Below the pieces are notes generated by a model. The model saw nothing but the letters and a program-made list of their open reading frames with translations, had not been told where the DNA came from and did not search any database. Of a stretch of 38,353 bases of DNA, positions 1 through 38,353 are shown piece after piece (position 1 is the first letter of the stretch; each line of letters begins with the position of its first letter). The stretch spans positions 1 to 38,353 of the forward strand of contig JAIFLC010000034.1 of the NCBI GenBank assembly GCA_020049295.1, in the 5' to 3' direction. A program made the position numbers and the translations under genes. This DNA is from Bacteroidota bacterium (GTDB lineage Bacteria > Bacteroidota > Bacteroidia > Bacteroidales > UBA12077).

Positions 1-38
1 TCAAAAAAATTTGAACCTTTTAATTCTTTTTTGCGGTT

Positions 39-1688
39 TTATTTTAATCCCAAGTTTACTTTTCCTTGGTTAAATCTAATATCTCGAGGTATACTTGCAT
101 GCGCGATTTTCTGCAAATCACTTTGTAAGGTTTCTTTTATAATACTCATTTCATCAATTAATTGTGCAGCTGCTGCATAATCGCCATTTCCTTGAATAAC
201 AAGAATTTTTTCACCAAGTGAACTTACAGCAAGAGCCATTTTTTCATAATCAACTTTGTACAGTCCTGTTGTTTCATCTCGTGTAAAAGCACCCTGCTCA
301 TTAAAATAGTTAAATTGGATCATATTGGATTGTCCATGAGAGCTTGCAGCACCAAAACGAACTGAGCGGAAAATACCAGCTAAAAAAGTTGTATAGTTGT
401 CCTTCATGTCTTTTTCACCTAATTCGCCCATTTCGGCCAATTTAGTTACAAGGAACAAACCTAAAATATCGGCTTTAGCTTCTTCAATCGGACTATATTT
501 TTCTTTAAGAGCATCGCGAACGGTACCTTTACCATTAATTGTATTTTTAATTCCCAAACCATGTGCAACCTCATGAAACATTACGTTTTCAAAAAATGCA
601 TCGAACTTAATATGTTGTCGTTGTGATTCATCAATAACAATGTCGCTTATTGGTTTAAGAATTTTTTCAAATTTATAATTCATGGAGTTTTTTAGCTGCA
701 ATTTTCTGCTTCCTTTTTCAATATGAACTTTTTCATCATTAGGCAGGTTAATTGCAATCGTTTTGCTTCCGGCATTACAATCGCCGGCATAATATACTGC
801 ATCATATACACCAAGGTCTGAATCTATTCCAGGTACTTCTGTTTTATATTCGTTTGCTACAGGAAGTTTTGTTTGTAATTCAGGAAGCAATGCTGCAAAT
901 TTTGCAAGTTTTACTGTCCAATCCATATCTTTAATCAAAATAAATGATTCGAAAGCAGCTTTATAGCCGAACAATGCATCAGTATAATTTTCGATAGGAC
1001 CAACCACAAAATCAATAGTATTGTTCTTCATATCCATCCAAGCCATATCGCTGGCGAAATAATCGCTTGTCAGCAAAGCTTCGGCACGTAGGTTTAAATA
1101 ATTCTTTAATCCTTCATCACTTGCACATTCAGCTGCTTTTTTTATTAGATCAGCCGCTTTTTCAAGTTCTGCTTTATATTCAACATGATATGGGATGGTT
1201 ATTAGTTTACCATTTTCATCCCGTCTTAAAACAGTATATAAGCTTGTTTTGTCTGGCGATCCAAATGCTTCAAACTCTTCTTTGGTCATATCTGCAGGAT
1301 AAAAATTTGCTCCATCTGGTCTGAGTGTCGAATCTTTTGTAAAAGGTTTATTATCATTTAATTGTTCCCAGGGGCCATAATTTATTTTTACAAATTCCTT
1401 TACTGCTGGTTCCTGAATACTACTTAACAGTTCTTCTTTATTTCCATATGCTTGTTTCCAGAATAAACCATCCATTATATCGGCAACATCAAATAAATAA
1501 ATAAGCATTTCTTTATCTTTTTCCGATAGGTGAGAAATGTCTGTTGTAAGGTTAACTTCAACAAATTCATCAACTCTTTTCTGAATGTCTGCAAGTTCTT
1601 CCATAGTATATTGACTAGGTTTAGTGCAACTAAAAACAAAAATAGTTGCTAAAATTAATGATGTAATTTTTAATAGTTTTCGTATCAT
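39..1688 (-). CDS. Dipeptidyl-peptidase III (M49)-like zinc hydrolase, lipoprotein
   Basis: 549-aa ORF; lipobox-like N-terminus MIRKLLKITSLILATIFVFSC; HEVAH zinc motif with downstream EEAKAD, as in bacterial M49-like enzymes. Confidence 0.75.
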   Translation of the reverse strand: MIRKLLKITSLILATIFVFSCTKPSQYTMEELADIQKRVDEFVEVNLTTDISHLSEKDKEMLIYLFDVADIMDGLFWKQAYGNKEELLSSIQEPAVKEFVKINYGPWEQLNDNKPFTKDSTLRPDGANFYPADMTKEEFEAFGSPDKTSLYTVLRRDENGKLITIPYHVEYKAELEKAADLIKKAAECASDEGLKNYLNLRAEALLTSDYFASDMAWMDMKNNTIDFVVGPIENYTDALFGYKAAFESFILIKDMDWTVKLAKFAALLPELQTKLPVANEYKTEVPGIDSDLGVYDAVYYAGDCNAGSKTIAINLPNDEKVHIEKGSRKLQLKNSMNYKFEKILKPISDIVIDESQRQHIKFDAFFENVMFHEVAHGLGIKNTINGKGTVRDALKEKYSPIEEAKADILGLFLVTKLAEMGELGEKDMKDNYTTFLAGIFRSVRFGAASSHGQSNMIQFNYFNEQGAFTRDETTGLYKVDYEKMALAVSSLGEKILVIQGNGDYAAAAQLIDEMSIIKETLQSDLQKIAHASIPRDIRFNQGKVNLGLK

Positions 1689-1789
1689 ATTATTGGTATT
1701 TAATAAATTAATAATAGGTGCAATTTAAAATTTAATGTAATTATTTCATAAAAAATCTTCTAAAAATACCGATAACTTCCAAAAAGGAA

Positions 1790-2266
1790 TTATTTAGAAA
1801 TTTCTGACGCAAATGTTTTAATGCTTTGAATATTTATTTTTGAGAAGCTCTCTTCAATATTGGCGATCTTTTTTATAATTGCTCTCTCAATAAAGTTCAT
1901 TTTTTCAAAATCGAAAGCACCACCAAAAAAGCCATTTGCTTTAGCAATATTTCTTAGTTTTTCAGGATAGGCATTATTAAATTGCTCCTGTGCTTTTTCG
2001 CCTTCTTCCATGCAACATAGAAATAATCCAAGCTTCTTTTCCAAAAGCTGATTAAGGTTTTTATCAATAAATTTCTTGATTGTTTTATTGATCATTCCAG
2101 CATGAATTGATCCTCCAAGAATTACTAAATCATATTGGTTTAGATCAATTTCTTTTGCAGTTTCTAAATTGATTAATTCAGCACCAGTATTAAGTTCATT
2201 AGCAAGTGTTTCTGAACAATTTTCGGTGCAACCATGTTTTGTGGCAAAAACAATAGCAGTTTTCAT
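1790..2266 (-). CDS. Flavodoxin-domain protein (HemG-like)
   Basis: MKTAIVFATKHGCTENCSETLANEL FMN-loop start; ILGGSIHAGMINKTIKKFI resembles HemG-type flavodoxins. Confidence 0.7.
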   Translation of the reverse strand: MKTAIVFATKHGCTENCSETLANELNTGAELINLETAKEIDLNQYDLVILGGSIHAGMINKTIKKFIDKNLNQLLEKKLGLFLCCMEEGEKAQEQFNNAYPEKLRNIAKANGFFGGAFDFEKMNFIERAIIKKIANIEESFSKINIQSIKTFASEISK

Positions 2267-2318
2267 GTAATTTTTTATTCAAAGATAAAAAAATACTATA
2301 TGATATTTTAAAAAAGAT

Positions 2319-2825
2319 TTAGTTGAGATTTACTTTTAACATATCTGTCCACATCGTAATTCTAGCTTTATTAAGCTCGCAATCAGAATCTTCGTCAATA
2401 GGTAATCCAACAAATGAATTGTTAAAAATAGAGAGAGACGACTCAAATTCGTAGCCTTTAATAGAGAATTCACCAACAAAAATAACTCCTTTCCCTTCAA
2501 GGAGTTCAAAAATAATCCCTATTGAATCAGCAAAAGAAACAGGATATTTAGATGAATCACCAACACCGAAAATGGCTATTTTTTTACCTTTTAAATTTGC
2601 ATTCTGCAAAACAGGTAAAAACTTTTTAAAATCATCTTGCAGTTCTGCCTTTCCCCATGTTGATGTTCCTAAAATAATGTTGTCGTATTTTTCAAGATCT
2701 TTTTCCGAAGCATTTTTAACATTGTAGATATCAATACAGGTATTATGGAATTGATCTTTTATGTGCTGCACAATTTTTTCTGTTTTTCCGGTTGTCGATC
2801 CGTAAAATATTCCTACTGGTTTCAT
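2319..2825 (-). CDS. fldA: Flavodoxin
   Basis: GIFYGSTTGKTEKIV phosphate-binding loop; ILGTSTWGKAELQDDF; AIFGVGDSSKYPVSFADSIG typical of long-chain flavodoxin. Confidence 0.88.
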   Translation of the reverse strand: MKPVGIFYGSTTGKTEKIVQHIKDQFHNTCIDIYNVKNASEKDLEKYDNIILGTSTWGKAELQDDFKKFLPVLQNANLKGKKIAIFGVGDSSKYPVSFADSIGIIFELLEGKGVIFVGEFSIKGYEFESSLSIFNNSFVGLPIDEDSDCELNKARITMWTDMLKVNLN

Positions 2826-2920
2826 TTATATGGTTATTATTACTGATGAAACAAATTATTGCATAAGTTGTTTAATCACTTGGTTAATTTTTTATTCAAA
2901 TTTGGTTTTTACTACAAATT

Positions 2921-2954
2921 AAAAGGATGAACCAAATTGTTGATCCATCCTTTT
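2921..2954 (-). terminator. Rho-independent terminator-like hairpin
   Basis: Inverted repeat AAAAGGATG...CATCCTTTT just downstream of the minus-strand ORF 3004..3312. Confidence 0.6.
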
Positions 2955-3003
2955 AGAATAATTACTGGGATATATATTGAGTGAATTTGGTAGGCTTAAC
3001 TAT

Positions 3004-3312
3004 TTAATAAATCCTATTTAAAGCCAGCCCCCATGAATTACGATTACCTAATTTAAACCTTAACTCTTTACCTTCTTTTAAAATAATATTTAATCCATTT
3101 GGAATTATCCTCATCGTATTAAAGTAAATAATCTCCTTGATTTGCGAAGGCAAAATCTCAAGGTTAAACATTGAATGGTTTTCATCATTTGGTTTAAAGT
3201 AAACTCTCTGGTTTGTTAAAATCAGCTTACCATCAATGAGTCTATCATCAAATGATAAATTAGAGTCACCAGCTTTTAAAACTAATTCGTTTGCTTTTAG
3301 ATCTACTACCAT
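3004..3312 (-). CDS. Small GRAM/PH-like domain protein
   Basis: 102 aa; GKLILTNQRVYFKP and LEILPSQIKEI pattern typical of GRAM-like domains. Confidence 0.5.
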   Translation of the reverse strand: MVVDLKANELVLKAGDSNLSFDDRLIDGKLILTNQRVYFKPNDENHSMFNLEILPSQIKEIIYFNTMRIIPNGLNIILKEGKELRFKLGNRNSWGLALNRIY

Positions 3313-3530
3313 AACCTTAAAGTTTAAATTTGTTCCTGTTTTATTTTATCACGTTTTGTGCCATTCGATTCAAGTATCACTTTACCAGCGTTTTGTAAAA
3401 ATAAAGTCAACAATTTCGTTTAGATATTTGTCCGATATTGCAACAATAAGTGTACGTTTTCAGACAACTTTCTTTATTCAATAGACGAATGAAAACAAAA
3501 AGTGATGCAAAAAGTTTAACTAAAAAATTA

Positions 3531-3555
3531 AAAAGCCTCAAAAAATCAGGCTTTT
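3531..3555 (-). terminator. Rho-independent terminator
   Basis: AAAAGCCT-caaaaaatc-AGGCTTTT hairpin; T-rich on the minus strand, downstream of ORF 3580..4266. Confidence 0.65.
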
Positions 3556-3579
3556 AAGGTGTAATTATTTTATAACATC

Positions 3580-4266
3580 TTAGCTTACATCATCCGAATT
3601 AAATTTAAATCCAAGTCTTTTTCCGGTTTGCATTCTCGAAAATTCCATTTTTTCGACCATTTGTGCAACTGATGCAATTTTAATTTGATCGTATGGTGGA
3701 ACCAATAGATCAAATTCCAGAGAATACAATATGGCGTTCATTATTATCTCTTTTAAAACTTTTTTGCTCAGTGTTGTTTGACCGAAATTATTGTAAAGAT
3801 ATTCGTTCTGACGTTTTCCTTCAACAAAGAAATGCTTTTCTAAGTTTACAAAAATTCTTGTAATTAAATAACCAAGATCTTCTATTCTGCTGTATTTAAA
3901 TGAATCAGCCAAAAAGTTATAAATATTGATTATACCACAGTAGCTGAACATCTTATTTTCACTAACATAACTTAATTTCCATACATTGTGGTTCCTATCA
4001 AATTCAAAAATATTTGAGTGCATACTAAAAATAAGTAAATCACCAGCTACCTTCAATTCACATTCGAACTGACCACGATCTTTATATGCCAAATGAATAC
4101 GTGAATCTTTTATTTGCAATTGCGAGTTATATTCAGATTCAATTTCCTGCAATATATCCTTAAGCAACAAAAAGGTTTCAAGCGATTGATCGTAAACTTT
4201 CTGTTTTACGATTGCTTTCATCTCAAGTGCAGTTAAAATTTGATCTTTAGTATCTTTTTCATTCAT
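3580..4266 (-). CDS. Conserved hypothetical protein
   Basis: 228-aa ORF with ordinary composition, co-oriented with proS and 24 nt from it; no family recognised. Confidence 0.65.
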   Translation of the reverse strand: MNEKDTKDQILTALEMKAIVKQKVYDQSLETFLLLKDILQEIESEYNSQLQIKDSRIHLAYKDRGQFECELKVAGDLLIFSMHSNIFEFDRNHNVWKLSYVSENKMFSYCGIINIYNFLADSFKYSRIEDLGYLITRIFVNLEKHFFVEGKRQNEYLYNNFGQTTLSKKVLKEIIMNAILYSLEFDLLVPPYDQIKIASVAQMVEKMEFSRMQTGKRLGFKFNSDDVS

Positions 4267-4290
4267 ATGTGTAAATATTTATGAATAATA

Positions 4291-5766
4291 TTAATAGGCT
4301 CTTGCAAATATAACTCTTTGTTTTGATGGTTTTCCTGTTACCATACATTTTCCATCCTCTTGGGTTCCATTTAATGGAATGCAGCGTATTGTAGCTTTGG
4401 TTTCTTCTTTAATTTTAATCTCCGTTTCAGTTGTTCCATCCCAGTGAGCTTCGATAAATCCACCTCTTTTTTCAATCATTTCTTTAAACTCATCATAGCT
4501 TTCAACCTTATAGGTATTTTTTGCTCTGAAGTCAAATGCTTTTTTATAAATATTTGATTGAATATCATTTAACAATTGTTCTATATAAGTATCAATTTTG
4601 TCGATTGAAACTATTTCCTTTTGAAGCGTATCTCTTCTTGCGACTTCAATCGTGTTGTTTTCAATGTCTCTTGCACCTATTGCTAAGCGAACCGGAACTC
4701 CTTTTAACTCATATTCGGCAAATTTCCATCCTGGTTTATGTGTATCTCTGTCATCAAATTTTACAGATATACCTTTCAGTTCAAGTATTTTTTTAATATT
4801 GTTTGCTTTCTCGGCGATTATTCCAAACTGATCGGCACCTTTATATATAGGTACAATAACAACCTGAATTGGTGCCAGTTTTGGAGGCAAAATTAATCCG
4901 CTATCATCGGAGTGAGCCATAACCAATGCTCCCATTAATCGTGTTGAAACACCCCATGATGTAGCCCATACATAATCCAGTTTTCCTTCTTTATCTGTAA
5001 ATTTAACATCAAATGCTTTGGCAAAATTCTGACCAAGAAAATGTGAAGTACCTGCTTGTAATCCTTTACCATCCTGCATTAAAGCTTCAATTGCATAGGT
5101 TTCGATAGCACCGGCAAATCGTTCATTAGGCGATTTTACTCCTTTAATTACTGGTACTGCAAGCCAGTTTTCAGCAAAATCAGCATATACATTTATCATG
5201 CGTTCTGTTTCTTCAATAGCTTCTTGCATACTGGCATGTGCAGTATGTCCTTCTTGCCATAAAAATTCTGCTGTTCTCAGAAATAATCGTGTTCTCATTT
5301 CCCAACGTACCACATTTGCCCATTGATTAATAAGAATAGGTAAGTCGCGATAGGATTGAATCCAGTTTTTATAAGTATTCCAGATTATTGTTTCTGATGT
5401 AGGGCGAACAATAAGTTCTTCTTCTAGTTTGGCTTCGGGATCAACAACTATTTTATGTGTTACAGGATCGGTCATTAAGCGATAATGAGTTACAACAGCA
5501 CATTCTTTTGCAAATCCTTCCACATGACTTGCTTCTTTCGAAAAAAAAGATTTTGGAATAAATAATGGAAAGTAAGCGTTTGAATGACCTGTATCTTTAA
5601 ACATTTTATCTAAAGTAGCCTGAATTTTTTCCCAGATTGCGTAACCATAAGGTTTTATAACCATACAGCCGCGAACAGCTGAGTTTTCGGCTAAATCAGC
5701 TTTAATAACCAGATCGTTGTACCACTGTGAATAATTTTCTTCTCTTTTTGTTAATTCTTTAGCCAT
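4291..5766 (-). CDS. proS: Prolyl-tRNA synthetase (short, archaeal/eukaryotic-like type)
   Basis: Class II aaRS motifs: [36 protein letters not shown], and C-terminal [18 protein letters not shown]. Confidence 0.95.
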
Positions 5767-5869
5767 TATTGGTATAGTATTTGCTAGTTTATTAGTAAAA
5801 ATAATTAGTTTTAAAGCAGCAAAATAACGAAATTAAATTCTATAAATAAAACAAAACAGGAGGTTCATT

Positions 5870-7318
5870 ATGAAAACATTATTAAAAATATCCGCTGTTT
5901 TATCATTGTTTCTTATATCATGTTCGTCAGTGCAACAAACTGCCGTAAACGATGATTTGTATTATTCACCTAAAGATAAATCTAATACCAATGATCTTTA
6001 CGCTTTTGATAATTCAGAAACAGGCAATGGTAAATCCTATATTCATAACAAGGAAATTGATCAAAAAATTTCAGCTCTTCTGGAAGATACTTTAATAAAT
6101 AATTTGGATACTGTGCTTTATGAAGATAATAGTACTGGTAATCCTTATCAAGATATCGTAGTTGATAGTTATGATGAAGCATACCAAAGAAGGATTGATG
6201 CTAAATCAAGTGGTGCTTTACCAAATTTTTTAATAACGACTACCGATGATTATAGATATGCATCTATCTTTTTAAATGATCCATATTATACAGTTGTTAT
6301 TTATGGAGATCAGGTATGGGTTGAACCGAGATGGATTTCTACAAGCTTTGGATTCTCCTCTTATGGATATAATCATTATTATGGGTATTATGGGTATTAC
6401 GATCCTTACTATTATGATCCTTTCTACTATTCATATTACCGACCATATTATTACAATTATTACCGTCCTTATTATTACAACCCATATTATTATGGACATA
6501 ATGGTTATTATGGATATCCATATTATATAAATAACAATTACTATTATGGAGATAATAATAACTGGGCAAGCTCTGGAAATAATTCATTTCGACGACGCGG
6601 AACAACTACCACTAGTCCTGATGGAAACTACAGAACAGAGAGATCATCGAGATCTTTGCCTGAAGAATATCTGGGAAGTGATATACGAAAAACCAGAACA
6701 TTAAAAGAAGGTATTGATGGTCAAGCTACAACAATAGACAGTAGAACTACAAGAGTAAGAGAAAAACGTGATGGAGTTCAAGATCCGGATGGAATAACAA
6801 GAGTAAAAGAAAAACGTGAGGGAATTAATGATCCAGAAAGAAGCCCAAGAGTTACTGGTAAGGAAAACACAAGGGCAAATCAGGAAATTACAAGAAAAAG
6901 AACATCAACTGAAGGTTCAGCAAGTAATCAAACCTATACCAGAACTACAAGGCAAAGTACTTCTACCTATGATGCATCGAAAAGAAATAATTCGACCCGA
7001 TACACTCGTCCTGAAAAATCGACATCAGGTGAGAAATCAGGTGTAAGTACCAGATCTTCAGGTTCTACTTATACACCTAACAGAACCAGTACACCAACAA
7101 GATCATCATCAGGAGGAAGCAAATACACACCTGCGCGCTCATCAGGGAATTCGAGCGGAACAGTAAAAAGCACTCCAACAAGATCAAGCTCTGGATCATC
7201 TGGAAATTCTGGATCAACCAGAAGTTCAGGTTCATCTGGAAATTCAGGTTCATCGAGCAAATCTGGTTCATCAGGCAATTCCAATAGTTCTTCAGGATCA
7301 TCAAGAGGTAGAAGATAA
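5870..7318 (+). CDS. Tyrosine-rich / Ser-Gly-Arg-Thr-rich low-complexity lipoprotein
   Basis: Lipobox MKTLLKISAVLSLFLISCSS; central Tyr-rich tract; C-terminal S/G/T/R-rich tail; AGGAGG upstream of the ATG. Confidence 0.75.
   Translation: MKTLLKISAVLSLFLISCSSVQQTAVNDDLYYSPKDKSNTNDLYAFDNSETGNGKSYIHNKEIDQKISALLEDTLINNLDTVLYEDNSTGNPYQDIVVDSYDEAYQRRIDAKSSGALPNFLITTTDDYRYASIFLNDPYYTVVIYGDQVWVEPRWISTSFGFSSYGYNHYYGYYGYYDPYYYDPFYYSYYRPYYYNYYRPYYYNPYYYGHNGYYGYPYYINNNYYYGDNNNWASSGNNSFRRRGTTTTSPDGNYRTERSSRSLPEEYLGSDIRKTRTLKEGIDGQATTIDSRTTRVREKRDGVQDPDGITRVKEKREGINDPERSPRVTGKENTRANQEITRKRTSTEGSASNQTYTRTTRQSTSTYDASKRNNSTRYTRPEKSTSGEKSGVSTRSSGSTYTPNRTSTPTRSSSGGSKYTPARSSGNSSGTVKSTPTRSSSGSSGNSGSTRSSGSSGNSGSSSKSGSSGNSNSSSGSSRGRR
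6362..6550 (+). repeat. Tyrosine-rich low-complexity tract
   Basis: YGYNHYYGYYGYYDPYYYDPFYYSYYRPYYYNYYRPYYYNPYYYGHNGYYGYPYYINNNYYYG: 34 Tyr in 63 residues by hand count. Confidence 0.85.
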
Positions 7319-7384
7319 AAATGGTTTAGAAAATAGTTTTCATAATGAATTTTGTTTTGTTTATTAATTATTAAATACACAATC

Positions 7385-8872
7385 ATGAAAAAATTATATA
7401 TCTCAGTATTGGCAATACTTTTAATAAATACTTATTTATTTTCACAGAGCATTTATGTTGATAATTCACTGCTTTTTTCACAAAACAATTATGGTGGAAC
7501 TGCCAGATTTGTTGGTATGAGTGGAGCTTTTGGAGCCTTAGGTGGTGATCAGGGTTCGTTTTCAATTAATCCGGCCGGCATTGGTGTTTATCAAAGTTCT
7601 GAACTGGTTTTTTCGCCTGGAATGATGTTCGATAAAGCTTCATCATTTTATCTTTCTAATACCCTTGATGATAGCAAGTACAATATGAATATAAATAATT
7701 TTGGATTTGTTGCATCGTACGATTTAAGCAAGGAAGATACCAGATGGATTAACTTTAATGTTGGTGTAACTTATAATAAAACGAACAACTTTGGTCGTAA
7801 TGTATTGTTTGAAGGAGTTAATAATTACTCTATTATGGAGGTTTATGTTAATAGCGCAAATGCAGGATTATGGGATGCCGATTATGAAGATTTATTCTGG
7901 AGAGCCTACCTTATTGACGAAGATATTGATACTATAAATAATACTTCTGAGTATTGGAGTCAGATTACTGATCAAATTATTACAGATCCAAATGGGTTTA
8001 CCATAAATCAGAGAAAATCGATTCAATCCAAAGGATCAATGGGTGAACTATCGATTGCATTTGGAGGAAACTATTCGCATAAACTATATGTAGGTTTAAG
8101 TGTTGGAATAGTTTGGCTTAATTATAGTGAGTACTCATCACATTTTGAATATGAAAATGCATCAACAACAGATATTTATGATTTTCATAGCCTGGAGTTT
8201 AAGGAGAATTCAGAGATATCAGGTAATGGAGTTAATCTTAAACTAGGGTTTATTTATAAACCAATTGAATTTGTTAGAATTGGTGCCGCTTTACATACGC
8301 CAACATTTTATGAACTAAGTGACAATTATTATAATCAGGTTAAGTCGGTTTTTGATAATAACGAAAACTTTGATCCAAGATCTAATATTCAAACATATGA
8401 GTATACCTTAACGACACCATTAAGAGCTGTTTTATCTTGTGGATTCCAGATTGGTAAGTTTGGTCTTGTTGATATAGATTATGAGTTTGTTGATTACTCA
8501 AATATTAAAATGGATGATGAAGAAAACAGTCAATTGGTTAAAGAAGATAATACCCAGATACAAGCAATTTATCAATCAGTAAACAATATTAGAGGTGGTG
8601 CTGAATTTAGAACCGGTCCATTCTATTTAAGAGCAGGTGCAGCTTATTCAACCAGTCCTTATAAAAAAACAGATACATCGGTTAATCATGACAGCAATAG
8701 ATTAAGTTATTCAGGTGGAGTCGGATATAGAGAGAAAAAGTTTTTTATCGACTTTGCCTATGCGCAAACAAATAAGGATTATCAGATTGGTGTTTTTGAA
8801 GGAAATCCTTATAGTGCAAAAATAAATACAACACAAAATAATTTCATTTTGTCATTTGGGTTTAAGTTTTAG
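7385..8872 (+). CDS. OmpP1/FadL-like outer membrane protein
   Basis: Signal peptide MKKLYISVLAILLINTYLFSQ; ARFVGMSGAFGALGGDQGSFSINPAGIGVYQSSEL typical of this Bacteroidota porin family; ends FILSFGFKF. Start chosen at the internal ATG. Confidence 0.82.
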   Translation: MKKLYISVLAILLINTYLFSQSIYVDNSLLFSQNNYGGTARFVGMSGAFGALGGDQGSFSINPAGIGVYQSSELVFSPGMMFDKASSFYLSNTLDDSKYNMNINNFGFVASYDLSKEDTRWINFNVGVTYNKTNNFGRNVLFEGVNNYSIMEVYVNSANAGLWDADYEDLFWRAYLIDEDIDTINNTSEYWSQITDQIITDPNGFTINQRKSIQSKGSMGELSIAFGGNYSHKLYVGLSVGIVWLNYSEYSSHFEYENASTTDIYDFHSLEFKENSEISGNGVNLKLGFIYKPIEFVRIGAALHTPTFYELSDNYYNQVKSVFDNNENFDPRSNIQTYEYTLTTPLRAVLSCGFQIGKFGLVDIDYEFVDYSNIKMDDEENSQLVKEDNTQIQAIYQSVNNIRGGAEFRTGPFYLRAGAAYSTSPYKKTDTSVNHDSNRLSYSGGVGYREKKFFIDFAYAQTNKDYQIGVFEGNPYSAKINTTQNNFILSFGFKF

Positions 8873-8901
8873 GATTAGGATTTGTTAATTAAGATTACAG
8901 T

Positions 8902-8940
8902 AACTGTCTGAATATTAAAATTCAGACAGTTTTGTTTTTT
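8902..8940 (+). terminator. Rho-independent terminator
   Basis: AACTGTCTGAAT-attaaa-ATTCAGACAGTT followed by a T-rich tract. Confidence 0.85.
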
Positions 8941-9080
8941 CATATAGTTATTATAAATTGTGTTTTTATAAACTTTAAATACAAAAAACTTTGAGTATTA
9001 ATGGTTAAATAATTATTTTCGTAGCTTGTAATTTTAATAAAGCTTGTGCTAATTAAATGCCCTGACTAAAAAATCAACTA

Positions 9081-12718
<3,638 letters not shown>

Positions 12719-12770
12719 TTGAGGATAATACAAAAATAAATATTAATTCATAAAAATAAAGATTGTTAAA

Positions 12771-14589
12771 ATGGATAGGAATTCGATTATTGGAATTATA
12801 CTAATTGCGGGTATTTTGGTTCTTTATAGTATTTTAAGTCAACCATCTAAAGAGCAGATTGAGGAGGCAAAACATAAAAGGGATTCATTAGAACTGGTGC
12901 ATCAAAACCAGCTAATGGAGGAAAAAGCAATGGAAGAAGCCAGAGCCCTAATGCCAAAACCCGAGATTAAAGAGGATGAAATAGGTACAGATCAATTAAA
13001 AAGCTTATATGGCAATTTTGCTGAAGCAGCTGAAGGAGTGCAAAACTTTATTACAATAGAAAATGATTTAATGAAAGTTAAATTAACCAATAAAGGTGGA
13101 CGTATTTATTCGGTAGAACTTAAACAGTTTAAAACATATACACAACAACCCTTATTATTATTTGATGGTGATTCAACGGTTTTTGGATTGAACTTCTTTT
13201 CACAAAACCGAAGCATTATTACAAACGACTTGTTTTTTAGCCCAATAGAAGAAAATTCTTCGTATGTTATTGAGAATGATTCAAAATCTATAAAACTGAG
13301 ATTGAATGCAGGTGAAGGAAAATACATTGAATATGCGTATACAATGTATCCAAATAGTTATAAAATAGATTTTGATATTAATTTTGTTGGTATAAATGAA
13401 GTAATTGCAGGTAACTTAAATGTAATTGATCTTAATTGGTCAGTATATTCGCCTCAGCTTGAAAAAGGAGCTAAAAATGAAAATATGTACACCACTATTG
13501 GTTACAAATTTTTTAATGATGAGGTTAATTCATTAACATCCCGTGGAAAAGATACTCAAAAAGAAGAATTAAATGAGAAAATAAAATGGATCTCCTATCA
13601 GCAACAATTTTTCTCTTCAATACTGGTTTCGAAAAACTTTTTTCCAAATGCAGTGATTGAATTTCAGAATTTGAAAGAAGATGATGAACCTGGTAAATAC
13701 TTAAAACATTTTAAATCGACTATTGGTATACCTTTCGAAAATACTGAAAAATATACAGTTGCGTTAGAGTTTTATTTTGGACCAAATCACTTTAATACGC
13801 TTAAGGAATACAAAAATGATTTTGAACGTATCGTTCCTTTGGGCTGGGGAATTTTTGGCTGGATAAATAGGTTTGTTGTTATTCCTGTTTTTAATTTTCT
13901 CGATAACTTTAGTTTTTTGAATTACGGGTTAATCATATTGTTATTAACTATTTTTATTAAACTCATTTTATTCCCATTAACTTATAAATCATACCTTTCT
14001 ACAGCCAAAATGAGGGTTTTAAAACCTGAGGTTGATGAAATAGCTAAAAAGTTTCCTAAACAGGAAGATGCTATGAAAAAACAACAGGCAACCATGGCGA
14101 TGTACAAAAAGGCAGGCGTAAATCCAATGGGTGGTTGTATTCCTATGCTTATTCAGTTTATGGGCTGATGATCTTTCTTCGTTTGATTCAATTATTAATT
14201 TACCTTTTACTGTTCCATTCGGATATGGTGATCATGTAAGTTTATTTACCATTTTAATGGCTGTTGCAATGATTTTTACCACTCGAATTAGTACAGCTCA
14301 GATGGGGGATACAAACCAACAGATTCCTGGTATGAAATTTATGATGACCTGGCTAATGCCATTAATGATGATATTCATCTTTAATAGTTATTCATCAGGT
14401 TTGACCTATTATTATTTCTTATCGAACATGTTTACCTTAGGACAAACTTATCTTATGAGTGGTTTTGTTAATGATGAAGAAATCATGCGTAAGATTCATG
14501 AAAATAAGAAGAAACCGGTTGTAAAATCAAAATGGCAGCAGCGTTTGGAGGATGCTGCCAAAAAGAGAGGATATAATCCGAAGAAATAA
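12771..14589 (+). pseudogene. yidC: Membrane protein insertase YidC, interrupted by an out-of-frame internal deletion near 14156
   Basis: ORF 12771..14168 ends NPMGGCIPMLIQ-FMG*; ORF 14131..14589 resumes LWADDLSSFDSIINLPFTVPFGYGDHVSLFTILMA in another frame. The conserved segment between them is missing. Confidence 0.85.
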
Positions 14590-14609
14590 ACGGTTCTTTG
14601 ATTATTAAC

Positions 14610-14664
14610 AAACTCATTTCAAAATTATTAGCATTAGCAGTATTTTGAAGTGAGTTTTTTTTAT
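14610..14664 (+). terminator. Rho-independent terminator
   Basis: AACTCATTTCAAAAT ... ATTTTGAAGTGAGTT then TTTTTT. Confidence 0.82.
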
Positions 14665-14683
14665 AAAAAAGGGTAAAATAAAA

Positions 14684-14713
14684 TTTGATAATTTAGGAAA
14701 TTTAATACTTTTG
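14684..14713 (+). promoter_or_regulatory. Bacteroidota-type promoter for the tRNA operon
   Basis: TTTG (14684-14687), 18-nt spacer, TACTTTTG (14706-14713), matching TTTG / TAnnTTTG; lies just upstream of tRNA-Thr. Confidence 0.65.
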
Positions 14714-14745
14714 CAACGCTAAAGTAAATTGTTCTTACAAATTTT

Positions 14746-14819
14746 GCCGATGTAGCTCAGTTGGCCAGAGCAGCTGATTTGTAATCAGCTGGTCGGGGGT
14801 TCGAATCCCTCCATCGGCT
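14746..14819 (+). tRNA. tRNA-Thr (anticodon TGT)
   Basis: GCCGATG/CATCGGC acceptor stem; anticodon loop ATTTGTAAT; GGTTCGAATCC T-arm. Confidence 0.95.
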
Positions 14820-14831
14820 CAAAAATATGTT

Positions 14832-14914
14832 GGGGAGATACCTAAGTGGCCAACAGGGGCAGACTGTAAATCTGCTGGCGTACGCCTTCGTAGGTTCGAA
14901 TCCTGCTCTCCCCA
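14832..14914 (+). tRNA. tRNA-Tyr (anticodon GTA)
   Basis: GGGGAGA/TCTCCCC acceptor stem; anticodon loop ACTGTAAAT; long variable arm; GGTTCGAATCC. Confidence 0.95.
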
Positions 14915-15012
14915 CAATTATAAACAAGTAAAAAAGACAAAAGTAAAAAGAGAAAAGTAAACATAACAAGTTAAACTTTATACTTTTTATTTTATTCTTT
15001 AAATTTAAAAAC

Positions 15013-15085
15013 GCGGGAGTAGCTCAGTTGGTAGAGCATTAGCCTTCCAAGCTAATGGTCGCGGATTCGAGTTCCGTCTCCCGCT
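15013..15085 (+). tRNA. tRNA-Gly (anticodon TCC)
   Basis: GCGGGAG/CTCCCGC acceptor stem; anticodon loop CTTCCAA; GGATTCGAGTTCC T-arm. Confidence 0.95.
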
Positions 15086-15090
15086 CAAAA

Positions 15091-15118
15091 AAAAAGACTG
15101 CATAAAAGCAGTCTTTTT
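15091..15118 (+). terminator. Rho-independent terminator after the tRNA cluster
   Basis: AAAAAGACTGC-ataaaa-GCAGTCTTTTT. Confidence 0.85.
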
Positions 15119-15286
15119 AAATTAAACCAATTCTTGTCTAAAATATTGGATATCAAACTATACTTTATAGCGTTTGATAATATTGCTAGTGGCGGTTTAC
15201 AGAGTGCAACCATATAAGCCATTACGAAACATAATGTGCGATGCAAACCTTTGCATTCTAAATTGCCCTGTTATTTAATATAATGT

Positions 15287-15874
15287 TTATTGTGCAACGT
15301 TTTGCTTTCTTAATCGATGGTATCGTATAAGAATCCAAATCCCGAGAATTAATAATATTGATGCTGTAAAAATTGGAATATAAAATATATCAATAGGTTC
15401 AACGTTAATAGCTATCAACATTGAGCCAATAGATATTATTACAGCTGCCACCGCATATCCTATTTCGTCATAGAACCAAGTATACGGGAAAAGATGTGCA
15501 CCGGTAATTATAGCATAAGCCATTATGAAATAATCAGGATATTTTATCAAGATAAAAATCAAAAATGGAAAATAGATCAATTGTGCAAAATTTAGCCATA
15601 ATCCTAAGGGCTGTAATGCATTATCCTTAATTTTCCAATTTGTCTTTAAAATTTTAGAAAATCCTAATGCTAATGGTAGAAGAATTGCACCAATAATAAA
15701 TGTAAATACACTTTTTTCGTAAGATGTATTATTTGTAAACTTCCAAATTAAAAATATTCCAAACCAAGTAATACCGGCTGCAAATATAAAATCAATTCCA
15801 TTTTTGGCTTTTAACTGGATTTCTAATTTTAGCTTTTTAATGCTGGTCAAACTATCATTTTCTTTGTCGCTCAT
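15287..15874 (-). CDS. Multi-TM membrane protein, hypothetical
   Basis: 195 aa with about six hydrophobic segments and a charged C-terminus. Confidence 0.65.
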   Translation of the reverse strand: MSDKENDSLTSIKKLKLEIQLKAKNGIDFIFAAGITWFGIFLIWKFTNNTSYEKSVFTFIIGAILLPLALGFSKILKTNWKIKDNALQPLGLWLNFAQLIYFPFLIFILIKYPDYFIMAYAIITGAHLFPYTWFYDEIGYAVAAVIISIGSMLIAINVEPIDIFYIPIFTASILLILGIWILIRYHRLRKQNVAQ

Positions 15875-16012
15875 ATTGTTTTTGTGTTTTCAAATGCAGC
15901 ACCACTGTTGCTCTTCCATTTTGTGTGGGATTTCGCCCTTCATAGCTAAAGTTTAAAAATATTAAAAATGTTTGAGTATTCCTTCAACCCGCATAAAATG
16001 TGAACCGATGTT

Positions 16013-16168
16013 CTATTTATTTACTTCATTTCGTGCGTCTTTCCAGCCTGCATTAAAACCATTTTTGCAATCTTCCCAATTTAATAATGTGTTGATAACA
16101 ATCACTGTTATTACTCCAATAAAGAAGAATACAATTTCACGTTTTGTAATATTAAATCTTTTCATTTG
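16013..16168 (-). CDS. Small single-TM hypothetical protein
   Basis: MKRFNITKREIVFFFIGVITVIVINTLLNWEDCKNGFNAGWKDARNEVNK; internal ATG preferred over the ORF-track start. Confidence 0.5.
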   Translation of the reverse strand, partial: QMKRFNITKREIVFFFIGVITVIVINTLLNWEDCKNGFNAGWKDARNEVNK

Positions 16169-16214
16169 ATTGTTTTTATTGGTTACACTCCTTGTCAGCG
16201 CCTGTGTAGGTTTG

Positions 16215-16559
16215 TTAATATTTTCCGAAAAATTTAGAAATATCAAAATATATAATTTTTTCTACACCATCAGCCGTCACTATGGTTATTATATCGTATG
16301 GTTTCTTTTTATTATAAGTGAGAGATTGTTCTTTAGAAGTATATCCTGGATAGTTCTGTCTAAGCCATGTATATTCAGCACCAACACCTTTTAATTCACT
16401 TCTCTCATTTATAACAATAGCTTTCTCAAATGATGAACCATCATTTTCATTCGTAATAGAAATATTTTCTTGATTAATTTGTTCGTTCGATAACTTTTTC
16501 GTTGTCGAACAAGAGATTATCAAATAGCTAAATACAAATAATGTTACAATCTTTCTCAA
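16215..16559 (-). CDS. Small lipoprotein, hypothetical
   Basis: MRKIVTLFVFSYLIISCSTTKK lipobox; 114 aa. Confidence 0.6.
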   Translation of the reverse strand: MRKIVTLFVFSYLIISCSTTKKLSNEQINQENISITNENDGSSFEKAIVINERSELKGVGAEYTWLRQNYPGYTSKEQSLTYNKKKPYDIITIVTADGVEKIIYFDISKFFGKY

Positions 16560-16642
16560 AGGTTATTGTTATTAAAGTGTTTCTCTATTATAAATTGTTT
16601 AAGCGAATTACATTGGCACAAACTCTTTTATAGATAAAATTC

Positions 16643-17149
16643 TTATTTTTCTTCCAACGCTTCCATCTCGCTCTGCAGGTGAGCCATTTTAATTGCGGTT
16701 ATTGCAGCTTCTTCTCCTTTGTTGCCTAAACTACCTCCGGCACGTTCTTGTGCTTGCTGAATATTATCTGTAGTTAATACTCCATAAATAAATGGAATAT
16801 TATAATTCATGTTAAGCTCAGTAATACCATGTGTAACGCTTTGGCAAACAAAATCAAAATGTCGTGTTTCACCCTGAATTACACAACCCAGGCAAATTAC
16901 AGCATCAAGATCGGCGTATTCGGCCATAAACTGTGCTCCAAGTGTTAATTCAATACTTCCTGGAACAAACTTTACAAGAATATCATCCTCTTTTGCGCCA
17001 TGTTTTATAAGTATTTCGTATGCACCTTTTAATAGAGCATTAGTAATATCGGTATTCCATTCAGCAACTACAATTCCAAAATGCATTCCATCTGCAGAAG
17101 GAACTGATTTAATATCATAATCTGATAGATTTTTTAATTTTGTAGCCAT
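16643..17149 (-). CDS. ribH: 6,7-dimethyl-8-ribityllumazine synthase
   Basis: [60 protein letters not shown]-like [19 protein letters not shown]. Confidence 0.96.
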
Positions 17150-17186
17150 AGTATTTATTTTTTGTTTAAAATTAAGCTATACAAAT

Positions 17187-17216
17187 AAAAAAATCCTGAT
17201 TTCTCAGGATTTTTTT
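17187..17216 (-). terminator. Rho-independent terminator
   Basis: AAAAAAATCCTGA-tttc-TCAGGATTTTTTT between two minus-strand genes. Confidence 0.75.
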
Positions 17217-17238
17217 ATTTAACATTTTGTGCTTATTA

Positions 17239-17928
17239 TTATTTCTTTATTAATAGTTCAACTTGTGCAATATATTTTTCAATTTGTCGACCTTCAGTTG
17301 AATTAGGAAATTCAATTTCGATTCTTTTATAAACTTCTAACGCCTGATCATATTTACCAAGTTGTTCGTAAACAAATCCAACTTTTAACAAATATAGGGG
17401 AGTAGTAAAATTATTTGTAAAATCATTGGCTGCTTTTTTATAAAAAGTTAAGGCATCGTTCATTTTATCCAATTCCATATAAGCATCGCCAATAGAACCT
17501 AATGCGATTGGAGCAATCATTTTATCTTTTGATTCGAATTTCTTTAGGTATTCAATAGCATTTTCGTACTCACCCATATGCAAATAGCAAATACCACTAT
17601 AATAATTAGCAAGATTTGCTGATTTTGTAATACTATAATCATCAATAATATTCAAAAATCCTAAATAATTACCATCACCATTAAGAGCCAGGTTAAATGA
17701 ATCAACTGCAAAATATTGCTCAGCCATCCACATTTGTGCTGAAGCTTCTTTTTCTTTTGGAACAACAACAAATCTCTTATAACCCAGATATCCACCTACA
17801 ATTACAATTATTGCCAAAATAATTATAGTAAGGCTTTTCTGATTTTCTTCAATATAATGTTCTGTTTTACTTAATGCATTTTCAACTGATTCAAACTGAT
17901 CCTGATCTGAAATTTTTTTCTTACTCAT
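17239..17928 (-). CDS. TPR-repeat membrane-anchored protein
   Basis: MSKKKISDQDQFESVENALSKTEHYIEENQKS, a TM segment, then TPR-like repeats (GDAYMELDKMNDALTFYKKA; GFVYEQLGKYDQALEVYKRI). Confidence 0.82.
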   Translation of the reverse strand: MSKKKISDQDQFESVENALSKTEHYIEENQKSLTIIILAIIVIVGGYLGYKRFVVVPKEKEASAQMWMAEQYFAVDSFNLALNGDGNYLGFLNIIDDYSITKSANLANYYSGICYLHMGEYENAIEYLKKFESKDKMIAPIALGSIGDAYMELDKMNDALTFYKKAANDFTNNFTTPLYLLKVGFVYEQLGKYDQALEVYKRIEIEFPNSTEGRQIEKYIAQVELLIKK

Positions 17929-18092
17929 TGTATTATTGATATTAATAATTTTTATCCTGAAATTTATGAATCGCAAATGTAATTCTTTTAGATAATTTTT
18001 AAAATATTTTGTTTATAAAAATTGATATTTAAGTTATGTATATTTTTTAATTTAGATGAATAAATCAAATCTTTGTAAAAAGTTTCGCTATA

Positions 18093-19208
18093 ATGTATCT
18101 GAATAAGCTTTCATTAATCAATTTTAAGAATTATGGTGAGGTTGAAATTAATTTTTCAACTAAGATAAACTGTTTTATTGGTCGCAATGGAGTCGGCAAA
18201 ACAAACTTGCTTGATGCTATTTATTATTTATCGATGTGTAAAAGCTATCTTAATCCTATCGACATTCAAAATATTAAATATGATGAGGATTTTTTTGTAA
18301 TTCAGGGTGAATATAAACGAAATGAGAGTGTTGAGGATATTTACTGCGGATTAAAGAGGACTAAAAAGAAAATATTTAAACGAAACAAAAAGGAATACGA
18401 AAAACTTTCAGATCATATTGGCCTATTGCCTATTGTAATGATTTCGCCAATGGACAATAGCCTTATAACCGAAGGTAGTGATGAGCGACGAAAATTTATA
18501 GACAGTGTTATTTCGCAATATGATAAGGAGTATCTCGAACAATTAATACGATATAACAGGGCACTGGCACAACGAAACAAGTTACTTAAAGATTTTTACC
18601 AGACTCGTTCGTTTGATTCCGAATCTCTTGAAATATGGGATGATCAGCTTGTTCCGCTTGGAGAAAAAATACATTCGACACGAGTTAAATTTGTTGAAAA
18701 TCTGATTCCTATTTTCCAGCAATATTATGATCGGATTTCTGAAAAACGTGAAAAAGTAGATTTGGTCTATGATTCGCAATTATACGAAGGTGAATTTAAG
18801 GATCTGTTAAAAAATACAATTGACAGGGACAGAAATTTCCAGTACACAACTGTTGGAATACATAAAGATGATTTAACACTTACTCTGAATGGTTTTCCAA
18901 TAAAGAAAGCTGGATCACAAGGGCAGCAAAAAACTTTTCTTGTATCATTAAAACTGGCTCAGTTCGATTTTATTAAAAAGCTAAGTGGATTAAACCCGGT
19001 TCTTTTACTTGATGATATTTTCGATAAGTTTGATAAGCAGCGTGTACGACAAATTATTGAACTGGTGGCAGAGCATCATTTTGGACAAATATTTATAACC
19101 GATACAAATCAGGATAGGCTAGAGCCAATCTTACGCGAGATTGATATCGATCATAGTTTATTTATGATTGAGTCTAATGGAATTGTTGCCATTAACAAAA
19201 TTGAATAA
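18093..19208 (+). CDS. recF: DNA replication/repair protein RecF
   Basis: MYLNKLSLINFKNYGEVEINF; Walker A IGRNGVGKTNLLDAIYYLS; KKAGSQGQQKTFLVSLKLAQ; Walker B PVLLLDDIFDKFD. Confidence 0.95.
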   Translation: MYLNKLSLINFKNYGEVEINFSTKINCFIGRNGVGKTNLLDAIYYLSMCKSYLNPIDIQNIKYDEDFFVIQGEYKRNESVEDIYCGLKRTKKKIFKRNKKEYEKLSDHIGLLPIVMISPMDNSLITEGSDERRKFIDSVISQYDKEYLEQLIRYNRALAQRNKLLKDFYQTRSFDSESLEIWDDQLVPLGEKIHSTRVKFVENLIPIFQQYYDRISEKREKVDLVYDSQLYEGEFKDLLKNTIDRDRNFQYTTVGIHKDDLTLTLNGFPIKKAGSQGQQKTFLVSLKLAQFDFIKKLSGLNPVLLLDDIFDKFDKQRVRQIIELVAEHHFGQIFITDTNQDRLEPILREIDIDHSLFMIESNGIVAINKIE

Positions 19209-19220
19209 TTTGATTCTACC

Positions 19221-19511
19221 ATGCGAAAAAATAATACACAAAAAATTGAAGATGTTGTTAATGAGTATCTTAAATCACTAAATATCGATGGTAAACTTAA
19301 AGAAGTTCGTTTAATACGGACTTGGGACGAAGTGGTTGGAAAAACGATTGCCCGCTCTACACGCGAATTATTTATCAAAGATCGCAAGTTGTTTGTAAAG
19401 CTGAACTCATCAATTATCCGCAATGAACTATTTATGCTACGCGATGGATTAAAAAAAGCCCTGAACGACAGGGCTGGTGAAATTATAATTGATGAAATAA
19501 TTTTAAAATAG
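19221..19511 (+). CDS. DUF721 (DciA-like) protein
   Basis: RTWDEVVGKTIARSTRELFIKDRKLFVKLNSSIIRNELFMLRDGLKKALND; position directly after recF. Confidence 0.85.
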   Translation: MRKNNTQKIEDVVNEYLKSLNIDGKLKEVRLIRTWDEVVGKTIARSTRELFIKDRKLFVKLNSSIIRNELFMLRDGLKKALNDRAGEIIIDEIILK

Positions 19512-19799
19512 TTATTTGCCCTTCCTTAAAATATCAATCCGTTTTTTTATCGATAATTTATGTTCATCGTCCGAAATAGACGGATCTTTTAAATCTGCGA
19601 ATTTTTTACAAGGTAATTCTGAACAATCACCGCAATTCGAATAACTACGTTGATTTATTGAACAATCGAATAATGGACAGATTTTCTCAGGTAAATGATC
19701 TATTGCCCAAAATGTTTTTCCTTCAACCATAAAACAACCTCTACAAGGGTTATTATAAAAGGGGCATTCATTACAAATTAAACCACAAGCTGAAATCAT
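19512..19799 (-). CDS. DUF3795-like Cys-rich protein
   Basis: MISACGLICNECPFYNNPCRGCF...CPLFDCSINQRSYSNCGDCSELPCKKF. Confidence 0.8.
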   Translation of the reverse strand: MISACGLICNECPFYNNPCRGCFMVEGKTFWAIDHLPEKICPLFDCSINQRSYSNCGDCSELPCKKFADLKDPSISDDEHKLSIKKRIDILRKGK

Positions 19800-19874
19800 A
19801 CTATTTAGAGTTAAATGTTATTTTCAACCCAATCTTTTTATAGGTTCCAAAAACCACTTTTTTGGTTTGTTTTT

Positions 19875-21119
19875 TTAATTCAATCCAAATACAAAAGGCA
19901 GAATAAATATAACAATAATTGTCCAGACTGCATATATTGTAAGGTACTTTGCTACTGTTTGTTCTACTGAATCCAGTTGTTTGTTTTTAAAATATGACTT
20001 ATATAAGTTTTTTGATATAAGGATCAGGTTGATAAAAATCAAGATATTTGAAACTAAAACAACAAATCGGTTTGGAGTTAATCCGTTGGTAACTCTTGAA
20101 ATTATAGCTATTAATGCAATCGAATTTATTATAATTGCCAATGTAGCTAATAAGAACAAGATAAAAACATTCACATTCTTCTCTTTTAATTTGTCAAGTT
20201 CCGATATAGAAAATACAATAATTGCAAGTACTGCTAACAACATTACATTAAATAATAGTAACAAGTCTCTATCCTCTAAGATGTTGCTTGTTGAAAAAAT
20301 CATTGAAATTAAATAAATGACAAGAGTTATCAGCACCAGGGGTGTAAATACCCGCGCGATAACAGGAGCAATTTTATTTGTAATATTTGGATATAATCGT
20401 ATTAAATAAAATGAAATAATGGGTGCAGCCACACCACCAAATACTGCGATATACTCAAGATAAAAATTTTCTATATTCATATTTATTACTGAGAATAATC
20501 CAATAGTAATCCCGGTTAGAAGTCCTCCGGCTATCAGAATTAAGCCCGTCATGATTAGGAATTCGCCATTAAATCGTATGAATTCGATTCGCTTTATAGT
20601 GTTTTTATAATCGAAAGAAATAAACGACAAACCAAATAAACACCATAAAAATAAAGGAACATGAATGAATGAAAGCAGTATTGAATCACTTTCTGTGTTT
20701 GGCAAAAAATTTATAAAAAGAGATAATATCAATATAATTAAACCATAAATTATAATCCTGTTTTTATTAAAATTGCGGTTTTGCCAAAATGTGAATAAAA
20801 TAATTCCATTAAATACAATTATTGCCAGATTTCTTGTATAAAAGAATTCCTCGTTTATTTGAGTGAAAAAGGCAGGAAGCTTGACTAAGAATCCGGTTAC
20901 AAGAGAGAGAATGATCACAATCAATAGATCAAGTTTTAAAAAACCTGTAGTTTTTATCTCTGATTCTGAGGCCAAACGAATTTTCCAAAACCTAACTAAA
21001 TCTGAATTATAGTCATCAGATATTTCGCCAAATGATTTAAAAAAATCCTGTTTGTTTTCCTGATACAACTTTTCGAGGTTTTCAGGATTATTAATATTCT
21101 CAATTATTCTTTTTTGCAT
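19875..21119 (-). CDS. Polytopic membrane protein (DUF4153-like)
   Basis: 414 aa with many hydrophobic segments; charged N-terminal helix preceding the TM block. Confidence 0.65.
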   Translation of the reverse strand: MQKRIIENINNPENLEKLYQENKQDFFKSFGEISDDYNSDLVRFWKIRLASESEIKTTGFLKLDLLIVIILSLVTGFLVKLPAFFTQINEEFFYTRNLAIIVFNGIILFTFWQNRNFNKNRIIIYGLIILILSLFINFLPNTESDSILLSFIHVPLFLWCLFGLSFISFDYKNTIKRIEFIRFNGEFLIMTGLILIAGGLLTGITIGLFSVINMNIENFYLEYIAVFGGVAAPIISFYLIRLYPNITNKIAPVIARVFTPLVLITLVIYLISMIFSTSNILEDRDLLLLFNVMLLAVLAIIVFSISELDKLKEKNVNVFILFLLATLAIIINSIALIAIISRVTNGLTPNRFVVLVSNILIFINLILISKNLYKSYFKNKQLDSVEQTVAKYLTIYAVWTIIVIFILPFVFGLN

Positions 21120-21155
21120 AATTTCATTCTTTTATGTTGTTCTAACATGATTTAT

Positions 21156-21461
21156 TTATACTAATTTCCCTGACTTAATAAATTTCTCCAATGCCTCAAG
21201 ATGAGCATTGAAGGCTTTTTTACCATCCTCAGTAATATAATATTTGGTATTTGGCTTTTTGCCGACAAATGATTTTTCTACACCAATAAACTCTTCCTTT
21301 TCCAGCGCTTTAATGTGACTTGCCAAATTGCCATCGGTTACATCAAGATATTCTTTCAGTGAATTGAAATCAAGCTTGTCATTAACAGACAACGCCGACA
21401 TAATGCCGAGCCTGATTCTGCTTTCAAATGCTTTATGTAAACCAATAATAGATATTTTCAC
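21156..21461 (-). CDS. Winged-helix transcriptional regulator
   Basis: ESRIRLGIMSALSVNDKLDFNSLKEYLDVTDGNLASHIKALEKEEFIGVEKSFVGKKPNTKYYITEDGKKAF. Confidence 0.85.
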   Translation of the reverse strand: MKISIIGLHKAFESRIRLGIMSALSVNDKLDFNSLKEYLDVTDGNLASHIKALEKEEFIGVEKSFVGKKPNTKYYITEDGKKAFNAHLEALEKFIKSGKLV

Positions 21462-22090
21462 TTTTCGTACTTGTAATGCAAATAAATACCATAAATGATA
21501 TGAACAATCCCAAATCCAAATGCCCAGATTATTAACCCATATTCTACGAAGTATGAACTAAGCAAGCCTAATCCAATTTCAATAAGCCCTAAATTTTTTA
21601 CCTCTTTATAGGTGTCCATACTTGCATTATACAATGCCAATCCATAAAATAGTAATGTAAATGGGGCAATTAAACCAATCAATCCCTGTGAGACTAATAT
21701 AAGTATCAATAGTCCACCAACACTTAGAGGAATTAGCATATTAATAAGGAGTCTTTTTGTAGTTTGATTCCAGAGTTTCTCACCTTTTTTACTAGCTTTT
21801 CTATAGGAAAGCAAAGCTGCAGTAGCTATTGCAAAAATTAAAATCACAGTAGCTAAAAAAATAACCTTTGGCAAATTTGTTAATAGGGTTCCAGAATCGA
21901 AGGTGTTGTATACTACTTTATCAGGATTAAATCCCAAAATTTTGTAGGCAATATATGCGCCTAACAGTGCATAGAAACCAGCAATTATGCCTGCCCAACC
22001 CGATAGTGAAAGGAATTTGGAAGAGCGTTCCATCATTGAGCGTATCTCAGCTATATCCCGAATATAATCCTTTTCGTTTTTCATATTCAA
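21458..22090 (-). CDS. Membrane protein, partner of the winged-helix regulator
   Basis: 210 aa, several TM segments; stop/start overlap with 21156..21461. Confidence 0.7.
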   Translation of the reverse strand: MNMKNEKDYIRDIAEIRSMMERSSKFLSLSGWAGIIAGFYALLGAYIAYKILGFNPDKVVYNTFDSGTLLTNLPKVIFLATVILIFAIATAALLSYRKASKKGEKLWNQTTKRLLINMLIPLSVGGLLILILVSQGLIGLIAPFTLLFYGLALYNASMDTYKEVKNLGLIEIGLGLLSSYFVEYGLIIWAFGFGIVHIIYGIYLHYKYEK

Positions 22091-22204
22091 AGTACTTTTA
22101 AATGCAAAGTAAAAATAAAAATTTCATATAAGCAAGAACTGCTAAAATTATTTATGATTTAATGATGAATGGGATGAAATTTTTGGCAATAAAAATTTAA
22201 ACTT

Positions 22205-22624
22205 CTAATACCGTTCACGTTGGTTAAAGAAGAAATCTGCTTCGCGTTGCATGTTCTCGATCGAATCAGAACCATGAATAGCATTGCGTTGAACCGATTC
22301 GGCAAACATTTTTCGAATAGTTCCTTCTTCAGCTTTAGCAGGGTCGGTATTTCCTATAAGTTTTCGAAAATCTTCTATTGCATTTTCTTTTTCAAGGAGT
22401 AATGCCACTATTGGTCCGGAACTCATAAAGTCCACTAATCCTTCATAAAATGGTTTACCACGATGCATTTCATAAAATTTTTCAGCTTCATCGCGTGTAA
22501 GTTTTGTTGAACGAATAGCAGAGATTCTGAATCCAGCCTGATTTATTATGGCTAAGATGGGTCCAACATGATTTCTTCTGCAAGCCTGTGGCTTTATCAT
22601 GGCAAAGGTATATCCTAGTGGCAT
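22205..22624 (-). CDS. ndk: Nucleoside diphosphate kinase
   Basis: TFAMIKPQACRRNHVGPILAIINQAGFRI; EMHRGKPFYEGLVDFMSSGPIVALLLE; active-site NAIHGSDS. Confidence 0.94.
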   Translation of the reverse strand: MPLGYTFAMIKPQACRRNHVGPILAIINQAGFRISAIRSTKLTRDEAEKFYEMHRGKPFYEGLVDFMSSGPIVALLLEKENAIEDFRKLIGNTDPAKAEEGTIRKMFAESVQRNAIHGSDSIENMQREADFFFNQRERY

Positions 22625-22696
22625 AGTTTTTTTTTTAGTTCTATTACCGAAGATATAAAATTTTTACTATTAACTTAAAATCTGAATGGATTATTT

Positions 22697-22704
22697 TATC
22701 TTTG
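22697..22704 (+). promoter_or_regulatory. Possible -7 element (TATCTTTG)
   Basis: Exact TAnnTTTG match 23 nt before ATG 22727; no convincing -33 element. Confidence 0.35.
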
Positions 22705-22726
22705 ATAATTGTGAATTTTTATAATT

Positions 22727-23708
22727 ATGCTGCAAGTGAAGGCCTTAGATAAAAAAATGATTTCAGATCTTAAGCAATTAATTGATCAGTCGAAAAATCC
22801 CTTAATTATTACACATTATAATCCAGATGGAGATGCCATAGGATCAATGCTGGCGTTGTATCATTATCTCGTTAAAAAGGGAAAGAATCCATTTATGGTT
22901 TCTCCAAATGATTATCCTGAGTTTTTACATTGGATGCAAGGCAATGATAAGGTGACTGTTTACAAAAGAAACACAGGAACAGTTATAAATGCTTTAAATG
23001 CTGCTGATTTGATTTTTGCTGTTGATTTTAATGATCCTGAAAGAACTGAAGGGTTAGAAAAATATATTAACGAAGCCAAAGGTAAAAAGGTAATGATTGA
23101 CCATCATCCTGAACCTACCAATTTTGCTGATCTGGTCATTTCAGACATAAAATATAGCTCAACTGCCGAAATGATTTTTCATGTTATTGAAAGCCTTGAT
23201 GATGAAAATTTGATTGATAAGGCTTGTGCCGAATGCATTTATTGTGGTATTATGACTGATACTGGATCATTTAATTATAATTCGTCTAATCCATATACCT
23301 ATTATGTTGTTTCAAAATTAATTGGTTTGGGCATTAATAAAGATCGCATATATTGGAATGTTTATGATAACTTTTCGGCTGACAGAATGCGTTTGCTGGG
23401 ATATTGCCTGTATAAAAAGATGGAAGTATTTCCCGAATATCGAACTGCATTCATCAGTTTAACGAAAAAGGATATACAGGAGTTTAAGTTTGCACCCGGC
23501 GATACAGAGGGATTTGTAAATTATCCCTTATCAATAAAACGTATAAGGTTTACAGCTAGCTGCAAACAAAATTGCCGAAGATTACTTTAATGGAGGTGGA
23601 CATCTTAATGCTTCTGGTGGTTATTCATATTCGTCATTAGATGAAACGCTAAAAAAATTCAGAGATTTATTGCCCAATTTTAAAACTGCGCTAAATGATT
23701 TCTTATAA
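22727..23708 (+). pseudogene. NrnA-like DHH/DHHA1 phosphoesterase with an out-of-frame internal deletion near 23556
   Basis: N-terminal ITHYNPDGDAIGSM and MIDHHPEP; ORF leaves frame after NYPLSIKRIRFTA. ANKIAEDYFNGGGHLNASGGYSYSSLDETLKKF continues in another frame to stop 23706-23708. Confidence 0.85.
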
Positions 23709-24228
23709 ATGGCTCTCATTTTATGGTTTAATTGGATTTGCTATTTTATTTTCATATTGTAGAAATAATCAAAATGAAGAAAAAGCAATTCCCCGTGATT
23801 ATAAGCAAAAACTGGAAAAAATAAACAAAGTTTTACTCGACAAAGATACAGAGAACATCCAGCAATTTATAAAACGACGCGGATGGGATATGAAAACCTC
23901 CCAGAGCGGTTTGTGGTATATGATTTATAAATCCGGTGAGGGAGAAAAAGTTAAGAAAAATAACCTGATTGAGCTTAAATATAAAATATGGTTAATTGAT
24001 GGTTCGCTAATTTATAGTTCTGATAGCCTCGGAATAAAAAACTTCAGGGTTGGACAGGGTGGAGTAGAACCTGGATTAGAGGAAGGAGTACTTTTATTAA
24101 ATCAGGGCAGTTGTGCAAGGTTTATTTTGCCGCCACACCTTGCTCATGGAATAGTAGGTGATGGTGATAAGATTCCGGGCAGAGCAATATTGGTTTATGA
24201 CATTGAAGTAATTAGATTAAATCAGTAG
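23695..24228 (+). CDS. GldI-like FKBP-type peptidyl-prolyl isomerase lipoprotein
   Basis: N-terminal hydrophobic segment ending SYC; YMIYKSGEGEKVKKNNLIELKYKIWLIDGSLIYSS...GVEPGLEEGVLLLNQG. Confidence 0.78.
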   Translation: MISYKWLSFYGLIGFAILFSYCRNNQNEEKAIPRDYKQKLEKINKVLLDKDTENIQQFIKRRGWDMKTSQSGLWYMIYKSGEGEKVKKNNLIELKYKIWLIDGSLIYSSDSLGIKNFRVGQGGVEPGLEEGVLLLNQGSCARFILPPHLAHGIVGDGDKIPGRAILVYDIEVIRLNQ

Positions 24229-24312
24229 ACAAGTAAATTGTAAAATTGTATTTGGTAAATTGGTGTACGATAATTGATATTAAGTTCAATATATTTTTTT
24301 CATAAAAAAAAC

Positions 24313-24320
24313 TATCTTTG
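24313..24320 (+). promoter_or_regulatory. Possible -7 element (TATCTTTG)
   Basis: Exact TAnnTTTG match 24 nt before ATG 24345; no clear -33 element. Confidence 0.35.
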
Positions 24321-24344
24321 AAAAAATACACTAACATAGAAAAC

Positions 24345-25253
24345 ATGAATAGAAAACTTATCCTACTTCTGATTTCTCTATTTTTATTAAATTCATGTGA
24401 TTATTTTACAAATTATCCGGGTTACAAAAAATCAAAATCAGGTTTTTATTATAAACTTGAAAAATTTGGCGAAAGCAATCAAAAGGCCAAACCTGGTGAT
24501 TATATAACTGCAGATATATTGTATTCAACAATCAATGATTCAGTTTTTTTTGAAGGTCGTCGAAAATTACAGATTACTGATCCATCTTTTCCAGGATCAA
24601 TCGATGAGTGTTTTTTAATGCTTGCTCAAGATGAGAAAGCTACATTCATTATATCTGCTTCCGATTTTTTCACTAAAACCCTCGAAACAACGGTTCCTCA
24701 ATTTTTGCAATCGAGTGATGAAATGAAAGTAACTATTGATATTATTGAGGTTCAGACAGAAAACAACTATTATCGCGAAAAAGAAGCATTTCTTCATTGG
24801 ATTGAAGATTTTGGTGATTACGAAAAAGTTATTTTAAGGCAGTTTATTGAACAGGAAAAAATTGTAATTTCACCTACTTCAACTGGTTTGTTTCATTTAG
24901 TAATTAAGCAAGGCGAAGGTGAATCAGTTCAGATGGGTGATACAGTAACTGTTCATTATGAAGGTAAGTTTTTGAATGGCAAATTTTTTGATTCTACCAA
25001 ACGACGAAACTCACCTTTTCAGTTTGTTTATGGTCGCAAATGGCAAGTTGTTGCAGGTTTAGAAGAAGCAATTGGACGAATGAAAGCAGGAGAAAAATCA
25101 ATTTTTATTTTGCCATCTCAGATTGGATTTGGAGAAACAGGTTCATCAACGGGTATTATTCCACCCTATACATCCACCATTTTTGAGGTAGAACTGCTCG
25201 AATTAAAGAAAGGGCCACGTGATAAATCACTTGATTTAAATAAATATGATTAA
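24345..25253 (+). CDS. FKBP-type peptidyl-prolyl isomerase lipoprotein
   Basis: MNRKLILLLISLFLLNSC lipobox; C-terminal FKBP GDTVTVHYEGKFLNGKFFDST...VVAGLEEAIGRMKAGEKSIFILPSQIGFGE. Confidence 0.88.
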   Translation: MNRKLILLLISLFLLNSCDYFTNYPGYKKSKSGFYYKLEKFGESNQKAKPGDYITADILYSTINDSVFFEGRRKLQITDPSFPGSIDECFLMLAQDEKATFIISASDFFTKTLETTVPQFLQSSDEMKVTIDIIEVQTENNYYREKEAFLHWIEDFGDYEKVILRQFIEQEKIVISPTSTGLFHLVIKQGEGESVQMGDTVTVHYEGKFLNGKFFDSTKRRNSPFQFVYGRKWQVVAGLEEAIGRMKAGEKSIFILPSQIGFGETGSSTGIIPPYTSTIFEVELLELKKGPRDKSLDLNKYD

Positions 25254-25256
25254 ACA

Positions 25257-25280
25257 TAAAACCCTGGTGAACCAGGGTTT
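25257..25280. terminator. Bidirectional Rho-independent terminator
   Basis: AAAACCCTGG-tgaa-CCAGGGTTTT between convergent genes. Confidence 0.85.
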
Positions 25281-25285
25281 TCTAT

Positions 25286-26257
25286 TTAATATGATTGGTA
25301 TTCGTATCGATATTGCATTCTGTATTTGTAAGAAACATAATAAACCTCAACTTTTTCAAGTAATCCTTTCGAGCTATATGTATATGTTTTTTGGGAGTAT
25401 TCAGTAGGATCATCATCATACCATCTTTCCTCTATCAGATTGCCATTAGAATCGTACTTATACGTATTATTGATATAAAAATTTCCTTTTGGTTGTTCAC
25501 GTTTAACTTCAATAATGTTCCCTTTTTTATCATATGAATAGTTCTCCATATAACTAAAACTTTCTAAATCGTATTTGGTTTTTTGAGTCATTAAATTGCC
25601 GTCAAAAACAAAATAAAACTGTTCAGAAATTTTTCCATTAACATCATATTCAACAGTTTCAATAATATTATTGTTTTTATCATAGACATTAATTATTTTA
25701 CCTAATACTCTTTTGTCCTGATTTAAAATGGTAACAGTTGATTTATTGCCATTATACTCAAATGAACGAATCTGAAGTATATTATCTAGCGTATCAGTTT
25801 TGATAATTTCCTGCAGACGATCTTTAGAATCATAATTGTATTTTATTAATTCATAATCACTTCCATTAAATCTTTCTTCTGATATCTTTTTGCCCTTATT
25901 ATCGTATGTGAAATTTTGCTTAAGCAAAATTTTGCCTTCCGAAACTTTGTTATTAATATATTCAATTCTATTTTCTTTATTATCGTATTTATAACTAAGT
26001 TTTTGATCAATACTACCTTTTTTCCCAGCAGAATAATAAATTTCTTCAATTATATTTCCTTTGTGATCGTATTTTTTTGAAAAATTCTTGTAACCATCCT
26101 TTTTAGGTTTTCCCTTTTCGTACTTATGATTCCATTGGGTTTGTACCTGAATACGGTTTTTTACAAGATTTTCTTTCCAATTAATTTCGCCTGGCAGTTG
26201 AGCATTTGCCATACAGGTAATAAAAGAAAAGGTAATAAAAAATACTAATTGTTTCAT
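25286..26257 (-). CDS. Secreted YD/RHS-like repeat protein
   Basis: Signal peptide MKQLVFFITFSFITCMANAQ; repeated YDNKGNIIE / YDSKDRLQEI / YDKNNNIIETVEYD / YDSNGNLIEERWYD units. Confidence 0.75.
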   Translation of the reverse strand: MKQLVFFITFSFITCMANAQLPGEINWKENLVKNRIQVQTQWNHKYEKGKPKKDGYKNFSKKYDHKGNIIEEIYYSAGKKGSIDQKLSYKYDNKENRIEYINNKVSEGKILLKQNFTYDNKGKKISEERFNGSDYELIKYNYDSKDRLQEIIKTDTLDNILQIRSFEYNGNKSTVTILNQDKRVLGKIINVYDKNNNIIETVEYDVNGKISEQFYFVFDGNLMTQKTKYDLESFSYMENYSYDKKGNIIEVKREQPKGNFYINNTYKYDSNGNLIEERWYDDDPTEYSQKTYTYSSKGLLEKVEVYYVSYKYRMQYRYEYQSY

Positions 26258-26478
26258 TTTCAGATTATTCAGTTTGTATTCCATAAATCTAGCTATCAAA
26301 TATAAGGCAAAAAAAAATAATTTCAAGTAGCTGTTTATCTCTATTGCAAAAATTGTGCATAATTTACTTTTTTATGAAAAAGAATTCAATTGGTTTTAAT
26401 ATCTAACCATTCTAATAAGTTATAAAAATAAATTGACTTCGTTTTTTTTATATTGTATCTTGGAGTTTAAAATAAATA

Positions 26479-26495
26479 GTTGATTTTCTATCAAC
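26479..26495. repeat. Short perfect inverted repeat upstream of fibre protein A
   Basis: GTTGAT-tttct-ATCAAC. Confidence 0.5.
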
Positions 26496-26556
26496 ATTGA
26501 ACCTCCCTATCCTCTTTCTTGTTCGAATTATTTAATTAACACATAATCAAATATTT

Positions 26557-29547
26557 ATGAAAAGAAAAATCGGTTTAATAATTGTTTTTGCAATATTATT
26601 TTGCAACTTTGTTTTCTCTCAAATACCCGAATCTTTTAATTACCAAGCGGTCTTGCGCAACAATTCCGGCGAACTATTAAAAGACCAAAGTGTTACTATC
26701 CAGATTTCAATTATTAATGGTTCTTCATCAGGATCAACAATTTATCGCGAACAACATAGTAAAACTACAAATAACTTTGGAATGATTGACCTTAAAATTG
26801 GAACAGGAACAAGTAATTTAGGTTCTTTTAGTGATATTGTCTGGAGTACTTTATCAAAATTTATTAAAATTGAAGTAAATACTGGCACTGGATTTATTGA
26901 TCTCGGTACCTCACAAATATTATCGGTACCTTATGCATTATATTCAAAAACGGCCGAAAATATTGATAAAGATGTACTTTATTTTACCGATACAGATACG
27001 TTATTTGCTGTAAAAGACAGAGAAGGCAATGTGGTTTTTGTTGTTTTTCCTGATGGGGCAAAGGTTATAACAAATCCAAATGCAAAAGGATCTGTTGGCG
27101 GTTTTGCCGTTAGTGGTCGCACACCAGCAAAGCAAGAAGAAGATTACTTTCAGATTACTCCTGACAGTACTCGTTTTTATATTAATGAAATTTCAGAAAA
27201 AGGCAGCGTTGGAGGATTTGCAGTAAGTGGACGAACACCGGCAAAATCAACCTTAAATGATTATTTAATTGTAACAAGCGATAGTACGCGAATATATGTA
27301 AACGATACATCAACAACAAAAGGCACTGTTGGTGGATTTGCAGTAAGTGGACGCACACCGGCAAAAGGTGAATCACAAAAGTTTTTAGATTTGACCAAAG
27401 CAAACTATTTTATTGGTCATGAGGCTGGAAAATCGAATACAGATGGATTATATAATTCGTTTATTGGGTATAAATCCGGATATTCAAATACAATAGGTGA
27501 AAGAAATGTGTTTTTAGGTTACTATTCCGGATTTTCAAACATTGATGGAGCAGGCAACTTGTTTATTGGCGATTCCTCAGGATATTCAAATATAGATGGT
27601 TTTTACAATATCTATTTAGGTAATTTAAGTGGCAAATACAACACATCAGGGTTTCAAAATATTGGTATTGGTGTAAAGGCCGGATACAAAAATTCAACAG
27701 GGAACCGTAATGTTTTTATTGGTACATTAACAGGACAAGAAAACACCGAAGGTGAAATGAATGTTTTTATCGGTAATGCTGCTGGAACTTTTAATACAAT
27801 TGGTAAAAGCAATGTTTTTATTGGTCGTACCTCAGGGTATAAAAATTCCTCAGGTGAAGATAACATAATGATTGGGAATGCTGCCGGACTTGAAAATACA
27901 ACAGCAAGCAATAATATTTTTATGGGTAATTCGGCCGGAAATAAAAACTTAACAGGGAGTGAAAATATATTTATTGGTAAAGAAAGCGGATTTTCGAATA
28001 CCGAGGGTAAACTTAATGTATGTATTGGTTATCAAAGTGGCTACTCACTTACAACTGGTAACTATAATTCTTATCTGGGATTCTGGACTGGTTATCATAA
28101 TACAATAGGTACTTTTAATACTTTTATTGGTGCACAAGCAGGAATGTACAATACCGAGAGTAATAATAATACTTTCATTGGGTCCTATGCTGCTGCTGAC
28201 GATACCTGTGGTTGGGATAATACATTTGTAGGTGGTGCTGCTGGAAGATATAGCTCGGGGTATAATAATACATTTTTAGGTTCAATTGCAGGCGAATCTA
28301 CTCTTTACTCACACGATAATGTTTATGTAGGATTTCTAACTGGACGAAATAACCTATATGGAAATTATAATGTTTTTATTGGTTCAGCCACTGGGTATTG
28401 GACAAATGGTGATAACAATTTATTCATAGGTAGGTCCGCTGGTGAATATGCACAAGGCAGTAATAATATATTAATTGGATTTAGAGCTGGTTTTTATAAT
28501 AATAGTTCCAATAAACTGTTTATTGAAAACTCAGATTCAGACTCAACACTGGCTTTGATATGGGGCGATTTTAATGAGAATATTTTACGGTTTAATGGAT
28601 CCGTTGCATTAGGTGGTTTACCTATAGAAAATACGAATTTAACCATAAATAACGATGCAAGCAAAGGAGCAATTGCAGTAAAAGGTATTGGTGATACATA
28701 TAATTACTCACAAGTTAATCTATATTCGAACGAAGGACCAATTTCAAGATTATATGAAATTAACCATAACAAATCAAACAATTTTAGCATTGTTTATTAC
28801 GATGGCACCGATTGGAATACTCGTTTTGTTATAAATACACAGGGAGATTTTACCTTCAATGGAAATCAAACAATTAGTAGCGATTCCACATTTGTAAATA
28901 TTTACCCAAATAGCGGTGAACTTGGACGGAAATCTACAATAAATCTACATGGAACCTTTGGTACGGGTACAATTACCGATTATGGAACCAGAAGTTTAGC
29001 CCAGATTCAAGCTGGTTGTAACGATAACGAAGCATGGGGAGGAGCATTTTTACGCATACTCGGTATTACTACTGATGGAGGTACTCCAACTGAATGGATG
29101 AGAATAAATACTGAAAATGGCAATGTCGGTATTGGCACGGATAGTCCTGATGAAAAACTTGTTGTCTTTAATGGTTCAACAACAGGAAAATATACAAGCT
29201 CTGGCTGGACTCATTCATCTGATCTCAGATTAAAAGAAAATATTAAACCGATTTCTAATGTTCTTTCAGACATTAACAAGTTAGAAGCAGTTCAATTCAA
29301 TTTTATAAATGATCAGGCAAAAACGCCACAATTGGGTTTTATAGCTCAAGATGTTGAAAAAATATTTCCCGAATTAGTAATTACAGATAATAGCGGCTTT
29401 AAAAGTATAGCCTACGATCAGTTCTCTCCGCTATTGGTAAAAGCAATAAATGAACAGCAAACACAGATTGAAATATTGAAAACAGAAAACAATGAGTTAA
29501 AACAAAAACTAAATGAAATTATACTCTTACTTACAACTGAGAAATAG
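26557..29547 (+). CDS. Fibre-like secreted repeat protein A with Peptidase_S74-type C-terminal chaperone
   Basis: Signal peptide; IPESFNYQAVLRNNSGELLKDQSVTIQISI N-domain; 3x GGFAVSGRTPAK; ~21x 17-aa NxFIGxxxG repeats; C-terminal SDLRLKENIKPISN...LGFIAQDVEKIFPELV. Confidence 0.88.
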   Translation: MKRKIGLIIVFAILFCNFVFSQIPESFNYQAVLRNNSGELLKDQSVTIQISIINGSSSGSTIYREQHSKTTNNFGMIDLKIGTGTSNLGSFSDIVWSTLSKFIKIEVNTGTGFIDLGTSQILSVPYALYSKTAENIDKDVLYFTDTDTLFAVKDREGNVVFVVFPDGAKVITNPNAKGSVGGFAVSGRTPAKQEEDYFQITPDSTRFYINEISEKGSVGGFAVSGRTPAKSTLNDYLIVTSDSTRIYVNDTSTTKGTVGGFAVSGRTPAKGESQKFLDLTKANYFIGHEAGKSNTDGLYNSFIGYKSGYSNTIGERNVFLGYYSGFSNIDGAGNLFIGDSSGYSNIDGFYNIYLGNLSGKYNTSGFQNIGIGVKAGYKNSTGNRNVFIGTLTGQENTEGEMNVFIGNAAGTFNTIGKSNVFIGRTSGYKNSSGEDNIMIGNAAGLENTTASNNIFMGNSAGNKNLTGSENIFIGKESGFSNTEGKLNVCIGYQSGYSLTTGNYNSYLGFWTGYHNTIGTFNTFIGAQAGMYNTESNNNTFIGSYAAADDTCGWDNTFVGGAAGRYSSGYNNTFLGSIAGESTLYSHDNVYVGFLTGRNNLYGNYNVFIGSATGYWTNGDNNLFIGRSAGEYAQGSNNILIGFRAGFYNNSSNKLFIENSDSDSTLALIWGDFNENILRFNGSVALGGLPIENTNLTINNDASKGAIAVKGIGDTYNYSQVNLYSNEGPISRLYEINHNKSNNFSIVYYDGTDWNTRFVINTQGDFTFNGNQTISSDSTFVNIYPNSGELGRKSTINLHGTFGTGTITDYGTRSLAQIQAGCNDNEAWGGAFLRILGITTDGGTPTEWMRINTENGNVGIGTDSPDEKLVVFNGSTTGKYTSSGWTHSSDLRLKENIKPISNVLSDINKLEAVQFNFINDQAKTPQLGFIAQDVEKIFPELVITDNSGFKSIAYDQFSPLLVKAINEQQTQIEILKTENNELKQKLNEIILLLTTEK
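27085..27366 (+). repeat. GGFAVSGRTPAK stalk repeats in protein A (3 copies)
   Basis: Core codons begin at 27097, 27211 and 27331; periods 114 and 120 nt. Confidence 0.92.
27403..28530 (+). repeat. 17-aa beta-roll-like repeat array in protein A
   Basis: Consensus xxNxFIGxxxGxxNxxG, about 21 units by hand alignment. Confidence 0.9.
29218..29547 (+). other. Peptidase_S74-like intramolecular chaperone domain
   Basis: SDLRLKENI motif, LGFIAQDVEKIFPELV, YDQFSPLLVKAINEQQTQIEILKTENNELKQKL coiled coil. Confidence 0.88.
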
Positions 29548-29563
29548 AAATAAAACCAAATGA

Positions 29564-29600
29564 TAAAAAAACCTGACATACTCTTCTGCCAGGTTTTTTT
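29564..29600 (+). terminator. Rho-independent terminator between fibre genes A and B
   Basis: AAAAAACCTGaCA-tactcttc-TGcCAGGTTTTTTT. Confidence 0.78.
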
Positions 29601-29699
29601 GTATTAATCAATATTAACATTGATTTAAATAGTAGAAACCAACTTGCTAAATTCAAAATAATAAGATATCTTAATCCTCAAACAATTAAATTTAAAACT

Positions 29700-32600
29700 A
29701 TGAGAAAGTTTATATTTTCTTTTAGCTTCTTGATTTTTATAGCAATATCTTTAATCGGAATTGCTCAGGTACCTGAGGCTTTTAATTACCAAGCAGTAAT
29801 AAGAAATAGTTCGGGTGAAATTATTAAAAATCAATCCGTAATTATCAGAATTTCAATTATTGATGAATCAATATCGGGCCCAACAATTTTTAGTGAGACC
29901 CATAGTAAAACAACCAATAATTTTGGTATTGTAAATTTGCAAATTGGAAATGGCAGTCCTGTTATTAGTGCATTCCCTTCAATAGATTGGAAAAATTCTG
30001 CTAAATATATCAAAGTTGAAGTTAATATAGGCAGCGGATATATAGATATGGGTACTACAAAACTTTTATCGGTTCCCTATGCATTGGTTTCGAAGGATGT
30101 AATAAATAATAACGATGCCGATGCTGACCCGGAAAACGAACTACAAATAGTATCAATTTCTAATGATACAATTTTCTTAAGCAATGGAGGTTTTGTAAAA
30201 CTACCTGCCGATCAGGTTGAAGATGCAGATGCTGACTCAACCAATGAAATACAGGATTTAAATCTAACAGCAAATGTGTTGACCATAACCAACAAAGCTA
30301 ATCCTGCACAGATAAGCTTGGCTCAATATGTTGGAACCAATACAGATGAGCAACTATTGAATTTGACAGGAACAGATTTAACCATATCAAATGGTAATAC
30401 TGTTGATTTAAGCCCTATACAAGATGGAGTAAATGATGCAGATGCAAATCCTACAAATGAATTACAGAGTCTTACCTTAATTGGCGATACCTTAAAAATC
30501 AGCAATAGTAACCAGGTTATCTTTCCATATGATAGTAGTCGATGGGCTGCAAATGGCAATAAACTATATTATAATACTGGTAATGTAGGAATAGGAACAA
30601 ATGATCCTTCAAGTATGCTCGAAGTAAAATCATCAGGTACAACAGGAGCATTGTTTCAGGTAATAAATGCCAATAACGATACAGTTTTTGCAGTTTATCC
30701 TGATGGAGTAAAGGTGTTTGTAGATCCGGATACAAAAGGAAAAGTAGGCGGATTTGCAGTTAGTGGACGAACACCGGCCAAAGCAGGTGAAAATGTAGAC
30801 TATTTCAGGGTTACACCCGACAGTACGCGAATATATGTAAACGATTCAATAGGTACTAAGGGCAAGGTTGGTGGATTTGCAGTTAGTGGTCGTACCCCAG
30901 CAAAGGGAGGAATAACAGAGTATTTTTCGATTAATAAAGACAGCACTCGTATTTATATAAATGATACATCAAGTATAAAAGGAAAAGTAGGAGGATTTGC
31001 AGTAAGTGGTCGTACACCGGCAAAGAGTCAGGGTAATGAGTACCTATTTGTAAATAGAGATAGCACACGTATTTATGTAAACGATTCATCAATTACAAAG
31101 GGTAAAGTAGGCGGATTTGCAGTAAGTGGACGAACACCTGCTAAAGGAGAATCTACCAAATTTATGGATATGACCAGAGAAAATTATTTTATTGGTCATG
31201 AAAGTGGTCAAAAAATTACAACAGGTAAATATAACTCAACACTTGGTTATCAAAGTGGATATTCTCTTCAGAATGGAGAAAGTAATTCATTTATTGGTTA
31301 CCAAAGTGGTTATAATACCAACTCAGGGCTCGGAAATCTATTTGTAGGTTACCAATCGGGCTTTGTAAATCAAGGGGGTAATTATAACACATTTGTTGGT
31401 TATCAGAGTGGTTTGTCAAATTCTTCTGGTATTAACAACACATTCTTAGGTAGTTTTTCAGGATTATTAAATACTATTGGAAGCTACAATACATTTGTAG
31501 GAGATTCTGCAGGTTATAAAAATTTAAATGGAACTCAAAATTCATTTTTTGGAGACAAAGCCGGATTAAATAATGTAGATGGATCAAATAATATATTTAT
31601 TGGAAATAGATCTGGTTATGGCAATTCTGGAGGCGATTCATGTATTTTTATAGGGAACCAGAGTGGATTTGGAAACAACATAGGTAATTCTAATATATTT
31701 ATTGGCAATAGTAGTGGTTATCATAATTATAATGGGGAAATGAATATTTTTATGGGTTATTATTCTGGATACCAAAATGATCAAGGTTCATATAACGTAT
31801 ATATGGGATATAAGTCGGGTTTTAATAATTATTCAGGTTCGATGAATCTTTTTCAGGGTTTCCAAGCAGGATATTCAAATTTTAATGGATCTTATAATGT
31901 TTTCTTAGGTTACCAGGCTGGCAGATCTAATTATAATGGGTCTGAAAACGTTTTAATAGGTTATAAAGCAGGAAAGTCTTTAACAAGCGGAGCTGCTAAT
32001 GTTTTTATTGGCTATAGTGCTGGTGAAAATGCCACGGGAGGTATATATAATACTTTTATTGGTTTTGAAACAGGAAAAATAAATTCATCAGGTGAATCAA
32101 ATAATTTCTTTGGATTTCAAGCTGGAAATAAGAATACAATAGGAGGGTCTAATTTATTTATTGGTAATCAGGCAGGTTATGAAAATAATGAAGGTACACA
32201 TAATGTTTTTATTGGTAATGCTTCAGGATTTAATAATAAAAAGGGTGGTTCAAATGTTTTTATTGGAGTTGAAGCTGGTCGAGATAACGATTCAGGATTA
32301 TATAATGTTTTCATTGGTAGGGCTGCCGGATTTAACCATACTTCAGGAAATTACAATGTATTTCTTGGAATGGGCACTGGTCATGGAAATATAATAGGTA
32401 ATTATAATACATTTATTGGACCTGATGCAGGAATAAATGTTGCTTCAGGTAACAAGAATGTAGTTATAGGATATAAGGCAGGTAGATATGTTACTGGAGA
32501 TAGTAAACTTGTGATTGCTGATAATGATACAGTAAACCTGATTTATGGTGATTTTGTTAATCAACAGGTTGTAATTAACAAACAGCTTGGAATAAATGTT

Positions 32601-32945
32601 ACTCCATATCTTGTAGGTTCATATGCACTAAATGTAAACGGAACAATGAAATTGGGCCCTAATGGATCGACGATAAATAACATCATTAGACATACTTATA
32701 CAAGCGTAGGTACGGGAGATATAATTGGTGACGGCAGTTTTAAATACACATTTAGTGTTTCTGGAGCTACTGTTGGTTCAACAGTTATGGTTTCTCCCCA
32801 AATTGAGCTACCCGATGGAATCGTTATTAGTTATGCAAGAGTATCTGCTGCCGAAACTGTGGAAATCAAAATTCAGAATACAAAGAGTACAACTATTGAT
32901 TCTGCATTAGGAGGCTTAAGCTGGTATGTTACTATTATTGAATAA
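29700..32945 (+). CDS. Fibre-like secreted repeat protein B
   Basis: Signal peptide; VPEAFNYQAVIRNSSGEIIKNQSVIIRISI; DADADPENELQ-type acidic repeats; 4x GGFAVSGRTPAK; ~25x 17-aa repeats; beta-rich C-terminus with no S74 motif. Confidence 0.87.
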   Translation: MRKFIFSFSFLIFIAISLIGIAQVPEAFNYQAVIRNSSGEIIKNQSVIIRISIIDESISGPTIFSETHSKTTNNFGIVNLQIGNGSPVISAFPSIDWKNSAKYIKVEVNIGSGYIDMGTTKLLSVPYALVSKDVINNNDADADPENELQIVSISNDTIFLSNGGFVKLPADQVEDADADSTNEIQDLNLTANVLTITNKANPAQISLAQYVGTNTDEQLLNLTGTDLTISNGNTVDLSPIQDGVNDADANPTNELQSLTLIGDTLKISNSNQVIFPYDSSRWAANGNKLYYNTGNVGIGTNDPSSMLEVKSSGTTGALFQVINANNDTVFAVYPDGVKVFVDPDTKGKVGGFAVSGRTPAKAGENVDYFRVTPDSTRIYVNDSIGTKGKVGGFAVSGRTPAKGGITEYFSINKDSTRIYINDTSSIKGKVGGFAVSGRTPAKSQGNEYLFVNRDSTRIYVNDSSITKGKVGGFAVSGRTPAKGESTKFMDMTRENYFIGHESGQKITTGKYNSTLGYQSGYSLQNGESNSFIGYQSGYNTNSGLGNLFVGYQSGFVNQGGNYNTFVGYQSGLSNSSGINNTFLGSFSGLLNTIGSYNTFVGDSAGYKNLNGTQNSFFGDKAGLNNVDGSNNIFIGNRSGYGNSGGDSCIFIGNQSGFGNNIGNSNIFIGNSSGYHNYNGEMNIFMGYYSGYQNDQGSYNVYMGYKSGFNNYSGSMNLFQGFQAGYSNFNGSYNVFLGYQAGRSNYNGSENVLIGYKAGKSLTSGAANVFIGYSAGENATGGIYNTFIGFETGKINSSGESNNFFGFQAGNKNTIGGSNLFIGNQAGYENNEGTHNVFIGNASGFNNKKGGSNVFIGVEAGRDNDSGLYNVFIGRAAGFNHTSGNYNVFLGMGTGHGNIIGNYNTFIGPDAGINVASGNKNVVIGYKAGRYVTGDSKLVIADNDTVNLIYGDFVNQQVVINKQLGINVTPYLVGSYALNVNGTMKLGPNGSTINNIIRHTYTSVGTGDIIGDGSFKYTFSVSGATVGSTVMVSPQIELPDGIVISYARVSAAETVEIKIQNTKSTTIDSALGGLSWYVTIIE
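30106..30480 (+). repeat. DADADPxNELQ acidic modules in protein B
   Basis: NNDADADPENELQ, EDADADSTNEIQ, NTDEQLLNL, NDADANPTNELQ. Confidence 0.7.
30735..31145 (+). repeat. GGFAVSGRTPAK stalk repeats in protein B (4 copies)
   Basis: Core codons begin at 30747, 30870, 30990 and 31110. Confidence 0.92.
31182..32526 (+). repeat. 17-aa beta-roll-like repeat array in protein B
   Basis: About 25 units, e.g. NYNTFVGYQSGLSNSSG, SYNVFLGYQAGRSNYNG. Confidence 0.9.
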
Positions 32946-33075
32946 TCATTTGCATCTTATCAATTTCTATTTAATTGATTTTTAGTCGTTAATTCTTAAA
33001 ATAACTACGATTAATAATTCCTCTTGATTTTTATATACGGAAACGTTATCTTTATTTCTTATTTTTTTAAATCTA

Positions 33076-35688
33076 TTGAATATGAGAAAGATAATTGTTT
33101 TCAGAAAAAAAATAATAAAAATAATTCTGATTTGTTTGTTCCTTATTTTTAATGGCAATACCATTATTAAGGCGCAAAATGTTACAGTTACCGATAACGA
33201 GATATATTCAGCGGATAATTCTGCTATGCTCGATGTGTATTCGACTACAAAAGGTATGTTAGTGCCAAGGCTTACAACAATGGCAAAGGATACCATACAT
33301 TTACCTGCTACTGGACTAATTGTATATGATACCGGATATAATAGCTTTTTCTATTATAATGGTACGAATTGGGTTAAAATACCTCAGGTAAATTCTTTAG
33401 CAGGGTCAGAATCAGCCTTATTTGCTGTAGTTAATGCTGCTGGCGATACTGTTTTTGCAGTATATAACGATGGTGTTAAAGTAACAGTGGATGAAGGATT
33501 AAAAGGAACAGTAGGAGGTTTTGCAGTTAGTGGACGAACCCCCGCAAAATTAGGCGAAGAAATAAATTATTTTCATGTAACTCCAGATAGTACAAGAATT
33601 TACATAAACGATACTTCATCAACCAAAGGAACAGTCGGCGGTTTTGCAGTAAGTGGACGCACACCGGCAAAGGCTGGAGAATTTGATTATTTACGAGTAA
33701 CACCTGATAGTACGCGCGTTTATGTAAACGAAAGTTTAACTAAAGGAACAGTAGGTGGTTTTGCCGTAAGTGGAAGAACTCCAGCAAAAGGAGGAATAAA
33801 TGAGTATTTTTCGATAAACAAGGACAGTACCCGAATTTATATAAATGATTCATTAGCTACAAAGGGAAAAGTGGGCGGATTTGCAGTTAGTGGCCGAACA
33901 CCGGCAAAGAGCCTAGGTAACGAGTACTTATTTGTAAATAGCGATAGTACACGAATCTATGTAAACGATTCATCAATTACAAAAGGATCGGTTGGAGGAT
34001 TTGCTGTAAGTGGCCGCACGCCAGCAAAAGTAGGATCTGCAAAATTTATGGACATGACCAAAGAAAACTATTTTATTGGTCACGAAGCTGGCAAATCAAA
34101 TACCTCCGGACTTTACAATTCGTTTATAGGATATCAGGTAGGTATTACCAATACCACCGGAAGATATAATTCATTCATGGGTTACAAAACAGGAAATGCG
34201 AACCTTGATGGAGAAAGCAATGTGTTTATTGGTAACGAGAGTGGTTATACCAATCAAACTGGTGATAATAATACATTTATGGGTTACAGGGCTGGTTATA
34301 CCAATAAAGTCAGTTATAATTCATTTATTGGTTACCAGGCAGGATATTCCAATGATACTGGTCAATACAACTCCTTTATGGGTTACAATGCTGGTTATTC
34401 AAACACCAAGGGAAATAGTAATGTTTTTATAGGAAATGAAAGTGGTAGGACTAACAGCGAAGGAAATCATAATGTTTTCCTTGGATTTAATAGTGGTTAT
34501 ACGAATGCGACCGGACATAATAATACTTTTCTGGGACATGTTGCCGGGTTTACTAATTCGACTGGTTCAAATAATGTTTTCTTGGGCGATAGTTCTGGTT
34601 ATAGTAACATATCAGGGGAGCAAAATATTTTCCTTGGGAATGGTAGCGGTAAAGCAAACTCCCAGGGTAATTACAACGCATTTATTGGTTATGAAGCAGG
34701 ACACTCAAATACCACAGCAAATAATAATGCATTTATTGGATATCAGGCGGGTCGGTATACTAAAGTCGGCAGCAAAAATGTCTTTATAGGATACCAGGCA
34801 GGGTATAAAAACGTTGGTAGTGTTGAGGGTCCAACCCAACCTGGAAATAATAATATTTATATTGGTGATCAGACTGCATACAATAATACTACAGGTCGAA
34901 GTAATGTATATATTGGGCATAATGCTGGATTAGGAAGTAATCCAATTAATACCGGTAATGCTCCACGATTTAATGTTTATATTGGTTATCAGGCAGGGTA
35001 CTTAGAATACCAAGGAAGAAACAATGCTTTTATTGGTTATCGGGCAGGATATTCAAATTATTCTGGTGGTTTTTCTACTTTTATTGGCGACCAGGCCGGG
35101 TACACCAACTATAGCGGCAGTAATAATACATTTATTGGTAACCAGGCTGGATATTCCCACTATTCAGGTAATAGTAATGTAAATATAGGAGATTATGCAG
35201 GCTGGTCGAATGTAACTGGTGACGGAAATGTTTTTCTGGGCTATTATGCCGGTTTTTACGAAACAGGTAGCAATAAGCTGTTTATTGATAATCAAAACAG
35301 AACTAATGAAAACCTTTCAAGGGCCAATGCCTTAATTTACGGGGAATTTAATGCTACCACAAGTAGTCAACTTTTTAGGATTAATGGTAAAACTGAATTT
35401 AATGGTAGTGTGTCAATGCCAATTACAACGGTGACTGCAACCACTACACTTGGTGCAACTCATTATACCGTTTTAGTAAACAGTGCCTCTGCCGTTACAA
35501 TTAATTTACCTACGGCTACTACATGTTCAGGCAGAATTTATGTGATTAAGAATATCAGTTCCGGAGCTGTTACTATTGATGGAAATTTAACTGAAACTAT
35601 TGATGGTTCAATTACCAATACCATATCAACTCAATTTGAAAAGAGAGTTATTCAATCAAATGGAACAAATTGGTTTATTATAAACTAA
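33076..35688 (+). CDS. Fibre-like secreted repeat protein C
   Basis: Distinct N-domain AMLDVYSTTKGMLVPRLTTMAKDTIHLPATGLIVYDTGYNSFFYYNGTNWVKI; 5x GGFAVSGRTPAK; ~22x 17-aa repeats; C-terminal TATTTLGATHYTVLVNSASAVTINLPTA tip. Confidence 0.87.
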   Translation: MNMRKIIVFRKKIIKIILICLFLIFNGNTIIKAQNVTVTDNEIYSADNSAMLDVYSTTKGMLVPRLTTMAKDTIHLPATGLIVYDTGYNSFFYYNGTNWVKIPQVNSLAGSESALFAVVNAAGDTVFAVYNDGVKVTVDEGLKGTVGGFAVSGRTPAKLGEEINYFHVTPDSTRIYINDTSSTKGTVGGFAVSGRTPAKAGEFDYLRVTPDSTRVYVNESLTKGTVGGFAVSGRTPAKGGINEYFSINKDSTRIYINDSLATKGKVGGFAVSGRTPAKSLGNEYLFVNSDSTRIYVNDSSITKGSVGGFAVSGRTPAKVGSAKFMDMTKENYFIGHEAGKSNTSGLYNSFIGYQVGITNTTGRYNSFMGYKTGNANLDGESNVFIGNESGYTNQTGDNNTFMGYRAGYTNKVSYNSFIGYQAGYSNDTGQYNSFMGYNAGYSNTKGNSNVFIGNESGRTNSEGNHNVFLGFNSGYTNATGHNNTFLGHVAGFTNSTGSNNVFLGDSSGYSNISGEQNIFLGNGSGKANSQGNYNAFIGYEAGHSNTTANNNAFIGYQAGRYTKVGSKNVFIGYQAGYKNVGSVEGPTQPGNNNIYIGDQTAYNNTTGRSNVYIGHNAGLGSNPINTGNAPRFNVYIGYQAGYLEYQGRNNAFIGYRAGYSNYSGGFSTFIGDQAGYTNYSGSNNTFIGNQAGYSHYSGNSNVNIGDYAGWSNVTGDGNVFLGYYAGFYETGSNKLFIDNQNRTNENLSRANALIYGEFNATTSSQLFRINGKTEFNGSVSMPITTVTATTTLGATHYTVLVNSASAVTINLPTATTCSGRIYVIKNISSGAVTIDGNLTETIDGSITNTISTQFEKRVIQSNGTNWFIIN
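33502..34029 (+). repeat. GGFAVSGRTPAK stalk repeats in protein C (5 copies)
   Basis: Core codons begin at 33514, 33637, 33754, 33874 and 33994. Confidence 0.92.
34066..35297 (+). repeat. 17-aa beta-roll-like repeat array in protein C
   Basis: About 22 units, e.g. SYNSFIGYQAGYSNDTG, SNNTFIGNQAGYSHYSG. Confidence 0.9.
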
Positions 35689-35723
35689 AGGTTTTCTAAT
35701 TATCAACCATAAATAATAAAATA

Positions 35724-38309
35724 ATGGCAACAAAAAAAACAACACTCACCAGTAATAAAAGAGGTAAACAAATTACTCAACTTAGAATTCCTAAAAGAGA
35801 CTACAGCACTCATCTTGTTGTGCAATTTCGTGAAGGAATAAATGTACCATATAGCAAAGATGCTGCAAAATCAATTAAAGATTTTAAAGTCGGACCATGG
35901 GAAAAATTAGAAAAAAAGTATCCGGGTATAACTATTAGCCCTCTTTTTTCGAGCGTAAAACCTGAAATACTTAAAAGACTGATCAGTAAAGCTAAAGAGA
36001 TGGACCCAACATACAAAGAAGGCCGATTCTTTCAGTATTTCAGTGTTGTTTGTCCTGTTGAATCAAAACCACTTGAAATTCTTGAAGAACTTTCAGAATG
36101 GAATAATATTAAAACAGTTAAAATAGCCAGTAAATATACACATCCATCGGTAAGTTATAATGATGAAGATAGAGCTGGAAATCAAAATTATTTAGATGAA
36201 GCAACAATCTCAGGTGTTGGAATTGGAGCTAAAAATGTTTGGGATAGTACCACTATTTTAGGAAGCGATGGTGATGGTATTAGATTTGTTGATATTGAAA
36301 AAGGTTGGACACTTGACCATGAGGACTTAGGATTAGCTCCTTCAACTTTGATTGGAGGTACAATTGATGATACAGCTCGTGCAGATGGAACATCAGTACT
36401 TGGAATAATATGTGCTACTGATAATGGAGACAACTGCATTGGTATAGCTCCGAAATCTGCAGTTAAAGTAATTGCATATTCCGATACTCCATCGATTACT
36501 GAATATTCTCTTGAAGATGCAATTATTTTAAGCTTAACATACCTGGGATTTGGTGATGTATTACTAGTCGAAGCGCAAAAAACACTATCCATTCCTGGAA
36601 ACGATTATGATGGATGCAATGTTCCTGTTGAAGTTGATCCAAATGTTTTTGATGCCATCCGGCTTGCAACTGCACTTGGAATTGTAGTTATTGAACCCGG
36701 AGGTGATGGTGATAATTCAACCACATTTGTCAATTTTGATGAATTGCAGATTGGTGGTCAATATATACTTTACCCAAGTTCTACTCAATACCATGGCGAT
36801 TCAGGAGCAATATTTGTTACAGCTGCACACTCGGATGTTACAGCTGTAAGTGCAGTAAATACACATGAGATTATGCCTTGGGCCCCCAAAGGAGAACGCA
36901 TTGATTGCTATGCTTGGGGAGAATTTATATATACTTTATCATCCGATTCTTCAGGTGCTATCGACCAATATACCGATACTTACAGAGGAACTTCTGGAGC
37001 CGCTGCTATAATTGCCGGAGCAGTTTTAAACATGCAAAGTATGGCAGTTGCTGGACAGGGATACAGATTTAGCCCATTACAAATTCGCAACATCCTTCGT
37101 GATTCCACATACGGTACGCCTCTTTCTCACGATCCGGGCATAGGAACGTTGGAAAGTCTTCCTATTTATATGCCCAATCTTTATCAATTTGCTGAGCATG
37201 CTTTAAATACTTTACCAGATATATATTTGCGCGATTTTGTTGGTGATAATGGAGAACCACATGAGGGTGCTATGGCCTGGAGTCCTGATATTATTATTAA
37301 GAATAGTGAAGTTCCTGATCCAGCCCAATACTTTTTAATTGATAATCCAGATAATAATTCATTAAGCGATAATCCAGCCCCTGGAGCAAATTGCTATTTG
37401 TATTTTAGGGCGCTTAATAGAGGAGGAATAACTGCAACAGGAGTTAAGGTTCGAATTTTTTATACTGATCCATCTACTTTAATTACTCCTCAATCTTTAA
37501 TTGAAATAGGGGTATTCGATTTTCCAGATATTCCAACAGGTGATATTTTAACTTTATCAAGCGCACAATTATGGACTGCTCCAAGCACTGCCGGACATTA
37601 CTGTTTTGTTGCGTTTATTACTTGTGATCAGGACAAGTATTTCGATCCAATGGGTCTTGTGGATTATTTAACAGCCAATCCTACAAGTTGGACATGGAAT
37701 ACATATTTTGATTTTATTCGAAATAATAACAATGTAACCTGGAAAAATTTTGATATTGTTGAGATGAAGAAAAGTTCTTCAACTCCTATACCAGAAGAAG
37801 AACCAGTAGAAGAAGAAGTTATTGCACCAGATCCAGACCCAATTCAAGAAGAAGATCCAATTAACGAAAACGAACCAACACCCGGACAAGAACCAGGTAC
37901 AGATCCAGAGGAATTACCAAAAGATGGTTGGTTAAGATTAGACTTCTTTTCGCCAGGATTACCAGATAGAGATCAAAAAATGAGTCTTGAGGTACTTTCT
38001 AAATTACCTAAAGGAGTTAAGGTTTTACTTCAAATTCCAATTGCTTGGAAAAAAACCGTATTTAGAGGATCTCCTTATGTTCTTCATAATAAAAAAAGAA
38101 AAGTTGGATTTGCTCCAATCAAACCGTTAGGTAAATCAAAATTAGAAAATATCACATTCAGGGCCAATTCTAAAACTGCATTAAAATTATTTGTTCATGT
38201 GCCTGAAAAGCTGAAAAAACAAAGCTATATTATTGCTGTAAGGCAGATGCTCGAAGGAAAAGAAGTTGGTAGATTCACATGGAAACTTGTTCCTCCCAAA
38301 AAACGTTAA
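35724..38309 (+). CDS. S8/subtilisin-fold protein with degenerate catalytic motifs and an acidic Pro/Glu linker
   Basis: DGIRFVDIEKGWTLDHEDL (Asp region), RADGTSVLGIICATDNGDNCIGIAP (His region, HGT replaced by DGT), YRGTSGAAAIIAGAVLNMQ (Ser region); no N-terminal signal peptide. Confidence 0.82.
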   Translation: MATKKTTLTSNKRGKQITQLRIPKRDYSTHLVVQFREGINVPYSKDAAKSIKDFKVGPWEKLEKKYPGITISPLFSSVKPEILKRLISKAKEMDPTYKEGRFFQYFSVVCPVESKPLEILEELSEWNNIKTVKIASKYTHPSVSYNDEDRAGNQNYLDEATISGVGIGAKNVWDSTTILGSDGDGIRFVDIEKGWTLDHEDLGLAPSTLIGGTIDDTARADGTSVLGIICATDNGDNCIGIAPKSAVKVIAYSDTPSITEYSLEDAIILSLTYLGFGDVLLVEAQKTLSIPGNDYDGCNVPVEVDPNVFDAIRLATALGIVVIEPGGDGDNSTTFVNFDELQIGGQYILYPSSTQYHGDSGAIFVTAAHSDVTAVSAVNTHEIMPWAPKGERIDCYAWGEFIYTLSSDSSGAIDQYTDTYRGTSGAAAIIAGAVLNMQSMAVAGQGYRFSPLQIRNILRDSTYGTPLSHDPGIGTLESLPIYMPNLYQFAEHALNTLPDIYLRDFVGDNGEPHEGAMAWSPDIIIKNSEVPDPAQYFLIDNPDNNSLSDNPAPGANCYLYFRALNRGGITATGVKVRIFYTDPSTLITPQSLIEIGVFDFPDIPTGDILTLSSAQLWTAPSTAGHYCFVAFITCDQDKYFDPMGLVDYLTANPTSWTWNTYFDFIRNNNNVTWKNFDIVEMKKSSSTPIPEEEPVEEEVIAPDPDPIQEEDPINENEPTPGQEPGTDPEELPKDGWLRLDFFSPGLPDRDQKMSLEVLSKLPKGVKVLLQIPIAWKKTVFRGSPYVLHNKKRKVGFAPIKPLGKSKLENITFRANSKTALKLFVHVPEKLKKQSYIIAVRQMLEGKEVGRFTWKLVPPKKR

Positions 38310-38353
38310 ATAAAACCAATCAAGAAGCCTGTGAAAAGAGCAAAATAACGAAC

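Follow-up and report, generated by a model that had tools for sequence, protein, structure and literature searches.

A stalk repeat in fibre-like proteins of Bacteroidales carries a tripeptide that hardly varies inside one genome but differs between related species

According to the paper describing them, the MAT fibres of Bdellovibrio bacteriovorus are secreted proteins of approximately 1000 amino acids that occur as many paralogues, share a common N-terminal domain and carry either S74 or non-S74 tips (PMC10769870). The discussion of that paper states that the surface element which MAT-type fibres are thought to bind is unidentified. Here we describe a locus in a draft genome of a Bacteroidota bacterium (G000, the source genome; the window is the whole analysed stretch of 38,353 nucleotides, contig JAIFLC010000034.1), which resembles this system in encoding paralogous fibres of about 1000 amino acids (proteins A, B and C) with S74 and non-S74 tips and, in A and B, an N-terminal domain similar to that of MAT. 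It differs from MAT in the strength of the match to the family model NF053851: A reaches 43.6 bits (aa 13-88) and B 26.3 bits (aa 16-93), both under the 60-bit cut-off, and C gave no match to this model. Among the relatives, the cut-off was passed in 1 of 39 genomes, and there only when neighbouring in-frame matches were summed. Going by sequence, the N-terminal domains of A and B are likely related to MAT, and we do not claim membership in the MAT superfamily. The sections of PMC10769870 considered here describe neither a GGFA stalk repeat nor a genome-specific signature. The features of the locus are as follows.

25286-26326, minus strand: RHS/YD-repeat protein flanking the array; together with the upstream FKBP, FKBP, DHH and NDK genes it marks the same chromosomal site in eight congeneric genomes
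26557-29547, plus strand: fibre protein A, 996 aa; hydrophobic N-terminus, MAT-like N-terminal domain, lead-in, three stalk units, GNxFIGxxAG head repeats, S74 domain, heptad-like tail
26593-26820, plus strand: MAT-like N-terminal domain of A (NF053851, below cut-off)
27085-27438, plus strand: stalk units A1-A3, cores at 27097-27132, 27211-27246 and 27331-27366
27121-27129, plus strand: tripeptide a-b-c as exemplified by core A1 (codons 9-11, reading TPA); the signature is made up of these codon positions in every core
29218-29379, plus strand: S74 chaperone domain of A (PF13884, 60.9 bits)
29700-32945, plus strand: fibre protein B, 1081 aa; MAT-like N-terminal domain, lead-in, four stalk units, head repeats, tip without S74
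29742-29981, plus strand: MAT-like N-terminal domain of B (NF053851, below cut-off)
30735-31217, plus strand: stalk units B1-B4, cores at 30747-30782, 30870-30905, 30990-31025 and 31110-31145
33076-35688, plus strand: fibre protein C, 870 aa from a TTG start; different N-terminal domain (SAMLDVYSTTKGMLVPRL type), lead-in, five stalk units, head repeats, tip without S74
33502-34101, plus strand: stalk units C1-C5, cores at 33514-33549, 33637-33672, 33754-33789, 33874-33909 and 33994-34029
35724-38309, plus strand: S8 subtilase (PF00082) downstream of the array

A, B and C look like fibre-type adhesins. The S74 domain (aa 888-941 of A) scores above the 22-bit gathering score of PF13884 Peptidase_S74 and was found in A only, with no Pfam S74 match in B or C. 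The tips of the three proteins differ from one another in sequence, and variable tips are visible. The head of A matches PHROG tail spike and virion structural families, that of B matches phrog_6002 and phrog_4636, and the head of C also has PHROG matches. The lead-in of A is of the LFAV..DGNVVFVVFPDG type. Protein C has an in-frame ATG at 33082 besides its TTG start, and its N-terminal type is also found in other family members. Given the S74 domain and the resemblance to MAT, the proteins would be expected to trimerise and to be displayed at the cell surface. Two further weak MAT-like N-terminal domains were seen in G000 (C203:7617-7832 and C175:11993-12214), with no stalk unit found there by the repeat search, and the stalk repeat may therefore not be needed by all MAT-like fibres.

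Two reading frames elsewhere in the window are irregular. The yidC gene is split into two overlapping ORFs in different frames (12771-14168 and 14131-14589), a frameshift that is possibly an assembly error of the draft genome. The ORF of the DHH-type phosphoesterase (22727-23590) encodes 287 aa with an unusual tail, compared to 367 aa in G017 and G007, and a frameshift near its 3' end is possible.

The first-pass annotation of this DNA had reported a 12-residue core that is invariant in 12 of 12 copies while the DNA of every copy is different. This was confirmed, since the degenerate pattern for GGFAVSGRTPAK has 12 exact matches on the plus strand between 27097 and 34029 (three in A, four in B and five in C; expected number 0 from 100 shuffles), with 12 identical peptides encoded by 12 distinct 36-mers. 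The reported repeat of about 40 aa in three, four and five copies also stood, with a unit length of 38-41 aa, but the tail DSTR[IVF]Y[IV]N ascribed to every unit is present only in the nine non-terminal ones; the last units (A3, B4 and C5) lack it and lead into NYFIGHE.., the start of the head repeats. Across its 209 contigs G000 has two further stalk genes (L010 and L011), each truncated at the end of a contig and each contributing three units, which brings the genome to 18 of 18 identical cores from 18 distinct 36-mers. Simple Nei-Gojobori counting over these 18 copies resulted in pN 0.005 and pS 0.56 for the core versus pN 0.16 and pS 0.73 for the DSTR block; the small pN of the core reflects multi-step codon paths, as amino-acid differences are absent. 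With silent sites saturated, the codon analysis agrees with the earlier view that the core owes its preservation to purifying selection at the peptide level and not to copies made recently.

No Pfam or NCBIfam model covers the repeat, so the initial impression that no family with a described function accounts for the motif held up in these searches. Sequence and profile searches found no relative of the unit in the PDB, and a keyword search of the literature, covering open-licence papers, found no description of the repeat. AlphaFold2 monomer models of a four-unit stalk of 217 aa and of a two-unit segment of 80 aa are of low confidence (pLDDT 54 and 59, respectively), and in both of them a YFxVTPDSTRIYV hairpin is the only formed element; their quality does not allow the tripeptide to be located as exposed or buried. 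The conserved DST of the DSTR block would presumably fit a D-S/T type bacteroidal O-glycosylation sequon.

The assumption that the whole 12-mer is universally required had to be given up when relatives were compared. In 322 units from 16 genomes of one genus (G000 and 15 congeneric genomes) the near-universal frame GGFA[VI]SGR...K is kept, but congeneric species swap residues 9-11 (positions a, b and c), and they do so nearly uniformly per genome. Depending on the genome, the tripeptide is TPA, TPT, SPT, SPN, NPN, SPS, NPS, NPT or TSV. It reads TPA in 18 of 18 units of G000 and TPT in 49 of 51 units of its sister species G002, SPT in G017 (44/44), SPN in G016 (43/43), SPS in G010 (39/39), NPN in G006 (15/16) and NPS in G012 (5/5). 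The core thus divides into a structural frame of approximately nine residues and a genome-specific signature of three. More surprising than the invariance itself is that it holds genome by genome.

Over all 16 genomes, 301 of the 322 units carry the majority tripeptide of their own genome. Tripeptide identity between different proteins amounts to 0.927 within genomes and 0.085 between genomes, and the maximum reached in 1000 shuffles of proteins among genomes was 0.238. The Fst values of the columns a, b and c are 0.99, 0.89 and 0.77, followed by those of the two residues preceding GGF (0.69 and 0.45). O-glycosylation of the tripeptide itself is unlikely, since the NPN genomes have no serine or threonine at positions a to c. 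Exceptions to the uniformity are a lone TPA in G002, which belongs to the orthologue of window unit B1, SPA units in G003, where every SPA or SPG unit lies on one 5.5-kb contig, and mixed c residues in G015 and G018; such units may be relics or binning errors. Minor signatures occur in G015 and G019. The tripeptides of L127 (G003 C481) and of L098 and L099 (CSMAG_2501 assembly) are unlike those of the rest of their assemblies, and the header coverage is 40.7 for L099 versus 14.0 for L087. The signature could serve as a binning check.

Profile A1 had no match in 396 genomes drawn from the phylum. Among 295 genomes sampled across the order, the broader profile A3 picked up the repeat in 47. All 36 units of G042, a member of another family, read KAAKSAFAVRGRSGAK and are encoded by 31 distinct sequences. 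In other families, position b or c varies within a genome, as in G628 (T[GSW]G), G466 (S[QMIL]T) and G573 (S[PQTV]A). The uniformity rule is strictest in the source genus and in G042.

The silent sites do not follow the tripeptide. Where two copies share a residue of GGFAVSGR, they also share its codon with a frequency of 0.42-0.59 if they come from one genome and of 0.45 if they come from different genomes, and silent Fst in the core is mostly 0-0.18, with 0.26 at position a. Since silent sites are equally diverged within and between genomes, recent duplication or gene conversion does not explain the uniformity. The serine codons point in the same direction. The invariant Ser6 of the unit is encoded by AGY in 322 of 322 cases and the serine of DSTR in 231 of 231 (together 553 readable copies), whereas the signature serine at position a is encoded by AGY in 118 units and by TCN in 88, with both codon families occurring within single genes. 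As AGY and TCN are more than one step apart, the signature serine must have been reached more than once, or regained after loss. This pattern in the coding sequences points to many separate substitutions that would have converged on one residue per genome.

Our preferred explanation, to which we assign a probability of about 0.5, is that the stalk would serve as a repeated docking site for one genome-encoded partner common to all fibres. GGFA[VI]SGR...K would supply the structural frame, and the contact face would be the turn-like tripeptide that separates R from K, so that every fibre of a cell might offer two to five copies of this face to a single shared partner. Candidate types of partner are a surface anchor, a factor acting in assembly or maturation, and a binding protein. 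If the surface with which the partner recognises the fibres drifts from species to species, and selection keeps every copy fitted to it, all copies of a genome would be expected to converge on one tripeptide via separate point substitutions. A coordinated change of the signature in many separate copies, without silent homogenisation, suggests selection against one shared counterpart. The first-pass annotation had conjectured an interlocked trimer stalk, a ligand or metal site or a processing tag; the fact that separate genes change together argues against a purely self-contained role of the motif in the homotrimer. The sequences show the repeats, their uniformity per genome, the saturated silent sites, the mixed serine codons and the lack of such a pattern in the rest of the fibres, and from there we infer a surface location (with the S74 and MAT resemblance as its basis, as for a trimeric state), recognition in trans and a single shared partner. 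More tentatively, and in our opinion rather doubtfully, the tripeptide might be a species-specific self code, in which one partner or lattice accepts only fibres with the cell's own tripeptide and the copies (18 to 51 in the better-sampled genomes) would be re-matched by parallel substitution at each change of the code.

A partner gene for the tripeptide was not found; two neighbours of the arrays were tested, an S8 subtilase and a VWA/fn3 protein, and neither fits. The subtilase (also found at L101:16768-18999) has no obvious signal peptide and is embedded in fibre arrays. It was rejected as a general processing partner, being present in 2 of 39 genomes, namely G000 and its sister G002. VWA/fn3-related secreted proteins lie in or beside the fibre arrays of ten congeneric genomes (11 members), several of them ending in a hydrophobic C-terminus, at the following positions among others.

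L108:16259-19498: VWA/fn3 reference protein (PF00092, PF00041)
L122:11075-14320: VWA/fn3-related protein
L132:2743-5988: VWA/fn3-related protein
L120:3275-6658: VWA/fn3-related protein
L106:1237-3582: VWA/fn3-related protein
L107:10993-13998: VWA/fn3-related protein
L116:6542-9019: VWA/fn3-related protein
L134:11855-14203: VWA/fn3-related protein

As a partner, the VWA/fn3 membrane protein was rejected because five motif-bearing genomes (G000, G002, G005, G015 and G019) gave matches to the fn3 region alone and no recognisable complete protein. A PrsW-type intramembrane protease with TPR repeats (PF13367; L124:1152-3125 and relatives in seven genomes) adjoins fibre arrays and in some genomes follows the chorismate synthase gene, and a SpoIIE sensor also lies beside arrays; both likely belong to the neighbourhood only. 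The PADLOC defence models gave no match.

It is also conceivable that no separate partner is involved and that neighbouring fibres of different genes contact each other through their stalk units, each copy matching the majority while the shared tripeptide drifts by species. Such lateral packing would account for the same uniformity statistics. Moreover, the fibre genes form co-directional tandem arrays, with up to about a dozen genes in G002, and the units always lie between the N-terminal domain and the head, that is, at a similar distance from the presumed anchor. However, no observation points to bundling of the fibres, and a change of the tripeptide would have to take dozens of copies through mixed states although nothing drives it. 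We regard lateral packing as unlikely.

The shared-partner reading also has to be weighed against a constraint acting inside each homotrimer, where the optimal turn would differ by lineage owing to temperature, salinity or a general modification. The observed alternatives are similar turn formers, [TSN]-[PS]-small-K, and are compatible with a structural turn. However, nowhere else in the unit, nor in the lead-in, head or tip, is a column fixed by lineage to the same degree. The remaining variable columns of the core and the DSTR block have Fst values of about -0.1 to 0.37, the median Fst is 0.17 in the N-domain, 0.12 in the lead-in, 0 in the head and -0.10 in the C-terminal domain, and the maximum outside the stalk is 0.65, in the N-domain. 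No other part of the fibres shows genome-fixed residues to the degree of the tripeptide. In the GFGV sister unit of the same fibres, which is free to vary, tripeptide identity is 0.091 within versus 0.094 between genomes (n=19), i.e. there is no genome effect. Furthermore, congeneric genomes with saturated silent sites differ sharply, and an internal constraint as the sole cause appears improbable to us.

Repeat families usually owe their likeness within a genome to homogenisation, either by duplications that are recent and specific to the lineage or by gene conversion that is still going on, and B and C clearly share repeat arrays. Gene conversion would be recognised by silent sites that are more alike within than between genomes, but they are as different within as between, and TCN and AGY serines are mixed. 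In addition, flanks and N-terminal domains show orthology from genome to genome, and the tripeptide does not. Seven genome comparisons yielded 68 units whose flanks resemble a unit of the other genome more closely than any unit that their own genome has in a different protein; in 67 of these 68 the tripeptide differs from that of the cross-genome match. In the N-domain tree the paralogues of one genome are scattered; accommodating the three G000 rows takes three changes on supported branches, the nearest N-domain of protein A being from G019 (SPT) and that of the L010 gene from G002 (TPT). The syntenic species tree of eight genomes requires at least five signature changes. At the sensitivity of this analysis, silent sites, mixed serine codons and orthologous flanks rule out homogenisation as the main cause, and we consider a decisive contribution from it very improbable. 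A prophage origin, with the array as a tail-fibre locus and the motif as an element of phage assembly, is scarcely credible. The head and S74 parts do match PHROG tail-fibre and tail-spike families, but housekeeping genes of the chromosome flank the array, eight species share the locus in synteny, and searches of 2.9 million IMG/VR contigs and of 50,697 phage records yielded no relative of the stalk unit.

The building blocks of these proteins, i.e. S74 fibres, MAT-like N-terminal domains and roll-like heads, are known or near-known. Protein A shares its C-terminal S74 domain with the endosialidases and phage tail fibres that carry this intramolecular chaperone (PF13884), and the heads match PHROG tail spikes; unlike them, the genes described here form chromosomal multigene arrays, and B and C have no S74 domain recognised by Pfam. 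The GNxFIGxxAGxxNTxG head repeats resemble what we take to be the YadA-type left-handed beta-rolls of trimeric autotransporter adhesins. In contrast to the type Vc proteins, A, B and C show no Pfam match to the YadA anchor or head, and their C-termini consist of S74 with a heptad-like tail, or of tip domains, instead of a YadA-type membrane anchor. In the LPXTG-sortase and PEP-CTERM-exosortase systems, many unrelated cargo proteins per genome carry one short motif that is served by one cognate factor. Unlike these sorting signals, the fibre motif is internal, is present in two to five copies per protein and varies nearly species by species. What is unusual is a short signature that is fixed across the paralogues of a genome via separate substitutions and is different in the next species, as would be expected if many surface proteins depend on one co-evolving partner. 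Such a signature might offer a handle for finding the surface element of MAT-type fibres, and it may serve as a sequence code for assigning fibres to cells in metagenomes.

Follow-up and report, generated by a model that had tools for sequence, protein, structure and literature searches.

The window, that is, the whole stretch of DNA analysed here, is the entire 38,353-nt contig C156 of a source genome (G000) comprising 2.96 Mb in 209 contigs and 79% complete, which leaves no continuation beyond the contig ends within that genome. Three fibre genes (A, B and C) lie on it consecutively and co-oriented, with a gene of the S8 (subtilisin) fold starting 35 nt after C, an arrangement given in a preliminary description of this DNA and confirmed by the ORF coordinates. 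The features are as follows.

22205-26326, no strand assigned: array boundary, with an RHS-repeat protein and ndk-like, DHH-like and two FKBP-like genes, in synteny with the array boundary of sister species G007 and of other genus members (all of these gene names except the RHS repeat were read from the sequence)
26557-29547, plus strand: fibre A, 996 aa, with signal peptide, MAT-like (see below) N-terminal beta domain, three stalk repeats, roll and S74 domain
27085-27402, plus strand: stalk repeats of A
27097-27132, plus strand: first copy of the stalk 12-mer GGFAVSGRTPAK, in fibre A; further copies in A start at 27211 and 27331
27403 onwards, plus strand: 17-aa roll of A
29218-29379, plus strand: S74 intramolecular chaperone of A
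29700-32945, plus strand: fibre B, 1081 aa, with signal peptide, MAT-like N-terminal domain and DADADPxNELQ linker repeats
30735-31181, plus strand: four stalk repeats of B, with 12-mers starting at 30747, 30870, 30990 and 31110
31182-32500, plus strand: roll of B, in rungs of 17 aa
about 32667 onwards, plus strand: C-terminal SVGTG tip of B
33082-35688, plus strand: fibre C (ATG at 33082, stop ending at 35688), with signal peptide and a distinct N-terminal module (SAMLDVYSTTKG)
33502-34065, plus strand: five stalk repeats of C, with 12-mers starting at 33514, 33637, 33754, 33874 and 33994
34066 onwards, plus strand: roll of C
about 35428 onwards, plus strand: TATTTLGATHYTVLVN tip of C
35724-38309, plus strand: S8-fold protein, 861 aa, no signal peptide
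35802-36128, plus strand: prodomain of the S8-fold protein
about 36171-37163, plus strand: subtilase domain
36384-36386, plus strand: codon 221 of the S8-fold gene, Asp in place of the catalytic His
36705-36707, plus strand: codon 328, Asp in place of the oxyanion-hole Asn
37212-37772, plus strand: PDIYLRD/NNNVTWKN module
37914-38303, plus strand: C-terminal beta domain

Inspection of the sequences confirmed that signal peptide, stalk repeats, an NYFIGHE[AS]G junction and the 17-aa roll units following it are common to all three fibres, as had been described. The stalk repeat carrying GGFAVSGRTPAK occurs three times in A, four times in B and five times in C, at a spacing of 38-41 aa. That the fibres end differently also held: A terminates in a Peptidase_S74 domain (Pfam, E 1.4e-16), the only one among the three, and the tips of B and C gave no Pfam match. 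The shared plan proposed earlier stands for stalk and roll but does not extend to the N-terminus, as that of C differs from those of A and B and begins with a '..SAMLDVYSTTKGMLVPRL..' module. Mosaic adhesive trimer (MAT) fibres possess a conserved beta-rich domain of approximately 130 aa after the signal peptide, and the NCBIfam profile of this domain (NF053851) matched A (E 2.5e-11) and B (E 5.4e-6), both below the curated cut-off, with no match in C. Matches to this profile were found in 20 of 24 genomes of the family, the best reaching 47 bits against a cut-off of 60; as the fibres lie below this cut-off, they are termed MAT-like. In a single-chain model of fibre B, residues 28-122 form a beta domain of their own at the N-terminus (pLDDT about 80) and residues 495-930 a solenoid of 17-aa rungs (pLDDT mostly 80-93), with stalk and tip below pLDDT 50. 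A structure search of the PDB returned nothing at E <= 0.001, and one of viral fold models returned predicted viral adhesins. Scans for promoters and terminators found sites no more numerous than in shuffled sequence.

Elsewhere in the window, yidC is split into two ORFs (12771-14589), with some 70 nt missing near position 14160 and a frameshift relative to the intact 626-aa gene of G007. As yidC is normally essential, an assembly artefact is likely, and the split gene calls for caution on the base-level quality of the window assembly.

G000 and G007 are sister species in a PyrG tree. At the equivalent site G007 possesses thirteen co-oriented stalk fibres with differing ends (C10:15225-54555), bounded upstream by the RHS-repeat, FKBP-like, DHH-like and ndk-like genes that also mark the array boundary in the window. 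Downstream lie a SpoIIE/Y_Y_Y regulator and, adjoining the array end, a protein of 2580 aa with nineteen Big_12 Ig-like domains (L206:7435-15177). The orthologue of fibre B in G007 is 66% identical over its full length. That of fibre C has an orthologous shaft on which both the N-terminal domain and the tip are different, the tip resembling by eye those of phage tail fibres; judged from the two sequences, this pair is a direct case of end swapping, and it bears out the common shaft with interchangeable tips proposed earlier. Other species carry arrays at this site and at two further recurrent chromosomal sites. The stalk repeat was identified in 17 of 20 genomes of the genus; a view of it as confined to the genus, drawn from a narrow profile at phylum level, was overturned by a broader profile that matched 47 of 295 genomes, spread over 32 of the 183 genera in the order. 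Several of these genomes are fragmented assemblies, so that their fibre sets are covered in part.

No gene that adjoins the arrays and is conserved across the genus was found. In several other species of the genus the arrays contain a recurrent VWA protein on the opposite strand, in some cases with fn3 as well (L093, L096, L087, L089, L091, L094 and L097). This VWA-fn3 protein was rejected as a universal partner because it is missing from G000, G006, G007, G008 and G009, the window's own subclade; no neighbouring gene fits that role.

The S8 fold of the gene behind C was confirmed (PF00082, E 1.9e-8; a low-confidence model also matches subtilases). The catalytic residues Asp190 and Ser424 are retained in the window copy, and Asp replaces both the catalytic His and the oxyanion-hole Asn, each of which is present in 14 of 14 aligned relatives; on this basis the copy is predicted to be catalytically dead. 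A single base accounts for the His change and two are required for the Asn change, which makes sequencing error an unlikely source of both, although the assembly does have the apparent defect in yidC. Relatives of the gene are sporadic (cyanobacteria, Acidobacteria, Lysobacter, Fulvivirga, Phenylobacterium, Zixibacteria and others), and none was found in viral contigs. The window copy stops approximately twelve codons earlier than that of G007, with the homologous tail IKPIKKPVKRAK remaining encoded downstream of this stop (38307-38353). A leaderless 763-aa protein of genome G107 (L015:7650-9941, minus strand), C13/caspase-like by eye although Pfam names nothing in it, has C-terminal PDIYLRD and beta modules like those of the S8-fold protein and no adjoining fibres. 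Different proteases may have this C-terminal module as a shared carrier.

A further feature of the fibres lies in the stalk 12-mer, GGFAVSGR-x1x2x3-K, whose triplet x1-x3, just ahead of the final Lys, is specific to the genome. All twelve 12-mers of the window read GGFAVSGRTPAK, and nearly all of those in G007 read GGFAVSGRTPTK. The triplet is TPA in 18/18 copies in G000, TPT in 44/46 in G007, SPN in 34/34 in G013 and SPS in 28/28 in G010, with NPN also found elsewhere. Across 298 copies from 17 genomes of the genus, 91 of 98 ORFs carry the majority triplet of their own genome, a value reached in 0 of 10,000 shuffles (mean 37.9, maximum 46); repeat copies and genomes are non-independent observations, and the test therefore shows the tag to be a trait of the genome rather than counting the number of changes. 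Fst-like differentiation is 0.97, 0.83 and 0.80 at x1, x2 and x3, close to 0.5 at three further positions in the left half (16 residues), and 0.16 or less in the DSTR half. Mixed triplets within a genome also occur in the genus, in G020, G016 and G009; in G009 some contigs have SPS stalks and others SPA (L099, L100, L131 and L132), which reflects either locus-specific tags or a mixed bin. In other genera, uniform tags were seen in G104 and G207 (NST-R), G033 (VST-K) and G193 and G285 (SP[AS]-K), and mixed tags in G180 and G191. The O-glycosylation motif of secreted Bacteroidota proteins has been described as D-(S/T)-(A/I/L/V/M/T) (PMC8550257), and DS[AILVMT] is present in 165 of 166 stalk repeats, which suggests that the stalk may be glycosylated.

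Tandem repeats in tandem genes are prone to homogenisation, and the uniform triplet could be a mere relic of gene conversion within the species or of recent array expansion, a possibility in line with the sorting of the SPS and SPA sets of G009 by contig. Conversion as a sufficient cause of the tag is, however, contradicted by silent-site diversity. Fourfold sites within the 12-mers of one genome are as diverse as base composition predicts (0.43 vs 0.43 in G000), so that recent gene conversion is not the cause of the tag, and within-genome likeness at these sites hardly exceeds that between genomes. In G022 the Ser at x1 is encoded by both TCN and AGY codons, and in G007, as in G013, arrays on different contigs carry a single triplet. 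Orthologous repeats of other species can still be matched through the variable parts, and the triplet of the own genome is kept in 52 of 55 repeats whose variable part is nearest to a genome with a different triplet. Orthologous repeats are silent-saturated between species as well, and silent sites therefore cannot date the change of triplet; even an old homogenisation would have to be maintained by lineage-specific purifying selection once silent sites were saturated. A relic without selection is thus considered unlikely, and the uniformity of the triplet despite saturation argues for lineage-specific purifying selection.

Two further explanations concern the nature of the locus itself. Roll and S74 parts of the fibres match phage families (phrog_6002, phrog_4636 and phrog_5668) in addition to the viral fold models, as would be expected if these were tail fibres of a prophage lying just past the window. 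Against this, the fibres carry signal peptides, the array of G007 is flanked on both sides by chromosomal, non-phage genes, as is the upstream side of the array in the window, and the same chromosomal sites are used in many species; together with the absence of S8 relatives from the viral contigs, this rules out the prophage reading for practical purposes and upholds the earlier proposal of a chromosomally encoded fibre set. Proteins 36-42% identical to the 17-aa roll of fibre C were seen on two viral contigs (L053 and L054). The preliminary description had also made the S8-fold protein a dedicated accessory, one that would process or assemble the fibres. Its position 35 nt behind C is in keeping with such a role, as is the order within the G007 array, where an S8 orthologue whose active site is intact immediately follows the C orthologue. 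The C-terminal domain of the S8-fold protein is also better conserved between the two species (86%) than its protease domain (58%). This part of the description nevertheless did not survive comparison with other genomes: the gene is present in only 2/20 genomes of the genus (G000 and G007) and is lacking in G006 (98% complete), with stalk fibres in 17/20, and no fibre gene was seen near its relatives at the fourteen loci inspected in other taxa. Genus distribution and neighbourhoods in other phyla thus rule it out as a conserved fibre partner, and with no signal peptide and two active-site residues lost in the window copy, a dedicated processing or assembly function is quite improbable. As G000 and G007 are sister species, one acquisition in their ancestor suffices, and an acquired passenger whose protease function has been lost is a better fit than an enzyme dedicated to processing.

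The favoured interpretation, held at a probability of roughly 0.7, joins three elements: a fixed MAT-like repertoire, a stalk triplet selected by lineage through a shared partner or co-assembly, and a passenger S8 gene. Fibres A, B and C would form part of a large repertoire of MAT-like surface fibres, secreted and probably trimeric, at fixed chromosomal sites; their surface location, trimerisation and tip binding are deduced from homology, in an analysis based on sequence throughout. The N-terminal module would hold the fibre at the cell, the repeated stalk and the beta-roll would project it outward, and the exchangeable C-terminal tips, S74-processed or of other beta domains, would recognise targets. 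The uniformity of the triplet could arise from one partner met by all stalks, namely a protein with its gene elsewhere that anchors, assembles or modifies them, or alternatively from packing of stalk against stalk in hetero-trimers or bundles; in either case a change in one stalk would drive the same change in all others. That x1-x3 constitute a species-specific stalk code on all fibres of a cell, co-evolving either with a single reader common to them or with the co-assembly of stalks, is put forward tentatively, at somewhat below even odds. If so, fibre stalks would serve as a tag for self-recognition or compatibility in an adhesin repertoire that is mosaic in other respects. A stalk tag uniform across a genome despite silent saturation is a sharp evolutionary signal, pointing to a candidate common fibre partner. 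A limited open-access literature search, covering concerted evolution of repeats and S74 fibres of Bacteroidota, returned nothing directly comparable other than the MAT paper; the lack of a precedent for such a tag is weak evidence.

Among known systems, the S8-fold protein has the same full-length domain order as a subfamily of leaderless multi-domain subtilases (Calothrix, Lysobacter, Fulvivirga and Phenylobacterium), from which the window copy differs in having Asp at the His and oxyanion Asn positions and in being embedded in a fibre array. The fibres share 17-aa NxFIGxxAGxxNxxG roll repeats and the S74 chaperone with phage and giant-virus fibres, including the virion structural protein family phrog_6002, the tail spike family phrog_4636 and the FhaB-like adhesin of Bodo saltans virus; unlike these they are cellular, possess signal peptides and are not accompanied by virion genes. 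MAT fibres, which grip prey, have been described in Bdellovibrio bacteriovorus (Caulton et al. 2024, PMC10769870), and from the portions of that report drawn upon here the likeness comprises a signal peptide, a beta-rich N-terminal domain (matched below the cut-off in A and B), a repetitive shaft, interchangeable S74 or non-S74 tips, a length of about 1000 aa and many copies per genome. The swapping of S74 or non-S74 tips on a common shaft is likewise found in the fibres described here. The tandem arrays, the shared 40-aa stalk and the genome-specific triplet set them apart from MATs, being unmentioned in those same portions, as does the lack of the MAT N-terminal domain in fibre C. What keeps MAT fibres attached to the cell is described there as an open question. 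The present fibres would extend the logic of mosaic adhesin fibres beyond the single predator in which it was known, to Bacteroidota that are uncultured and possess large tandem repertoires.
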